A stretch of 64,000 nt of DNA from Marivivens donghaensis. GTDB lineage: Bacteria > Pseudomonadota > Alphaproteobacteria > Rhodobacterales > Rhodobacteraceae. The DNA is taken from positions 98,488 through 162,487 of the forward strand of contig NZ_JAATOP010000008.1 of NCBI RefSeq assembly GCF_011806565.1, written 5' to 3'. Both the position numbers and the translations under genes were made by a program. Numbering within the stretch: position 1 is the first letter of the stretch; each line of letters opens with the position of its first letter. Shown here piece by piece: positions 1 to 64,000 of the stretch. The notes beneath the pieces are model-generated. The model was not told the origin of the DNA. It did not search any database and was given only the letters and a program-made list of their open reading frames with translations.

Positions 1-555
1 GTGCAGACGCTCGACCTCGAAGGCATGGCAAATCACCGTGGTTCGATGCTCGGCGCGATGGGCGATCAGCCCAGCCAGAAGATGTTCGAATCCCGCATTG
101 CCTGTGCCCTCGCCCAGCTTGACCCCGCAAAGCCCGTTCTGGTCGAGGCCGAGAGCAGCAAGATCGGCAAGATGATCGTTCCGCCGATGGTCTGGAAAGC
201 GATGTGCGCCGCGCCGCGCATTGACATTTCAGCCCCGCTGGAGGCCCGCGTCGAGTATCTGACACGCGCCTATGACGACGTCACTGCCGCTCCGCGCCGC
301 TTGAAAACGCTGATCCAGCCGCTCCGCACATTCCGTGGCAACGAGACCGTCGATCAGTGGGAAAAGCTGCTGGAGGCCGAGGATTTCCCCGCCCTCGCCG
401 CGTCGCTGATCATCGATCACTACGATCCGGCCTACAACAAATCGCGCAGCGTCCACGACTTTGCGCTGCTTGCGACCGTCGAGGCCGACAAGCTGGACGA
501 TGCAGGGCAGACCCTCCTTGCGGAGCAGATCGCAGAGATCGTCAACTCACTGTAA
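1..555 (+). CDS. mnmH: tRNA 2-selenouridine synthase, C-terminal part (cut by window edge)
   Basis: MnmH/SelU replaces sulfur with selenium at the wobble 2-thiouridine of certain tRNAs, using selenophosphate made by SelD. The visible 184 residues begin with the conserved LDLEGMANHRGS stretch, which in this family follows the P-loop, and continue with a SSKIGK segment. The N-terminal rhodanese domain and Walker A motif would lie to the left of the window, so the GTG at base 1 is probably an internal codon rather than the start. The gene converges on selD, and the two stop ends overlap by 14 bases, which supports the pairing of selenium donor and user. Family assignment is confident; the true start is unseen. 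Confidence 0.88.
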   Translation: MQTLDLEGMANHRGSMLGAMGDQPSQKMFESRIACALAQLDPAKPVLVEAESSKIGKMIVPPMVWKAMCAAPRIDISAPLEARVEYLTRAYDDVTAAPRRLKTLIQPLRTFRGNETVDQWEKLLEAEDFPALAASLIIDHYDPAYNKSRSVHDFALLATVEADKLDDAGQTLLAEQIAEIVNSL

Positions 556-2692
556 TCCCGTCAGACTTGGTCATTTTCCCAATGATCGCAGCCTTGTAAC
601 CGCTCAGGAGGAGCTGTTCGTGCAACTCTTCCGCCTTTTCGACAGGCACAACAGCCATCAAGCCGCCCGCCGTCTGGGGATCGAACAGCAGGTCGAACTT
701 CGGGCTGCGGTTGCCATAGATTGCACCCGCGCCGCCTCGGTTCTCGGCCCAGATAGTCGAGCGAACGCCTTGCTCTGACAGCTCCTCCGCACCCGCCAGA
801 GTCGGCACATCTATCAGCTTGATCTGCGCGCCAAGGCCGCTGGCTTCGCAGATGTTGGCGAGGTGCCCTGCCAACCCGAAACCCGTAATATCCGTCATCG
901 CGCGGGCATCAGGCGTGAGGATACGGCTCGCCTCCGCCTGCGTCTGTAGCATCGCTTCATAGGTCGCAACGACATCCCGCCCTTTGGCGAGCCCGCGCAT
1001 CTCTCCCGCCATCACAACACCCGCGCCAATGGGCTGCGTGATGATGATCTCATCGCCCGCCTCCGCCCCTTCGAGGGTGACCGGACGGTCGCAAATGCCC
1101 GTAATCGTAAAGCCGATGGTCAGCTCGCTGCCGATGGAGGAATGCCCGCCGACAATCGCCGCACCGGCTTGGCCGAGGACATCGGCAGCAGCGCCCATAA
1201 TCTCTGCCATCGTGCGCCGTTGCAGCGCGTCCGACATGCGCGGCAGAATAATCTGGACCGTCGCGGCAGAGGGTTTTCCGCCCATGCCCCAGACGTCGCC
1301 CAGCGCATGAATGGCAGCGATGCGTGTCATCAAAACTGGATCTTCGGTGAAAGCCCGCAGGTGGTCAGTGGTCATCACCTGTTTCTGGCCGTTCACATCC
1401 ATGATTGCGGCATCATCGCCTTTGACGGACTGGATGTCGGGGCGGTCGTTCTGCGGCAGATCGGCCAGCGCCTCTTTCAAAGCGGACCGCCCGACCTTCG
1501 CCCCGCAACCACCGCATAGCGGCGCATCACCAAGTTCCTCGCGCACGCCCTTGGCCACCTGAGAGGGCAGCTTCGCGAGGCCCATCTGCGGCAGCTCACT
1601 GAATTTGCGCATGAATTTGGTATCGATGTGGTTCTTCCACTTCCACAAAAGCGGCCCCTTGAACGACTGGCCCATCTTTTCGGCCAGCGCCGACTGACCA
1701 CCCAAGGACACGAGTTTCAGGTAGTCTTTCTGCGGCTGGTAGCCCTTCAGCGGCTCGCCGGACAGTTCGGCTTTCAGGTTATGGAACAGCGTCTTGGCCG
1801 AGCGCACCGCGAACACGCCCGCCTTGGGGCGCGGCGCGTGGCGCATGTAGCAACAGTCCCCCGCCGCAAAGACGTGGGGATCGCTGGATTGCAGCGTCGG
1901 CCCGACACTGACGAACCCGTCATAGAGCGTCAGGCCCGTCTTTTTCAGCCACTCATGCGGACGCGCCCCCGCCGCACCGCAGACGAAATCCGCAGGGATG
2001 GGTGTCCCGCCTTCCAGCAGAACCGCGTCAGAGGTGATCCGGTCGACCTTTGCATCCGCGACAACCTCGACGCCGTTCTCCTCCAGCGCCTCCAGCAAGT
2101 GCTTGCGGGCATCATCGCCAAATTGGGACACCACCTTGCCGCTGTCGATCAGCGTCACGCGGTGATCCTTGTGCCGCAGCGCATGAGCCATCGCCATCGC
2201 AAGTTCAGCCCCCGCGACACCGCCGCCGATCAGCGCCACACGCGGACGGGATGCGGATTTGCGGTAGCCGTCCCAACGTTCGGCGAACCGGTCGAGCGGT
2301 TTTGCAGGCACGGCGTGATCGGCAAAGCCGTCCATATCGGGCATTTCGGACGTGATCCCGACGTCGATGGACGCCACATCATAGGCGACCTTGCGATCCC
2401 CGACGGTGATCGCCTTTGCCTTCGTATCAATCGCGCTGGCCTTACCGGTAATGATCCGCGCACCTGCGAAACGGGCGAGCTTGATGAGGTCGATGTCCAG
2501 CTCGTCCTTGGTGTAGTGCCCTGCCACGAACCCCGGCAGCATCCCCGAATAGGGCGCCGTCGGCGCGGGGTTGATGACGGTGACGCGCACGCCAGCCAGA
2601 GGCTTCATTCCCCACATCCGCAGGACCAGAGCGTGGGTATGCCCGCCACCGATCAGCACCAGATCGCGGGTCAGGGGAATGGTGGTCTGCAT
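542..2692 (-). CDS. selD: Selenide, water dikinase fused to an N-terminal FAD/NAD oxidoreductase domain
   Basis: SelD makes selenophosphate from selenide and ATP. This 716-residue protein is about twice the size of a plain SelD. Residues 1 to about 385 form a pyridine-nucleotide-disulfide oxidoreductase of the NADH dehydrogenase type, with dinucleotide-binding GGGHTH (15-20) and GGGVAG (157-162) and an FAD motif FAAGDC (275-280). SelD follows from about 390, with the active-site segment GGCGAK (Cys396, Lys399). The reactive residue is Cys, not selenocysteine, so no UGA recoding is needed. The start lies 12 bases after the lipocalin gene, suggesting co-transcription with the upstream ABC exporter genes. 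Such fusions are known in several bacteria; the oxidoreductase may supply reduced selenium, but that is inference. Confidence 0.93.
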   Translation of the reverse strand: MQTTIPLTRDLVLIGGGHTHALVLRMWGMKPLAGVRVTVINPAPTAPYSGMLPGFVAGHYTKDELDIDLIKLARFAGARIITGKASAIDTKAKAITVGDRKVAYDVASIDVGITSEMPDMDGFADHAVPAKPLDRFAERWDGYRKSASRPRVALIGGGVAGAELAMAMAHALRHKDHRVTLIDSGKVVSQFGDDARKHLLEALEENGVEVVADAKVDRITSDAVLLEGGTPIPADFVCGAAGARPHEWLKKTGLTLYDGFVSVGPTLQSSDPHVFAAGDCCYMRHAPRPKAGVFAVRSAKTLFHNLKAELSGEPLKGYQPQKDYLKLVSLGGQSALAEKMGQSFKGPLLWKWKNHIDTKFMRKFSELPQMGLAKLPSQVAKGVREELGDAPLCGGCGAKVGRSALKEALADLPQNDRPDIQSVKGDDAAIMDVNGQKQVMTTDHLRAFTEDPVLMTRIAAIHALGDVWGMGGKPSAATVQIILPRMSDALQRRTMAEIMGAAADVLGQAGAAIVGGHSSIGSELTIGFTITGICDRPVTLEGAEAGDEIIITQPIGAGVVMAGEMRGLAKGRDVVATYEAMLQTQAEASRILTPDARAMTDITGFGLAGHLANICEASGLGAQIKLIDVPTLAGAEELSEQGVRSTIWAENRGGAGAIYGNRSPKFDLLFDPQTAGGLMAVVPVEKAEELHEQLLLSGYKAAIIGKMTKSDGITVS

Positions 2693-2704
2693 ACTCTGCC
2701 TCGG

Positions 2705-3724
2705 TTATTCGTAGCCCGTCATTTCCAGATAACCGCGGCCCGTATGGGTTCCCGTCACAGTAACGGGACCTTCCCAATACTGGGTCGTCAGCGGCATCCA
2801 TGAATCCGGATTAATAGCGGATACAGTGACATCCAAGCCCCGCTCAGGCAACTGGACTTGCCACAGCACAGGCACCTCCGGACCGCTCGTCGGACTGTTT
2901 TCGAGCGGCTCTGCCATAAAGGCACCGTCGGTATATGCTGTCGTCCCGCCATCCGCATCGATCCAGGTGGCCGAGGTGTAGGTATCGGCCCCGCGCAGGC
3001 GGAACCCCATCAGCTTGTCGCCGTCATCAAAAGACAGCGAAAACCAGTCCCACCCGCTTTGATCCTCAGCGAGCGGCTGGGACGACCACTCGCGATCGAG
3101 CCACGCGTTGCCGGTGACGTGGATGTCTTCGTTGCCAATAGTAAGGGTCCCGTCGACCGCAAGGAACGGCTGGGAATAGTAGTAAGACGCCTGCCCGCCC
3201 GCCGATTTGACGGAGTAGCCCTCGGCCCCATGAAACACGAGCGGCCCCGTTTCGCTCAGTGAAAGGTCATAGCGCCAATCGGTGCCCGAGGCCGTCATGT
3301 GGCTGAAGTCCAGTTCCCAGTCGTCGATCCAAGCGGAGAGCTGCTGATCCGACGCGCCCGCCTGCCCGATCCCGCCGCGCCCGAACCGCTCTGCGGTGAA
3401 GTGCGCATCCTCCGTTGTCAGCGCGGCGTGACCCATCCAGACCTGCGGAGAGGACCACCCCGCCGCCTCTTCTGGGGCGAGGGCGCTTCGGAACAGCGTC
3501 CACTGGACCCCATACTCCGCACCGTCATCGCCTGTCAGGTTTGCGGTCACATACCACCACTCGATCCGGTACTCTGGATGCGCACCGTGGTCGGTCGGAA
3601 AGTCAAAGGTGTACCCCCTCTGAGGCAACGCAAAACCGTCCGCATCGGAGCCTAATCCAGCGAAACCTTGTCCAAACGCTGCGAGCGGCCAGAGCAGGAG
3701 AAGGGCGAGCACTCTAGCGTTCAT
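2705..3724 (-). CDS. Secreted CrtC-like lipocalin-family protein (COG5621 type)
   Basis: This 339-residue protein has a clear N-terminal signal peptide (ALLLLWPLAAFGQ). The mature part resembles the family named after hydroxyneurosporene synthase CrtC (AttH-like, two lipocalin-type beta-barrel halves), with typical stretches such as RIEWWYVTANL, DREWSSQ and WDWFSLSFDDG. The family name does not imply carotenoid synthesis: most members sit next to an FtsX-type permease and a LolD-like ATPase, as here. It overlaps the permease gene by 11 bases. It is probably a periplasmic or membrane-attached partner of that exporter that handles a lipid-like ligand; the ligand is not deducible. Confidence 0.85.
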   Translation of the reverse strand: MNARVLALLLLWPLAAFGQGFAGLGSDADGFALPQRGYTFDFPTDHGAHPEYRIEWWYVTANLTGDDGAEYGVQWTLFRSALAPEEAAGWSSPQVWMGHAALTTEDAHFTAERFGRGGIGQAGASDQQLSAWIDDWELDFSHMTASGTDWRYDLSLSETGPLVFHGAEGYSVKSAGGQASYYYSQPFLAVDGTLTIGNEDIHVTGNAWLDREWSSQPLAEDQSGWDWFSLSFDDGDKLMGFRLRGADTYTSATWIDADGGTTAYTDGAFMAEPLENSPTSGPEVPVLWQVQLPERGLDVTVSAINPDSWMPLTTQYWEGPVTVTGTHTGRGYLEMTGYE

Positions 3725-6077
3725 TGGCGAAAACCTTCAGCAAATGGCTCGTCGGCGTGCGCCCGAGTTTCAGCGCGGGCCATAGCGCAGCCGCTCCCGC
3801 AGCAATCAGCGCCTGCACGAGCAGGAACACGTAGCTCGTCGGGAAAACGAACATCGGCAGCCGCCAACCGAAGGCCGCCACATTGACCACCGCGAGCAGC
3901 ACCCACGCCAGCGCCAGCCCCAAAGGCAGCGCAAAGACGAACGTCCACGCGGTCAGCATGACGGTCCGCAGGATCTCCAACCGCTCCAGCCGCCCGCGCG
4001 TCAGCCCTAGCGCCCAGAGCGGCGCAAGTTGCGGGATGCGCATTCCCGACAGCGTCAGCAAGCTCATCAGGATCGCAAACCCCGCCACCCCCAGCGTCAG
4101 CCAATTCAGCGCGCCAGTGACAGTGAACGTCCGCTCGAAGATATCGAGCGAGTACGCCTTGATCCCCGCCTGATTGATGACGTTCGCCTCGGGCAGACCG
4201 TATTCACTCACAAGCTGATCGGTTAGCGCGGCCACATCCTCGGGCAGGACGCGGACACCGTATCGCAGCGCCTGACTATCGGGATACAGCTCCTTGAACA
4301 CCTCGCGCCCGATGATGACCTGTCCGATGGGGTTCCCGTAGTCGCCGTAGATCCCGACGACGGGCAGAGTGATCCCCGGAAGCTCCAGCATGTCGCCGAG
4401 CTGAAGGTCGCCGCGATACGATAGCTGTTCGTTGATCGCCACGCCCTCGCCCGCCTGCACGATGTCCCACATCTGCGGGACTTGGCTGAGGAACCGCCAG
4501 TTATCGCGGTAAGTACGGTCGTCAATCGGGCCGTAGAGTTCGGCAGGCAGACCGTTGGCCTCCACGTCGATCTGCTCGATCGGTAAAACCGACTCCACCT
4601 TACCCGCGAGGAATTGCTCAAGCGCGACGGCGTCCTCTTCGTCGCGGGCAGTCACATAAAGCTCCGCCGCGAGCCGTTGATCGAGAAAACCGACAAAGGT
4701 CTGCCGGAACGACGACACCATCGTCGACACGCCGATATTCGCAGCCATCGCCAGTAGCAGCGCCGCCAAGGCGAGAGACAATCCGGGCAATTGCTGGCGC
4801 GTATCGGCCCAGAACCACTCCCACACCGGCCCTTTGGCGAGCCGCTGGCCCAATGCCAGCGCCGCGTTGAGCACCATCGGCAACAAGAGCGCAGCGCCCA
4901 GCAGCAGGGTGCCTAGCAAGGCAAAACCAGTGACTAATCCGTCAGCAATCAGGGCAAAGATGCCAGCCGCCGCCAACATGAATAGCCCCGCTATGGTCTG
5001 GATGACCCGCCCGCGTCCCGCCTGCATGGACCACGCGCGCGGCTGAGCGCCCGCCAGCAACGGCATCCGCGACAACTTCCATAAGGCAGAGGCAGACGCC
5101 GCCATCCCGCCGAGCAGCGCGATGCCCAGACCCGACAGCCACCACACCGGCCTGATCGCCAGAGTGCCGCCGACATCCGCACCGTAGAGGCCCTGCAACG
5201 TCGCCGCCACGTCAGGCAGCAACGCCGCCGCGATGAAGTACCCAATGACCACGCCGATCACACCGCCGAGCAGCGAAAGCACCGCCATTTCGGCCGCCAT
5301 AATCGCGATGACGGTCCTGAGCGGCACGCCGAGCGCCCGCAGGGTGCGGACCAATGGCCTGCGCTGTTCGAACGCCAGACCGACAGCGCCGTTGACGATG
5401 AAGATGCCGACGACGAAGGACAGAAAACCGAAGGCTGTGAGGTTGAGGTGGAAGCTATCGGTCAGCCGCCCGATGTCCGACCCACCCTGCGGCGTCTGGA
5501 CGTTGAGGCCCTGAACAACGCTTTCCAAGGGCGGTTGGCGCACCGGCTGGTCAGATAGGACCAGCAGCCGCGAAATCCCTTGGGCCCCGAGCAAATCAGA
5601 GACGAGCCCGATGTCGCCAATCGCGGTGTTCGGCGCAAGCTCGGGCGTCTCGACCGTCGTCACGCCGTCCACAGACACGCCTGAGGACACCCACAGCGTC
5701 GGCTCGCTCGGCAATTCCGCCTCAATCGACAGGGCCGTCGTTCCGATCCCTTGCGGCGCGGTCAGCGGCTCGACCCCGATCAGCCGCACGCCATCCAAGC
5801 GCCCCTCGACCACCGGCGACACCAGCCAACCCACGCGTCGCAGCGCCACGTAGTCCTCGACCGCGATCGGCAGTCCGTTGTTCGCCGTGATCTGCGTGTA
5901 CTGCCCTTCGCCCAAGGTCGCGGCGGCGGCATCGTAGCTTGCCCGCGCTTCGGCGTTGATCGCCTGCACGCCGGACCACAGCGCGGTCGCCAACGCCAAT
6001 CCCGCCAGCAGCGTGAAAAACTGAAGCCAGTTGCGCCGCCAGTAAGAAAGCAGCGCGATGAGGGCCTGCCGCCTCAC
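3714..6077 (-). CDS. ABC transporter permease, FtsX family (double FtsX domain)
   Basis: A 787-residue membrane protein with an N-terminal helix (about residues 17-40), a large periplasmic region, three closely spaced helices around 215-335, further helices in the middle, a second periplasmic region, and three C-terminal helices around 660-780. This is the duplicated FtsX layout of lipid- or lipoprotein-handling exporters of the mechanotransmission type (MacB/LolCE relatives). It overlaps the ATPase gene by 4 bases (ATGA) and the lipocalin gene by 11 bases, so the three are almost certainly translated together. The transported substrate is unknown. Confidence 0.88.
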   Translation of the reverse strand: MRRQALIALLSYWRRNWLQFFTLLAGLALATALWSGVQAINAEARASYDAAAATLGEGQYTQITANNGLPIAVEDYVALRRVGWLVSPVVEGRLDGVRLIGVEPLTAPQGIGTTALSIEAELPSEPTLWVSSGVSVDGVTTVETPELAPNTAIGDIGLVSDLLGAQGISRLLVLSDQPVRQPPLESVVQGLNVQTPQGGSDIGRLTDSFHLNLTAFGFLSFVVGIFIVNGAVGLAFEQRRPLVRTLRALGVPLRTVIAIMAAEMAVLSLLGGVIGVVIGYFIAAALLPDVAATLQGLYGADVGGTLAIRPVWWLSGLGIALLGGMAASASALWKLSRMPLLAGAQPRAWSMQAGRGRVIQTIAGLFMLAAAGIFALIADGLVTGFALLGTLLLGAALLLPMVLNAALALGQRLAKGPVWEWFWADTRQQLPGLSLALAALLLAMAANIGVSTMVSSFRQTFVGFLDQRLAAELYVTARDEEDAVALEQFLAGKVESVLPIEQIDVEANGLPAELYGPIDDRTYRDNWRFLSQVPQMWDIVQAGEGVAINEQLSYRGDLQLGDMLELPGITLPVVGIYGDYGNPIGQVIIGREVFKELYPDSQALRYGVRVLPEDVAALTDQLVSEYGLPEANVINQAGIKAYSLDIFERTFTVTGALNWLTLGVAGFAILMSLLTLSGMRIPQLAPLWALGLTRGRLERLEILRTVMLTAWTFVFALPLGLALAWVLLAVVNVAAFGWRLPMFVFPTSYVFLLVQALIAAGAAALWPALKLGRTPTSHLLKVFANER

Positions 6078-6727
6078 GCGACCTGTCCCGCCCGAAGATG
6101 GAGCCGCCGATCCAGCATCGCGGCCAGCGCGCTCGAATGGGTCACCATGAGCAGCGCGGCACCCGTTTCGCTGACAAGCTCCAGCATCAGCGCGATCACC
6201 TGCGCGGCGGTTTCTTCGTCGAGGTTGCCAGTCGGCTCGTCCGCCAGCACCAGCGCGGGCTTCGCTGCAAGCGTCCGCGCAATCGCGACGCGTTGCTGCT
6301 GCCCGCCCGAAAGCTGCTCTGGATACTTACCGAGCTGTTCCGTCAGCCCGATCCGGTCCGCCAGACGCTTGCACCAATCGGCATCGTATTTCCCCGCCAG
6401 CCGCGCATGGAACGCGATGTTCGCTTCGACGGTCAGCGAGGGGATCAGGTTGAACTGCTGGAAGATGACGCCGACCACATCGCGGCGCAGATGGGCGCGC
6501 CCCGCCTCGTTGAGTTTGCCGACATTCGTCTCGCCGACAAACACGTCACCCGCGTCGACCACATCCAGCCCCGCAGCCAGATGGAGCAGCGTGCTTTTCC
6601 CGCTACCGGATTCGCCCGTGAGCGCCAAAGTCTCAGCGCCAGCAAGGTCCAGAGAGACGCCTTTGAGCACCTGAACGGTCTGGCCCGCGCTCACGTAACT
6701 CTTTTGCAGGTCGCGAATTTTCAGCAC
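6074..6727 (-). CDS. ABC transporter ATP-binding protein, LolD/MacB type
   Basis: A 217-residue nucleotide-binding subunit with Walker A GESGSGKST (38-46), signature LSGGQQQR followed by the Walker B stretch LVLADEP, and an H-loop in MVTHSS. Its size and the TGNLDEETA tail match the LolD/FtsE/MacB branch that pairs with FtsX-type permeases. It is the first gene of a minus-strand run: ATPase, permease, CrtC-like protein, selD. The start ATG has no strong upstream ribosome site in view, but the family start (MLKIRDLQKSY) fits. It powers the adjacent permease at the inner membrane. Confidence 0.93.
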   Translation of the reverse strand: MLKIRDLQKSYVSAGQTVQVLKGVSLDLAGAETLALTGESGSGKSTLLHLAAGLDVVDAGDVFVGETNVGKLNEAGRAHLRRDVVGVIFQQFNLIPSLTVEANIAFHARLAGKYDADWCKRLADRIGLTEQLGKYPEQLSGGQQQRVAIARTLAAKPALVLADEPTGNLDEETAAQVIALMLELVSETGAALLMVTHSSALAAMLDRRLHLRAGQVA

Positions 6728-6791
6728 ATCGGCCTCCGGCAGTCAGGGTTGCTGCAAAACTAGCACCCCCTGCCGGACAGTCTATGACCTG

Positions 6792-6944
6792 TCAGGGATT
6801 TGCCGCTGCAAGACAGGCCGCCATCGCCAGAAATAGCAGCGTCAGCCCGTGGAAAGCATTACGCAGCGGCACCTCCTTCGGATCGTTCATCCAGTTCTTG
6901 GCCGTGAACGCGAGCTTGAGGGGGATGTCCGAGCCACGGCTCAT
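6792..6944 (-). CDS. Hypothetical 50-residue protein with C-terminal hydrophobic segment
   Basis: A short open frame in the 291-base gap between the ABC ATPase gene and the thiolase gene. It runs ATG to TGA, has a polar N-terminal half containing FTAKNWMNDPKEVPL, and ends with a hydrophobic stretch (LTLLFLAMAACLAAA) that could be one membrane helix. Codon use matches the neighbours. It reads like a real small membrane protein, but the ribosome-binding site is weak and I do not recognise the family. It is divergent from the thiolase gene, whose leader it approaches. Confidence 0.4.
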   Translation of the reverse strand: MSRGSDIPLKLAFTAKNWMNDPKEVPLRNAFHGLTLLFLAMAACLAAANP

Positions 6945-7018
6945 ACGCTCGGTGACGGGACGTTCCGCTTCTCTGCCTTGTTCGGGCGCAATATCGTCCC
7001 CTCAACAGGAGGAACCCC

Positions 7019-8194
7019 ATGAGCGATATCGTAATTCTGTCCGGCGCACGCACCGCCATCGGCACTTTCGGCGGGACCCTCGCGCAAACGCCGCCGATCG
7101 AACTGGGCACAGTCGCCGCGAACGCCGCCATCGAACGCGCTGGGATAGAGCCTGATCGGATCGGCAGCACCGTCTTCGGTCACATCATCAACACCGAGCC
7201 GCGCGACATGTACCTCAGCCGCGTCGTCGCGATGCAGGCTGGCGTGCCGCAGGAAACTCCCGCGATGAACGTGAACCGCCTCTGCGGGTCCGGCGTGCAG
7301 GCGATTGTCTCTGCGGTTCAAGGTCTCATGCTGGGCGATGCCGACTTCGCGCTTGCCGGTGGGGCCGAGAACATGACCCGCTCTCCCTACATCCTCCCCG
7401 ACGCGCGATGGGGTGCGAAGATGGGCGATGTCCGCGCGCTCGACATGATGCTCGGCGCGCTGAACTGCCCCTTCGGCACCGGCCACATGGGTGTCACCGC
7501 CGAGAACGTCGCCGCCCGCTACGGCCTGACCCGCGAAGATCAGGACGCCTTCGCGCTGGAAAGCCAGAGGCGCGCCGCAGCCGCGATTGAGGCAGGCCAC
7601 TTCGACAGCCAGATCGTCCCTGTGGATGTGAAGGTCAAACGGGACACCGTCGCCTTTGCCCGCGACGAACACCCCAAGGCGACGGACGCGGCGGGCCTCG
7701 CGAAACTGCGCCCCGCTTTCCAGAAGGATGGCACGGTCACCGCAGGCAATGCGAGCGGGATCAACGATGGTGCCGCCGCGCTGGTCCTCGCCCGCGCCGA
7801 TGCGGCCGAAGCCGCTGGCCTCACGCCGAAGTTCCGCGTGGTCGGCTACGCACACGCTGGCGTCGATCCGACCGTCATGGGTCTGGGCCCGATCCCCGCC
7901 GTCCGCAACCTGCTCAAGCGCACCGGACTCAGCATTGCCGACTTCGATGTCATTGAATCGAACGAAGCTTTCGCGTCCCAAGCCCTCGCCGTGAGCAAGG
8001 AACTGGACCTCGACCCCGCCAAGGTGAACCCCAACGGCGGCGCCATCGCGCTCGGGCATCCGGTCGGCGCATCGGGCGCGATCATCACGGTCAAGGCGAT
8101 GTACGAACTAGAGCGCACGGGAAAACGCCTCGGCCTCGTCACCATGTGCATCGGCGGCGGTCAGGGCATCGCGCTGGCGATCGAAAGGCTCTAA
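7019..8194 (+). CDS. Acetyl-CoA C-acyltransferase (thiolase)
   Basis: A 391-residue thiolase that joins or cleaves acyl-CoA by Claisen chemistry. All active-site signatures are present: the nucleophile Cys89 in [21 protein letters not shown], His347 in GHPVGASG, and Cys377 in MCIGGGQG. A strong ribosome site (AGGAGG) lies 7 bases before the ATG. The length and sequence suit acetyl-CoA acetyltransferase (PhaA/AtoB) or a beta-ketothiolase of the BktB kind. There is no phaB or fad partner next to it, so I leave the symbol open. It is transcribed alone, convergent with pbpC, and their ends overlap by 4 bases. Confidence 0.93.
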
Positions 8195-10215
8195 CGCAGC
8201 TCGATTTCGGTGCGGGCCGACTGGCCCGCGCTGTCGATCACGGTGAGCGTCTGAAAGCCCAAGCCGAGGTCGAATTGCATCTCCCTCTCGCGGGAGGTCA
8301 GCACCACATCGCCGTTCGCGAGCCACGTGAACGGCGGCGCGCCTTCGTTCACGCGCGCAAAGACAGAGCGCCCTTCGACGATGGCTCCGGACGGAGGAAA
8401 GGCGAACTCCGGCCCCGTCTCGATCACGACCTCTCCACGCGGACGGAACCGTTGCAGCGGACGCGGGAGGTCTGACGTCCCGACGATCAACGTCGCCTCG
8501 GGCGGCGCTGAAATAGGGTCTATTCTGGCTTTAACCCGCGCGAATGCCTCGAACATTGCGGGTGCGGCCAGCTCTCCACCAAAGGCCCCCGGCACGGGCG
8601 TTCCGTCCGCGCGGCCCATCCAGACGCCAACCACATGCCGCCCGTCAAACCCGATCGCCCATGCATCGCGGTGGCCGTAGCTCGTCCCTGTTTTGTAGGC
8701 GATGCCCTCGGACAGATAGCCGGCAGGGCGCGGCACTTCGCGCAGAATATCGGCCAGTTCCCACGCGGCGACGTCACCCATGATCCGGCGCGGCGCAAAG
8801 CCCTTGGTCGGGCTGGCAAAGTGGCGCAGGTCAACCTGCGTGCCCCCGTGCGCGATGCTGGCGTAGACCCGCATCAGATCCTCCAGCGACACACCCAGAC
8901 CGCCCAGCGCAATCGCGAGGCCGGGTTTGCCGCCGGGAATGTCAGGCTGCACTCCGGTCCGCCTCAGCCCCCAGACAAGGTGCTGCGGCCCCATGCTATC
9001 AAGCAGGGACACCACGGGGATATTCAGAGACAGTTGCAGCGCGGCGCGCACCCGCAATTCACCGCGAAACATGCCGTCAAAGTTCTGCGGCGCGTAGCCG
9101 TCAAAATCGACGGGGCGGTCGGCAACCAGCGTCTCGGGATGGACCATGCCCTGATCGAAGGCGAGGCCGTAGATCAGCGGTTTCAGCGTCGAACCTGGCG
9201 AGCGAACCGACTGCGTGAGGTCGACGAAACCCGCCGACTGGTTCGCCTCGTATCCCGCAGACCCGACCGAGGCGAGCACTTCGCCCGTCGTGTGGTCCGC
9301 CACCATGATTGCCACCTGCACGCGGTCGCTGCGGTTCATCACCGTCTCGGAGGCCAGACTCTCCAGCCGCCGCTGCATATCGCCGTCAATGGTCAGCCAA
9401 TAGCGCTGCGCCGTGCCGTCCGTCACACGGTCCGCGAGGTGGGGCGCTAGCGCGGGAAAATCCTGCCTTTCGCTCGGAATAGGCTCTGTTTGGACCGCCG
9501 CGATGGTGTCTGCATCCACCACCTCCTGCCCGAGCATCCTCTCCAGAACCCGTGCCCGCGCGGCTTCGGCATTCTGCGGATGCCGGTCTGGCCTGCGCAC
9601 CTCGGGCGACTGCGGCAGAGCTACCAGCAGAGCCGCCTCAGCCGTCGTCAAACGGCGCGGGGGCTTTCCGAAATACGCCAAAGACGCCGCACGGACGCCC
9701 TCCAAATTGCCCCCGAATGGCGCGCGGTTGAGGTAGAGCGTCAGGAGCTGCTCTTTGTCCAGAACGCGCTCCAACGCCAGCGCAACGCGCACTTGCCGCA
9801 GCTTGCCTTGCCACGATCCTGTCCCGCTATCCTCCAGCAGACGTGCGACCTGCATCGTGATGGTGGAGCCGCCCGATACGACCTCTCCGTTCATCGCAGC
9901 CTGTCCCGCAGCACGTGCAGCCGCGATCCAGTCGACGCCGTGATGGCGCATGAACCGCTGGTCCTCGTAGGCGATGAGCATGGCGATGTAGTCGGGGTCC
10001 ACATCCCTGATCGCCGCCTCCAGCCGCCAGCGCCCGTCCGCGACCGTATAGGCGCGCAGCAGGTCACCGTCGCGGTCCAGCACTTCGACCGAGGTTTCCG
10101 CCAGCAGGCTCGGCAGCTCGGTCGTGTCGATCCAGCGATCAAGCGCAGCGCGACCCTCGGCAAAGGCCAGAAGCCCCGCCGACAGGCAGATCAGCGCTGC
10201 GCCGAGCCGTTTCAC
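8191..10215 (-). CDS. pbpC: Penicillin-binding protein 1C (bifunctional peptidoglycan synthase)
   Basis: PBP1C polymerises and cross-links peptidoglycan in the periplasm. After an N-terminal membrane anchor comes the glycosyltransferase domain, with [12 protein letters not shown] and [13 protein letters not shown]. The transpeptidase domain follows, with SPGSTLKP (SxxK motif), SLN and KTGTS, then a C-terminal domain typical of PBP1C. I chose the GTG start that overlaps the stop of the macroglobulin gene in GTGA, giving 674 residues. A longer reading that begins upstream inside that gene adds 11 residues without a membrane-protein character. The pairing with an alpha-2-macroglobulin gene is a conserved arrangement in proteobacteria (pbpC-yfhM). 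Confidence 0.94.
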
Positions 10216-13200
10216 TCGATAACCGCGACAGTGCCCGCATCGCTCCATGCACGGTGGTCGGGGCGGTACATATCCTCGACGCTCGCGGCGGGATGATGGT
10301 ACGCGCCGGGGGTCGTCGCACGGACGATGTAGGCCAGCGTGAACGGATCGTCAGAGCGCCAGTCGACCGCCGCAAGGAAACGGTCGGCGAGGAACTGCGA
10401 CGACTCCGCATCAACCGACTCCAGCCAGTTCAGGTTCGCAATCGCACCGCCACTCACGAGGTTGGGGTTGTCGATCTCGAAACCGGCGGGCAGCGGATCG
10501 TTGACCATGAGGCGGCCCTCCTGATCACCCAGCGGATCAACGCGAACGACAGCCACGAGGCGCGCTCCGGCGGCGACAGGTTCGCTCAGATCGACCGCAT
10601 TGCCGTCCAGATCATAGTAGGCACGGCTGATCGCATAGGCTTTGCCGCCAGCGAGTTCCGGCTGCTCCGGCACTCCATAGGTCGTGACCGTCAGCGCGGT
10701 GCCCTGCTTGCCATTGTTCGCGACAAGCACGGGGTTCGCCGCCGCGCTCTCCAGCATATGCACCAGCGGGCCGTCAGGCACCTCGCCGTTTAGCGTGATC
10801 CCCGCATCGGCAAAGCTGTTCGTCAGCGCATTGGCGGCAAGCAGGGTCCAGACGGCCTCTTGCGTCGAGGCACGCTCGCCCACGCCGACCAGACGCGACA
10901 CCATCGCATCCTCATCCACCGCATCGCTATTCGCCTCGCTCGCGAGGGTCAGCACGGCAGCGGTATCGCGGCGGTAGGTACCGTAGTCGCTCCGCCACGT
11001 ATTCGGCTCTGCTCCGGCGTCACGGGCGACAATCCGGTCCTCCGCCATGCCGAACAGACGGTCAGCGCGCTGCTGCTCACCGTAGCTCGCCAGCGCCGCA
11101 CCAAGCTGCGCGAGCGCCAGCGGAGAGCCGAAATCGGCGGCTTTCTGGTCCGCATAGTACCGCAGATCACCGACTGGAGCGGCATTCTCGCGGGCCAACA
11201 CATAGAGCGCATAGGCAAGGTCGGTCGCGCCACCATCGAAGTCGGGATAGTAGTTCACCGCGTTCCGCAGGTTATCGACGGCGCTTCCGAACGCGCGGTC
11301 GGGCACGTCGTAACCCAGCTCACGCGCGCGGCTGAGGAAGTCGGTCACGTATGCATCCAGCCACAGATCGCCCGACGACGGGTTCCAGAGGCCGAAGGCC
11401 CCGTTGCTATCCTGATTGCCGAGCACCTCGGTGATCGCCTGTCCGATCCGCTCGTCCAGATCGCCCGCCGTATCCAGCCCCATCACCTTGGCCAGCGCAC
11501 CCATGTAGAGCAGCGGCATGGCGCGGGATGTGATCTGTTCGGTGCAGCCGTAGGGATACTGGTCGAGCGCAAGCAAGAGACCAGGCGCATCAAGCCGCGC
11601 CAGTGCACCGACCGACAGCGTCGCCTCGCCCGTGCCGTCCATCAGGCCGTCAAAGACCGAGCGGTCGAACATGAAGGTATCGCCGGCCGCCAGCGTCATC
11701 CGCGACTGGCGGACGATGGCGGGATCGTTGACTTCGACAGGGATGGTGATGACCTTGTCCAGTGTCTCACCGTCGGGCGTCGTCAGCGTGAAAGTCACAT
11801 GATGCAGCCCGACCTCTTCGGCAAAAACAGGCAGGGATAGGGTCACATTTTCGCCTTTCGGAAGATTGACCGAGGACGGAATGGCGCTGGCGTCGATGAC
11901 CACGCCATCCGCGCTGACGGCGACGCCCAACTCCCCCGCAGGGCCGTCGGTATGCGTGATCTCCATCAGGATGCGAGAGGTATCCTCGGGCGACATGAAG
12001 CGCGGTGCCGAGACCGTCAGGACTACCGGATCGCGGACGATCACGTCCTGCGACGCCTCGCCGACGCCGGTGTCAGACCACGCGACCGCCATGACTTTGA
12101 CCGTGCCGTTGAAGGCGGGCAGATCGAAGCTCACACGCGCTTTGCCGTCCGCGCCGACCGCGACAGGACCGGAGAAATAGGCGACGAGCTCTTCGGTCGG
12201 CGGCGGCGCTTCCATCCCCATCGGAGAGATCCCGTCACCACCCGACCGCACATTGCCGAGGCTACCATTCAGCCCGTCGATCAGATCGCCATAGATGTCC
12301 CGCAGTTCGATACCGAGGCGCCGCTGACCGAAGTAGTAATCGGTCGGCTCGGGCGCTTTGAAATTGGTGAGGTTGAGGATGCCGACATCGACAGCGGCAA
12401 CAGTTACCCATGCTTCGTCCCCTTCGACCAGACCGTCCACATCGACCGTGATATCCATCGGACCGCGCGGGCGCATTTGCTCGGGCAGGTCCAGCGATAC
12501 GGCAAGTTCCCGATCTCCGGGCGCGATGGCGGCATAGGCAAGCCCCATGCTCCGCGCCGGATTATGACCCGCCGCCACGTCCATCGGGCGGATGACCGAT
12601 GCGGTGACATATGCCCCCGCGCCCCATTCGTCGGTGACGCTCAGCGGAATCAGGTTCTCGCCCTCGCTGACCTCGACGGCTTCCATGTGGATGACGTGGT
12701 TCGACAGGACGCTCACCAGAGCAGTGCCTGCATAGCGAGGCACGATGCGAAGGGTTGCAGTGTCGCCCACGGCGTAGGCTTCGGCGTCCAGCGAAACGTC
12801 CAGGACGTCCGGCGTTTTCTGACTATCGGCGGGCACGTACCAGCCCGCGTAATAGCTCACCGAGGACGCGATTTCCGCGTCTTCGCGGCTCTCCACCACC
12901 AGTTCATATTCCCCCCACGTCGTCGGTGCCTCAACGGACACCGCGCCGTTGCCGAGCGTGATGTGACCCGAGGCCACCCGTTCGCGCGTGGTCACGAGGT
13001 TCCAGTCCCAGCGGCCGTCGATCGAGTACCACTGATAGCGGTTGGTCAGACGGTTAACGGTCCAGTCGGCCTCCATCGCGGTTTCCCGAAGGTCGGAGCC
13101 GACGCCGACGACCTCGAACGAGGCGGTCGCGTTCTCGGCCACGTCGGCGTCGAACAGCGGTTTGATCCCGATGAGGTTCTCGCCCGACAGCACCGTCGCA

Positions 13201-15644
13201 CTCGCGCGGCGCTCGACCGGACGGCCCGAGCCTTCCACCAGACGCACGTTCAGCGCCATCGACAACGGGCGGGTCACGCGTTCGTAAATCGGCAGGTCGA
13301 GTTCGACCAGCGTGGAGCCGTCATCGCCCGTCGCATCGCCGTAGACGTAACCTGTGCGGGTGTTGAAACGTTCGTTGTAGCGACCAAACTTGTAGCCCTC
13401 CCAGCCCGCGACCGAAGCCTGCGCGCTGAGGATCGCTTCGCCCTCGACATCGAGGCCCGCAGCGGGTGCACCGAACAGGTAGTTCGCGGTGACAGGTACA
13501 TCGGCAATGTCATCGAGGTTGATGACCTCCGGCAGGTCGATGTCAAAGTCGATCCGCTCGGGCAGGAAATCCTCGACCAGCACGCGGGCGCTCGCCAAAG
13601 GCGCTGCATTAGTGTCTGCTTTGACCTCCAGACGCCACGCGCCGCGCGGAGCAGTTCCGGCAATCGGCAGGTCGTAGACATAGCCGCCCGAGTGGTCCTC
13701 GGTCAGCGTGGAGCGGCTGTATTCGACACCATCGGGGCGGCGCAGGATCGCCGTCAGCGGCACGCCCGTGAGTGCCGTGACATCCTCGTCCCTCAGCAAA
13801 GCGGTGGCGTGGATGGTTTCGCCCGCACGGTAGGCCCCGCGGTCGGTGGTCAGAAACACGTCGATGGGTCCGGCGGGCTCGCGCCCCTCGACACCGCGGT
13901 CGGACAGATCGAACGCAGGCCCGTCCAGAGACAGAAACGCCATGTCCGTGTCATTGCGCACAGTCACTAACGCAGGCGCAGACGTGCCAGTGCCGCGCGT
14001 CAGTCCCGCGTCGAACTTGGCCACACCCACCGCGTCCGCAGTCGCCGTGCCGAGCACGGCATTACCGACGGAGACCAGCTGCACCTCCGCCCCTTCGAGC
14101 GCACTGCTATCGGCCAGCGAACGGGTCACGACGGTCAGGCCGTCTGACCCCAGCATCGTCGAGATGCCCACATCGGACAGAATGAACCACTGCGTTGCGG
14201 GCGCTTCCCATTCGGTATCGCTTCCGGGGATCATCGCGGTCAGCAAGTAGACACCGGCAGGCTGATCGCCCAGCGCCTCTGCCAGCGGAATGCGGCTTAG
14301 GCTATCGGCGTTCAGATCGCCCGAGACCTCGACCGTGCCGTCCCAGACATCGGTCAGCACAGTGTCATCAAGGTACTCGTCGTTCCACGGATAGACCGGC
14401 TGGCCGAAAGTGCGCTCCTGCATCATTTGCCGCAGATTACGGTCGCTCATCCGGCGCAGTCGCAGGTCGACCTCATTCAGGTTCACCGTCTCAATCGGGA
14501 TCGCCACGTCGCCCAGACGCGGCAGCACATAGGCGTTCGACATGAAGCGGACAGAGGCGGAACGGTCGCGCACATAGAGCGCAAGCTCCGTGTTCCGTGC
14601 CAGCGTCTCACCGGACTCCGCCGGCATCCCTTCGCGGAGGGTGAAGGTGTAGCGCTGGCCATGCTCTGCACCGTCGAGGCAGAGGCGGTCATCACTCACT
14701 TCGACCGTCATCGCCTGATCGGGCAACTGAACGAACGGCGCGTAATCGACACCGGTTTTCACCAGCGGTTCGTTGAAGATCGCGCAGATGCGGGGCGTTT
14801 CGCTGTCGCTCTCGACCTCGGTGTCGACAACGCGAAACCCGTATTCGTTGATTGCGTCCTCAAGCAACGCCTCGACCTCGCGGTCGGGCGACACCTCCAT
14901 CGCGAGGCGCAGCGCGGGGATCATCTGGCGGCCGCGATCCTCGTTCTCGAAGGCTTGCGCTAATGCCACCAGCGAGCGGCGGCGGTCCACGTTCGAGGAC
15001 GCACGGAGATACGCGTTGATCGCCGCAAGGTCGGCGCGGCGCTTGATCTCCCGCTGCTCGTCTCGCGCGTTCTGCGGCATCCGCCGCGCGGCAAACGCGT
15101 AGGACAGCCACGTATCGACGTCCTCGGCGATGGAGAGGGCAGCGCCGTAATTTCGCGCTGCCGTCAGATAGTCGCCCTCACCAGAGGCTTTCTGAGCCGA
15201 CCCCAGCAGCGCATCGCGGTCAAAGCCGTTCGCAACGTGGTATTTACCGATATCACGCGACAGGGTCTGCACCTGACCCAGCAGGCTGTCGCTGACGAAG
15301 AGCGTCAGATCCTGCGCCCGCATCGCGCCCAGCGCCTGCGCCGCATCGGTGGTCTCGCGGATATGGGCCGAATAGGCGCCCGCGAAATATTCCTCCTCCA
15401 GATCACCCGCCTTGAGGAAACAGGCAGCGGAGCGCTGGTTGAACGTGAACGCCTCGCAGGAGGTATCGGACAGACAGGAGGACTCGCAGACTTGCAGCGT
15501 CGTGTCGCGGATCGACTGGATATCACCGCCGGGCAGATCGTTATTCAGCGTGTATTCGAGCCGCCTCTCTGGAACGAAGCTTTGATCCTGAGCGAGTACC
15601 GGCGTCGCTGCCAGCACGGCAGCCGCAACCCACATGATACGCAT
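10212..15644 (-). CDS. Bacterial alpha-2-macroglobulin with N-terminal PAN/Apple domain
   Basis: An 1810-residue secreted protease trap. The start is the ATG with a GGAGGAA ribosome site 6 bases upstream; an upstream ATG lacks one. A signal peptide (AAAVLAATPVLAQ) is followed by a cysteine-rich PAN/Apple-like segment (about residues 25-85), then the long chain of MG domains and the TED. The thioester motif is intact: YGCTEQ, with Cys at about 1367. It has no lipobox, unlike Escherichia coli YfhM, so it may be soluble in the periplasm or anchored otherwise. It is the first gene of an operon with pbpC. Inference: it guards the cell against host or competitor proteases when the wall is breached. 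Confidence 0.93.
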   Translation of the reverse strand: MRIMWVAAAVLAATPVLAQDQSFVPERRLEYTLNNDLPGGDIQSIRDTTLQVCESSCLSDTSCEAFTFNQRSAACFLKAGDLEEEYFAGAYSAHIRETTDAAQALGAMRAQDLTLFVSDSLLGQVQTLSRDIGKYHVANGFDRDALLGSAQKASGEGDYLTAARNYGAALSIAEDVDTWLSYAFAARRMPQNARDEQREIKRRADLAAINAYLRASSNVDRRRSLVALAQAFENEDRGRQMIPALRLAMEVSPDREVEALLEDAINEYGFRVVDTEVESDSETPRICAIFNEPLVKTGVDYAPFVQLPDQAMTVEVSDDRLCLDGAEHGQRYTFTLREGMPAESGETLARNTELALYVRDRSASVRFMSNAYVLPRLGDVAIPIETVNLNEVDLRLRRMSDRNLRQMMQERTFGQPVYPWNDEYLDDTVLTDVWDGTVEVSGDLNADSLSRIPLAEALGDQPAGVYLLTAMIPGSDTEWEAPATQWFILSDVGISTMLGSDGLTVVTRSLADSSALEGAEVQLVSVGNAVLGTATADAVGVAKFDAGLTRGTGTSAPALVTVRNDTDMAFLSLDGPAFDLSDRGVEGREPAGPIDVFLTTDRGAYRAGETIHATALLRDEDVTALTGVPLTAILRRPDGVEYSRSTLTEDHSGGYVYDLPIAGTAPRGAWRLEVKADTNAAPLASARVLVEDFLPERIDFDIDLPEVINLDDIADVPVTANYLFGAPAAGLDVEGEAILSAQASVAGWEGYKFGRYNERFNTRTGYVYGDATGDDGSTLVELDLPIYERVTRPLSMALNVRLVEGSGRPVERRASATVLSGENLIGIKPLFDADVAENATASFEVVGVGSDLRETAMEADWTVNRLTNRYQWYSIDGRWDWNLVTTRERVASGHITLGNGAVSVEAPTTWGEYELVVESREDAEIASSVSYYAGWYVPADSQKTPDVLDVSLDAEAYAVGDTATLRIVPRYAGTALVSVLSNHVIHMEAVEVSEGENLIPLSVTDEWGAGAYVTASVIRPMDVAAGHNPARSMGLAYAAIAPGDRELAVSLDLPEQMRPRGPMDITVDVDGLVEGDEAWVTVAAVDVGILNLTNFKAPEPTDYYFGQRRLGIELRDIYGDLIDGLNGSLGNVRSGGDGISPMGMEAPPPTEELVAYFSGPVAVGADGKARVSFDLPAFNGTVKVMAVAWSDTGVGEASQDVIVRDPVVLTVSAPRFMSPEDTSRILMEITHTDGPAGELGVAVSADGVVIDASAIPSSVNLPKGENVTLSLPVFAEEVGLHHVTFTLTTPDGETLDKVITIPVEVNDPAIVRQSRMTLAAGDTFMFDRSVFDGLMDGTGEATLSVGALARLDAPGLLLALDQYPYGCTEQITSRAMPLLYMGALAKVMGLDTAGDLDERIGQAITEVLGNQDSNGAFGLWNPSSGDLWLDAYVTDFLSRARELGYDVPDRAFGSAVDNLRNAVNYYPDFDGGATDLAYALYVLARENAAPVGDLRYYADQKAADFGSPLALAQLGAALASYGEQQRADRLFGMAEDRIVARDAGAEPNTWRSDYGTYRRDTAAVLTLASEANSDAVDEDAMVSRLVGVGERASTQEAVWTLLAANALTNSFADAGITLNGEVPDGPLVHMLESAAANPVLVANNGKQGTALTVTTYGVPEQPELAGGKAYAISRAYYDLDGNAVDLSEPVAAGARLVAVVRVDPLGDQEGRLMVNDPLPAGFEIDNPNLVSGGAIANLNWLESVDAESSQFLADRFLAAVDWRSDDPFTLAYIVRATTPGAYHHPAASVEDMYRPDHRAWSDAGTVAVIE

Positions 15645-15731
15645 GTCTGTTCCTCCATGACCCACGGTCAGGCTGACACAGGCTCTGCTGCTCCCGCAAC
15701 AAGGGACTGGAAATGCTCCGCGCGGAAATCC

Positions 15732-16505
15732 TTACCCTTCGGGGTAAGCCCTTGTGAACGCGAGGTTATCGCCTTCGCTCATTTCCTCGTTATAGGCATA
15801 CCTGCCCAAGTCGAACGCCTTCAAATCCCCGACGTCGAGGGGGCGGTTCTCCATGACGAAACGCGCCATCGCACCGCGTGCGCGCTTGGCAAAGAAGCTC
15901 ACCATCTGCGGCTTGTCGTTCTTGATCTCGTAGAACTGGGGCGTGACCACGCGCAGCTTCAGCGCTTTGGTCTGCGCCGCACCGAAGTATTCCTGACTGG
16001 CGCAGTTCACCAGAACATCAGTGTCTATTTCGGCAGCTTGCGCGTTCAGCGCCTTCGCGATCTGGTCGCCCCAGTAGTCATAGAGGTTCTTACCGCGGCG
16101 CGTTTTCAGGCGGCTGCCCATCTCCAGACGGTACGGCTGCATCGCGTCCAAGGGGCGCAGCACACCGTAAAGGCCCGACAGAATACGCAGATGGTCCTGC
16201 GCATAGCGGATCGCGTCCTCGGACAGCGTTTTCGCCTCCAGCCCTTTGTACGTGTCACCATCGAACGCATAGATCGCGGGCTTTACCTTGTCGGCAGCGG
16301 GCTCCGCCTCGAACGCCTTGAAACGGTCGCGGTTCAGCTTGGCGAGGTTATCCGACAGGCTCATCAGCCCCTTCAGATCGCCAAGCGTCAGGTTTCGCAT
16401 TGTTTTGGCCAGACGCACGGCATCGGCCTGAAACGCAGGCTCGGTCGGGGCCACGTCAACGGGATCGAAATCGAGCGATTTTGCGGGGGAAACGACGACT
16501 AGCAT
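15732..16505 (-). CDS. yaaA: YaaA family peroxide-stress protein (DUF328)
   Basis: A 257-residue YaaA homologue, starting at the typical MLVVVSPAKSLDF. Longer readings of this frame run back into recQ and are not supported. YaaA limits damage under hydrogen peroxide by lowering free iron and has DNA-binding ability in Escherichia coli. Family segments seen include LYGVLRPLDAMQPYRLEM, WGDQI and VNCASQEYF. It lies 7 bases after recQ on the same strand and is probably translated from the same message, linking peroxide stress with DNA repair. Confidence 0.93.
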   Translation of the reverse strand: MLVVVSPAKSLDFDPVDVAPTEPAFQADAVRLAKTMRNLTLGDLKGLMSLSDNLAKLNRDRFKAFEAEPAADKVKPAIYAFDGDTYKGLEAKTLSEDAIRYAQDHLRILSGLYGVLRPLDAMQPYRLEMGSRLKTRRGKNLYDYWGDQIAKALNAQAAEIDTDVLVNCASQEYFGAAQTKALKLRVVTPQFYEIKNDKPQMVSFFAKRARGAMARFVMENRPLDVGDLKAFDLGRYAYNEEMSEGDNLAFTRAYPEG

Positions 16506-16512
16506 TTTGTCC

Positions 16513-18549
16513 TCACGAGGCTTCCTGCAACACGTCGAGGAACGCGGCGCCGAAGCGTTCGGCATAGCGCTCACCCAGCAGCCGTTGCAGGGCATTCATA
16601 TCATTCGGCCGCGACTGGGCCACTTTCGCCAGCAAGGACGCAGAGCAGCTCATCGGCTTGCCCGTCCCGTCCTCGCCACGTTGCAGATCAGCCTGAGCCG
16701 CCAGCAGACGATCATAAAGATCACCCTCGGACCGCCCCGCCATCTTGCGCCGTGCAGGGTGTACGTGCGCCACCTCGCCAGCGATCACAGAAAGAAACGC
16801 ATCGCCGTAGCTTTGCAGTTTCTTGGCACCGACACCGCTGATCTTCGCCATCGCATCCAGCGTGGTGGGTCGCTGCTGCGCCATTTCGATCAGCGTTGAA
16901 TCGTTGAAGATGATGTAAGCCGGAACGCCAGCCGCTTCCGCGAGCCCGCGCCGCTTGGCCTTGAGCGCAGACATCAGCGGCGCGTCTTCCTCGCTCACCA
17001 ACATCTTGATCTTGTTTCCAGATTTCGCCGCTTTGATTGTGTCGCGGCGCAGGCGGATACTTTCCTCGTCGCGCAGGATCGGCCTCGCGCGCTCGGTCAT
17101 CCGCAGCCCGCCATGGCGTTCGGGATCGGGCCGCAGCAGATCGTGACCCATCATCTGACGGAAGATCGCCTGCCATTCGCGACGGCTGTATTCCTTGCCC
17201 ACCCCGAAGGTCGGCAACTGGTCGTGCCCCCGCTCGCGGATCTTGTCGAGGTCACTCCCCAGCAGGATCTCGATCAGATGCCCCGCGCCGTAGCTCTCCC
17301 CCGTGCGCAGCGCCGCCGACAGTGCCATCCTCACCGGTGTCGTCCCGTCAAACACATCGGCTGGCTTGTCACATAGGTCACAATGACCGCAGGGCTCCGA
17401 CTGCTCACCGAAATACCCCAGCAAGGTCTGACGGCGGCAATCCAGCGCCTCGCAGAGCCCCAGCAACGCGTTCAGACGCGCATGATCCGCCATCCGCCGT
17501 TCGGGCGGAGCAAGCCCCTCGTCGATCTGCTGACGGCGATAGCGGATGTCGTCCGGCCCAAACAGGGTCAGTGTCTCCGCAGGCGCACCATCACGCCCCG
17601 CGCGTCCGATTTCCTGATAGTAGGCCTCGATCGACTTAGGCAGATCGGCGTGCGCGACCCAGCGGATATCCGGCTTGTCGATGCCCATGCCAAAGGCCAC
17701 GGTCGCGACCACAATCAGCCCGTCCTCACGCTGGAAACGCGCCTCGACCTCGCGCCGGTCGTCAGCTTCCATCCCGCCGTGATAATGACAGGCCAGATGC
17801 CCCGCCTCGCCCAGCGCCTTGGCCAGCCCTTCGGTCTTCGCCCGTGTCCCGCAATAAACGATGCCGGACTGTCCCTTGCGCGCATTGGCAAAGTTCAGGA
17901 TCTGCTTGCGCGGCTGGTCCTTCACCGCAAACGCCAGATGGATGTTCGGACGGTCAAAGCCTCGCAGGAACGTCTGCGGTTGCTCCGAGCCGAACAGTTT
18001 TTCGACGATCTCGACCTGCGTCTCGGCATCAGCCGTCGCGGTGAACGCGGCCAGCGGCACGTCCAGCGCCCGTCGCAGCTCTCCGATCCGCAGATAATCG
18101 GGGCGGAAATCATGGCCCCATTGGCTGACGCAATGCGCCTCGTCCACAGCGATCAGCGACACGCCAACGCGGCGCAGCATCTGCGGAATTCCGCCAGAGG
18201 CCAGACGCTCCGGCGCCATGTAGAGCAGTTTGAGCCGCCCCTCTTCGAGCGCCTGCCAAACCGCGTCGGTCTCTTCCTGCGTATTGCCCGATGTCAGCGC
18301 ACCCGCTTCGACCCCCGCTTCGCGCAGTCCCCGCACCTGATCGCGCATCAACGCAATGAGCGGAGAAATAACGACCGTCACCCCGTCACGCACCAGCGCA
18401 GGCAATTGATAACACAAGGATTTACCGCCGCCCGTCGGCATGATGGCCAGCGTATTCCGCCCCGCAACAACAGCCTCGACGATCTCCTCCTGCCCGGGGC
18501 GGAAGCCGTCGAATCCGAATACGTCGCGCAAATATGCTGCCGCGGTCAT
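16513..18549 (-). CDS. recQ: ATP-dependent DNA helicase RecQ
   Basis: A 678-residue 3'-5' helicase of recombination and replication repair. Motifs seen: an N-terminal Q/aromatic region, Walker A MPTGGGKSLCYQ, DEAH in VDEAHCVSQWGHDFRP, helicase C motifs up to QEIGRAGRDG, a zinc-binding cluster CGHCDLCDKP, the winged-helix RQC region (GAGHLIEIL), and a C-terminal HRDC domain (PTTLDAMAKISGVG). The length is usual or slightly long for the family. It precedes yaaA by 7 bases in an apparent two-gene operon. Confidence 0.97.
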   Translation of the reverse strand: MTAAAYLRDVFGFDGFRPGQEEIVEAVVAGRNTLAIMPTGGGKSLCYQLPALVRDGVTVVISPLIALMRDQVRGLREAGVEAGALTSGNTQEETDAVWQALEEGRLKLLYMAPERLASGGIPQMLRRVGVSLIAVDEAHCVSQWGHDFRPDYLRIGELRRALDVPLAAFTATADAETQVEIVEKLFGSEQPQTFLRGFDRPNIHLAFAVKDQPRKQILNFANARKGQSGIVYCGTRAKTEGLAKALGEAGHLACHYHGGMEADDRREVEARFQREDGLIVVATVAFGMGIDKPDIRWVAHADLPKSIEAYYQEIGRAGRDGAPAETLTLFGPDDIRYRRQQIDEGLAPPERRMADHARLNALLGLCEALDCRRQTLLGYFGEQSEPCGHCDLCDKPADVFDGTTPVRMALSAALRTGESYGAGHLIEILLGSDLDKIRERGHDQLPTFGVGKEYSRREWQAIFRQMMGHDLLRPDPERHGGLRMTERARPILRDEESIRLRRDTIKAAKSGNKIKMLVSEEDAPLMSALKAKRRGLAEAAGVPAYIIFNDSTLIEMAQQRPTTLDAMAKISGVGAKKLQSYGDAFLSVIAGEVAHVHPARRKMAGRSEGDLYDRLLAAQADLQRGEDGTGKPMSCSASLLAKVAQSRPNDMNALQRLLGERYAERFGAAFLDVLQEAS

Positions 18550-18647
18550 TTGTGTCCTAGAAGTCTGCTCGTTTGCGCAAAAGAATCACAGCAAACAGAG
18601 CGGAGCAACCCCGCCCTGCCTTTGTGCTCTAAATATCCCGGGGTGAA

Positions 18648-18679
18648 TTGGCCGCAGGCCAAGAGGGGCAGCGCCCCTC
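18648..18679 (-). terminator. Two tandem hairpins downstream of yggT (REP-like)
   Basis: Two near-perfect palindromes lie side by side just after the yggT stop: TTGGCC/GGCCAA around a 3-base loop (18648-18662), and GAGGGGC/GCCCCTC around a 3-base loop (18663-18679). On the minus strand they are followed by CCCGGGATATTT. They probably end or protect the yggT transcript. The layout resembles the palindromic element after dnaN. Confidence 0.5.
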
Positions 18680-18684
18680 CCCGA

Positions 18685-18972
18685 TCACATGAACGCGTAG
18701 TAGTTGTTCATCAGGATGATGCGGATCGCCTCAAGCGCGAGAAGCGCAACGATCGGCGACAAATCCAGACCGCCCAGGTTCGGCAGGATGCGGCGGATCG
18801 GATTGTAGAGCGGGTCCAAAATACGCTGGAGACCGTACCAGATCTGCGCCACGATCGGCTGGCGGATGTTCAGCACTTGCAGGCTGATGAGCCAGCTCAT
18901 GATGAAGTGGGCAAAGATGATGAATCGGGCGACGCCAATCAGCATCAGGAGGATTTGAAAAACCGAAGCCAT
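18685..18972 (-). CDS. YggT family membrane protein
   Basis: A 95-residue integral membrane protein with two hydrophobic helices (about residues 5-27 and 68-92) and the central YggT signature QPIVAQIWYGLQRILDP. YggT proteins are small inner-membrane proteins linked in various bacteria to osmotic tolerance or division-septum organisation; the exact role is unsettled. It stands alone, divergent from the thioesterase gene, with hairpins just downstream. Confidence 0.9.
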   Translation of the reverse strand: MASVFQILLMLIGVARFIIFAHFIMSWLISLQVLNIRQPIVAQIWYGLQRILDPLYNPIRRILPNLGGLDLSPIVALLALEAIRIILMNNYYAFM

Positions 18973-19099
18973 GCGATGTCCTTTCGTTGGCTCTCAGGTA
19001 ATGCCACAGGCCCGCTGACACAAGACTGTGCCCTCACGTTACAATTGACGCCGTGTCACATGGGGGTATTCCGGTCCCATAGAACCGGAAAATTTGCGC

Positions 19100-19633
19100 A
19101 TGTATCCCTTTGTCCGCCTCATCTGGCAAACCTTCAAACACCGGAATGACGGCCCCGTCGCCTTCGGTGATGTCTACACGACCTATCACTATTGCCTGCC
19201 GTGGGACCTCGATCTCTGGGTCGAGCTGAACAACGGCCGCACGCTGACGCTCTACGACATGGGCCGCATCCCCCTCGGGCATGCCTCTGGGCTGACCGAT
19301 GCGCTGCGTCGCCGCAAATGGGGCCTGACGGTCGCAGGCTCCTGCCCGCGCTATCGCCGCCGTATCCGCATGATGGAAAAGATCGAGATGCGCTCCCGTG
19401 CGCTCGGTTGGGACGACAAGTTCATCTATATCGAGCAAAGCATGTGGAAGAACGGCGAGTGCGCCAACCACGTCCTGATCCGCTCCGCCGTCACGAGCCG
19501 CAAGGGCATCGTCCCGCCGTCCGAGGTCGCCAAGGAGATGGGTAACGACCCTGTTTCGCCCGAACTGCCCGATTGGGTCCACGCATGGATCGCCGCCGAG
19601 GGACAGCGCCCTTGGCCGCCCATGTCGGAATAA
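19100..19633 (+). CDS. Thioesterase-like superfamily protein (acyl-CoA thioesterase type)
   Basis: A 177-residue protein of the hot-dog fold acyl-CoA thioesterase group (4HBT_2 type). The family signature YHYCLPWDLDLWVELNNGR is followed by TLYDMGR. It probably hydrolyses an acyl-CoA or acyl carrier thioester in the cytoplasm; the substrate is unknown. The ATG at 19100 is preferred over an in-frame TTG two codons upstream because homologues begin near MYPFVR. It is divergent from yggT and upstream of the MFS gene, separated from it by a structured leader. Confidence 0.82.
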   Translation: MYPFVRLIWQTFKHRNDGPVAFGDVYTTYHYCLPWDLDLWVELNNGRTLTLYDMGRIPLGHASGLTDALRRRKWGLTVAGSCPRYRRRIRMMEKIEMRSRALGWDDKFIYIEQSMWKNGECANHVLIRSAVTSRKGIVPPSEVAKEMGNDPVSPELPDWVHAWIAAEGQRPWPPMSE

Positions 19634-19668
19634 AAACTACCCTCGGTCATCTCGAAACTTGCCAGTCT

Positions 19669-19703
19669 CCTGTTCTTGCTGCTCTAAGAAAGCCAAGAAC
19701 AGG
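19669..19703 (+). promoter_or_regulatory. Leader hairpin overlapping the ribosome site of the MFS gene
   Basis: A perfect 10-base inverted repeat, CCTGTTCTTG (19669-19678) and CAAGAACAGG (19694-19703), encloses a 15-base loop. The 3' arm contains the AGG of the AGGGATG ribosome site, 8 bases before the start at 19712. When folded, the stem would mask the ribosome site, so it could control translation; as DNA it could be an operator. No T-tract follows, so it is not a terminator. Confidence 0.5.
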
Positions 19704-19711
19704 GATGAACT

Positions 19712-21088
19712 ATGACGACCGCCAAGAAACGCATTTGGGGCTGGATGACCTTTGATTGGGCACAGCAGCCATTCTACACGCTCGGCCTTACCTTTATTTT
19801 CGGACCATACTTCGCCGCCGTTGCGGCCGACTGGTTCATGGCGCAGGGGCATCTGTCACCGCAGGCAGACGCCCAGTCGCTCTGGTCCGCAGGCCAGACG
19901 GTCGCGGGTCTGATCATCGCCATTTCCGCGCCGTTCCTTGGCGCGTGGGCCGACCTTTCGGGGCGCAAAGTCCCATGGATCGCGTTTTTCTCGGTCATCT
20001 ATTTCGTCGCGACTTGGATGATGTGGGGGTTACTGCCAGACGGCACGAACCTCATCCTTGTGCTGATCGTATTCTATGTCGGTTTCATCGCGTCCGAGTC
20101 CTCGCTGAACTTCGTCAACGCGATCCTCCCGTCGCTCGGCAACGACCGCGAGGTCGGCAAGATTTCCGGTTCGGGCGCTGCCTTCGGCTATTGGGGCGGC
20201 CTTGTTTCGCTGATCATCATCCTTACGCTATTCGAAGACGGCGCGGGCCAGACGATCCTCGGCCTCCAGCCCGCATTCGGCCTGCTTGACCCCGCAACCA
20301 ACGAAGGCACCCGCGCTGTCGGGCCATTCATCGCGCTCTGGTACGCGATCTTCATGATCCCGTTCTTCCTGTGGGTCCGCGATGACCGCAGCACGCCGAA
20401 GGGCCGCGTGAACCCGTCGCTAGTGACCAAGGAACTCGTCCGCTCGGTCAAATCCATCAGCCGCAGCAAGAGCCTCAGCTACTTCCTGATCGGCTCCATG
20501 CTGTACCGTGACGCGCTGAACGCGCTCTATGCATTCGGCGGTGTCTACGCCAAGCTCGTGCTCGGCTGGGAGACGATGCAGATCGGCGTCTTTGGCATCC
20601 TCGGCGTTATTACCGCAGCGGTTGTGACGTGGCTCGGCGGTCTGGCTGATAAACGCTACGGTCCCAAGCCGGTGATCTACTCCGCCGTGATCGCGCTGAT
20701 CTTCGTGTCGACCATCATCGTCAGCATGTCCCGCGACCGCATTGGCCCCATCACGCTGGCCGACGGCTCGTCGCTCCCCGATATCCTGTTCTACATCTGC
20801 GGCGCTGTGATCGGCGGCGCGGGCGGTGCGCTTTATGCGGCGTCCCGTTCGCTGATGGTGCGCCACACAAATCCTGAACGCCCCGCCGAGGCTTTCGGCC
20901 TCTTTGCCCTCACCGGCAAGGCAACGGCGTTCCTCGCTCCGATGCTGATCGGCATCACGACCTACATGACCGGCAGTAATCAGCTTGGTTTCATACCTGT
21001 GATCATCCTTTTCCTCATTGGTCTGGTAATGCTACGCTCGGTTAACAAAAACGGAGATCGGGCAGCATGGGGTACAAGTTTGGATTGA
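19712..21088 (+). CDS. UMF1 family MFS transporter
   Basis: A 458-residue inner-membrane transporter with about twelve hydrophobic helices. The start KKRIWGWMTFDWAQQPFYTL is typical of the UMF1 (Atg22-related) group of the major facilitator superfamily, as are FLGAWADLSGRKVPWI and GGLADKRYGPKP loops. Substrates of bacterial members are not well defined. The ribosome site lies inside the 3' arm of the leader hairpin. The end overlaps mepA by 22 bases, suggesting coupled translation. Confidence 0.88.
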   Translation: MTTAKKRIWGWMTFDWAQQPFYTLGLTFIFGPYFAAVAADWFMAQGHLSPQADAQSLWSAGQTVAGLIIAISAPFLGAWADLSGRKVPWIAFFSVIYFVATWMMWGLLPDGTNLILVLIVFYVGFIASESSLNFVNAILPSLGNDREVGKISGSGAAFGYWGGLVSLIIILTLFEDGAGQTILGLQPAFGLLDPATNEGTRAVGPFIALWYAIFMIPFFLWVRDDRSTPKGRVNPSLVTKELVRSVKSISRSKSLSYFLIGSMLYRDALNALYAFGGVYAKLVLGWETMQIGVFGILGVITAAVVTWLGGLADKRYGPKPVIYSAVIALIFVSTIIVSMSRDRIGPITLADGSSLPDILFYICGAVIGGAGGALYAASRSLMVRHTNPERPAEAFGLFALTGKATAFLAPMLIGITTYMTGSNQLGFIPVIILFLIGLVMLRSVNKNGDRAAWGTSLD

Positions 21089-21975
21089 TTGCACTGGCGC
21101 TGACGGCGCTGGTTGCATGTAAGTCGGAGAACGGCGCGCCGCCCACGCGCGCCGCTGTGTCGACGCAAACGATCGACGATCCGCGCGTCGCAAAGCAGGT
21201 GTTCGGCCACATCGATGCGCCGAACGCAGGCGCGTCGCAGGCTATTGGCTCCTATGCGCGCGGCTGTTCCAGCGGCGCTGTCGAGCTGGCCGAAAACGGC
21301 CCGACGTGGCAGGCCATGCGCCTGAGCCGCAATCGCAACTGGGCCCAGCCCGAGATGGTCGAGTTCGTGCAGGACCTCAGCGCCTATGCCGCGACCCTGC
21401 CAGGGTGGGAAGGGCTTTATGTCGGTGACATGAGCCAGCCGCGCGGCGGCCCCATGCTCACCGGTCACGCCAGCCACCAGATCGGCCTCGACGCCGATAT
21501 CTGGCTGCGCGCACCTGATCGCCTGAACCTGACCGTCACCGAGCGAGAAAACATCTCCTCCATCCGTATGGACCGCACCAGCGGCGCTTACACCAACGAC
21601 AATTGGACCCCGCAGCACGAAGCGCTTCTGCGCCGCGCTGCCTCCGATCCACGTGTGGCCCGCATCTTCATCTTCCCTGGTGCGAAGGTGGAAATGTGCA
21701 AAAACGCGACGGGAGACCGCTCGTGGCTCAACAAAATCCGTCCGTGGTGGGGTCACAACTATCACTTCCACGTCCGTCTGAATTGCCAGCCGGGTGACCC
21801 GAGCTGCGTCCCGCAGGACCCGCCGCCCGCAGGTGACGGTTGCGCCGATGCGCAGGTCTGGGTGGACAACATCCTGAACCCGCCGCCTCCGAGTGGCGGT
21901 GGTGGCGGCACTCCGCGTGGTCCGCTGCTGATGGAGCAGCTTCCCGCCACCTGTCAGGCTGTGGCTGCGAACTAA
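21067..21975 (+). CDS. mepA: Penicillin-insensitive murein endopeptidase (lipoprotein)
   Basis: MepA cleaves D-alanyl-meso-diaminopimelate cross-links in peptidoglycan. The 302-residue protein has a lipoprotein signal with lipobox LVAC (about residue 18), which is not usual for Escherichia coli MepA. It carries the LAS-type zinc peptidase motifs: HASHQIGLDADIWLR (zinc ligands His and Asp) and the C-terminal GHNYHFHVRL (HxH). The C-terminus has Pro/Gly-rich linkers and several cysteines. It overlaps the MFS gene by 22 bases and precedes the phytase-like gene by 3 bases. Confidence 0.93.
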   Translation: MGYKFGLIALALTALVACKSENGAPPTRAAVSTQTIDDPRVAKQVFGHIDAPNAGASQAIGSYARGCSSGAVELAENGPTWQAMRLSRNRNWAQPEMVEFVQDLSAYAATLPGWEGLYVGDMSQPRGGPMLTGHASHQIGLDADIWLRAPDRLNLTVTERENISSIRMDRTSGAYTNDNWTPQHEALLRRAASDPRVARIFIFPGAKVEMCKNATGDRSWLNKIRPWWGHNYHFHVRLNCQPGDPSCVPQDPPPAGDGCADAQVWVDNILNPPPPSGGGGGTPRGPLLMEQLPATCQAVAAN

Positions 21976-21978
21976 ACG

Positions 21979-22818
21979 ATGCGATTTTTGCCTTTGCTGC
22001 TGGCCCTTTGGGCCAGCACTACCCATGCCGACGCGCACCTGTCGTCCGAGATCACCCTACCCATGGGGATCAAGGGCGGCCTGTCCGCGATCGAGGTGCA
22101 GAACAGCGGCAACTCCGCCGTCCTGCTGTCAGACCGCGGGGTGATCCTGACGCTTGATCTGGTGCGTGAAAACGGCGTCCTGAAGGGCCTGCGCCATACG
22201 GGGCAAGCCGACCTTCACAACCCGCAGGGGCGTGTTTTGCAACGGCCCGCCTACGACTCCGAGGGGCTTTCGATCACGCCCGACGGTCGCCTGATCGTCA
22301 GTTTCGAGTCCACGCCCCGCGTCTGGTCCTACACCGATCCCGCCGGTCCTGCCGCGCCTTACGCCCGCAATCCGGCCTTTGCGGACCTCCAGCCGAACTC
22401 CGGCCTCGAAGCCTTGGCGACTGGCCCTGACGGCACGATCTACACGGTGCCCGAACGCTCGGGCCGCTACGACCGCCCGTTTCCCGTCTACCGCTACCGC
22501 AACGACTGGGACGTCGCGTTCGAGATCCCCCGCCGCGGCAAGTTCCTCGTGACAGGCGCCGACATTGGCCCCGACGGCCTTTTTTATCTACTCGAACGCG
22601 ATTTCGTCGGCCTCGGCTTCAAAACCAGAGTCCGCCGTTTCGATATGAATGGTGGGTCGGAGGAGACGTTGATCGAGACCACCACCGGAACGCATTCGAA
22701 CCTCGAAGGGATCTCGGTCTGGGAGGACGATCAGGGGCGGATAAGGCTCACGATGGTGTCCGACAACAACGAAAATCTGTTCATCGGGACCTATATCACC
22801 GAATATATCCTCGATTGA
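21979..22818 (+). CDS. Secreted esterase-like protein of the phytase-like family
   Basis: A 279-residue exported protein with a signal peptide (PLLLALWASTTHADA) and a predicted beta-propeller rich in acidic turns. Segments such as PAYDSEGLSITPDGRLIVSFES and NSGLEALATGPDG are typical of the 'esterase-like activity of phytase' family (PF13449). Its substrate is not known. It follows mepA by 3 bases and is probably the last gene of the MFS-mepA run. Confidence 0.8.
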   Translation: MRFLPLLLALWASTTHADAHLSSEITLPMGIKGGLSAIEVQNSGNSAVLLSDRGVILTLDLVRENGVLKGLRHTGQADLHNPQGRVLQRPAYDSEGLSITPDGRLIVSFESTPRVWSYTDPAGPAAPYARNPAFADLQPNSGLEALATGPDGTIYTVPERSGRYDRPFPVYRYRNDWDVAFEIPRRGKFLVTGADIGPDGLFYLLERDFVGLGFKTRVRRFDMNGGSEETLIETTTGTHSNLEGISVWEDDQGRIRLTMVSDNNENLFIGTYITEYILD

Positions 22819-22912
22819 GGCAGCCCCTGTATTGCTTGCCTACAGCCTGTGCGACCGGCGAACTCCTCCGCGAAATTTGTGAAAACTGTTACAACCAGTA
22901 GCGATTTTTATT

Positions 22913-22918
22913 TTGACA
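22913..22918 (+). promoter_or_regulatory. Possible -35 element (TTGACA) of the small leader transcript
   Basis: A consensus TTGACA lies about 60 bases before the 18-codon ORF, in an AT-rich stretch after the phytase-like gene. No good -10 box is visible at 16-18 bases (the sequence there is GC-rich), so either an alternative sigma factor is used or the match is chance. Confidence 0.3.
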
Positions 22919-22963
22919 TATACGACATCTGTGCCACCCTTCAGGTACAGGCGAAACTCATTG

Positions 22964-23100
22964 AAAGGAGGTGATCCAGTGTCGAGAAAGGTATTGGAGA
23001 AAGTGGTCGGGACAGCTTGGGGGGCGGTAGTCTAAGGCAGCCCTTAGACGGCTCAAACCTCAGGTGGGACAGCCTAACCGGCCCACCTCCTGGACTTTCG
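22964..23100 (+). ncRNA. Structured RNA with extreme SD, anti-SD copy and two hairpins
   Basis: The segment begins with AAAGGAGGTGATCC (22964-22977), a 14-base complement of the 16S rRNA 3' end. Hairpin 1 pairs GTCTAAGG (23030-23037) with CCTTAGAC (23042-23049) and contains the stop codon of the small ORF. Hairpin 2 pairs AGGTGGG (23062-23068) with CCCACCT (23082-23088). CACCTCCT (23084-23091) can instead pair with AGGAGGTG of the SD (22966-22973), so two exclusive folds compete. The unit ends in a strong terminator. It could be a regulatory or dual-function small RNA, or a leader acting on arfB. The class is not one I recognise. Confidence 0.55.
22979..23035 (+). CDS. 18-residue leader-type peptide with a maximal ribosome-binding site
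   Basis: A GTG-started ORF of 18 codons, encoding MSRKVLEKVVGTAWGAVV, ends in TAA inside hairpin 1. The ribosome site GGAGG lies 7 bases upstream, inside a perfect 14-base anti-SD complement, far stronger than that of any neighbour. The peptide is amphipathic, with a basic start and a hydrophobic Val/Ala end. The strength and spacing of the ribosome site are the main evidence for translation. Confidence 0.5.
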   Translation: MSRKVLEKVVGTAWGAVV

Positions 23101-23132
23101 AAGGGTCGCCGATCGCCTCGGCGGCCCTTTTA
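23101..23132 (+). terminator. Strong intrinsic terminator of the small RNA
   Basis: AAGGGTCGCCGA and TCGGCGGCCCTT pair over 12 positions, including one T-G wobble, around a 5-base TCGCC loop. The stem is followed by TTTAATT. It lies 170 bases before arfB and would separate the leader unit from it, or act as an attenuator if read through. Confidence 0.85.
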
Positions 23133-23154
23133 ATTCGCACCCGAACGGGCCGCT

Positions 23155-23292
23155 GCGCACCCTTTTGACGGGAATAAAGGGTGCGCAATCCGGCGCGGCA
23201 CATGCGAAAATTCGGACCGATTTAGCCCGCAAACGCGCGAAAAGGGTGCGGGATGCCCACTTCGCACTAGTTTCAGGGCATAAAAGGGTGCG
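23155..23292 (+). repeat. Four copies of AAAGGGTGCG (one inverted) before arfB
   Basis: GCGCACCCTTT (23155-23165) and AAAGGGTGCGC (23176-23186) form an 11-base inverted repeat with a 10-base loop. Further direct copies of AAAGGGTGCG lie at 23241-23250 and 23283-23292, the last ending 10 bases before the arfB start. They may be binding sites for a regulator or pairing segments in the arfB leader. Confidence 0.6.
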
Positions 23293-23302
23293 ATTGGAAA
23301 CT

Positions 23303-23716
23303 ATGTTAAAAGTGAATGACCAGATCACCATTCAGGACTGGGAACTGACCGAGCAATTCGTCCGCTCGTCCGGCCCCGGCGGTCAGAATGTGAACAAAGT
23401 CTCAACGGCTGTCGAACTGCGCTTCGAGGCCGAACGCAGCCCTTCGCTCCCCGATCCGGTCAAGCGCCGCCTGAAGCGCATCGCGGGCAGCAAGTGGACG
23501 CAGGACGGCGCGCTGATCCTGTTCGTGCAAGACACCCGCAGCCAGCCCCGCAACCGAGAGATCGCCCGCGAACGGCTCGCCGAAATGATCCTCAAAGCCA
23601 CCCACGTCCCCAAACGCCGCATCGCCACCAAACCCACCAAGGGATCGGTAAGGCGGCGTCTGGACGAGAAGAAGAAACGTGGGGAGGTTAAGGCGCTCAG
23701 GGGGAAAGTAGATTAG
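23303..23716 (+). CDS. arfB: Alternative ribosome-rescue factor ArfB (peptidyl-tRNA hydrolase YaeJ)
   Basis: A 137-residue release-factor-like protein that frees ribosomes stalled without a stop codon. It has the catalytic GGQ in SSGPGGQNVNKVS (about residues 24-36) and the basic C-terminal tail (KKKRGEVKALRGK) that enters the empty mRNA channel. I chose the ATG at 23303: the frame is open further upstream, but the extra 46 residues cover the repeat region and do not look like family sequence. Codon use and G+C match the chromosome. The gene sits between the leader RNA and the AT-rich ATPase gene. Confidence 0.95.
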   Translation: MLKVNDQITIQDWELTEQFVRSSGPGGQNVNKVSTAVELRFEAERSPSLPDPVKRRLKRIAGSKWTQDGALILFVQDTRSQPRNREIARERLAEMILKATHVPKRRIATKPTKGSVRRRLDEKKKRGEVKALRGKVD

Positions 23717-23775
23717 TAGTTTCATTCTCAAAATTCTCTCGCTATGACTGCATACGGAAGAAGTGGAGGCTGGAA

Positions 23776-25248
23776 TTGGAAAAATTCAAAAATCTGTGGT
23801 TCGGTGATTATTCAGGTCTGAAGGAGTACAACCGAGACCCTGAGGCCTTTATCAAATCATTCATTGATCCAGATGGATTTTCAATGAATTCACTCCGGAA
23901 TTCCCAGAATTTCGTTCTGATTGGCAGGAAAGGAACAGGAAAGTCCTCCTGTTGCCTCTCTCTGTCACACGCAAAGCGACTCAAAGGATACAACACCACT
24001 TTCTACAATTTCTCAGAAGAAGTTGGCAGATCCGAACTCAAGGAAGCTGTACACACTCAAAACATTGACCTCAAGTCAATCGATACGACAAAACTATTCG
24101 AGTCAATTTTAGAGGCCTACGACTTTCGCGATATGTGGAAAAGAAAGGTACTCCACCGAATTGCACTAGACCTACCAGGAAGCTCGACATTCAAGAGCTG
24201 GGTAACCAGCATTGACCTTTCCGAAAATGGGATTGCTGATGGGCTAGAACGTGGCCTCAACTTGCCACTCCCAGAACCGGCAAAGTCAATCCTTGGTACC
24301 GTCTGGCACGGCGCAAACAAAATCAAAGCTAATTCCAAAATCTCACTTAAAGACTTTGTCTCTATCGGCTTTGATCTCCTTTTCCAATGCCATCCAGACG
24401 TGCGGCATTACTTCTTCTTTGACGAACTAAACCTGAGTCATTCGAAGTCCAAGACTGATGAGTATAATACTTACTTAGCGCTGATTTACGATATAGTCAG
24501 GGCTACCGATGAGTTAAATGATCTCTTTGTAAGAAAAAAAGTGGACGTGCATGTTATATGTTCACTCCGTCCGGAAATTCGCAATGCAATAATTCGGCGC
24601 GACAGTGAGATGCAGAAAGTTATAGAGTCATGTCATGTGAATTTGAGTTGGCCATCTCGTGAGGGTGTTGACAATCCATTAATGACCCTTCTACGAAAAA
24701 AGATGGAAAATTCTGGTTATGGTGAGGATTTTTTGCAAGCACTACCGGAAGAGGTTTACTCTTTAGTTGCAAAGAAGAAAATAGAATTCCACAAATTTTT
24801 CCTAAACATCACGTGGTACCGGCCTCGAGATGTTATTCGGATTCTCAAGACCTATCAGACCACCAACGGCGGACAGACAATTCTTTTTAATAAAGGCGAT
24901 GACCAAGTACGCTTCTTGAAAGAGTATTCACGAATCTCCATCCAAGATATTTCCGCCGAACTTGAGGTTAAATACTCAAGATCGGAAATTGATAGAGTTA
25001 CCTCGTTAATTCGACAACCGAATTACGAAAATGCCGACGATTTGAAAGATTCATTTGCCGTTCTTGAGCGGAAATTTGACCTTGATGAATTGTTGAAAGA
25101 CCTATTCGAAGCTGGTGTAATCTTTAATTATGAAGTGATCAATGGTCATCCAAGAGTCTTTGCATCATACCGAGACGATGCAAATCTCATTCCTGATATG
25201 GGCATAACGATACATCGTGGACTTCAACAAAGTTTAGGAATTTTCTAA
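23776..25248 (+). CDS. P-loop ATPase in an AT-rich, probably acquired segment
   Basis: A 490-residue protein with Walker [10 protein letters not shown] (50-58), Walker B HYFFFDE (211-217) and a sensor-like [13 protein letters not shown] (258-270). It resembles the Sll1717 type of stand-alone P-loop ATPases, though I hold this loosely. A TTG start is used, with GGAGG 6 bases upstream. The gene is visibly AT-rich (25 G+C in the 60 bases at 24601-24660) and uses codons such as AGA, ATA and TTA that the neighbours avoid. It ends with a 4-base overlap with the convergent pncB end. No transposase or partner nuclease lies beside it. A defence or stress role is possible but unproven. Confidence 0.72.
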
Positions 25249-26537
25249 ACCCTAACCTCCAGCGCCTCCTGCTCGCCCACCCCGAACACGCGTTTGTAGC
25301 GGGCGATTTCCTCTGAGGGGCCCATGGCTTTGTTGGGGTTGTCGCTGAGTTTGACTGTGGGGTGGCCGTTGGCCTCGACGGCTTTGCACACGAGGCTAAA
25401 GGGGGCGAGGGTATTGCCGGGGGTGAGGCCGATGAAGTCGTTGGTCAGCATCGTCCCCCAGCCGAAGGACACCTTGACCCGACCGCGGAATTGCGCGGCG
25501 AGTTCGTGGATTTTCTGCGTGTCCAGACCGTCCGAGAAGATGACGAGCTTCTGCGTGGGGTCCTCTCCGCGGTCCTTCCACCATTTGATCGCGGTCTCGG
25601 CTCCGGCGGCGGGATCACCGCTGTCGATGCGCATCCCCGTCCACCCCGCGAGCCAGTCGGGGGCGTTGCGCAAAAAGCCCTCGGTCCCGTAGGTGTCGGG
25701 CAGGATCATGCGCAGGTTGCCCTCGTGCTCCTCGTGCCAGTCGGCGAGGACGTCATAGGGCGCGCGGCGGAGTTCCTCGTCGGTCCGGGCCAGCGCGGCG
25801 TAGACCATGGGCAGCTCGTGGGCGTTGGTGCCGATCGCTTCGAGGTCGCGCTTCATCGCGATGGAGCAATTGGAGGTGCCGGTGAATTTGTCGCCGAGGC
25901 CCTCTTCGAGCGCCTGCACACAGAAATCCTGCCACAGATAGGAGTGGCGGCGGCGGGTGCCGAAGTCCGCGAGCTTGAGGTCGGGAATTTCGCGCAGGCT
26001 TTCCACCTTTTCCCACAGCTTGGTCATGGCGCGGGCGTAGAGCACCTGTAGCTCGAACTTGCCCATGGTGTTGAGCACGGCGCGGGAGCGGAGCTCCATC
26101 AGGATGGCGAGCGCGGGAATTTCCCAGAGCATAACCTCGGGCCATTTGCCTTCGAAGGTGAGCTCGAACTGTCCGTCGCGTTTTTCGAGGTGATAGGCGG
26201 GGAGGCGCAGGTTCTCGAACCACTCCATAAAGTCGGGACGGAACATCTGGCGCTTGCCGTAGAAGGTGTTGCCGCGCAGCCATGTGGACTCGCCGCGCGA
26301 GAGCGAGAGGGAGCGCACATGGTCCAGCTGTTCGCGCAGTTCGCCCTCGTCGATCATCTCGGCCAGACGGATGTGCTTGGCGCGGTTGATCAGGCTGAAG
26401 GTGACGGTAGTGTCCGGCTTGTTGCGGAATACCGACTGACACATGAGCAGCTTGTAGAAATCCGTGTCGATCAGAGAGCGGACAATCGGGTCGATTTTCC
26501 ACTTGTGGTTATAGACGCGGGTGGCGAGGTCGACCAT
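25245..26537 (-). CDS. pncB: Nicotinate phosphoribosyltransferase
   Basis: PncB joins nicotinate to PRPP to make nicotinate mononucleotide in the NAD salvage pathway. The 430-residue protein shows the family start [27 protein letters not shown], the phosphohistidine-region [10 protein letters not shown], and the phosphate-binding [20 protein letters not shown] good ribosome site (AAAGGA) is 7 bases before the start. It lies 14 bases after the MrcB_N-domain gene, completing the pncA operon, and its product uses the nicotinate released by PncA. Confidence 0.96.
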
Positions 26538-26551
26538 GTCAGGTCCTTTGT

Positions 26552-27172
26552 TCAGCGCAGTTCCGAGCGAGTAGACGCTGTACTGCCCTGTTTTTCAAGC
26601 AGGATGAATGCGTTGTATGCATCGAGGAGCGCGTTCAGGTCGCCAGTGAGATCAGTCGTGGCGAGATCGGAAAGCGTGTAGGTGCGGCCCATCGCATGAC
26701 CTGCTTCGTAGTTCAGCGGCGTATCGGCATCCGATCCCAGCGTGATCGGCGCGGTGCTGAAACGGGCGTGGAATTGCGGGAGGCTGTCGGCGATGGCGGC
26801 GGCACGTTCGCGGAGCATCCGGCGGCCTTCGGTCGGGCCGTGCAGGCGGTAGAGCGTTTCGGTGCCGTGGACGAGCGACAGAGTGATGGTGCCGAGGTCG
26901 GGAGCGAGAAGGTAGACGACATAGACGCCATCGCGGGCGGTCAGCGTGGCGCGTTCGTCGAAAAAGCCGATCCACGGGATCGACGTCCATTGGCCGATGC
27001 CGGCGCTGGCCTTGATCCTGAGCGGCTCGTCGCGGAGCGAAATCAGGTCGCGGGCGGCAATGGCCAGATCATGCCTGATCCAGTGGGCAAAATCGTTGCC
27101 CTTGAACGGATCGGTCCGCCGTGCGGGATAGTCGAGCGCCCAGCGGACCAGCATATCGGCGAAAGGGGTCAC
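26552..27172 (-). CDS. MrcB_N (DUF3578) domain protein in the pnc operon
   Basis: A 206-residue protein, most of which matches the DUF3578/MrcB_N domain normally found at the N-terminus of McrB-like restriction GTPases. Typical segments are [19 protein letters not shown] and [11 protein letters not shown] followed by [11 protein letters not shown]. No AAA+ GTPase or McrC follows. The GTG start overlaps the pncA stop in GTGA, so translation is probably coupled; pncB starts 14 bases after its end. It may sense modified DNA or a nucleotide-like ligand, or be a domestic regulator. Function unknown. Confidence 0.75.
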
Positions 27173-27771
27173 TCCACCGTGACGCCTGCGCCTTTCATGG
27201 CGTCGATGGCGGCGGAGAGGGAGCCGTCGAAGTCGATGGCGCGACAGTGGTCCAAGGACACGGTGACTTTGTAGCCGAGGTTGGCGGCGTCGATGGCGGA
27301 GTAGTTCACGCAGAAATCGGTGGCGAGGCCGACGATGGTGAGCGTGTCGATGCCCTTTTCCTTGAGGTAGCCGTGCAGGCCCGTGGGGGTCTCGTGGTCG
27401 TTCTCGAAGAAGGCGGAGTAGCTGTCGATCTCGGGGTTGGTGCCTTTGCGGATGATGATGTTGCCGCCGTCGCGCAGCACGGCGTGAAGGTCCGCGCCCT
27501 TGGTGTTCTGGACGCAATGATCGGGCCACAGGACCTGCGGGCCGTAGGGCATGTCGATCACCTCCATCGGGGATTTGCCGTCATGGCTGGAAGCAAACGA
27601 TTTGTGGCCCGTGGGGTGCCAGTCCTGCGTGACGACGACGGTTTTGTAATTGTCCATCAGCGCGTTGATCGGGGCGACGATCTCGTCTCCGCCGGGTACG
27701 GCGAGCGCGCCTCCGGGGCAGAAGTCGTTCTGGACGTCGATGACGAGAAGGGCGTGGTTGTCACTGTGCAT
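27169..27771 (-). CDS. pncA: Nicotinamidase
   Basis: PncA hydrolyses nicotinamide to nicotinate and ammonia. The 200-residue protein has the isochorismatase-fold signature VIDVQNDFCPGG (catalytic Asp12), the metal-binding QDWHPTGHKSF, WPDHCVQNTKGAD, and the catalytic Cys in ATDFCVNYSA. It is the first gene of a three-gene minus-strand operon with the MrcB_N-domain gene (4-base overlap) and pncB. Confidence 0.96.
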   Translation of the reverse strand: MHSDNHALLVIDVQNDFCPGGALAVPGGDEIVAPINALMDNYKTVVVTQDWHPTGHKSFASSHDGKSPMEVIDMPYGPQVLWPDHCVQNTKGADLHAVLRDGGNIIIRKGTNPEIDSYSAFFENDHETPTGLHGYLKEKGIDTLTIVGLATDFCVNYSAIDAANLGYKVTVSLDHCRAIDFDGSLSAAIDAMKGAGVTVE

Positions 27772-27913
27772 CGGAGGGCTCCGTTGGGGTGCGTTGGTTG
27801 CAAGGTACGAAGGCTACGCAGATGGTCAACCTCCGGCGGTTCGGGTGGGTTCCTCTTGACCCTGCTGCGGCGTGCAATTAGGCAGCGCGGCTTCTGATAA
27901 AGGGGGTTTGTAA

Positions 27914-29140
27914 ATGGCACGTCTCGGAATCGATTTCGGCACATCGAATACGGCTGCCGCTGTGATGGCGGGCGGCTCCCCCTATGTGATCCCGCTGGAG
28001 CCGGGTGAGACGACACTGCCGACGGCGGTGTTTTTCGACCCTGATCAAGCCAAACCCGTCTATGGACACCGCGCTGTTGCCGCACTGATCGAAGGGCGCG
28101 AGGGGCGGTTCATGCGGGCGCTGAAGAGTGTTCTCGGCACCCAGCTGATGCGCGAAAAGCGTCTGATCGGGCGGGAGCGGATCACGCTGATGGAGGTCGT
28201 CGCGCGGTTTCTGGCCAAGGTGAAGGCCGAGGCGGAGGCGCAGACCTATCAGACCTTCGACAGCGCGCTTTCGGGGCGGCCCGTGCATTTCCATTCGCGC
28301 GATATGGAGCGGGACGCGCAGGCGGCGGTCGATCTGGCCGAGTGCTACGCGATGGCGGGGTTCAAGGACGTGGAGTTCCTGCCAGAACCCGAAGCCGCGG
28401 CGATTGCCTGCGGCGGGGTCGACAGTGGCTACGGGCTGGTCGTGGATATCGGCGGCGGTACGTCGGACTTTACCGTGTTCCGAGGCGTTGCGGGCGCGAT
28501 CGAGGTCATCGCCAGCCACGGTGTGCGGATCGGCGGGACGGATTTCGACCGGCTGCTGAATATCGCGCATGTGATGCCGCTGCTGGGGTACGGATCGGAG
28601 CTGAAGAACGTTTTCGGCAACGAAACCCACCGTGCGCCGAACGCGATTTTCCATGACCTTGCTACGTGGGAGAAGATCCCGTTCCAGTACTCCGCCGATG
28701 TGAAACGGAACGTGGCGAAGATGGCTCAGGTCGCGGTGGAGCCCGACCTTTGGGACCGTTTGCAGGAGGTTCTGGAGGACGAACTGGGGCACGAGATCGC
28801 CTTTGCCGTCGAACGCGGAAAGATCGGTGCGAACGCCGGAAACGGTGTCATCGACCTGCGTGTGCTGGAGAGCGGACTGTCGGTGCCGCTGGCGCCTGTG
28901 GACCTCTATCAGGGGCTGGGCGCGACTGTGGCGGAGATCATCACGGCGGCCAGCACCACGATTGAAAAGGCGGGAATCGGGCGCGAGGACATCACCAAGG
29001 TCGTGATGGTCGGCGGCTCGAGTCTGCTGGGCGTTGTGGCGGAGGGGACGAAATCGCTTCTCCCGCACGCCGATATCGAACGCAGCGACCCTTTTACCGC
29101 CGTTGTGAATGGCCTCGCCATTGCGGCAGAGGGTAACTGA
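27914..29140 (+). CDS. Hsp70 family protein (YegD-like)
   Basis: A 408-residue Hsp70-type ATPase with the actin-like nucleotide-binding domain: phosphate-1 loop LGIDFGTSNTAAAV (4-17), phosphate-2 VVDIGGGTSDFTVF and adenosine motif VVMVGGSSLLG. It lacks the C-terminal substrate-binding domain of DnaK, as YegD does. The client range of such proteins is not known. It is preceded by AAAGGGGG and transcribed alone, divergent from pncA. Confidence 0.9.
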   Translation: MARLGIDFGTSNTAAAVMAGGSPYVIPLEPGETTLPTAVFFDPDQAKPVYGHRAVAALIEGREGRFMRALKSVLGTQLMREKRLIGRERITLMEVVARFLAKVKAEAEAQTYQTFDSALSGRPVHFHSRDMERDAQAAVDLAECYAMAGFKDVEFLPEPEAAAIACGGVDSGYGLVVDIGGGTSDFTVFRGVAGAIEVIASHGVRIGGTDFDRLLNIAHVMPLLGYGSELKNVFGNETHRAPNAIFHDLATWEKIPFQYSADVKRNVAKMAQVAVEPDLWDRLQEVLEDELGHEIAFAVERGKIGANAGNGVIDLRVLESGLSVPLAPVDLYQGLGATVAEIITAASTTIEKAGIGREDITKVVMVGGSSLLGVVAEGTKSLLPHADIERSDPFTAVVNGLAIAAEGN

Positions 29141-29198
29141 TATTATCGGACGGAGTGTGCAGTAGCGCGCATTGTTCCATATCATCGTCGGAGGTACG

Positions 29199-29214
29199 GT
29201 ATACAAATGTATAC
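29199..29214 (+). promoter_or_regulatory. Palindrome GTATACA-AA-TGTATAC over the trhO start codon
   Basis: Two perfect 7-base arms flank two bases, and the second arm overlaps the ATG at 29207. The best ribosome site, GGAGG, lies upstream of the palindrome, 12 bases from the ATG, so the palindrome fills the usual spacer. It could be an operator or a small RNA fold that modulates initiation. Confidence 0.45.
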
Positions 29215-30112
29215 AGTCGCAGCCCTTTACCACTTCACGCCGTTTGCCGACCCGTCGGCCCTGCGCGAGCCGCTGCTTGACCTATGCAAGGCAAATGGCG
29301 TCACAGGCACCCTTCTTCTGGCCCGCGAAGGCATCAACGGCACGATTGCCGGTCCGCGCGGCGGGATCGACAACGTGCTCGCGCATATCCGCGCGCTGCC
29401 CGGTTGTAGCGATCTGGAGTGGAAGGAAAGCACTGCGGCAGAGCAGCCCTTCGGCAAGATGAAGGTGCGCCTGAAGAAAGAGATCGTCACGATGGGCGTG
29501 ACCGATGTCGATCCGCGTGCTGCCGTCGGTCACTACGTCGAACCCGAAGACTGGAACGAGCTGATCTCGGCTGACGATGTGGTCGTGATCGACACCCGCA
29601 ACGACTACGAATACGCGATCGGGACGTTCAAGAACGCCATCGACCCGCAGACCAAGACATTCCGCGAATTTCCGCAGTGGTGGGAAGAGAACAAGGAGCG
29701 CTTTCACAACAAGCGCATCGCCATGTTCTGCACGGGCGGTATCCGCTGCGAGAAGTCGACGAACTTCGTCAAGCAGCAGGGCATCGACGAGGTGTACCAC
29801 CTCAAGGGCGGCATTCTGAAATACCTCGAAAACGTGCCGCAGGACCAAAGCATGTGGGACGGCGAGTGTTTCGTGTTCGACGGCCGCGTTTCGGTTGGTC
29901 ACGGACTGGTCGAAGGCCCGCACGAGCTTTGCCACGCGTGCCGCCGCGCTATCCTTCCCGAAGACAAGGCGCGCAAGGAATTCGAAGCAGGCGTGTCCTG
30001 CCATCATTGCATTGAAGAGACCTCGGACGCCGATAAGGCGCGTTTCCGCGAGCGTCAGAAACAGATTAACCTCGCGAAAGAACGCGGGGAGAAACACCTC
30101 GGAGCAGACTAA
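29207..30112 (+). CDS. trhO: tRNA uridine 5-hydroxylase TrhO (rhodanese family)
   Basis: TrhO hydroxylates U34 of certain tRNAs in an oxygen-dependent route to 5-hydroxyuridine. The 301-residue protein has an N-terminal acylphosphatase-like domain (FREGING-type [13 protein letters not shown], 37-49) and a rhodanese domain with [10 protein letters not shown] (Cys175, Cys181), both typical of YceA/TrhO, then a Cys-rich tail (CHACRR, CHHC). The start ATG lies within the palindrome. The next gene starts immediately after its stop, giving a tight pair. Confidence 0.94.
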
Positions 30113-31162
30113 ATGAATTTCGATATGTTGCGTCGTCAGGCACTGGCTCTCGGACTGGGGGTCATCGCTGGCTACGCAGCATATCAGATCGGCATTCCGC
30201 TGCCGTGGATGCTCGGCCCGATGCTGGTCAACACGCTGGCGGCGATGCTCAAGCTGCCGATTGCGGCACCGACCAAGCTGCGACCCTACGTGATCCCCGT
30301 CATCGGCGTGATGCTGGGCGCCTCCGTCAGTGCGGAGATTATCGCCCGCCTGCCCGAATGGTTCACCACGCTGGTCATCATGATCCCGTTCCTTGCGAGC
30401 GCCGCGGTCGTGTCGCTGTTCGTCTACATTAAGGTCGGCAAATACGACTTCATCACCGCGTATTTCTCGGCCATGCCGGGGGGCCTTGTGGACATGCTGA
30501 CGCTGGGCACGGCCTACGGCGGCAAGGAAAACAAGATCGCGCTGGCGCACGCGTCCCGCATCCTCGTCGTGATTTCGTTCGTGGGCATGTACTACGGCCT
30601 CGTGCTGGGCGTGACGGCAGGCGGCACGGGCGGGCGTCCGTGGATCGCGGCGGGATCGCTGGATATGTCGGACTGGCTGATCCTCGGGGGCTGCGCTGTG
30701 CTGGGCGTGCCGTTCGGCAAACTGCTGCGCCTGCCTGCGGCGGGAATGCTGGGACCGATGCTGCTGTCCGCCGCCGCGCATATCCCGCATTGGGTCGAAA
30801 TCGCGCCGCCAACGATCCTCGTGGTGGCCGCGCAGATCGTGCTGGGCACCATCATCGGCAGCCGCTTCATCGGGGTCGCACTGGGCGAGATGGTCAAGGA
30901 CGTGGGCCTCGGCATCGTGGCCTGTACGGGGATGCTGGGCGTGGGCGTGATCTATGCGTCGATCACGGCGGCCGTCACGGGCGTGCCTGTATCGGCGGTG
31001 TTCCTCGCCTATTCGCCGGGCGGTTTGACGGAGATGTCGCTGCTCGCCCTGTCGATGGGCCAAGAGGTCGCCTATGTCTCCGTCATGCACATCCTGCGGA
31101 TCCTGCTGATTATCATGAGTGCGCCCGCCGTGTTCAAACGGATCGGCGTCAAACCGGCCTAG
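30113..31162 (+). CDS. AbrB family membrane protein (putative ammonia monooxygenase-like, PF05145)
   Basis: A 349-residue integral membrane protein with about ten helices in two similar halves, each carrying a short PWMLGPML / AAGMLGPMLL motif typical of the AbrB family (not the DNA-binding AbrB). Despite the old name, members are regarded as transporters or regulators of unclear substrate. The ATG follows the trhO stop directly (TAAATG). The C-terminus overlaps the convergent transglycosylase gene by 4 bases. Confidence 0.85.
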   Translation: MNFDMLRRQALALGLGVIAGYAAYQIGIPLPWMLGPMLVNTLAAMLKLPIAAPTKLRPYVIPVIGVMLGASVSAEIIARLPEWFTTLVIMIPFLASAAVVSLFVYIKVGKYDFITAYFSAMPGGLVDMLTLGTAYGGKENKIALAHASRILVVISFVGMYYGLVLGVTAGGTGGRPWIAAGSLDMSDWLILGGCAVLGVPFGKLLRLPAAGMLGPMLLSAAAHIPHWVEIAPPTILVVAAQIVLGTIIGSRFIGVALGEMVKDVGLGIVACTGMLGVGVIYASITAAVTGVPVSAVFLAYSPGGLTEMSLLALSMGQEVAYVSVMHILRILLIIMSAPAVFKRIGVKPA

Positions 31163-31614
31163 GTGCGTAGGCCGGTCTCATATAGCAGACCGAGACGCTT
31201 GGCCTCGTAGTAGTAGCCGCGCGCGTACCACATCACCGCTTTGTCCTGATTGCCGCGCGACACCAGCCACGCGCCGCGCAGATACTTGCCCGCGTATTGC
31301 AGGTTCACGTTCGGATCGAGCAGTTCGTCCGCCGGACCGCGATGGCCCATCGTGCGCGCGGTCTCGGGCAGGATCTGCATCAGGCCGTAATAGGGACCGT
31401 TTCGGGCAAAGGCGCGGTAGTCGCTCTCGCGCTGGATGACGCGGTGGAACAGCGAACGCGGGACCTCGTATTCGTCGGCCCAGTAGTTGATGAGCGTGCG
31501 CATGTGCGCGGTTTCACCGGGGTAGAGGTCGGGCTCGCTGGGTCGGCGCCCGCAAGCAGCGACCGAAAGCGTCATCAGGATCATCGCGCGGCGCGACAGC
31601 ATATCTGGCTCCAT
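31159..31614 (-). CDS. Small lytic transglycosylase (SLT domain) lipoprotein
   Basis: A 151-residue exported protein. It begins with a short signal containing SRRAMIL and a lipobox-like SVAAC (about residue 21), then a lysozyme-like SLT fold: catalytic Glu in IQRESDYRAFARNG, GLMQILPETARTMG, and DPNVNLQYAGKYL. It cleaves peptidoglycan glycan strands with formation of anhydro-muramic ends. An ATG four codons downstream (MLSRR) is an equally good start. Not part of the flagellar cluster, so a link to SltF is not implied. Confidence 0.88.
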   Translation of the reverse strand: MEPDMLSRRAMILMTLSVAACGRRPSEPDLYPGETAHMRTLINYWADEYEVPRSLFHRVIQRESDYRAFARNGPYYGLMQILPETARTMGHRGPADELLDPNVNLQYAGKYLRGAWLVSRGNQDKAVMWYARGYYYEAKRLGLLYETGLRT

Positions 31615-31729
31615 GTTTTCAGCGATTTAAAACGGATTGGGCGCGCGGCGCAAACCATGTGTCACTCTGTCGCTCGACTTTGAAGGCAGGATCGGCTGTC
31701 ATACGCCGAAGGCCAAAGAGGAGGGCAAT

Positions 31730-32722
31730 ATGTTTCGTGCAATCAAGCTCGAGAAAGACGGCGACGCGACCAAGGCGGCGATTACCGAAGTCGATGAAGC
31801 GGACCTGCCGGAGGGCGACGTCACGGTGCGCGTCGGCTATTCCACGCTGAACTACAAGGACGGTCTGGCGATCACGGGCAGCGGGCCCGTTGTGCGCAAA
31901 TGGCCGATGGTACCGGGCGTCGATTTTTCGGGCGTGGTCGAACAGTCGGACAACCCCGCGTTCAAGGTCGGCGACAAGGTCGTGCTGAACGGCTGGGGCG
32001 TAGGCGAAGGTCACTGGGGCGGGCTGGCAGAACTGGCGCGGGTCAAGGGTGACTGGCTGGTGCCGCTGCACGCGCCGTTCACGCTCCGCGATGCAATGAT
32101 CATCGGGACGGCGGGTTATACGGCGATGCTGTGCGTGATGGCGCTCGAAGATTACGGGATCACGCCGGACAAGGGCGACGTGCTGGTCACGGGCGCGGCG
32201 GGCGGCGTGGGCAGCATTGCGGTCGCGATCCTGTCGAAGCTCGGCTACCGCGTGGTGGCGATGACCGGTCGTCCCGAAGAGGCGGAGTTCCTTAAAGACC
32301 TCGGCGCGGCGGAGGTGATCGGGCGCGGCGGCTATTCCGAACAAGGGCGTCCGCTCGCCAAGGAACGCTGGGCGGCGGCGGTCGATGTGGTCGGCGGGCA
32401 TGTGCTGGCCAACGTCTGCGCATCGCTGAAATATCGCGGCGCTGTGGCGGCTTGCGGGTTGGCGGGGGGCATGGCGCTGCCTGCGACGGTCGCGCCGTTT
32501 ATCCTGCGGGGTGTTGCTCTGCTGGGCGTCGATAGCGTGATGTTGCCGCAAGCAGACCGGATCAAGGCGTGGAAGCGGATGTCGACCGATCTGGACCCAC
32601 GTTTGCTGGATAAACTGGTGGATACTGTCGCGTTCGAGGACGTGATCGAGGCCGCAGGGCGGCTGATGAATGGCACGCAGAGGGGCCGCGTGGTGGTGCC
32701 GATCAACACCGATCTAGAGTAA
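31730..32722 (+). CDS. acuI: Acryloyl-CoA reductase AcuI / YhdH-type quinone oxidoreductase
   Basis: A 330-residue zinc-free medium-chain reductase. It matches AcuI, which reduces acryloyl-CoA to propionyl-CoA during DMSP and 3-hydroxypropionate use in roseobacters; the enzyme also lowers toxic acrylate. Segments include STLNYKDGLAITG, PGVDFSGVV, the NADPH-binding GAAGGVGS and GWGVGEGHWGG. The ATG at 31730 has GAGGAGGG 4 bases upstream. No other DMSP genes lie nearby. The closely related YhdH is the main alternative. Confidence 0.88.
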   Translation: MFRAIKLEKDGDATKAAITEVDEADLPEGDVTVRVGYSTLNYKDGLAITGSGPVVRKWPMVPGVDFSGVVEQSDNPAFKVGDKVVLNGWGVGEGHWGGLAELARVKGDWLVPLHAPFTLRDAMIIGTAGYTAMLCVMALEDYGITPDKGDVLVTGAAGGVGSIAVAILSKLGYRVVAMTGRPEEAEFLKDLGAAEVIGRGGYSEQGRPLAKERWAAAVDVVGGHVLANVCASLKYRGAVAACGLAGGMALPATVAPFILRGVALLGVDSVMLPQADRIKAWKRMSTDLDPRLLDKLVDTVAFEDVIEAAGRLMNGTQRGRVVVPINTDLE

Positions 32723-32726
32723 AGAA

Positions 32727-32754
32727 AAACGGCGGGCTCTGGGGCCCGCCGTTT
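32727..32754. terminator. Bidirectional terminator between acuI and gyrB
   Basis: AAACGGCGGGC and GCCCGCCGTTT form an 11-base stem with a 6-base loop. T-runs follow on both strands (TTTCGTTTT on plus, TTTCTTT on minus), so it can end both convergent genes. Confidence 0.93.
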
Positions 32755-32758
32755 CGTT

Positions 32759-35218
<2,460 letters not shown>

Positions 35219-35222
35219 TCAG

Positions 35223-35251
35223 AATATAGAAAATCGGCAGAGGAATGTCAC
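35223..35251 (-). promoter_or_regulatory. Likely gyrB promoter
   Basis: On the minus strand GTGACA (35251-35246) and TATATT (35228-35223) are separated by 17 bases and lie about 30 bases before the gyrB ATG at 35194. This is a near-consensus housekeeping promoter. Confidence 0.6.
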
Positions 35252-35274
35252 GCCTCAGACCCCTGTTATTTCTG

Positions 35275-35895
35275 TTAAATAAAGGGGATAAGCACCCCAA
35301 CGCCGATCAGCAGGACACCCGCCGTGATATTGGTCCGGCGCAGCGCCGTCGGAGAGGTCAGAAGCGCCCTCGCCTTACCGATGAAAACGCTGAGAATGAG
35401 GTTCCCCGTCAGCGGCACAATGGCCGACAGAACCGCGATCGCGACCATGTCGGGCCAGCGCAAAGTGGTCAAATCAAAGAACCCCGGCATCATGCCCATG
35501 TAGAACAGGATCGCCTTGGGATTGCCGAGGATCACGGCCAGACCGGCGAGGAAACCCGCCCACATACCAGGACGCGTGAGGCGGCTGTCGGAGGCAATGG
35601 TCTTGTCCGCGCTGCGGATCAGCAGAACGCCCATGACGATAAAGGTCAGGCAGGCGACCCAGCGCAGGAACTCCATGAAGCCGGAAAACACCGAGACGAT
35701 CCACGTGACGCCCAGGATGGCGAGGAACGGCCAGAGCACATCGCCGATCACGACGCCCATCGCCAGCGGCCACGCTGCGCGGAAACCGCCCGACATTGCG
35801 CGGGCGGTCAGTGCGACCCAGACCGGGCCAGGGGTCATGAACAGCACAAAAAGAGCACCCGCATAAAGCAGCAGGTCGTGGGCCGTAATTGTCAC
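35275..35895 (-). CDS. LysE family amino-acid exporter
   Basis: A 206-residue inner-membrane protein with about six helices and the LysE/RhtB start VLFMTPGPVWVALTARA. Members export amino acids or related compounds. It overlaps the VOC gene by 4 bases (ATGA-type), so it is translated with recF and the VOC gene. The substrate is unknown. Confidence 0.92.
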   Translation of the reverse strand: MTITAHDLLLYAGALFVLFMTPGPVWVALTARAMSGGFRAAWPLAMGVVIGDVLWPFLAILGVTWIVSVFSGFMEFLRWVACLTFIVMGVLLIRSADKTIASDSRLTRPGMWAGFLAGLAVILGNPKAILFYMGMMPGFFDLTTLRWPDMVAIAVLSAIVPLTGNLILSVFIGKARALLTSPTALRRTNITAGVLLIGVGVLIPFI

Positions 35896-36311
35896 AGGGT
35901 GAGGCTTCCGTCTTCGCCAAGTTCCCAGAACGGATTGTGGGCCACTTCCCAGACGTGTCCGTCAATGTCGGCGTAATAGCCCGAATATCCACCCCAGAAG
36001 ACCTTCTCGGGCTTCTTGAGCTCTTTGGCACCGGCCTCGATGGCCTTGGCAAATGCCTCATCCACCTCGGCTTCGGAGGCAAAATTCTGCGCCAGCGTGA
36101 TCGCACCGGTGCCCAGCGACGTCTCGGACCGGTTCTGATCCTTGGCCAGCTCCACCGTCGGTAACAGGCCAAGCGCCATGCCGTTCATCTGGTAGAAAGC
36201 AACGTTTTCCTGTTCCTGCGCAGGCGTCCATCCAAGCTTTTCATAGAACGCCTTCGAGGCGTCGAGGTCGTTCACGCCGAGCGTAATCAGCGTCACACGT
36301 TGCGGTGTCAT
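35892..36311 (-). CDS. VOC family protein (glyoxalase-like)
   Basis: A 139-residue vicinal-oxygen-chelate fold protein with paired beta-alpha-beta-beta-beta units. Typical sequence: LGVNDLDASKAFYEKLGW at the start and GYYADIDGHVWEVAHNP near the end. The metal ligands of true glyoxalase are not all evident. It lies between recF and lysE, with 4-base overlaps on both sides. Confidence 0.9.
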   Translation of the reverse strand: MTPQRVTLITLGVNDLDASKAFYEKLGWTPAQEQENVAFYQMNGMALGLLPTVELAKDQNRSETSLGTGAITLAQNFASEAEVDEAFAKAIEAGAKELKKPEKVFWGGYSGYYADIDGHVWEVAHNPFWELGEDGSLTL

Positions 36312-37417
36312 GGATGGTCCTTTTGCGTGGTGATGGAGGTGCCCGATTCTTCGGTCACTTCCACATATTGAGCGCGATTTTCCAGTTCGGCAAACAACTC
36401 GGGACCGGTGCCCGTCATAAACGCCTGTGCACCCAACGCGGCGATCTCGTCATAGAGCGCGGCGCGCCGTCCGGCATCAAGATGGGCCGCGACCTCGTCC
36501 AGAAGCAGGATCGGCGGCACCTCCAGCTCAAATGCCAGCGCGCGCCCGTTCGCGAGGATCAGCGAAATCAGCAGGGCCTTCTGCTCGCCCGTCGAACAAT
36601 CGGAGGCCGGAACGCCTTTGGCCGCGAACGTCGCGCCCAGATCGCTGCGGTGAGGCCCGATCAGCGTGCGCCCCGCCTGCATGTCGCGCTGGCGATTGTC
36701 GGCATAGGCCTGACGCAGATCATCCTCGCCCACGGGCGTGCCGTCCGACTGGATCAGCACAAGGTCGGCCACGGGGAACGCCGTTTCTGCCGCCTGCTGC
36801 GCGTCGATCAGCTCGGAAATCGCGCGCTGGCGGTTGGCGGTGATGACCGCGCCCGCTTGCGCCATCTGCATCTCCAGCGCGGCGTACCAATGGGCATCGC
36901 GGACCATGTCTTTGAGCAGGCGGTTCCGCTCGCGCATGGCTTTTTCGTAGGTCAGAACGACCTCGGCGTGGTTCGGCTCGAAACTCAGCGTGGTGCGATC
37001 CAGGAACCGCCGCCGCCCTTCCGCCCCTTCGATCCAGAGGCGATCCATCGACGGCACGAGCCACAGAACGCGCGCGATCCGCCCCAAAGCCACCTGCGGC
37101 GCGGTTTTCCCGTCAATCCGTAGCTGACGGCTGGTGCCGCCCTCGACCCACGTGTCGATCTCGTGCAGCTTGCCGCCAGCGCTCATTTCGGCAGCGACCT
37201 TCCAGCCGAGCCCTTCGGGACGGCGGACCATATCCTCTGCCGCCGCGCGCCGCAGACCGCGACCGGGCGATAGCATGGACACCGCTTCGAGGATGTTGGT
37301 CTTGCCTGCACCATTGGGCCCGTAGATCGCCACGGGACGGCCGTCGAACGCCATCTCTGCGCGGCGATGCGAGCGGAAATGGGACAGCTTCAGGGAATCA
37401 ACAGAAAGGCCGCTCAT
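36308..37417 (-). CDS. recF: DNA replication and repair protein RecF
   Basis: RecF loads RecA at gaps together with RecO and RecR. The 369-residue SMC-like ATPase has Walker A GPNGAGKT (33-40), the signature STGEQKALLISLILANG and the D-loop region LLLDEVAAHLDAGRR. It follows dnaN by 76 bases that contain a terminator-like element, and overlaps the VOC gene by 4 bases. The dnaA-dnaN-recF order is ancestral. Confidence 0.98.
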   Translation of the reverse strand: MSGLSVDSLKLSHFRSHRRAEMAFDGRPVAIYGPNGAGKTNILEAVSMLSPGRGLRRAAAEDMVRRPEGLGWKVAAEMSAGGKLHEIDTWVEGGTSRQLRIDGKTAPQVALGRIARVLWLVPSMDRLWIEGAEGRRRFLDRTTLSFEPNHAEVVLTYEKAMRERNRLLKDMVRDAHWYAALEMQMAQAGAVITANRQRAISELIDAQQAAETAFPVADLVLIQSDGTPVGEDDLRQAYADNRQRDMQAGRTLIGPHRSDLGATFAAKGVPASDCSTGEQKALLISLILANGRALAFELEVPPILLLDEVAAHLDAGRRAALYDEIAALGAQAFMTGTGPELFAELENRAQYVEVTEESGTSITTQKDHP

Positions 37418-37449
37418 GCGCGGCCCCCTGTTTCATTCTGACAAAAATA

Positions 37450-37488
37450 CCTCCGCCGGAGGCATCCGGTTTTCGATCCGAAAACCGG
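37450..37488 (-). terminator. Two palindromes after dnaN (terminator / REP-like)
   Basis: CCGGTTTTCG and CGAAAACCGG pair over 10 bases around ATC (37466-37488), followed on the minus strand by CCTCC/GGAGG (37450-37462) and then TATTTTTGT. This probably terminates or attenuates dnaN transcription before recF. Confidence 0.6.
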
Positions 37489-37493
37489 AAACA

Positions 37494-38612
37494 TCACACG
37501 CGCATCGGCATGACGACATAGACGGCAGAGGTGTCGTTACCTTCGCGCATCAGGGTCGGATCGCCCGAGGAGTTGAACATGAAGACAGCGTTCTCGCGGT
37601 CAACCTGGCTTGCGATTTCAAGGAGATACTTGGCGTTGAAGCCGATCTCCAGACGCTCGTCACCGTAGGCCACGGCGAGCTCTTCGGTCGCGGCACCGCT
37701 ATCGGGCGCGTTGACGGAGAGGACCAGGCGGTCTTCGTCGAGCGACAGTTTCACGGCGCGGCTCCGCTCCGACGAAACAGTGGCAACGCGGTCGACGGCC
37801 TTGGCGAATTCGCTGGCGTCCACTTCGAGCTTGCGGGTGTTGCCGGCGGGAATCACGCGGCTGTAGTCGGGGAAGGTGCCGTCGATGACCTTGGAGGTCA
37901 GCGTCAGGTTCGGGGTCGCGAAACGGACCTTGGTTTCGGACACCGAAACCTCGATCTGCATCTCGTCGTCGTCCAGCAACTTGCGCAGCTCGCCCACGGT
38001 TTTGCGCGGAACGATCACGCCCGGCATACCGGAGGCGCCTTCGGGGATGTCGGCGTCGATGCGGGCCAGACGGTGACCGTCAGTGGCAACGCAACGCAGA
38101 ACCTTGCCGCCATCGCTATCGGCAACGTGCATGTAAACGCCGTTGAGGTAGTAGCGGGTCTCTTCAGTAGAGATCGCGAACTTCGACTTGTCGAAGAGGC
38201 GGCGCAGGACCGGCGCGGGGCAGGTGAAGCTGGTTTCGTAGTCCGAGGACGCCATCACGGGGAAGTCGTCCTTGGGCAGGGTCGCGAGGCTGAAGTTCGA
38301 GCGGCCGGCCTCAATCGACAGACGGCCCTTGTTGCCGTCTTCGGTGAGGGTCACCAGCGCGCCGTCGGGCAGCTTGCGGACAATCTCGTTGAGGGTGACG
38401 GCGGCCACGGTGGTGGAGCCCGCACGTTCGACCTTAGCGTCGGCGCGATCAACGACTTCGATGTCGAGGTCGGTGGCGCGGAACATGACGGTATCGCCTT
38501 CGGCTTCGATCAGCACGTTGGCGAGGATCGGGATCGTGTTCCGACGTTCGACAACCGATTGTGCCTGCGCAACAGCCTTGAGAAGCGTTGCCCGTTCCAT
38601 CGTGAATTTCAT
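37494..38612 (-). CDS. dnaN: DNA polymerase III sliding clamp (beta subunit)
   Basis: DnaN is the ring clamp that holds the polymerase on DNA. The 372-residue protein starts at MKFTMERATLL, the typical family start, 8 bases after GGAG; an ATG two codons earlier is too close to that site. Three clamp domains are visible, with IEVVDRADAKVERAG and the C-terminal VYVVMPMRV typical of the family. It lies downstream of dnaA with about 110 bases between, which contain a CCCGAC/GTCGGG palindrome at 38641-38654. Confidence 0.98.
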   Translation of the reverse strand: MKFTMERATLLKAVAQAQSVVERRNTIPILANVLIEAEGDTVMFRATDLDIEVVDRADAKVERAGSTTVAAVTLNEIVRKLPDGALVTLTEDGNKGRLSIEAGRSNFSLATLPKDDFPVMASSDYETSFTCPAPVLRRLFDKSKFAISTEETRYYLNGVYMHVADSDGGKVLRCVATDGHRLARIDADIPEGASGMPGVIVPRKTVGELRKLLDDDEMQIEVSVSETKVRFATPNLTLTSKVIDGTFPDYSRVIPAGNTRKLEVDASEFAKAVDRVATVSSERSRAVKLSLDEDRLVLSVNAPDSGAATEELAVAYGDERLEIGFNAKYLLEIASQVDRENAVFMFNSSGDPTLMREGNDTSAVYVVMPMRV

Positions 38613-38724
38613 ATCCATCGCTCCGCGTACTTGATCGGACCCCGACAGGTCGGGAGGAAAACCCTACCCGTTTCAACCTGCTTCTCAAGCCCTAATAACA
38701 ATGTTTTAGCGAGATTTCTCGCTC

Positions 38725-40155
38725 TTACGAGGACAGAGTGCGGCGCAGCAGCTCCAATTCATCCGAAAGCTGGCTGTCGGCCTCGCGAAGCTCGTCGATG
38801 CGGCGCACACCGTGCATGACGGTAGTGTGGTCGCGGCCACCGAACTTGCGGCCGATTTCCGGCAGCGAACGGTTGGTGAGGCGCTTTGCCAGCCACATCG
38901 CGACCTGACGCGGACGTGCGTAGGCACGCAGACGCTTGGGGCCGACGAGGTCGGACAGACGGATGTTGAAGTGTTCGGCCACAGCGCGCTGGATCTCGTC
39001 GATGGTGACGCGGCGGTCGGTGGATTTCAGCAGGTCGGCCAGACAGTCCTGCGTCATGTCGAGGGTGATCGGCTTTCCGACCAGCGACGCCATGGCAAAG
39101 AGACGGTTCAGCGCGCCTTCAAGAACGCGGACGTTCGACGAAATGCGGTGCGCGAGGAATTCCAGAACGCCGTCTTCGATTTCGAGGCCGGGGAACTGCG
39201 AGTGGAACATCTCTGCCTTGGTTTGCAGGATACCCATACGGAGTTCGAAATCGGTCGGGTGCAGGTCGACGACAAGGCCGCACTGAAGGCGCGACTTGAT
39301 GCGGTCTTCGAGGTCCTTGATCTCGCCCGGTGCGCGGTCGGCGGAGATGATGATCTGCTTACGGGATTCGACCAGCGCGTTGAACGTGTGGAAGAATTCT
39401 TCCTGCGTGGAGTCCTTGCCCGCGATGAACTGGACGTCATCGACCATGAGCACGTCCACGGAGCGGAACATCTGTTTGAAGTCGATCATACGGCGGTCTT
39501 TGAGCGCCGAGATGAAGCGGTACATGAACTGCTCTGCCGACAGATAGACCACATTGAGGTTCGGGTCGCGGCGGCGGAGTTCATGGGCAACGGCGTGCAT
39601 CAGGTGGGTCTTACCCAGACCGACGCCGCCATAAAGGAACAGCGGGTTGAAGGTGACGGGGCCACCTTCGGCAACGCGGCGGGCTGCGGCGTGCGCCAGC
39701 TCGTTCGGCTTGCCGACGACGAAGTTGTCGAAGGTGTAGCGCGGGTCGAGCTGCGAATCCGGCAGCATACCGTCTTCGGCATAGGACGAACGCGCGGCAG
39801 GTGCGCTTTCGGTTTTCGTCTTGGCCGATTTGGTCGGTGCAGTGGGAGCGGCTTGTTTCGACATGGCAGGACGCATCGCGGCAGCCGTCGGGCGGATGCG
39901 GAACGACAGGCGTTCGGCAGGCACATCGAGGCGGCGGAACAGATACAGGATCTGGTCAGCGTAATTCTGGGTGACGTAGTTGCCGTAGAAAGAGGTCGGC
40001 GCGACGAACTGTGCGACGCCATCCGAAACTTCTACGAATTCCAGCGGTTCGATCCAGTTGGCGAAGTTTCCTGCCCCAATCGTGTTCCTGAGGGTTTCGC
40101 AAATATTGCCCCAGAGTTCTTTTGTCATTTCCTGCCTGTCCATTTCGGTCGTCAC
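38725..40155 (-). CDS. dnaA: Chromosomal replication initiator DnaA
   Basis: DnaA opens the replication origin. The 476-residue protein has domain I (ELWGNICETLRNTIG), an Ala/Thr/Lys-rich linker (about 95-125), the AAA+ domain with Walker A GGVGLGKT (176-183) and VDDVQFIAGK, and the domain IV signature GRDHTTVMHGVRRI that reads DnaA boxes. Start choice is open: GTG at 40155 (used here), or ATG at 40143 or 40128; the last is the start most homologues use (MTKELWG). A long, gene-poor leader of about 480 bases lies upstream. Confidence 0.98.
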   Translation of the reverse strand: MTTEMDRQEMTKELWGNICETLRNTIGAGNFANWIEPLEFVEVSDGVAQFVAPTSFYGNYVTQNYADQILYLFRRLDVPAERLSFRIRPTAAAMRPAMSKQAAPTAPTKSAKTKTESAPAARSSYAEDGMLPDSQLDPRYTFDNFVVGKPNELAHAAARRVAEGGPVTFNPLFLYGGVGLGKTHLMHAVAHELRRRDPNLNVVYLSAEQFMYRFISALKDRRMIDFKQMFRSVDVLMVDDVQFIAGKDSTQEEFFHTFNALVESRKQIIISADRAPGEIKDLEDRIKSRLQCGLVVDLHPTDFELRMGILQTKAEMFHSQFPGLEIEDGVLEFLAHRISSNVRVLEGALNRLFAMASLVGKPITLDMTQDCLADLLKSTDRRVTIDEIQRAVAEHFNIRLSDLVGPKRLRAYARPRQVAMWLAKRLTNRSLPEIGRKFGGRDHTTVMHGVRRIDELREADSQLSDELELLRRTLSS

Positions 40156-40640
40156 GTCTTCTTTGTTCGAGCGGGTTGCCCAACCCTTTCACATCGATCC
40201 GTAAGGACAAAAAAACTGTCGCTCGCCTGACTCCCACACCAGGCGACCAAGTCGCATTCTATGTCACTTACAGATGGCCATCGGCGTACTGATGCCGGCC
40301 TCGTACTTTACAAAACGGGGGCGTTGCCTTCGGGTCCGACCCGATTGCAGACAAGCCACGGCCATTGGCCCGCTACATACTCTGTAACGGCACCGTAGGA
40401 TCGTATGGTCTTAGCTCGTAGAGAGTGTATCGCACGTTAAGGTTGCAAAACGTGCGTACCCAATCACCGGCTTTCACCTGCTCCCCCAGGAACGATGTGA
40501 ATCGCCTCGTGAAGTTAGCAACGGGGTATAATCCCCTCAACACAACAACGATCTTGACTCTGGCTTTGGGCAAAAAGAATCTCTGCGCGCCTTAAAAACA
40601 AGGCCGCGCGAAAGGATAGGGTGGCACGATAGCCACAAAA
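40156..40640. other. Gene-poor region between rpsT and dnaA
   Basis: About 485 bases without a convincing gene. No sequence close to the DnaA box TTATCCACA was found on either strand. It holds four GANTC (CcrM-type) sites at 40229, 40499, 40556 and 40577, a GTGGC/GCCAC hairpin at 40621-40636 and an imperfect GC-rich hairpin near 40585-40610. It most likely carries the dnaA promoter and leader; no -35/-10 pair stands out. Confidence 0.5.
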
Positions 40641-40667
40641 AAAACGCACCCGATTTGGGTGCGTTTT
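40641..40667 (-). terminator. rpsT terminator
   Basis: AAAACGCACCC and GGGTGCGTTTT form an 11-base stem with a 5-base loop. On the minus strand a run of eight T follows, a strong intrinsic terminator just downstream of rpsT. Confidence 0.92.
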
Positions 40668-40710
40668 GTTCCCCTTGTATCAAGGGAAATTCACCGTTCT
40701 GTGAGCAGAA

Positions 40711-40974
40711 TCAAGCGAGTGCTTTTACACGCGATGCGAGACGCGAGATCTTGCGCGAAGCGGTGTTCTTGTGAACGACGCCCTTGGTGACGCCGCGCAT
40801 CAGTTCCGGCTGAGCAGCCTTCAGAGCGGCAGCAGCAGCAGCCTGATCGCCCGATGCGATGGCTTCTTCGACTTTGCGGAGGTAGGTGCGAATGCGCGAA
40901 CGGCGCATTTTGTTGACTGCGAAGCGGCGTTCGTTCTGACGTGCGCGCTTTTTGGACTGGGGCGTGTTTGCCAT
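40711..40974 (-). CDS. rpsT: 30S ribosomal protein S20
   Basis: S20 is a small basic protein that binds 16S rRNA early in 30S assembly. The 87-residue sequence starts at [16 protein letters not shown]; a longer upstream reading is not supported, since GGGAAG lies 7 bases before this ATG. The Arg/Lys-rich first helix and Ala-rich second helix match the family. It is followed by a strong terminator and lies upstream of dnaA on the same strand, the usual alphaproteobacterial placement. Confidence 0.98.
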
Positions 40975-41094
40975 GTTCGTCTTCCCTTTCGAGGGTCCGC
41001 GGGGGACCATAATAGAATATCGTTAGCGCAACGGGCCCCACCGGGTTTTACGAACCGGCTGATTCTGGCCTAGCGGGCCTCACGCGCATGTATC

Positions 41095-41119
41095 GGGCGG
41101 CGTTTAATGCCCGCCGCCC
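41095..41119 (-). terminator. Inverted repeat after the enoyl-CoA hydratase gene
   Basis: GGGCGGCG (41095-41102) and CGCCGCCC (41112-41119) pair over 8 bases with a 9-base loop, just after the hydratase stop. No T-run follows, so termination here is uncertain. Confidence 0.4.
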
Positions 41120-41134
41120 TAAAAGGCAAGTGTT

Positions 41135-41911
41135 TTAGCGGTCGCGGAACTGCGGCTCTCGCTTCTCGAGGAACGCGGCCATGCCTTCCTTCTGATCTTC
41201 GGTCGCGAAGAGCGAGTAGAAGATCGCGCGCTCGTAGGCGAGACCGTCTTCGAGCGGCACTTCGTAGGCGCGGTTCACGCAGTCCTTCGCAGCGGCGGCG
41301 GCCAGCAGCGATTTCTCTGCGATCTTCTCGGCAGCCGAAGCGACTTCTTCTTTCAGCTTCTTGAGCGGAACGACACGGGACACGAGGCCCGAGCGCTCGG
41401 CTTCTTCGGCATCCATGAAACGGCCGGTCAGGTGCATGTCCATCGATTTGGACTTGCCGACGTAGCGGGTCAGACGCTGGGTGCCGCCGATACCGGCGAT
41501 GACGCCGAGGTTGATCTCGGGCTGGCCGAATTTGGCGTTGTCAGCGGCGATGATGAAGTCGCACATCATGGCCAGCTCGCAACCGCCGCCCAGCGCGTAG
41601 CCGGCCACAGCCGCCACGATCGGCTTCTTGATGTTGTTGAAGCGCTCGCCTTCGGTGGCAAAGAACTTCTCGGTGTACATATCGACGAAGGACTTCTTCG
41701 ACATTTCCGAGATGTCGGCGCCAGCGGCAAATGCCTTCTCGGAGCCGGTGATAACGATGCAGCGCACCTTCTCATTCTGGTCGGCAGCTTCGAGCGCCGA
41801 ACACAGTTCGCCCAAAAGCTGGGAGTTGAGAGCGTTGAGAGCCTCGGGTCGGTTCAGGGTAATCGTGGCGACATACGCCTGAACGTCCACGATGATCGTC
41901 TCGTAAGCCAT
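41135..41911 (-). CDS. Enoyl-CoA hydratase
   Basis: A 258-residue crotonase that adds water to trans-2-enoyl-CoA in beta-oxidation and related routes. Oxyanion-hole segments AAGADISEM and [15 protein letters not shown] are present, with both catalytic glutamates: one in GGGCELAM and one in [19 protein letters not shown]. Length and motifs match short-chain (FadB1/Ech) enzymes. It lies 63 bases after mutM on the same strand. Confidence 0.95.
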
Positions 41912-41974
41912 GAGCAGCCTCGGTAGCGGTTAACTTGAAACCAAGTGCTTAACACCGAGCCACGGGCGATCAAG

Positions 41975-42826
41975 CTATCTTTGGCATTGCGGACAGTGAA
42001 ACGTCGACCTACCGCTCTGGGCGAATCGCTCGATTTTGCTTTGGCATCCGTCGGTTAGGCACGATTCACCCTCCCTGTCGTACACCTTGAAAGTGTGTTG
42101 GAAATACCCCAGTTCACCGTCCGCTTGGCGGTAGTCGCGTAAAGAAGAACCGCCTGCTTCTATAGCATCCGCCAAAACTTCGCGTATCAGCGGCACGAGT
42201 CCCGCGACCTCACGTTGGGTCAGGCTTCCGGCTAGGCGAGCGGGGGCGATTCCCGCGCGGTAGAGCACTTCGCAGACGTAGATATTGCCCAGACCGGCGA
42301 CGATTTTCTGGTCCAGCAGCGCGGTTTTGATCGGGGATTTGCGACCCGCCAGCCGCTCCACCAGATAGGATTCGTTGAAGTCGTTGCCGAAGGGCTCCGG
42401 CCCGATTCCCTTGAGCAGCCAGTGATCGGCCTGCCCTTCGGTCGCCATCAGGTCCATTGCACCAAAGCGGCGGGCATCGTTGAAGGTGACGCGCGCGCCG
42501 TTGTCCATGTCGAAGACCACATGGTCGTGTTTTGCCGGCGTCGGGTGCGGATGGTGGAATTCACCGATCGTATGGCCCGACACCGTCATGCGGCCCGACA
42601 TGCCAAGGTGGATCAGCAGCGTCTCCCCACTATCGAGGTCCGCGAGGATGTATTTCGAGCGGCGGCGCAGCGCGTTGATGCGCTTGCCTGTCAGACGCTC
42701 TGCCATACGCTCCGGAAATGGCCAGCGCAGATCGGGGCGGTTCACCGCGGCATTGGAAATCAGGGCGCTTTCCATCGCGGGAAGGAGACCTTTGCGGACG
42801 GTTTCGACTTCGGGAAGTTCGGGCAT
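41975..42826 (-). CDS. mutM: Formamidopyrimidine-DNA glycosylase (Fpg)
   Basis: MutM removes oxidised purines such as 8-oxoguanine. The 283-residue protein must begin [13 protein letters not shown], because the processed N-terminal Pro is the catalytic nucleophile; the longer open frame upstream is not used. Glu3, the RRSKYIL lysine region and the C-terminal zinc finger (Cys-x4-Cys ... CPQC) are complete. It is divergent from ubiE with a 175-base gap. Confidence 0.97.
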
Positions 42827-42950
42827 CTGGACCTTTCTAGACCTGTCGCACCCTAAATCGGGCCAAGTGGTGCCGTTTTTCAAGCCCCGCAGCATTTGAC
42901 GCGGGGCATGGGACGCCACATCTACGTGATGGATGCGGCACAAAGGGGGT

Positions 42951-42977
42951 TTGTCACCACCCCTGAAAGATTATAAC
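42951..42977 (+). promoter_or_regulatory. Possible ubiE promoter
   Basis: TTGTCA (42951-42956) and TATAAC (42972-42977) are 15 bases apart and lie about 30 bases before the ubiE start. The -10 is good and the spacing short. Confidence 0.35.
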
Positions 42978-43010
42978 CCGTCCCCGACCATCAGAAGGCT
43001 TATGTGCGAC

Positions 43011-43763
43011 ATGACCGAGACCCCCGAAAACACCACTCACTTCGGTTTCCAGACCGTCAAGGAAGAGGAAAAGGCCGGAAAGGTCCAAGGCGTCTTCACC
43101 TCGGTCGCCTCCAAGTACGACATCATGAACGACGTAATGAGCGTCGGCATCCACCGCGTCTGGAAGGACGCGATGATGGACTGGCTGGCCCCGCGCGGCG
43201 GTCAGAAGCTGCTCGACGTGGCTGGCGGCACCGGCGACATCTCGTTCCGTTTCCTCAAGCGTGCGGGCCACGGCCACGCCACCGTTTGCGATCTGACCGA
43301 GTCGATGCTGGTTGAAGGCCGCAAGCGTGCCGAAGCAGAAAGCATGGCCGAGAGCCTCGACTGGGTGGTCGGCGATGCGATGAAGCTGCCGTTCGCGGAC
43401 AACACCTTTGACGTCTACACCATCAGCTTCGGCATCCGTAACGTGACCCGCCCGCAGGAGGCGCTGAACGAGGCGTACCGCGTGCTGAAACCCGGTGGTC
43501 GCCTGATGGTACTGGAGTTCAGCCAGATCCCGAACGACATGCTGCAAAAGATGTACGACCTCTATTCGTTCAACGTCATCCCGCGGATGGGCAAGGTGAT
43601 CGCGGGCGATAGCGAGAGCTATCAGTACCTCGTGGAATCGATCCGTAACTTCCCCGATCAAGAAACCTTCCTCGGCATGGTGAAGAACGCGGGCTTCGAG
43701 AACGCCAAATACCGCAACCTGTCGATGGGCATTGCCTGCCTGCACTCCGGCTGGAAGATCTGA
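43011..43763 (+). CDS. ubiE: Ubiquinone/menaquinone C-methyltransferase
   Basis: UbiE is the SAM-dependent C-methyltransferase of ubiquinone synthesis. The 250-residue protein shows [26 protein letters not shown], the SAM-binding [14 protein letters not shown] and the post-motif [14 protein letters not shown]. The ATG at 43011 is chosen from homologue starts; an ATG three codons earlier (43002) is close to AGAAGG and also possible. Its stop overlaps the ubiB start by one base (TGATG), so the two are translated together. Confidence 0.97.
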
Positions 43764-45298
43764 TGCGCGGTCCCCACAATATCTGGCGCCTGATCCGTAC
43801 CGGCGCGACGCTCGAACGCGCTGGCGCGATGAACCATGCGCTCGACGCTTTTGAGGCCGGTCCGCTGCTGCGCGCCGTGGCCCGCACGCTGGCGTTTCCG
43901 TTCCGCTGGCTCGGCTACAAAGGCGACCCGTCGCTGCCCCCCGTATCGCGTGCACTGACGGCGCTCGGCCCTGCCTACATCAAGTTCGGCCAGATCATGT
44001 CGACCCGCCCCGACGTGGTCGGCCCCGAGATGGCGAACGAACTGCGCGTCCTCCAAGACGCCCTGCCCCCCTTCCCCGTGGCGATCGCCGAGGAAGAAGT
44101 CGAGCGCGAGCTGGGCATCAAGGTCGACGACGTTTTCTCCGAATTCTCCGCCCCCGTGGCCGCCGCGTCCATCGCGCAGGTCCATAAGGCCGTGCTGAAG
44201 GACACAGGCGCAGAAGTCGCCGTGAAGGTCCTCCGCCCCGGTGTGGAGAAAGCGTTCCGCAAGGATATCGACGCGTTCTATTTTGCCGCGCAGATGGTCG
44301 AATTCCTCTCCCCGTCGTCGCGCCGCCTGCGCCCGATGGAGGTGATCCGCCACTTCGACGGAGTGGTTCAGGGAGAGCTGGACCTGCGGCTCGAAGCTTC
44401 CGGCGCGTCCGAATTCGAAGCCAACACGGCGGGCGATACGGGCTTCTCTGTCCCGCCGGTCTTCTGGCACCTATCGTCCCGCCGCGTGATGACGCTGGGC
44501 TGGGTCGAGGGCGTCGGCTCCGGTGATAACGACGCGATCGACGCCGCAGGACATGACCGCGCGCGTCTCGGTGCCCGCGTTCTGGAGCTGTTTCTGCTCC
44601 ACGCACTTCGCGACGGTTTCTTCCATGCTGACATGCATCAGGGCAACCTGAAGATCAGTGAAAACGGTGACATCATCGCCTATGACTTTGGAATCATGGG
44701 CAGAATTGATGAATATACACGGCGTGTATACGCTGAAATCCTGTTCGGTTTCATCCGCCGTGACTACCGCCGCGTGGCCGAGGTTCACTTCGAAGCGGGC
44801 TATGTCCCTGCCAATCAGGACATGGACGAATTCGCCCGCGCGCTGCGTGCGGTGGGCGAGCCAATATTTGGTATGGATGCCTCGCGCATCTCGATGGGTC
44901 GCCTGCTGTCCTACCTGTTCGAAGTCACCGAACGTTTCGGCATGCAGACCCGCACCGAGCTGATCCTGCTGCAACGCACGATGGTCGTTGTCGAAGGCGT
45001 GGCCCGTTCGCTCGACCCGCATATCAACATCTGGGAAGTCGCCCAGCCCATCGTCGAGGACTACATCAAGGAAAGCATCGGCCCCAAAGCCGTCATCCGC
45101 GATCTGTCCCGCACCGCGCTAGTCCTCGCCCGTTTCGGCCCCCGCCTGCCCGAACTTGCGCAGGCAGCATTGGTGAAGCAGGGCCATAACTCCGGTGACG
45201 ATGAAGAGAACACTCACCGCCACGGCTGGTGGTTCGTTGGCGGCGCTGCGGCCTCGGGTCTGGTGATCTGGCTTCTGGCGCTTTCGGGCGCGTTCTAA
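43763..45298 (+). CDS. ubiB: Ubiquinone biosynthesis accessory kinase-like protein UbiB
   Basis: UbiB is an atypical protein-kinase-like ATPase needed for ubiquinone synthesis. The 511-residue protein has the KxGQ motif (PAYIKFGQIMSTRPDVV), an A-rich nucleotide loop (AAASIAQVHKAVL), the catalytic-loop-like HADMHQGNLKI and DFGIMGRID, and a C-terminal membrane helix. A local AT-rich stretch around 44700-44740 holds a palindrome of unclear meaning. It follows ubiE directly and converges on flgD with a 4-base overlap. Confidence 0.96.
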   Translation: MRGPHNIWRLIRTGATLERAGAMNHALDAFEAGPLLRAVARTLAFPFRWLGYKGDPSLPPVSRALTALGPAYIKFGQIMSTRPDVVGPEMANELRVLQDALPPFPVAIAEEEVERELGIKVDDVFSEFSAPVAAASIAQVHKAVLKDTGAEVAVKVLRPGVEKAFRKDIDAFYFAAQMVEFLSPSSRRLRPMEVIRHFDGVVQGELDLRLEASGASEFEANTAGDTGFSVPPVFWHLSSRRVMTLGWVEGVGSGDNDAIDAAGHDRARLGARVLELFLLHALRDGFFHADMHQGNLKISENGDIIAYDFGIMGRIDEYTRRVYAEILFGFIRRDYRRVAEVHFEAGYVPANQDMDEFARALRAVGEPIFGMDASRISMGRLLSYLFEVTERFGMQTRTELILLQRTMVVVEGVARSLDPHINIWEVAQPIVEDYIKESIGPKAVIRDLSRTALVLARFGPRLPELAQAALVKQGHNSGDDEENTHRHGWWFVGGAAASGLVIWLLALSGAF

Positions 45299-45912
45299 CC
45301 TCGCAGACCGCTGATCGAGGCGGCGGGCGCTGTTCCGCCGCTTTCGAACACGAGCACCGGTCCGCTGGCGTCGCTGCGGACCTCTACCACCCGCGCATAG
45401 ACCGACGCTGTGGTCGTCGCGGTCAGGGTGTCCCCTTCGTACGATTCGAGCGCGAAGCTGTGGGTGCCTTGCGCCTCGCCGCTCCAGTTGATCGTGCTGC
45501 CCGCCACGCTCACGGGCATCCGCTGCACCTCGAACCCATTCTCATCCCTGACCACAAGGTCTGCGCTGTCCGCCCCTCCGGCGGCTGGCGGGATTTCGAC
45601 GGTGATCGGCGTGTTCGTATAGGTAACGGTAGTCGGCGCGAGCACCTCCTTGCCCACCATCCCCGCGAAATCCGCGAGCGAGGCAGAGGCCATCAGGTCG
45701 GACAGGCCGGTGAGTAGATCGTTGGTCATGACCTGCTGCTCGACCGCAGAGAACGTCGCCAGTTGTACGGCATAGTCCGACGGATCGGTCGGGTTCAGTG
45801 GGTCCTGATTCTGGAGCTGCACCGTGAACATCTTGAGAAAGGTATCAAAATCCGACCCGATCTTGGAGCGGGCGGACGGCGTTGTGGGCGTTGTGGCCGA
45901 AGTGACTTCCAT
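45295..45912 (-). CDS. flgD: Flagellar hook-capping protein FlgD
   Basis: FlgD caps the growing hook and guides subunit assembly. The 205-residue protein has the N-terminal signature DTFLKMFTVQLQNQDPLNPTD and ATFSAVEQQVMTNDLL, then a Tudor-like C-terminal part. The ATG has AGGAG 6 bases upstream. It lies 9 bases after fliK on the same strand, as usual. FlgE is not in view. Confidence 0.95.
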   Translation of the reverse strand: MEVTSATTPTTPSARSKIGSDFDTFLKMFTVQLQNQDPLNPTDPSDYAVQLATFSAVEQQVMTNDLLTGLSDLMASASLADFAGMVGKEVLAPTTVTYTNTPITVEIPPAAGGADSADLVVRDENGFEVQRMPVSVAGSTINWSGEAQGTHSFALESYEGDTLTATTTASVYARVVEVRSDASGPVLVFESGGTAPAASISGLRG

Positions 45913-45921
45913 TGGGGTCTC

Positions 45922-47082
45922 CTAAATTCGGATATCGATGCCGGTCGTGATGCGTGGTCGCTCTTGCGGCGCGTCATCGTGATGATGTTCTGTCGCCCTT
46001 TGCTGGCGTTTCTGCCGTTCGCCGCGTGCCTCGATGTTCACCGACAGGCTGGCAAACCCGCTGCGCACCATTTCGTCACTCAGTACCGGCAGTGCGCGCT
46101 GGACAGGTTCGATCATCTGCCGCTCGGTCGTGACCGTGACAATGGCGGAGTCGTCGGCCGTCTCGATCCTGAGCTTCACGGGCGCGTCCTTGCCCTGAGG
46201 GATATCGACTTCGATCACGTCGGCAGTTTCCGACGCAATGACGACACCGGGTTCGTCGGGGGTCGCGGCACGAAGGGGGGCAATGTCTGGGGCGGCGGGC
46301 ACCTCGGTGCGCTGTGCGGGCGGCTCGGACGCTCTGGTTGGCTGGGGGGCGGGTAACGGGAGCGACGGCGTTTGTGGAGCGTCTCGTTCGCGGGGGACGG
46401 CAAGCGGGGTATCGGCGCTGGGGTCCTCAGATGACTCTGGAGCGGCGGGTTCTGGGCAATCAGTCTGCTGCTCGGGCATCTGCGTTCCCGATTCGACATG
46501 AACTGGTGCCAGCGCAGCAGTTGGTCGCTCGGCTGGAGCGGTTTCGACTTGGGCCGTCTTTTTGACAGGCTGCGGTACGTCATCGTGGACTTTAGACCTG
46601 TCCACCGACTGCGTTGCGACCGGCGTGTTCGCCTCAGGTATTTGGGGCGGCGCAACCCTATCCGGCATTAGCGGCTCAATGGTTGGAGGTGCATCGCCAG
46701 GTGCCTCAGCATCCTCACGCGGGATCGGCACCTTGGCTGGTTCTGCTGTTTCCGCCGGTGGCTCATCGCTGCACGGCCGAGCAGGGATCTCAGTCAACAG
46801 TTGTGACTGTTCGGAGTCCGGCGTTGGTGTCGGTTCGCGGTTCGCCTGTGGGACTTCGGCCACCGGCGCATCAGGTACTTCAGCCTCTTCGACCGCCCCC
46901 TCTTCAAGCTTCTCAACGTCAACTTCAACCGCGGCCTCAGGAATAGGCTCAGGCTCCTCGACTTGCACCACTTCCCGCACCAACTCGGCGAAAACCGCTG
47001 CGAATTCCGCGCCGCTCTCGACGGGCGAGGCAGCCGATGGAATCGGGCAAATCGGCAGGTCTGGGATTTGAAACGGAATCAT
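45922..47082 (-). CDS. fliK: Flagellar hook-length control protein FliK
   Basis: FliK measures the hook and triggers the export switch. The 386-residue protein has a long low-complexity Pro/Glu/Ala-rich region (about 40-290), the ruler, and a C-terminal Flg_hook domain with VKLRIETADDSAIVTVTTER and VLSDEMVRSGF. The Pro-rich ruler is poorly conserved, so the identity rests on the C-terminal domain and the neighbour flgD. It is divergent from the rod-binding gene. Confidence 0.85.
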   Translation of the reverse strand: MIPFQIPDLPICPIPSAASPVESGAEFAAVFAELVREVVQVEEPEPIPEAAVEVDVEKLEEGAVEEAEVPDAPVAEVPQANREPTPTPDSEQSQLLTEIPARPCSDEPPAETAEPAKVPIPREDAEAPGDAPPTIEPLMPDRVAPPQIPEANTPVATQSVDRSKVHDDVPQPVKKTAQVETAPAERPTAALAPVHVESGTQMPEQQTDCPEPAAPESSEDPSADTPLAVPRERDAPQTPSLPLPAPQPTRASEPPAQRTEVPAAPDIAPLRAATPDEPGVVIASETADVIEVDIPQGKDAPVKLRIETADDSAIVTVTTERQMIEPVQRALPVLSDEMVRSGFASLSVNIEARGERQKRQQRATEHHHDDAPQERPRITTGIDIRI

Positions 47083-47176
47083 CGGGGCTCCTGTGGCTCT
47101 CGATTTGATAGCCGATGAAACTTACCGAATATTTACCGCCGCGTTTCATGCTTGCTCGGACAACAAAGGAGTGATC

Positions 47177-47392
47177 ATGCAAATCCCACCGACCGACCTG
47201 CGGCTTGCGGCGCAGAAAATCGAGAGCCAATTCCTGTCAGAGATGTTGAAACACACGGGTTTCGGCGGCGAACAGAACGGCGCGGAATTCGATACGTTCA
47301 TGCGTGATGCCGTTTCGGAAAAGCTCGTCGCGGCTGGCGGAATCGGTCTATCGCAGACCATCCTGACCGCACTGGAGGCCCGAAATGACTGA
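47177..47392 (+). CDS. Flagellar rod-binding protein (FlgJ N-terminal domain only)
   Basis: A 71-residue protein matching the rod-binding domain of FlgJ (AQKIESQFLSEMLKHTG ... SEKLVAAGGIGLSQTI). The muramidase domain of the enteric FlgJ is absent, as is common in alphaproteobacteria, where a separate transglycosylase cuts the wall. The ATG has AAAGGAG 6 bases upstream; a longer open frame upstream is not used. It overlaps the next gene by 8 bases. Confidence 0.85.
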   Translation: MQIPPTDLRLAAQKIESQFLSEMLKHTGFGGEQNGAEFDTFMRDAVSEKLVAAGGIGLSQTILTALEARND

Positions 47393-47687
47393 GGCAGCGC
47401 GCGTATTGAAGGCCCTCGCCGCCGACCGCGAGGCGATTATTCACGGACAATTCAATCTAAATCCTGTGGAGTTTGATGCAGCTCTCCTGACCGAGGCCGA
47501 AGCCGTGCAGATCAGGAAAGAAGCCGCGCGCAACCTCGCGCTTCTCCAGCGGGCGCAGGCCGGAATTTCCGTTGTGCGTCAGCGACTTGCCGATCTGTCC
47601 CTGCTTCAGGAGACGTTTGGCTATTATGATGCCGACGGGCGCAAAATGCCGCGCAAGTCGCGCAAAACGATCGATAGGCAGTCGTAA
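47385..47687 (+). CDS. Hypothetical flagellar protein (FlgN-like helical)
   Basis: A 100-residue helical, charged protein in the position where many alphaproteobacterial flagellar loci encode an FlgN-like export chaperone. The sequence ends with a very basic tail (KMPRKSRKT). It overlaps the rod-binding gene by 8 bases and precedes the flagellin gene. The FlgN link is inference from size, helix content and location. Confidence 0.6.
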   Translation: MTEAARVLKALAADREAIIHGQFNLNPVEFDAALLTEAEAVQIRKEAARNLALLQRAQAGISVVRQRLADLSLLQETFGYYDADGRKMPRKSRKTIDRQS

Positions 47688-47814
47688 AATTCGCGGGCCG
47701 TTAGGGGAATCTTAGAACCTGACCCGCACAGTCACTTCAGATCCCGAATGGATCGCCGGACACTCCGGACAGTCAGAACGACATTTCACCGAGCCGAACG
47801 GCTTTTGGAACACG

Positions 47815-47839
47815 GGCGCAAAAGCGCCAGCAAAAGGGA
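47815..47839 (+). promoter_or_regulatory. Flagellin leader hairpin and ribosome site
   Basis: GGCGC/GCGCC around AAAA (47815-47828) is followed by AAAGGGA (47833-47839) and the flagellin ATG at 47849. A second small hairpin (AGCCG/CGGCT, 47792-47803) lies upstream. In Caulobacter FlbT binds the flagellin 5' leader, so this is a plausible FlbT target. Confidence 0.4.
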
Positions 47840-47848
47840 CTCTGACTC

Positions 47849-49333
47849 ATGTCCAGCATTCTGACCAACAACGGCGCCATGGTTGCGCTGAACACTCTCA
47901 AAAGCATCAATAGCGATCTGTCCAAAGTTCAGGACACCATTTCGACCGGTAAGTCGGTGAACTCGGCCAAGGACGACGCCTCGGTCTGGGCGATTTCCAA
48001 GGTGATGGAAGCCGACGTGAAGGGCTTCAAGGGCATTTCGGACAGCCTGTCGCTCGCCGAATCGAGCCTCGCGGTTGCGGCGGGTGCGTCCGAGACGGTG
48101 ACCGACCTGCTCACCGACATCAAAGGCAAGATCGTCGCCGCGCAGGAAGAGAACGTCGACCGCGACAAGATCCAGTCGGACATCAAGGCGCTGAGCGACC
48201 AGATCAAATCGGTCACGGGCGCAGCGCAGTTCAACGGCCTCAACTTCCTCGAAGGGTCGGATTCGGTGGAGGTTCTGTCCTCGCTCGACCGCGCTTCGGA
48301 CGGTACAGTGTCTGTTTCGAACATCGCCATTGACCGTCAGGACCTGACGGCGTCGAAGGGCACGTTCGGCAGCGGGACATCGCTGAACGCGAACGCCACC
48401 CCTTCGGATACAGCAGTCGCTTCGGCGGGTAACTCGGCGAATGTCACGATCGCAACCGATGCCGACATGTCCGACAATACGATCAGCATTGATATCGCCG
48501 GCACAGTCCTTTCGTTCGCAGCAGGTGATCTGGCGGGCGACCAGGATGCTGCGGCTGCGACCATTACCTCCGCCATCAACGCGCTCGGTATCGAAGGTGT
48601 CACAGCGGCTGTAAATGGCGGCACGGCAAACCAGATCGACATCACATCCACCCGCGCGTTCGAAGATGTAAGCCTGTCGGCGACCGGTGCTACTGCCAGC
48701 GCGACGGAAATCGCCGAGCGCGCAGAAACCATCGACTTCTCCGCCAGCGCCAGCGTGAATGACGGTGACGGGTATCGCGTGACGATCGGTTCGTCCTCCT
48801 ACAGCTATGTGGCCGGCAAGGGCGAGACGATGGAGGACGTCGCGAAGGGCCTGAAAGCCGCAATCGACGGCGGCAGCGTTGACGGGGTGTCGACCTCTGT
48901 CACTCAGGACGCGACAACAGGCCAATGGACGCTCAAGGTCGACAATGATGGCAGCGGGTCTGCGTCGCTGGGCTTGGGTGTCACCGGCGCGGCTGGCGGC
49001 GAAGCGTCTGGCGGTCTATTCGGGCTCGACACTATCGACGTGTCCTCCAAGGACGGCGCAAAGGCTGCGCTGGGCAATATCGACACGCTGATCGCCAATT
49101 CGGTCGACGCGGCGGCTGCCTTCGGTTCGGCCCAAGGGCGACTTGAGACACAGTCGGACTTCATCGGCAAGTTGTCGTCCGCGCTGAAGGCAGGCATCGG
49201 CAGCCTTGTGGACGCGGATATGGAGGAAACTTCCGCCCGCCTGCAAGCGCTTCAGGTGCAGCAGCAGCTCGGCGTGCAGTCGCTGTCAATGGCGAACCAG
49301 GCGCCGCAGTCGATCCTGTCGCTCTTCCGCTAA
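47849..49333 (+). CDS. fliC: Flagellin
   Basis: A 494-residue flagellin. The conserved D0/D1 ends are clear: the N-terminal SSILTNNGAMVALNTLKSIN region to about 165, and the C-terminal DTLIANSVDAAAAFGSAQGR to SLSMANQAPQSILSLFR. The central part (about 170-400) is a variable, acidic Ala/Thr/Asp-rich outer domain with repeated beta-type motifs. This makes it much longer than the roughly 300-residue flagellins common in the group. Single gene here, followed by hairpins and flaF-flbT. Confidence 0.95.
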   Translation: MSSILTNNGAMVALNTLKSINSDLSKVQDTISTGKSVNSAKDDASVWAISKVMEADVKGFKGISDSLSLAESSLAVAAGASETVTDLLTDIKGKIVAAQEENVDRDKIQSDIKALSDQIKSVTGAAQFNGLNFLEGSDSVEVLSSLDRASDGTVSVSNIAIDRQDLTASKGTFGSGTSLNANATPSDTAVASAGNSANVTIATDADMSDNTISIDIAGTVLSFAAGDLAGDQDAAAATITSAINALGIEGVTAAVNGGTANQIDITSTRAFEDVSLSATGATASATEIAERAETIDFSASASVNDGDGYRVTIGSSSYSYVAGKGETMEDVAKGLKAAIDGGSVDGVSTSVTQDATTGQWTLKVDNDGSGSASLGLGVTGAAGGEASGGLFGLDTIDVSSKDGAKAALGNIDTLIANSVDAAAAFGSAQGRLETQSDFIGKLSSALKAGIGSLVDADMEETSARLQALQVQQQLGVQSLSMANQAPQSILSLFR

Positions 49334-49338
49334 GGCCG

Positions 49339-49381
49339 GGGGGAGGGCGCGTAGCCCTCCCCCAATCACGATGAAATCGTG
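49339..49381 (+). terminator. Hairpins between flagellin and flaF
   Basis: GGGGGAGGGC/GCCCTCCCCC with a 5-base loop (49339-49363) is followed by CACGAT/ATCGTG (49367-49381). No T-run follows. It probably stabilises the flagellin message or partly terminates it, so flaF is made at lower level. Confidence 0.6.
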
Positions 49382-49408
49382 CCATTTCCGTCCCGAAAGG
49401 ACTTTGCC

Positions 49409-49777
49409 TTGAACGCCATTATTCAGGCCCGCATGGGCTATGACCCGAAAACCGCCGTCAGCCGCCACCCCCGTTCGATGGAGCGGCTTCTGTTCGGTCA
49501 GATCACCTCGCGCCTGTCACGGGCGATTGCGGGGACCCACCGCAAAGCGCTGATCGAGGCGCTGCATGACAACCGCAAGCTCTGGACGACCATCGCGGTC
49601 GATATTGCGAGCGACGACAATGGGCTGCCCGATCAACTGCGAGGCCAGATTTTCTACCTTGCCGAATTCACGCACCACCACTCCAGCCTCGTCCTGAAGG
49701 ATGGCGCCGATCCGGCTGTGCTCGTCGACATCAACCGTGCTGTCATTGCCGGCCTGTCGTCCGAGGCAGCAGCATGA
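49409..49777 (+). CDS. flaF: Flagellar biosynthesis regulator FlaF
   Basis: A 122-residue FlaF homologue (RMERLLFGQIT-type SMERLLFGQITSRL). In Caulobacter and relatives FlaF promotes flagellin synthesis and export, opposing FlbT. The start is a TTG with AAAGGA 7 bases upstream (NAIIQARMGYD); an ATG 30 bases earlier has no ribosome site. The stop overlaps flbT in ATGA, so the two antagonists are co-translated. Confidence 0.88.
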   Translation: MNAIIQARMGYDPKTAVSRHPRSMERLLFGQITSRLSRAIAGTHRKALIEALHDNRKLWTTIAVDIASDDNGLPDQLRGQIFYLAEFTHHHSSLVLKDGADPAVLVDINRAVIAGLSSEAAA

Positions 49778-50175
49778 GCGGGCTCGTTCTGAAACTCGGG
49801 CCGGGTGAGCGGCTGCTGGTGAACGGCGCAGTGATCGAAAACGGTGACAAACGCTCCCGCATTTCGATCCTGACACCCAAGGCGAATATCCTCCGCCTGC
49901 GTGATGCGATCCACCCTGACGAGGCCAACACGCCCGTCCGCCGCGTTTGCTACATCGCGCAGCTTGTACTGTCCGGCGATGCCGAGGAAATACAGGCGAA
50001 ACGCCAGATCCTCAGCGGGATCGAGCAGCTCAGCCAAGTGTTCTGCGATCACGACAGCAAACAGGCGCTGACCAAAGGGACGAGCGCCGTGCTGGAGGGC
50101 GACTATTACAAATGCCTCCGCCATCTGCGTACGCTCCTCCCCCGCGAGGACCGTCTGATGGCGCAATATTCATGA
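49774..50175 (+). CDS. flbT: Flagellin mRNA regulator FlbT
   Basis: FlbT represses flagellin translation by acting at the 5' leader of flagellin mRNA when assembly is incomplete. The 133-residue protein shows GLVLKLGPGERLLVNGAVIENG and the central CYIAQLVLSGD region. The FlaF-FlbT pair overlaps by 4 bases, and FlbT overlaps the next gene by 4 bases. Confidence 0.95.
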   Translation: MSGLVLKLGPGERLLVNGAVIENGDKRSRISILTPKANILRLRDAIHPDEANTPVRRVCYIAQLVLSGDAEEIQAKRQILSGIEQLSQVFCDHDSKQALTKGTSAVLEGDYYKCLRHLRTLLPREDRLMAQYS

Positions 50176-50942
50176 GCTTCCAGCCTGTCGTTCCGCTCTC
50201 CGGTTACGGCGGTTGGGTGTTCCTGAACCGGACGCTGGACAAGCAGAAGGACGCCTTTACGCAAAGCGGCGAAGCGGCGCGAAACAGTGCCTATTTCAGC
50301 GAAACGATAGGCGGAGTAGAAAGCGCAGAGGAACTGGTTTCCGATCGCCGGTTAATGTCGGTTGCCCTCGAAGCGTTCGGTTTGGGCGACGACATCAATG
50401 CCAAAGCGTTCGTGCGCAAAGTCCTCGAAAGCCCGACAGGCGACCGTGAGGCGCTGGCAGGGAAGCTGTCAGACAAACGCTATGCCGCGATGGCCAAAGC
50501 GCTGGGATTCGGGGACGGGAAGCCGCTCACAACCGACGGTGTGGCGAACATTGTGGCCCGCTATCAGGACCGCAGTTTCGAGGCCGCGCTGGGCGAGGTC
50601 GACAATACGATGCGGATGGCGCTGAACCTCGGGTCCGCATTGGAAGACATCGACAGTTCGGTCGCAAGCGGCGACGGCAAATGGTTCGCCGTGATGGGCA
50701 ACCCCGCGGTGCGCAAGGTGTTTGAGACAGCGCTCGGTTTTCCGACGAGTTTCGGTGCGCTCGATATCGATCAGCAGCTCGAGCAGTTCAGGGACCGCTC
50801 GGAACGGGTGCTGGGAACGTCCGATGTCGCGCAATTTCTGGAACCGGAAGGACAGGAAAAACTACTTCGGATGTTCTTCGTCCGCTCGGAGATGGCCAAT
50901 CCGTCGGCGGTTCAGTCGCACATTCTGACGCTCTTACGTTGA
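50172..50942 (+). CDS. DUF1217 flagellar protein
   Basis: A 256-residue DUF1217 family protein, found only in flagellar loci of alphaproteobacteria. The start in ATGA overlaps flbT; the start MSFQPVVPLSGYGGWVFLNR is typical. It contains LSDKRYAAMAKALGFGDG, a repeat-like module, and ends FVRSEMANPSAVQSH. Helical, cytoplasmic or exported; role not established. The 3' end overlaps the convergent fliI by 9 bases. Confidence 0.8.
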   Translation: MSFQPVVPLSGYGGWVFLNRTLDKQKDAFTQSGEAARNSAYFSETIGGVESAEELVSDRRLMSVALEAFGLGDDINAKAFVRKVLESPTGDREALAGKLSDKRYAAMAKALGFGDGKPLTTDGVANIVARYQDRSFEAALGEVDNTMRMALNLGSALEDIDSSVASGDGKWFAVMGNPAVRKVFETALGFPTSFGALDIDQQLEQFRDRSERVLGTSDVAQFLEPEGQEKLLRMFFVRSEMANPSAVQSHILTLLR

Positions 50943-52250
50943 GCGCCCCTCTAGCGTGCGCCGCAGGTCGGCAAACGCTGTGCCGATGCCGACGGAAGGA
51001 TAGGAAAGGAACTGCTCCAGACCGTTCCGCAGTTTGATCGCCTTGTCGATTTGCGGATCGCTTCCAGCGGAATAGAGACCGGACTGGATCATCAACTCAG
51101 ACTGCTCATAGGCCGCCATCAGACTGCGAGCCTCTTTGATCAGCGCATTCTCTGCCTCATTCGCCGCAGCAGGCAAGGCACGCGACACCGAGCGGAGAAC
51201 GTCGATCGCGGGAAATCTGCCGCGCTCTGCGATGTCGCGGCTTAGAATGACATGTCCGTCGAGGACGCCGCGCAGCATGTCGGCCACAGGTTCCTCCATA
51301 TCCGAGCCGGCGACGAGCACGCTGTAGATCGCGGTGATGTCGCCTTCGTTCGCGGGGCCGGGTCCGGCACGCTCACACAGGCGGGCGATGGAGGCCGCGG
51401 TCGATGCCGGAAAACCACGCAAGTTCGACGCCTCACCACTCGCTGCGGCGATTTCGCGGTGAGCTTCGGCGAAACGCGACACCGAGTCGACGAATAGCAA
51501 CACCTGCTGACCCAGCGCGCGGAAGTGTTCGGCCACGGCGGTCGCGGATAGGGCGCAGCGCCTGCGCATATTGGCGGACTGGTCGGAGGTCGCTGCAACA
51601 ACGACCGAACGCGAAAGGCCCTCGGGGCCTAGGACATTTTCGACGAACTCCCGCACCTCGCGGCCGCGCTCACCGACCATTGCAATGACGATCACATCGG
51701 CGGCCATGCCTCGGGCGAGGTTGGCGATGAGCGTGGATTTCCCGACGCCGGAGCCCGCGAAAAGACCGATGCGCTGGCCGCGCACGATGGGCAACATGGT
51801 GTCGAAAACGGCAAGACCGGTAGGGACCCGCGCACCAAGCGGGCGGCGGGCGTAGGCGTCAGGCGGATTACGGTCGAGAGTGGCCGTGCGCAGCCCGTCC
51901 AGCAACGGTCGACCGTCGAGCGGCTTGCCGTCGGGGTCGATCACGCGGCCGATCCATGATGCGTCGGGGCGGAAATGCGACTTTCCACGATGGATGACGG
52001 TGTCGCCCAGTTTTACTCCGCGGGTCGGGCCGTCGGTCATCAGGCGAACGTCCGTTTCGAGTCCGATCACCTCGGCTTTGATACGAGCGCTGTCGGTGAC
52101 GACCTCGACTTGATCGCCGAGTCGCGTGGTGTCGGGCAAACCGTCGACAGACAAGATGCCACCAGAAATCTTCGAGACTATTCCGGCATAATTCTGCACA
52201 TCTACACGCCGAACTGCCGCCCTGCCGCGTTCAAAAACACTATCTGTCAT
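50934..52250 (-). CDS. fliI: Flagellum-specific ATPase FliI
   Basis: FliI is the F1-beta-like ATPase of the flagellar type III export system. The 438-residue protein has Walker A GLFAGSGVGKST, the Walker B segment LLFVDSVSRFAEAHRE and the alphaproteobacterial FPASTAASIARLCERAG. The second of two adjacent ATGs is used, because AAAGGAG sits 5 bases upstream. It is alone on its strand, divergent from flgB by 79 bases; fliH and fliJ are not beside it. Confidence 0.96.
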   Translation of the reverse strand: MTDSVFERGRAAVRRVDVQNYAGIVSKISGGILSVDGLPDTTRLGDQVEVVTDSARIKAEVIGLETDVRLMTDGPTRGVKLGDTVIHRGKSHFRPDASWIGRVIDPDGKPLDGRPLLDGLRTATLDRNPPDAYARRPLGARVPTGLAVFDTMLPIVRGQRIGLFAGSGVGKSTLIANLARGMAADVIVIAMVGERGREVREFVENVLGPEGLSRSVVVAATSDQSANMRRRCALSATAVAEHFRALGQQVLLFVDSVSRFAEAHREIAAASGEASNLRGFPASTAASIARLCERAGPGPANEGDITAIYSVLVAGSDMEEPVADMLRGVLDGHVILSRDIAERGRFPAIDVLRSVSRALPAAANEAENALIKEARSLMAAYEQSELMIQSGLYSAGSDPQIDKAIKLRNGLEQFLSYPSVGIGTAFADLRRTLEGRST

Positions 52251-52269
52251 CATCGCTCCTTTGCCTCTC

Positions 52270-52294
52270 AACCCCTTCTTAAGGAATCGGGGTT
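52270..52294. promoter_or_regulatory. Inverted repeat between fliI and flgB
   Basis: AACCCC (52270-52275) and GGGGTT (52289-52294) flank 13 bases that contain TTCTTAAGGAA. The element sits in the 79-base divergent gap and may bind a regulator of both promoters. It does not match the CtrA or sigma-54 consensus. Confidence 0.35.
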
Positions 52295-52329
52295 AAGCAG
52301 AGGTTGAAGCAATCGAGGGAGAAGCCCCG

Positions 52330-52677
52330 ATGATAGAAAATGCAGCTCTTTTCCGGGTCGCGGGCGCCATGTCGGCCTATGCGGGCAGCCGGCAGAGTGT
52401 CATCGCAGAGAACATCGCGAACGCGGATCGTCCCGGATACCACGCAAAAGGTGTGGCGCCGTTCGAGGCGACGATGGAGCGCGGGCTGGCGCTGAAAACG
52501 TCCAGCACGAGCCACATGGGCACAGACGAAACCGCCACGACGTTCGATACCGGCGCGGCAGTTGTGCTCGAACAGCAGATGGTGAAGGCGGTCGACGCCC
52601 AGCGCGACCACGAAAAAGCGCTGGCCATCTATCGGCACGGGCTGACTGTTCTGCGCACTGCGCTCGGACGGGGGTAA
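52330..52677 (+). CDS. flgB: Flagellar basal-body rod protein FlgB
   Basis: A 115-residue proximal rod protein with the shared rod/hook N-terminal motif SVIAENIANADRPGYHAKG. It is first of a long plus-strand operon: flgB, flgC, fliE, fliQ, flgF, flgG, flgA, flgH, fliL. The C-terminal motif QMVKAVDAQRDHEKAL is typical. The next gene begins 3 bases after the stop. Confidence 0.95.
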   Translation: MIENAALFRVAGAMSAYAGSRQSVIAENIANADRPGYHAKGVAPFEATMERGLALKTSSTSHMGTDETATTFDTGAAVVLEQQMVKAVDAQRDHEKALAIYRHGLTVLRTALGRG

Positions 52678-52680
52678 GCC

Positions 52681-53073
52681 ATGTCTGACTTTACCCAAGC
52701 GCTTGGCATTTCAGCCTCCGGCATGTCCGCGCAGACCGCGCGGATCGGGCGGCTTTCCGAAAATATCGCAAATGCGGATACGCCCGGATACCACCGCAAG
52801 CTGGTCAGCTTTGACGCCGAGGTCCAACGCGGTCAGCAGACCGGACGGATCGAGGTCGGGCGCACGTCGCTCGATCAATCACCGCTGTCGCAGATTTACG
52901 ATCCCTCGCACCCACTGGCCGACGAGACGGGGCACTACAACGGCTCCAACGTCGATCTGCTGGTCGAAATCGCCGACGCCCGCGAGGCGCAGCGGTCTTA
53001 CGAGGCCAATCTCAAAATGTTCGAACAGATCAAACAGATGTCCTCGGGCCTGCTTGATCTGCTGCGTCGCTGA
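52681..53073 (+). CDS. flgC: Flagellar basal-body rod protein FlgC
   Basis: A 130-residue rod protein with SENIANADTPGYHRK near the start and VEIADAREAQRSYEANLKMF near the end, matching FlgC. It forms the proximal rod with FlgB, FliE and FlgF. It lies between flgB (3 bases) and fliE (11 bases). Confidence 0.97.
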   Translation: MSDFTQALGISASGMSAQTARIGRLSENIANADTPGYHRKLVSFDAEVQRGQQTGRIEVGRTSLDQSPLSQIYDPSHPLADETGHYNGSNVDLLVEIADAREAQRSYEANLKMFEQIKQMSSGLLDLLRR

Positions 53074-53084
53074 AGGAGCACGCT

Positions 53085-53366
53085 ATGGATATCTCTTCAC
53101 GTTTTGCGACGCAGGCTTACGCCGCCAACAAGCCCGCCACCACGCCCGCGCAAGGCCACGGCGGCACGGTGCTTGGCAAGGCAGAGGATTTTGCCGAAAC
53201 GCTGCGCGCCAGTGAAACAACGGCCATCGCGTCGATGACAGGCGGCGCGGACGCACACTCGCTGGTGCAGGCGCTGGCGCAGACGGAGCTCGCTGTCGAA
53301 GCGGCGGTGACCATCCGCGACAAGGTCGTAGAGGCGTATCAGGAAATCCTGAGGATGCCGGTATGA
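53085..53366 (+). CDS. fliE: Flagellar hook-basal body complex protein FliE
   Basis: A 93-residue FliE that links the MS ring to the rod. The C-terminal helix (ALAQTELAVEAAVTIRDKVVEAYQEILRMPV region) is diagnostic. GAAGGAGC lies 6 bases before the start. It overlaps fliQ by 4 bases. Confidence 0.95.
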   Translation: MDISSRFATQAYAANKPATTPAQGHGGTVLGKAEDFAETLRASETTAIASMTGGADAHSLVQALAQTELAVEAAVTIRDKVVEAYQEILRMPV

Positions 53367-53632
53367 TGAGCGAAGGCGCAATTTTCGACGTGCTGCGCGC
53401 GGCGCTCTGGGCCGGCGTGGTGATGTCCGCCCCGCTGCTCGCGGTGTCGCTGGTCGTCGGGTTGGTGATCGGCCTATTTCAGGCGCTCACCTCCATTCAG
53501 GAAAACAGCCTCACGTTCGTGCCGAAACTGGTGTGCATCGTCGCGGTGTTCTGGGCCTCGATGGGGTTCATGACGCAGACGCTCGTGTCGCTGTGGCGCG
53601 ATACGCTGGTGCCGATGATTGCGGGGGCATGA
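53363..53632 (+). CDS. fliQ: Flagellar export gate protein FliQ
   Basis: An 89-residue inner-membrane protein with two helices (about 15-38 and 50-73) that forms the export gate with FliP and FliR. The segment GLFQALTSIQENSLTFVPK is the FliQ signature. Its 4-base overlap with fliE and ATGA-type overlap with flgF show tight coupling. fliP is not beside it here. Confidence 0.96.
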   Translation: MMSEGAIFDVLRAALWAGVVMSAPLLAVSLVVGLVIGLFQALTSIQENSLTFVPKLVCIVAVFWASMGFMTQTLVSLWRDTLVPMIAGA

Positions 53633-54327
53633 TGGACGCGATTACCACAAGCCTGAGCCGTCAGTCCGGTCTGATGACCGAAATGCAGACCATCGCGAAC
53701 AACATCGCGAACGCGAATACCGCAGGTTTCAGGTCGGCGGGGATCACGTTTTCGGAGTTCCTGAATAGCGCCGGATCAGTCTCTATGTCGGCGGCGCGGG
53801 CGCATCATTTTTCGGTCTCGCAGGGCGCTCTGGCGCAGACGGGCGGGACGTATGACCTCGCTATCGAAGGGGACGGCTTCTTTCTGGTCGAAACGCCGGA
53901 GGGGCAGCGCCTCACACGGGCAGGGAATTTCACGCCGAACGAGATGGGCGATCTGGTGACGATGGACGGGCATCCGGTGCTCGATAGCGGCGGCGCGCCT
54001 GTGTTCGTGCCTATCGGCGCAGGCTCGGTCGGCATCGCGCCGGACGGAACGATTTCGGCAGACGGACAGATCGTCGGGCAAGTCGGTATCTGGCAACCCG
54101 CCGACCCGCTGACGATGCGCAGGACCGAAGGCACGCGGTTTGCGGCGGACGGCTATGAGCCCGCCGAGGGCCGCATGGTTCAGGGTTTTGTCGAGCAGTC
54201 CAACGTTGATCCGATCCTTCAGATCAGCCGCCTGATCGAGGTCCAACGGGCCTACGAATTGGGCCAGAGTTTCAGCGAGCGCGAGGACGAACGGGTCCGC
54301 AATGCGCTCGGCACCATCACGCGATAG
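53629..54327 (+). CDS. flgF: Flagellar basal-body rod protein FlgF
   Basis: A 232-residue rod protein with TIANNIANANTAGFRSAG at the start and NVDPILQISRLIEVQRAYE at the end. The start overlaps the fliQ stop in ATGATG; an ATG one codon later is equally possible. The size and the next gene (flgG) fit FlgF rather than FlgE. Confidence 0.92.
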   Translation: MMDAITTSLSRQSGLMTEMQTIANNIANANTAGFRSAGITFSEFLNSAGSVSMSAARAHHFSVSQGALAQTGGTYDLAIEGDGFFLVETPEGQRLTRAGNFTPNEMGDLVTMDGHPVLDSGGAPVFVPIGAGSVGIAPDGTISADGQIVGQVGIWQPADPLTMRRTEGTRFAADGYEPAEGRMVQGFVEQSNVDPILQISRLIEVQRAYELGQSFSEREDERVRNALGTITR

Positions 54328-54336
54328 GAGATAACC

Positions 54337-55122
54337 ATGCGCGTCCTTGCGATCGCGGCCGCCGGAATGAGCGCCCAGCAAACTCGGGTCGAGGTGATTT
54401 CCAACAACCTCGCTAACATGAACACGACCGGCTTTGACCCGCGGCGGGCGGAGTTTGCGGACCTTCACTATCAGCAGGCCGTCAGGCCCGGCACGATCAC
54501 CGCGAGCGACGGGACGGTGATGCCAACAGGGGTGCAGCTTGGCCTTGGCGTGAAGCCGACCGCCGTGTCCGTGATGATCCAACAAGGCGCGCTGGCCGCG
54601 ACGGGCGGCGATCTCGACGTGGCCATCGAAGGCGCGGGCTATCTGGAGGTCATGCTGCCGAACGGCACCTCGGGTTACACGCGGGACGGCGCCCTGAAAA
54701 TCTCTGCCGACGGTCAGATCGTGACGTCGGAGGGATACGCCGTGATGCCAGGCGTTACGCTACCCGCTGACACAAAATCCGTCTCTATTTCAGCGGAAGG
54801 TGAGGTCTACGCTCAGTTCGCGGATCGGATCGAGCCGGAACTCCTCGGCCAGTTCAGCCTTGCCATGTTTACCAATCCCAAAGGGCTCGAGGCTACGGGC
54901 AGCAACATGTTTGCGGAGACCACGGCCTCCGGTCCCGCGCTTGTATCGACGCCGGGACAGGACGGGTTGGGCGTGCTGCGTCAGGGTTATCTGGAGGATT
55001 CCAGCGTGGATGCCGTCCGCGAAGTGACCGATCTGATCGAGGCGCAGCGGGGGTACGAGATGAACTCTAAGGTTATCACCGCCGCCGACCAGATGCTGAG
55101 CGCAATGGTGCAGGTCCGATGA
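54337..55122 (+). CDS. flgG: Flagellar basal-body rod protein FlgG
   Basis: A 261-residue distal rod protein with SNNLANMNTTGFDPRRAEFADL and the C-terminal VTDLIEAQRGYEMNSKVI, the FlgG signature. It lies 9 bases after flgF and overlaps flgA by 4 bases. It is the standard length. Confidence 0.97.
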   Translation: MRVLAIAAAGMSAQQTRVEVISNNLANMNTTGFDPRRAEFADLHYQQAVRPGTITASDGTVMPTGVQLGLGVKPTAVSVMIQQGALAATGGDLDVAIEGAGYLEVMLPNGTSGYTRDGALKISADGQIVTSEGYAVMPGVTLPADTKSVSISAEGEVYAQFADRIEPELLGQFSLAMFTNPKGLEATGSNMFAETTASGPALVSTPGQDGLGVLRQGYLEDSSVDAVREVTDLIEAQRGYEMNSKVITAADQMLSAMVQVR

Positions 55123-55532
55123 TCCGTGCGTTGTTATTTTGCCTGACGGCGTCTCCGACGTTTGCGGACACGGTCGTTGCCGCACGAACGATTCCGCCGC
55201 GCACTGTGCTGATGGCCGAGGACCTCAAGGAAATCGCGCAGGACATTCCCGGCGGCATCGCGGACGCCGCGTCGATCATCGGGATGGAAGCCCGCGTCGC
55301 GCTCTACGCCAACCGCCCGATCAGCGCGGCGAGCCTACGGATGCCTGCCGTGGTCGAGCGCAATCAGGTGATCACGCTGATCTACGATACCGGCGGCATG
55401 ATGATTTCGACCGATGGACGCGCGCTGGATCGCGCCGGACCGGGGGAGGTGATCCGCGTGATGAACCTCGGCTCGCGCAACACAGTGAGCGCCAAGATCG
55501 GCGTGGATGGAGCTGCTTATGTGGGCCGCTAG
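55119..55532 (+). CDS. flgA: Flagella basal body P-ring formation protein FlgA
   Basis: A 137-residue periplasmic chaperone for P-ring subunit FlgI. After a short signal peptide (LLFCLTASPTFA) comes an SAF-like domain, with IPPRTVLMAEDL and the C-terminal GEVIRVMNLGSRNTV. It is at the short end of the family. flgI is not in view, though it is usually close. Confidence 0.9.
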   Translation: MIRALLFCLTASPTFADTVVAARTIPPRTVLMAEDLKEIAQDIPGGIADAASIIGMEARVALYANRPISAASLRMPAVVERNQVITLIYDTGGMMISTDGRALDRAGPGEVIRVMNLGSRNTVSAKIGVDGAAYVGR

Positions 55533-56250
55533 AATTGCCATCGCCGCGCTTTGCCTGTCGGCCTGCACTCCGCTAGGCCGCATCGGCCAACTGCCGGAAA
55601 TGTCGCCGCCCGTCACAACGGTCGAGCACACCGCGATGATGACGCCCGCGTTTCCATTCGCCGAGGAAGCCGAACCCTTTCGCCCCGCGCAGACCGCGTC
55701 GCTCTGGACGGGCGAGCGCGGATCGCTGCTCGGTGAACGCCGCGCGATGACGCGGGGCGATATCCTGACAGTAGTGGTGGAAATCGACGAGGGCGCGCAG
55801 ATCAACAACTCCTCCGACCGCTCGCGCCGCGCCTCGCAGGAGATGGAGATCAACGACCTCTTCGGTTGGCCGCAACGCATGGACGAACGCCTGCCCGCCG
55901 GCGCGTCGATGGGATCGGCGGTCGGGCTCGGGTCCACCAGTTCCGCGCGGGGTGACGGCTCGATCCGGCGGAGCGAGAAACTGACACTCCGCGTGGCAGC
56001 GACCGTGACGGACGTGATGCCCAACGGCGTGCTCGCAATCCAAGGGAGCCAGGAGGTCCGTGTCAATTTCGAGATGCGAGAGCTGCTGGTGTCCGGCTTC
56101 GTGCGGCCCATCGACATCAGCCGCCAGAATGAAATTACCTACGACAAAATCGCCTCCGCCCGTATTTCCTACGGCGGCGAGGGGCAGATTTCGGACATGC
56201 AGCAACCGCGTTACGGCCAGCAGATCGCCGACGCGCTGCTACCGTTCTAA
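55519..56250 (+). CDS. flgH: Flagellar L-ring protein FlgH
   Basis: A 243-residue outer-membrane lipoprotein with lipobox LSAC, which builds the L-ring. Segments: ERRAMTRGDILTVVVEIDEGAQINN, GSTSSARGDGSIRRSEKLT and MPNGVLAIQGSQEVRVNFE. The ATG at 55519 has GGAG 6 bases upstream and overlaps flgA by 14 bases; an ATG 12 bases earlier is in frame but lacks this spacing. Confidence 0.95.
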   Translation: MWAARIAIAALCLSACTPLGRIGQLPEMSPPVTTVEHTAMMTPAFPFAEEAEPFRPAQTASLWTGERGSLLGERRAMTRGDILTVVVEIDEGAQINNSSDRSRRASQEMEINDLFGWPQRMDERLPAGASMGSAVGLGSTSSARGDGSIRRSEKLTLRVAATVTDVMPNGVLAIQGSQEVRVNFEMRELLVSGFVRPIDISRQNEITYDKIASARISYGGEGQISDMQQPRYGQQIADALLPF

Positions 56251-56259
56251 GGGGGCGAA

Positions 56260-56718
56260 ATGCGGCTTCTGATACCCGTTCTGTTTTTCATCATCGGCAT
56301 CGCGGCGGGCACGTGCGCGGGGTATTTCCTGAGCTCGGACGAGGCACCGCACGAGGCCGCCGAGGAGCACGCCCCTGACGAGGAGCACGAAACCACCGCC
56401 GCCTACGCCAAGCTGAACAACCAGTTCATCGTGCCTGTGGTCGAGGATGCCGAGATGCGGTCGGTCGTCGTGCTTTCGCTGTCTTTGCAGGTGCCCGAGG
56501 ACGAAAAGGATAGCGTCTACGCGATGGAGCCAAAGCTGCGCGATGTCTTGTTCTCCGCCCTGATGGAGCACGCGAACCTTGGCGGATTTTCGGGCAACTT
56601 TACGAGCTCGGACAAGATGCGCACGCTGCGGCAGGTCCTGAAAGAGGCTGCCGAGGTCGTCCTGCCTGACGCGATCGAGGACGTATTGATCCTCGACATC
56701 GCGCGTCAGGACGTGTGA
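56260..56718 (+). CDS. fliL: Flagellar basal body-associated protein FliL
   Basis: A 152-residue protein with one N-terminal membrane helix (LIPVLFFIIGIAAG), an acidic Glu/His-rich linker (about 28-46), and a periplasmic FliL domain (FIVPVVEDAEMRSVVVLSLSL). FliL forms a ring around the stator and stabilises it. It is last in the plus-strand operon and converges on the FliJ-like gene with a 13-base overlap. Confidence 0.92.
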   Translation: MRLLIPVLFFIIGIAAGTCAGYFLSSDEAPHEAAEEHAPDEEHETTAAYAKLNNQFIVPVVEDAEMRSVVVLSLSLQVPEDEKDSVYAMEPKLRDVLFSALMEHANLGGFSGNFTSSDKMRTLRQVLKEAAEVVLPDAIEDVLILDIARQDV

Positions 56719-57053
56719 TTTCGCCGTTTTAGACTTTGATTTTCGATCAACTTCTTCACCGCCTGCTGCTTGCCAAGCGCGGTGGACAGCCCGGTGCGCG
56801 CTCGCTCCTTTGCCGCGAGGACTCGGCTAAGTTCGATGTTCAGCGCGCGGCGGGTTTCGGCAATCCAGCTCTGCCATTTCAGATCGGCACCGGCCAAAGC
56901 GAATGGCGAAATTCCGTCTGGCGTGGGCGCGGCTTTCAGCTCGGCCAGCCTCTGGCGCAGGTGCTGCTCCTGCCGGTTAAGATCCGTTACCTTTGCCATC
57001 TCGGCGGCATAGACCGCGTCGGTGAGCTGTTGCAGTTTGGACAGGTTTTTCAT
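56706..57053 (-). CDS. Small coiled-coil protein after flhB (FliJ-like)
   Basis: A 115-residue, highly helical charged protein (VTDLNRQEQHLRQRLAEL and SRVLAAKERARTG) with a long coiled-coil character. It overlaps the flhB stop in ATGA, so it is translated with the export gate. Its size and composition resemble FliJ, the central stalk of the FliI ATPase, but no family motif is decisive. Confidence 0.6.
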   Translation of the reverse strand: MKNLSKLQQLTDAVYAAEMAKVTDLNRQEQHLRQRLAELKAAPTPDGISPFALAGADLKWQSWIAETRRALNIELSRVLAAKERARTGLSTALGKQQAVKKLIENQSLKRRNHTS

Positions 57054-58099
57054 CGCGCTCGCTTCTTCAGGGCGTCGGCAAACCGGATCGCGGCGGCGAC
57101 AGCGCGGTAGTGGTCTGGACGGATCGGCTCGCCGACTTTGACTGTCGCATAAAGCGCCCGCGCCGCCGGAGGGTCGGATCGCACCGGCACTGCGTATTCG
57201 GCGGCCAGTTCGCGGATTTTCGCGGCGACTTCGTCGACCCCTTTCGCCACGCAGATCGGCGCTTGGCCGGACGCTTTGTCCCACTTCAGCGCGACCGCGT
57301 AGTGCGTCGGGTTCACGATCACCACATCCGCCGACGGCACGTCCGCCAACATCTTGTTCATCGCGATATCGACGGCCTTTTGGCGGCGCTGCTGCTTGAG
57401 CTGCGGATCGCCTTCGCTTTCCTTGGTTTCGTCCATCAACTCCTGACGGCTCATGCGGTTACGCCGGTGCAGTTCGGCCCGTTGCCACATGAAATCGACT
57501 ACGCCGATTACCCCAGACAGCACGATCACAGCGGCAAACGCCTGCGCCGCGAGCCACATCATCGCGCCAACTGCCTGTGCCGGAGTCATCCAGATCGACC
57601 GTGTGATGTCAGGCAGCCCTCGGGCAATGACGACGGCCAGAACGGCACCGTAGAGCATGAGTTTGGCCGCGCTTTTCGCGAACTCGAACAGCCCTGCCCG
57701 CCCGAATTTCTGCTTGGCGTTCTTGAGCGGATTGATGCGGTCGGCCTTGGGCGCAAGCTTGGTCGGCGCGAATATCACGGCGCGCTGGGCAAATAGCGCC
57801 AGCGCCGACGTGAGCAGCGGGACCAGAAACCAAGCGAGTGTCGGGAGGGCCGTTTGCCCCAAAAGCCGCCCCAGCAGCGGTCGATCAATCTCGGTCCACC
57901 CAGCGGTTTCGATCAGCACCATGAACATAGTGCCGAGGTAACCAAAAGACGCCCCAATGGTCACGAGCATCGCGATCAGCAAGCCGCCCCAAGACGCCGC
58001 GGTGACGAGGTCGAGCGATTTGGCGACCTCCCCGCGCTTTCGGGCATCGTCGAGCCGCTTTTGCGATGGCTCGAACTGCTTGTCGTCGTCCTCGCTCAT
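57050..58099 (-). CDS. flhB: Flagellar export switch protein FlhB
   Basis: A 349-residue protein with four membrane helices and a cytoplasmic domain that self-cleaves within NPTH (263-266). FlhB controls the change from hook to filament substrates, in concert with FliK, whose gene lies in the same cluster. The 4-base overlaps with fliR and the coiled-coil gene show co-translation. Confidence 0.97.
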   Translation of the reverse strand: MSEDDDKQFEPSQKRLDDARKRGEVAKSLDLVTAASWGGLLIAMLVTIGASFGYLGTMFMVLIETAGWTEIDRPLLGRLLGQTALPTLAWFLVPLLTSALALFAQRAVIFAPTKLAPKADRINPLKNAKQKFGRAGLFEFAKSAAKLMLYGAVLAVVIARGLPDITRSIWMTPAQAVGAMMWLAAQAFAAVIVLSGVIGVVDFMWQRAELHRRNRMSRQELMDETKESEGDPQLKQQRRQKAVDIAMNKMLADVPSADVVIVNPTHYAVALKWDKASGQAPICVAKGVDEVAAKIRELAAEYAVPVRSDPPAARALYATVKVGEPIRPDHYRAVAAAIRFADALKKRAR

Positions 58100-58836
58100 G
58101 GGGCGAGCATCCGATCCAGCGTTTCGATCCAGAGGCCGAGGATCAGCGGCGCCATGAGAATCAGGAGGAATATACCGCCAAGCATACTCACGGGCGCGCC
58201 GACGATCGTCAGGATGAACTGCGGCATCGCGCGGTTCATGAAACCGATTGTGAGGTTATAGAGGAACGCGCCGATCACGAATGGGGCGGCGAGCGAAAAA
58301 GCAAGGGCGAAGGTAGAGCTGATCGCCTCCAGCCCCGCCTGCATCATGGTATCGGCCGAGATCAGATCGCCTACAGGCGCGATCTGGTAGGTCGCGATCA
58401 GGTAGGCGGCGAGCTTCACATGCAGGCCCAGCGCACAGGCGAGCGCGAGGCCGGCGACGCGCAAAATCTGACCCGCGACGGGCAACGGCTCGGCGCCAGC
58501 GGTGTTGCCGAACAGCTGCGACAGAGACATCGACTGCCCAATAATCGTGCCCGCAGTTTCAAGAGCGATCACCACGAGGCGCAGAAGAATACCCCAAAAG
58601 AGGCCGTTCAGAGCCTCGACAATAATGGTGATGATTGCCTGATTTAGAGTCTGTTCTGCTGGGATCTGCACGATGGACCAAAGCGTCACCGTGTAGGCCA
58701 GCGCGATCCCGAGGCGGATGCGAACGGGCAGCGTCATTTCTCCGAATGCGGGGGCGAGGGCGATGCAGGCACCGATCCGCGCGAAGAGGATCATCGCCGC
58801 CCAGACCGCCTCCGCCCCGATATCGGCAAGCGTCAT
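58096..58836 (-). CDS. fliR: Flagellar export gate protein FliR
   Basis: A 246-residue inner-membrane protein with six or more helices and the typical RIGACIALAPAFGEMTLPVRIRLG start and LLRLVVIALETAGTIIGQ. It builds the export pore with FliP and FliQ. It overlaps flhA and flhB by 4 bases each. Confidence 0.96.
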   Translation of the reverse strand: MTLADIGAEAVWAAMILFARIGACIALAPAFGEMTLPVRIRLGIALAYTVTLWSIVQIPAEQTLNQAIITIIVEALNGLFWGILLRLVVIALETAGTIIGQSMSLSQLFGNTAGAEPLPVAGQILRVAGLALACALGLHVKLAAYLIATYQIAPVGDLISADTMMQAGLEAISSTFALAFSLAAPFVIGAFLYNLTIGFMNRAMPQFILTIVGAPVSMLGGIFLLILMAPLILGLWIETLDRMLAP

Positions 58837-60893
58837 GCGGGCACCAGACCGACGAGCGCGGGTTTGGCGGAGAGGCCGATTTCCTCGAAGCTGATGACGG
58901 GGTTCGACACGCCCCGCGCGGTGAGGATCGTGCGCAGGAACCGCCGCCGTCTGGCGTTGGTGACGATGGCCGCTTGAACACCATTGCCCGCGATTTCAGA
59001 CGCCTTTTCGGCGATAGACGTGCCGAGTTGGTTGAACACATCGGGCGGCAGGGCCACATCGGCACGCTCGCCCGCGATCTGGTAGCGGGTGAACGTGTCC
59101 TCCCACTCCTGCGCGAGCTGGATCAGCGGGAGCGTTCCGTCGCTGCGTTTGTATTCCGCGATGATCTGGAAGCCGAGCCGCTGGCGCACGTATTCGGTCA
59201 GCATTTCGGGGGTGCCGTAGGTGGCGCGCCCCTCGGAGATCGCCTCAAGGATCAGCGGCAGATTGCGTATGGAGACCTGTTCCTCCAGCAGTAACCGCAG
59301 GACACTTAGCAACAAATCGGTCGGCACACGGTCGGGGATCATGTCGTTCAGGAGCCGCTTGTTCGCTTCGCGCCGCGTGCCATCCGACAGGTTCACCATC
59401 TCGTCCAGAATACGGGCCAACGCCCGCTGGCTCATGAGGCGCGGGAAATTGCGTTTGATAATTTCAAGGAGATGCGTGGCGAGCACTTCGTTCGGGAGCA
59501 CGGTCGTCAGCCCCTCGATCAACGCGGTGTCCTGATCCTGCGGCGCGATCCACCGCGCGGGCGCGCCGTAGACCGGTTCAGTCACTGTTTCACCGGAAAC
59601 GGGCGGGTTTGTGCCGTCGGGGAGCAGCGCCAGAATACGTCCGGGGCGCAGTTGGTCGGTCGCCTGCTCCACGCCCTGAATGCGGATCGCGTAGTGACCA
59701 TCGGGCAGCATTGCGCTGTCGGTCATCCGGATTTCCGGCAGGATCAGGCCGTACCGCGTCGCGACGTGCTGGCGCATACTGACAATCCGCGCGTCGAGGC
59801 CCGTCACGGGATCAAGCACCATTTCGATCAGATCGGGCGCGAATTCCACGTGGATGTCGTCGAGGTCCAGCATATCGCCGAGCGACGCTTCGGGCGCTGG
59901 CAGGTTTTCTTCGGGCGCATCGGGTTCGGCGGGTTTCGAGCGGGCAAAATAGGCGCAGGCGCCGAGGACACCTGCGCCGACGATAAAGGGGATGAACGGC
60001 AGGCCCGGCACAAATGCGAAGAGCAACATGAGCATCGCGACCGTCGCCAAGGCGGCAGGATGTTTGCCCAGCTGTCCCACGAGCGCGATATCGGTCGCCC
60101 CCTTGGACCCGCCACGCGCCAGCAGCAGCGCAGAGGCGATGGAGATGACGACCGCGGGGATTTGACTGACCAATCCGTCGCCGACGGTGAGGATCGCGTA
60201 GGTCTCGAGCGCTTTGCCAATCGGCATTCCGTGCAGCGCGGTGCCGATGATCATGCCCATGACGAGGTTGAGACCGGTAATCAAAAGGCCCGCCACGGCA
60301 TCGCCTTTGACAAACTTCGATGCGCCGTCGAGCGAGCCGAAAAACGTCGTCTCCGCCTGTTCGACCTCGCGGCGGTGGCGCGCCTCGGCATGGTCGATCG
60401 CGCCTGCGCTCATGTCGGCGTCGATGGCCAGCTGCTTGCCAGGCATAGCATCAAGGGCAAAGCGCGCGCCGACCTCTGCCATGCGGGTCGCGCCCTTGTT
60501 GATGACCACGAAATTCACGATCAACAGGACAGAAAATACGACGAGGCCCAGCAAAACAGAACCGCCCATGACGAAATAGGCGAACCCTTCGATCACCTGC
60601 CCCGCCGCGCCGGTGCCTGTATGTCCCTGACCGATAATCAGCTTCGTGCTGGAGACGTTGAGCGCAAGACGCAGCATGAGGGAGGCCAGCAAAACCGTGG
60701 GGAAGGCCGAGAAATCGAGGGGCCGCTCGATGAACAGCGTCACTGTGAAAATCAGGATCGCGAGCGCAAAGGATGCAGCCAGCCCGATATCAAGAATGAT
60801 CGCAGGCACGGGCAGGATCATCATGACGATGACCGCCATCAGCGCGAGCGCGAGGAGAACGGTAGGCCGGAACAGGGTCGAGATCTGGGTCAT
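58833..60893 (-). CDS. flhA: Flagellar export platform protein FlhA
   Basis: A 686-residue protein with an N-terminal membrane part of about eight helices, including the conserved GKQLAIDADMSAGAI loop, and a C-terminal cytoplasmic domain that forms the export nonamer ring and docks chaperones. It lies 45 bases after the secreted ORF473 gene and overlaps fliR by 4 bases. It is the usual length. Confidence 0.97.
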   Translation of the reverse strand: MTQISTLFRPTVLLALALMAVIVMMILPVPAIILDIGLAASFALAILIFTVTLFIERPLDFSAFPTVLLASLMLRLALNVSSTKLIIGQGHTGTGAAGQVIEGFAYFVMGGSVLLGLVVFSVLLIVNFVVINKGATRMAEVGARFALDAMPGKQLAIDADMSAGAIDHAEARHRREVEQAETTFFGSLDGASKFVKGDAVAGLLITGLNLVMGMIIGTALHGMPIGKALETYAILTVGDGLVSQIPAVVISIASALLLARGGSKGATDIALVGQLGKHPAALATVAMLMLLFAFVPGLPFIPFIVGAGVLGACAYFARSKPAEPDAPEENLPAPEASLGDMLDLDDIHVEFAPDLIEMVLDPVTGLDARIVSMRQHVATRYGLILPEIRMTDSAMLPDGHYAIRIQGVEQATDQLRPGRILALLPDGTNPPVSGETVTEPVYGAPARWIAPQDQDTALIEGLTTVLPNEVLATHLLEIIKRNFPRLMSQRALARILDEMVNLSDGTRREANKRLLNDMIPDRVPTDLLLSVLRLLLEEQVSIRNLPLILEAISEGRATYGTPEMLTEYVRQRLGFQIIAEYKRSDGTLPLIQLAQEWEDTFTRYQIAGERADVALPPDVFNQLGTSIAEKASEIAGNGVQAAIVTNARRRRFLRTILTARGVSNPVISFEEIGLSAKPALVGLVPA

Positions 60894-60938
60894 ATTCGCA
60901 ATTCTTGCGGTTATGATCCGACGCTAATGCCCAAAGGT

Positions 60939-62360
60939 TTACAATTCGTTTGCGGCGGCAAACCCCATGCGATGGAGGCGCTCGTCGACGATGCTCTGCA
61001 AGCGCGGCGGCAGGTCTTTAAGCGTGAGCGCGACCGTCAAGAACTCGGCGTCATTGGCGGTGTCAACGAGGGCTCGGACGACTTCGGGGAGTGCCGCGCT
61101 TGAGGCGACACTGAATGCCTGCGCATAGAGGCCCGACTGACTGGCAAGTTCCGCGAGTTGACTGATTTTCTCGGTATATTCGGGGGTACGGCGGATGGTG
61201 AAGGCATAAGCCGCGAGCGCCTCGAAATCGCTTGCCGATATTTGAGGCTTCACCGCAAAGAAAAGATCGAAGGCTTCGCCTGCTTGATCGCTATCTAGTG
61301 CGGCCAGCAACAGGGACTTTGCCCCTGACAGATCCCCTAGACCGAGCGCGAGCCTTGCGCGGGCCAGCTTTGTCGGCTCAGGCGTCATCGCAATGATCGC
61401 AGCAGCAGCGGACAGGTCCTGAACGTCGATCAAGCTGGCGGTCAGGCGGTCGCTAAGCGCGTTGCGCAGATCGGACGACAGGCTCCGAAATGCTCGCTGG
61501 ATGGCTGCGGCGTCAGAGATTTGCGCACCGGACGCGGCCGCCCAGAGGTGCGCGTCGTCGCCGCATGATGACTGGGTGGTGAGAGAGCTATGACTGGTTA
61601 GCAGCGCAGTGATGATGACTCGGGTTGCAGGACTTGTGGCCAAAGACTCCGCCTCTTCGGCCAAGCCGTAGTAGAGGTAGGTTCTCGCGAGTGCCTCGCG
61701 TGCCTCATCGTTCAGGCTGTCGAACCCTTCGGCCATGTGCGATATCGCGTTTTCCACGTCAGCCTGAAACTCGCCCGTTCCCCAAGTCGCGACATCAAGG
61801 GCACCGTCGGGCAAGCAGCCGGTGCGATCCGCATAAGGGTCAGTGCGGGTTCCAAGGGCATCCTGATAGGTAATTCCGGCTGAGTTGGTGTCGGATTTCA
61901 GGTTAGTAAGCGGATCAATGAACGCAGCAGACGCCGCGCGTGCGATGTTGGCGGCGAAAATCTGTTGCTGCATGGGTGGCAATTCGAGCGGCGCTGGTGG
62001 ACGCTCGGCCACAATCGGTAGGGTGATCACAGCAGACTCGCGGATGTCGATGATGAGATTACCGTCTTCTGTGTCAGCGAACGCCTGACAGTGACACCCA
62101 AGGGTGAGGCGAAGCGTGTCCTCTCCGCTCACTGCGGCTAAACGGGTGCGGTCGATGCGGGTGTAGATCTGGCGGGTATCGAAGTCGCTTCCGATGATCG
62201 TGAGTTCATAGTCCGCGCCGCGATTGACCAAGTCCCATTCCCGCGCGCCGATTGGAATGACCAGCCGCGTGAAAGCACCGTGCTCGCCGCTCCAGACGGG
62301 GAGCGTGTCGGCATTCGCGGACGTGCCCCACAGCGCCAGACAGAGCCAAAGCCACCTCAT
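60939..62360 (-). CDS. Secreted 473-residue protein in the motA-flhA operon, possible MotC-like
   Basis: A 473-residue exported protein with a signal peptide (LCLALWGTSANA). The N-terminal third is beta-rich (AFTRLVIPIGAREWDL), with a GCHCQAF pair of cysteines; the rest is a long helical array resembling TPR-like repeats. It overlaps motA by 4 bases and precedes flhA by 45 bases, so it belongs to the motility operon. A MotE-like gene two genes upstream suggests a periplasmic stator partner comparable to rhizobial MotC, which needs MotE as chaperone. This is inference. Confidence 0.6.
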   Translation of the reverse strand: MRWLWLCLALWGTSANADTLPVWSGEHGAFTRLVIPIGAREWDLVNRGADYELTIIGSDFDTRQIYTRIDRTRLAAVSGEDTLRLTLGCHCQAFADTEDGNLIIDIRESAVITLPIVAERPPAPLELPPMQQQIFAANIARAASAAFIDPLTNLKSDTNSAGITYQDALGTRTDPYADRTGCLPDGALDVATWGTGEFQADVENAISHMAEGFDSLNDEAREALARTYLYYGLAEEAESLATSPATRVIITALLTSHSSLTTQSSCGDDAHLWAAASGAQISDAAAIQRAFRSLSSDLRNALSDRLTASLIDVQDLSAAAAIIAMTPEPTKLARARLALGLGDLSGAKSLLLAALDSDQAGEAFDLFFAVKPQISASDFEALAAYAFTIRRTPEYTEKISQLAELASQSGLYAQAFSVASSAALPEVVRALVDTANDAEFLTVALTLKDLPPRLQSIVDERLHRMGFAAANEL

Positions 62361-63226
62361 GCGGCTTCCTGTTTAAGGGTGCGGAGGGCCTCGTCGACCT
62401 CATTAAATTCGGGGCGCGCGTGGCCGGGGACGTTCTGACGACCAACCTCGATGCAGATATTCGGCGCGTGATTGTGAAGGTTGGCGACGAGCACTTCCCG
62501 GATCAGCTGGTAAAAATGCCCATCCTCCGCAACGACCTGCTTCAATCGCGCGGCGAAGGGGCCGATCAGCCCGTAAGCGAGGAACACGCCAAGGAACGTG
62601 CCGACAAGCGCGCCGCCGATCATCTCGCCCAGAATTTCGGGCGGTTTGTCGATCGAACCCATCGTCTTAATCACCCCGAGCACCGCCGCGACGATTCCCA
62701 AAGCGGGCAGCGCATCGGCCACGGATTGCAGCGCGTGGGTGGAGTGTTCGGCATCGTGGCGCGCGGTCTCCATGCGCTTGTCGAGCACCTCTTCGACCTG
62801 ATGCGGATCGTCGTAGTTCATGGAGGCCGAGCGGAATGTGTCGCAGATCAGCGCAACTGCCTCTCGGTCGGCCAATATCTTGGGATAGCGGGCAAAAATC
62901 GGCGAATCCTGCGGGGTCTCAATATGCGCCTCCAGCGCAACGGGACCGGTGCGACCAACGCGGATCAGTTCGTAGAGTAGGCAGAGCAAATCGCGGTAAT
63001 CGGCGTGTTTCCAATGCGGCCCCTTGAACACTTTGGCCACGTCCCGCGCGGTGTGTTTGATGCCAGATAGGTCATTCGACAGCACGAAGGCCCCCAGCCC
63101 CGCGCCGCCGATCATGATCATCTCGTAAGGCAAGGAATGCAGGATGATCTCCAGATGACCACCGGCGAGCGTGTAGCCGCCGAAAACCATGACGAAGATC
63201 AGGACAATGCCGACGACACCAATCAT
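62357..63226 (-). CDS. motA: Flagellar motor stator protein MotA
   Basis: A 289-residue inner-membrane protein with four helices that forms the proton channel with MotB. The cytoplasmic loop holds charged residues that meet FliG. Segments: GIVLIFVMVFGGYTLAGGHLE at the start and GIVAAVLGVIKTMGSID in the third helix. motB is not next to it in this window. It overlaps the ORF473 gene by 4 bases. Confidence 0.96.
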   Translation of the reverse strand: MIGVVGIVLIFVMVFGGYTLAGGHLEIILHSLPYEMIMIGGAGLGAFVLSNDLSGIKHTARDVAKVFKGPHWKHADYRDLLCLLYELIRVGRTGPVALEAHIETPQDSPIFARYPKILADREAVALICDTFRSASMNYDDPHQVEEVLDKRMETARHDAEHSTHALQSVADALPALGIVAAVLGVIKTMGSIDKPPEILGEMIGGALVGTFLGVFLAYGLIGPFAARLKQVVAEDGHFYQLIREVLVANLHNHAPNICIEVGRQNVPGHARPEFNEVDEALRTLKQEAA

Positions 63227-63274
63227 AGAATCACACCCGTTATGAACTCGGGGATATGAGTGGCACAGCAGGTG

Positions 63275-63823
63275 TTAAGGACGGGTAAGCGCCTCGTCCA
63301 CGGTCACATTGGTGAACCGCCCCGCCAGCACAGCAGAGATCGTGTAGGCCGTTTCGGGGGACAAGCCCGACATAATCGCCGCGGCGGCATCGGGGCGCAT
63401 CCGCGCGAGGAAACCGGCGGCAAAATCAGGGTCCATCGCGGTGAATAGTGCGGTAGCGTCGCGCGGTTTCATGTTCTGATAGACCTCCGTCAGACGCGCG
63501 AGGTCGTTTTCCACGGCGTTGTCAGCAAGGTTCAGCATGTCCTCAAGGCTGGCTTTGGTCGCTTCCATCTCCGCGATGTAGGCGGTGAGCGCCTCTTCCT
63601 CTTCGGCGATCTCGCGGGCGCGGGTGTTCAGGATGTCCTCCCGCTGATCAAGGCGGTCACTGCGGTCGTTCAATGCGGCAAGCACTTCGGGCGTGGTGTC
63701 AACGCAGGTCTCCGCCTCGTCCGCGAGTACGGCGGGGATTTGAATGCCGCCGGACAGACGCAACGTGCCCGAGCCGATCAGCAGAATCGACAATGCCAGC
63801 AAGAGCCGCGGGGAGCGTTTCAT
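63275..63823 (-). CDS. motE: MotE-like periplasmic motility chaperone
   Basis: A 182-residue protein with an N-terminal signal or anchor (LLLALSILLIGSG), a long coiled coil (about 55-115) and a C-terminal domain resembling the MgtE N-terminal domain (MKPRDATALFTAMDPDFAAGFLARMRPDAAAAIMSGL region). This layout matches MotE, described in Sinorhizobium as the chaperone of MotC. It overlaps the upstream gene by 4 bases and lies 48 bases before motA. Confidence 0.75.
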   Translation of the reverse strand: MKRSPRLLLALSILLIGSGTLRLSGGIQIPAVLADEAETCVDTTPEVLAALNDRSDRLDQREDILNTRAREIAEEEEALTAYIAEMEATKASLEDMLNLADNAVENDLARLTEVYQNMKPRDATALFTAMDPDFAAGFLARMRPDAAAAIMSGLSPETAYTISAVLAGRFTNVTVDEALTRP

Positions 63824-64000
63824 TGCTGATGACCCGAGAAAAACGCGCTCATCGGTTTTTTCGGCTGCTCCGGCAAGTCGTGCATCGAGGCAAGCAGCAA
63901 CTCCAGACGGGACGCCGCAGCCTCCGCCCGCTGGCTGACGTCCGACAGGCGCTCGACGCTATCCTTGGCCGAAACGCGCGCGTTCTGGAGGGCGGTCGTC
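63820..64000 (-). CDS. C-terminal 59 residues of a flagellar-locus coiled-coil protein (cut by window edge)
   Basis: The last 59 codons of a gene that continues past the right edge. They encode a helical segment (KDSVERLSDVSQRAEAAA) and a Pro-rich tail (LPEQPKKPMSAFF). The stop overlaps the motE start in ATGA. Position and coiled-coil character recall the DUF6468 proteins of alphaproteobacterial flagellar loci; this cannot be confirmed from the fragment. Confidence 0.6.
   Translation of the reverse strand, partial: TTALQNARVSAKDSVERLSDVSQRAEAAASRLELLLASMHDLPEQPKKPMSAFFSGHQQ

What the first reader, a model, noticed from the sequence alone, without database searches (positions are those of the whole stretch)
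22913..23132. Small RNA unit with a 16S-complementary SD, a built-in anti-SD and an 18-codon ORF
Seen directly: AAAGGAGGTGATCC (22964-22977) is a 14-base complement to the 16S rRNA 3' end and serves a GTG-started 18-codon ORF whose stop lies inside a perfect 8-base hairpin. A second hairpin contains CACCTCCT (23084-23091), which can pair perfectly with the SD core AGGAGGTG (22966-22973) or, alternatively, lets CCCACCT pair with the nearby AGGTGGG (23062-23068). A 12-position terminator closes the unit. This is a ready-made two-state switch in which a mimic of the ribosome's own anti-SD competes with the ribosome. Its position ahead of the ribosome-rescue gene arfB suggests sensing of free 30S subunits or translation stress. 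That role is inference.
Basis: partly seen in the sequence, partly recalled or inferred. Interest (0 to 1): 0.78.

Follow-up and report, generated by a model that had tools for sequence, protein, structure and literature searches.

The report
Self-locking mini-mRNA with built-in anti-SD
This stretch, very likely the already described small gene rreR, puts a 17-base perfect match to the ribosome's 16S rRNA tail in front of an 18-codon reading frame, and a conserved 7-base copy of part of that tail in the same RNA is predicted to lock the start signal until a ribosome would force it open.

Summary
Against the 16S tail of two same-family genomes the complement is 17 nt (22963-22979), the only exact copy in this genome assembly. 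The motif is present exactly once in 114 of 150 family genomes. The unit is very likely rreR (Hahn et al. 2017; title seen in reference lists, content recalled) and related to Rfam CC2171 (sub-threshold).

The SD/anti-SD pairing is real in Rhodobacterales: 54 of 57 units keep 7/7 pairs (shuffled mean 15.1); the helix is 99.2% paired in 52 sequences. The consensus fold also pairs the start codon. arfB is a frequent neighbour (44 of 61), absent in 12 of 61.

Beyond the window, extended-SD mini-ORF RNAs occur across Alphaproteobacteria, in actinobacterial Rfam Ms_IGR-5 and, by record title, in other phyla. Of 120 contig loci behind the 16-nt SD, 119 have a complete ORF, none over 59 codons. Codon-position variation is flat, so the peptide seems hardly selected. 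Locking is a Rhodobacterales trait; Caulobacter-type and Ms_IGR-5 SDs are more open than shuffled. No transcript or function data here.

The parts
22913..22918 (+). TTGACA, -35-like hexamer
   Evidence: read directly; similar hexamer visible in many aligned relatives, not counted; promoter scanner listed none
22963..22979 (+). 17-nt perfect complement of the 16S rRNA 3' tail (extended SD, includes G of GTG)
   Evidence: 16S tail read in L297/L298; unique in genome
22967..22973 (+). SD core GGAGGTG, 5' strand of the lock
   Evidence: paired with 23084-23090 in the MFE fold and in the consensus of 52 sequences
22975..22982 (+). 5' arm of the start-codon hairpin (UCCAGUGU)
   Evidence: RNAalifold consensus, 97.6% of cells paired
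22979..23035 (+). 18-codon ORF MSRKVLEKVVGTAWGAVV with TAA stop
   Evidence: all 57 non-redundant units in the (18-codon) set stop at codon 19
22991..22998 (+). 3' arm of the start-codon hairpin (GUAUUGGA)
23006..23010 (+). 5' strand of helix GUCGG/CCGG..C
   Evidence: 95.7% of cells paired
23030..23049 (+). stop-codon hairpin, 8 bp, loop CAGC
   Evidence: own versus swapped arms z -9.8, 0/5000; 73.5% paired in rigid register
23062..23068 (+).
   Evidence: weak:
23078..23082 (+). 3' strand of helix GUCGG/CCGG..C
23084..23090 (+). built-in anti-SD CACCTCC, 3' strand of the lock
   Evidence: 7/7 complement in 54 of 57 units; 99.2% of cells paired
23101..23132 (+). terminator hairpin and T-rich tail
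   Evidence: helix 94.2% paired, both-side changes in 8 of 10 pairs; not listed by the scanner
23303..23716 (+). neighbour: arfB-like gene (RF-1 domain), not part of the unit
   Evidence: Pfam PF00472; near in 44 of 61, further in 5, absent in 12 units

Best explanation
The unit is very likely the Rhodobacterales small mRNA rreR, an RNA predicted to lock its own 17-nt Shine-Dalgarno sequence and GTG start with a conserved built-in anti-SD, so that only a 30S subunit making the full 17-bp pairing with its 16S tail would open it and translate the 18-codon ORF. Shown by sequence and comparison: the perfect tail complement; a conserved consensus fold with an SD/anti-SD helix, a start-codon hairpin, a stop-codon hairpin and a terminator; a fixed ORF end with freely changing stop codons; equal variability of the three codon positions. 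Predicted from energies: opening the SD of this RNA costs about 11 kcal/mol (MFE -80.3 to -68.9), more than an ordinary AAGGAGG:16S duplex yields (-10.1) and far less than the 17-bp duplex (-31.0). Inferred: what matters is the RNA or the act of translation rather than the peptide, so the RNA's fate (locked, 30S-bound, or translated and turned over) would follow the supply of free 30S subunits. What the RNA then acts on is unknown.
For: 17-nt complement of the 16S tail, unique in the genome. Motif exactly once in 114 of 150 family genomes. SD/anti-SD 7/7 in 54 of 57 units against shuffled 15.1, max 25; changes are wobble-compatible. Consensus fold and pair counts: 17 pairs with both-side changes against 9.5 in shuffles, 0/500. 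P(SD:anti-SD) above 0.5 in 52 of 54. SD opening cost above downstream-shuffled controls, z +6.2, 36 units. Codon-position entropies 0.83/0.84/0.83; stops TAG 26, TGA 22, TAA 9. Energies.
Against: No transcript, ribosome or mutant data here. The SD is invariant, so the SD/anti-SD helix shows one-sided changes only and no compensatory ones. Permutation controls ignore relatedness of the sequences, and the structure counted came from the same alignment. dN/dS-like 0.64 leaves weak coding selection possible. The SD of Caulobacter-type and Ms_IGR-5 units is more open than shuffled (z -4.0 each), so the lock cannot be the family's general function. The recalled rreB result, weak translation impeded by the extended SD, could also mean the SD alone limits translation.
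Confidence: 0.55

Rival explanations
1. A 30S-occupying decoy or storage RNA: the perfect tail complement would hold idle 30S subunits and translation of the mini-ORF would release them, much as short RNA synthesis releases RNA polymerase from 6S RNA.
For: Tail complement kept across groups, 29 of 30 Ms_IGR-5 loci with at least 15 of 16 pairs counting G.U; one motif copy per genome in 114 family genomes and in 14 of 14 other genomes; no ORF over 59 codons among 119 complete ones; recalled: rreB RNA co-sediments with 30S.
Against: In Rhodobacterales the SD is predicted shut, the opposite of a free bait; abundance unknown.
Confidence: 0.2
2. A leader or attenuator of arfB that couples ribosome rescue to translation stress.
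For: arfB starts 150-360 nt downstream on the same strand in 44 of 61 units.
Against: A conserved terminator lies between; arfB further off in 5 and absent in 12 of 61 units; not found downstream in the non-Rhodobacterales sequence held.
Confidence: 0.05
3. An antisense RNA that checks or protects the mature 16S 3' end, since the complement stops one base short of the usual mature end (recalled).
For: Complement runs along the whole tail.
Against: A start codon and short ORF follow at fixed spacing in the alphaproteobacterial units, which an antisense role does not need.
Confidence: 0.06
4. An ordinary gene for a functional 18-aa peptide (signal or toxin-like) with an unusually strong SD.
For: ORF end fixed; dN/dS-like 0.64.
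Against: No third-position excess; invariant codons are largely paired bases; different peptides in other clades; a Brevundimonas unit (L182) shifts frame by one base but keeps the RNA strand; an 18-aa Dinoroseobacter shibae peptide is listed as unstructured (PMC7217052, passages; that it is RreR is my inference).
Confidence: 0.08

Closest known systems
rreB / rreR extended-SD small mRNAs (Hahn et al. 2017, RNA Biol 14:1353; title seen in reference lists, content recalled)
   Same: SD complementary to the 16S tail over 17 nt, GTG start, tiny ORF (14 codons in Bradyrhizobium, 18 in the Rhodobacter/Roseobacter lineage)
   Different: As far as recalled the SD/anti-SD lock and start-codon hairpin are not part of that description; I could not read the paper
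Rfam RF01867 CC2171 (Caulobacter sRNA)
   Same: Window matches the whole model 1-159 at 36.5 bits, E 3.5e-6, sharing the SD block
   Different: Below gathering score 75; filed as an sRNA; ORF MSHCH...; its SD is more open than shuffled in that sequence type
Rfam RF02471 Ms_IGR-5 (Actinobacteria sRNA)
   Same: Tail complement of 15-16 of 16 (counting G.U) in 29 of 30 loci, 12-20 codon ORF in 22 of 30; transcribed in M. smegmatis and Streptomyces (PMC10454040, PMC8780764, passages)
   Different: Different ORF, longer and differently folded RNA; common ancestry not shown
CcsR / cuckoo RNAs (alphaproteobacterial sRNAs; anti-SD-like loops recalled)
   Same: Alphaproteobacterial small RNAs with an anti-SD-like element (recalled)
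   Different: Those are clusters co-transcribed with a DUF1127 gene (PMC10253847, passages); here one unit with its own perfect SD and ORF
6S RNA (recalled, as analogy only)
   Same: An RNA that mimics a substrate of a central machine
   Different: Target would be 30S, not RNA polymerase; function not shown

Membership tests
rreR/rreB extended-SD small mRNA | at least 16 nt complementary to the 16S 3' end directly before a small ORF (criterion recalled) | tested here: met
   17 nt, 22963-22979
rreR/rreB extended-SD small mRNA | 18-codon ORF conserved in the Rhodobacter/Roseobacter lineage (recalled) | tested here: met
   66 such units, 57 non-redundant; L117 has 20 codons
rreR/rreB extended-SD small mRNA | separate small transcript | tested here: inconclusive
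   conserved terminator helix, no RNA data; scanner lists no promoter or terminator
rreR/rreB extended-SD small mRNA | 30S co-sedimentation and weak translation (recalled for rreB) | not testable with these tools
   bench experiment
Rfam RF01867 CC2171 | score at or above the gathering score of 75 bits | tested here: not met
   36.5 bits
Rfam RF01867 CC2171 | full-length alignment including the SD block | tested here: met
   model 1-159 of 159, E 3.5e-6
Rfam RF02471 Ms_IGR-5 | match at gathering score | tested here: not met
   no hit in the window
arfB leader or attenuator | constant position ahead of arfB | tested here: not met
   44 near, 5 further, 12 absent of 61
CcsR / cuckoo RNA | co-transcription with a DUF1127 gene | tested here: not met
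   six neighbouring genes scanned, no DUF1127
Type I toxin-antitoxin | membrane peptide plus antisense RNA | not tested
   no transmembrane predictor was run

The most novel reading that the evidence does not exclude
rreR, rreB, CC2171 and Ms_IGR-5 are lineage versions of one bacterial device: a usually single-copy RNA that reads the ribosome itself by matching the whole 16S tail and spending a throw-away mini-ORF, a 6S RNA for the 30S subunit; Rhodobacterales added an internal mimic of the 16S tail as a lock.
Probability: 0.25. Interest if true: 0.9.

Novelty: new member of a known kind. Interest (0 to 1): 0.58.

Why it matters
In the 120 contig loci scanned here, the full 16-nt match to the 16S tail stands only before very short ORFs (119 complete, none over 59 codons). 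An RNA that keeps such a signal, locks it with a copy of part of the ribosome's own tail and spends it on an 18-codon ORF is a testable system for how a cell could read free 30S subunits. If the shared design with actinobacterial Ms_IGR-5 holds, it joins RNA families filed apart in Rfam and gives these conserved sRNAs of unknown role a common hypothesis.

Tried and rejected
Peptide or toxin as main reading: codon positions vary equally and invariant codons are largely paired bases. arfB leader: rejected on synteny. A class-wide helix from codons 2-5 to the base of the terminator is supported over 141 alphaproteobacterial units (own versus swapped z -10.7, 0/5000; MSH type n 47 z -4.2, 0/5000; MSS type n 24 z -3.7, 2/5000; Bradyrhizobium n 9 z -2.4, 60/5000) but not within Rhodobacterales (n 57, z +0.8) nor in 10 non-alphaproteobacterial units (z +0.8), so it is not claimed for the window. 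Anti-SD as a general feature: SD/downstream complementarity exceeded shuffles in most groups, but the SD opening cost did so clearly only in Rhodobacterales (z +6.2); Bradyrhizobium +2.1 (7 units), Planctomycetota sample +1.6, 'other' +1.3, non-alpha -0.7, MSS -1.6, Actinomycetota sample -2.4, MSH type -4.0, Ms_IGR-5 -4.0 (ten shuffles per unit, so z values are rough). In the class of the Nitrosomonadales record 5 of 140 genomes matched; besides that record's own locus, none of the four others was shown to be such a unit. Literature: ten completed searches showed no held paper on an SD/anti-SD lock in rreR or a link to Ms_IGR-5; the library lacks most subscription papers, and Hahn et al. 2017 is not held. 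A held paper on extended SDs in Staphylococcus aureus (PMC13009471) was seen in the listing only.

Rows dropped: duplicate places L055, L058, L063, L175; six units without a detected terminator (L062, L076, L102, L137, L172, L177), leaving 170 of 180; redundant units (60% or more shared 8-mers) where 'non-redundant' is said; A1 holds 52 of the 57 Rhodobacterales units (L030, L035, L073, L078, L095 left out, L001 replaced by the window); one search used at most 36 units per group.

Full report
Observation. The 16S rRNA tail of two genomes of the same family (L297, L298, SSU rRNA by Rfam) makes the complement 17 nt, 22963-22979. It is unique in the genome; the next three sites have three mismatches. 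The tail could not be read from the window's own assembly, and 12 related genomes gave no match to a 20-nt tail pattern, unresolved. The RNA 22930-23135 folds better than shuffles (z -3.0), with the SD paired to CACCTCC.

Identity. Rfam gives no hit at gathering score but a full-length sub-threshold hit to CC2171, RF01867 (36.5 bits, E 3.5e-6). Rhodobacterales encode mostly MSRxxLExxVGT..., 18 codons; Bradyrhizobium MSxxKRCHLAGIAR, 14 codons; many others MSHCH... or MSS..., mostly 20-30 codons. This fits rreB and rreR of Hahn et al. 2017 (RNA Biol 14:1353). I saw that reference only in reference lists (PMC7298713; PMC7217052); gene names and findings are recalled. PMC7217052 lists a 14-aa Bradyrhizobium japonicum and an 18-aa Dinoroseobacter shibae protein as unstructured (passages); that these are RreB and RreR is my inference. 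The gene is therefore very likely known, and this copy is a member.

Distribution. In the window's family 114 of 150 genomes have the motif AAAGGAGGTGNTYCRNTG, each exactly once; the reversed control matched in 1 of 150. In the class, GAAAGGAGGTGRTCCANTG is in 32 of 289 genomes, and RF01867 matches 66 of 289 at E up to 0.001, 10 over the cut-off, and 1 of 14 named controls, Caulobacter vibrioides. By record title ten of the 120 contigs are outside Alphaproteobacteria (Gemmatimonadota, Acidobacteria, Phycisphaerales, Nitrosomonadales, Nitrospirae, Nitrospinota, Actinomycetota, Deltaproteobacteria) and five are not assigned to a class; these ten are MAGs, so binning errors and chance hits are possible. 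AAGGAGGTGRTCC plus a near start codon hit 40 of 147 genomes in the phylum of a Phycisphaerales record, 28 of 149 in that of an Actinomycetota record and 5 of 140 in the class of a Nitrosomonadales record. Among 59 sites in the loci fetched from these three searches, the ORF has 25 codons or fewer in 42 of 48 where the next upstream base also pairs with 16S, and in 2 of 11 where it does not. Of the 120 contig loci 119 have a complete ORF, longest 59 codons; the median of all 120 is 19. One actinobacterial locus of those scanned, L240, matches Rfam Ms_IGR-5, RF02471, at gathering score; RF02471 matches 39 of 198 genomes of that phylum at E up to 0.001, 19 over the cut-off, and 0 of 14 named controls. 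Of 30 such loci, 29 keep 15-16 of 16 tail pairs counting G.U and 22 have a 12-20 codon ORF close behind; L293 was mis-anchored in that script. Common ancestry of Ms_IGR-5 and rreR is not shown.

Structure in Rhodobacterales. Of 57 non-redundant units 54 contain a 7/7 complement of GGAGGTG between stop and terminator; shuffles give 15.1, sd 3.2, maximum 25. At the anti-SD, T at position 3 (26 of 57) and G at position 2 (9 of 57) keep pairing by wobble; disruptive bases are rare. RNAalifold on 52 units and pair counts give: SD/anti-SD (99.2% of cells paired; one-sided changes only, because the SD is fixed), start-codon hairpin UCCAGUGU/AUAUUGGA (97.6%), GUCGG/CYGG..C (95.7%), stop-codon hairpin (73.5% in a rigid register; own versus swapped arms z -9.8, 0/5000), terminator (94.2%). 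Overall 17 pairs have both-side changes against 9.5 in shuffles (0/500); sliding the partner drops pairing to 40-58%, a control that favours a structure taken from the same alignment. The conserved TTGGA and GTCGG of the ORF are paired bases. The energy model gives P(SD:anti-SD) above 0.5 in 52 of 54 and a higher SD opening cost than downstream-shuffled controls (7.1 versus 4.5 kcal/mol, z +6.2, 36 units).

The switch. In the window RNA holding the 17-mer open costs 11.4 kcal/mol (-80.3 to -68.9); the 17-bp duplex is worth -31.0 and AAGGAGG -10.1. By these numbers an ordinary SD could not pay for opening and this one can. With the 30S footprint held, the anti-SD is predicted to re-pair with the ORF in 46 of 54 units, with the local 5' side in 5, and mostly with nothing in 3. 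The AGGTGGG side shows covariation over 54 units (z -4.8) but little inside sequence groups (z -2.1, -2.3, -0.8). So the locked state is well supported; the other state is more likely the ORF itself, and these re-pairings are predictions.

Coding. The three codon positions vary equally (entropies 0.83, 0.84, 0.83); the dN/dS-like ratio is 0.64, from non-independent pairs; codon 19 is a stop in all 57 (TAG 26, TGA 22, TAA 9). The set was selected for 18 codons; among other Rhodobacterales units L117 has 20 codons, L076 is cut by the locus end and L172 was not used. Translation over a fixed short stretch seems selected, the peptide hardly.

Other clades. Over 141 alphaproteobacterial units codons 2-5 pair with the base of the terminator (own versus swapped z -10.7); a Brevundimonas unit, L182, shifts frame by one base and keeps that strand. 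Within Rhodobacterales this helix is not supported (z +0.8). The SD of MSH-type and Ms_IGR-5 units is more open than shuffled (z -4.0 each). Four actinobacterial units carry near-perfect tail copies downstream (L235, L240, L242, L257). The lock is a lineage feature, not the essence of the family.

Context. The unit lies between a Phytase-like gene and an RF-1-domain gene, arfB. arfB starts 150-360 nt after the SD in 44 of 61 units, further off in 5, absent in 12.

Verdict. A real, conserved, very likely known small mRNA whose SD is predicted to be locked by a built-in anti-SD in Rhodobacterales. The lock, the start-codon hairpin and the shared design with Ms_IGR-5 were not found in the held literature (ten searches, listed under Tried and rejected). 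Its biological output remains unknown.

Noticed in passing
L235, L240, L242, L257: Four actinobacterial extended-SD units contain near-perfect copies of the 16S tail (e.g. GGACCACCTCC, GGATCACCTCC) downstream of the mini-ORF, although the group as a whole is not more locked than shuffled.
   Followed up: partly
L182: Brevundimonas unit with a one-base shift right after the start codon: the peptide frame changes while the UCUCAUUGUC strand of the RNA helix is kept.
   Followed up: partly
L110, L177: In two Hyphomonadaceae loci an arfB-like gene lies upstream on the opposite strand (175 nt and about 1 kb from the SD).
   Followed up: no
L049, L102, L132, L174: The longest ORFs behind the extended SD, 57-59 codons, begin like signal peptides; L102 is titled Geminicoccaceae, L132 and L174 Azospirillum, L049 is unnamed.
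   Followed up: no
window 23776-25248: A 490-aa ORF downstream of arfB with a P-loop motif and only sub-cut-off AAA/ORC-like Pfam matches.
   Followed up: no
window 23133-23302: The gap between terminator and arfB repeats a CACCCTTTT / AAAGGGTGCG motif several times in both orientations.
   Followed up: no
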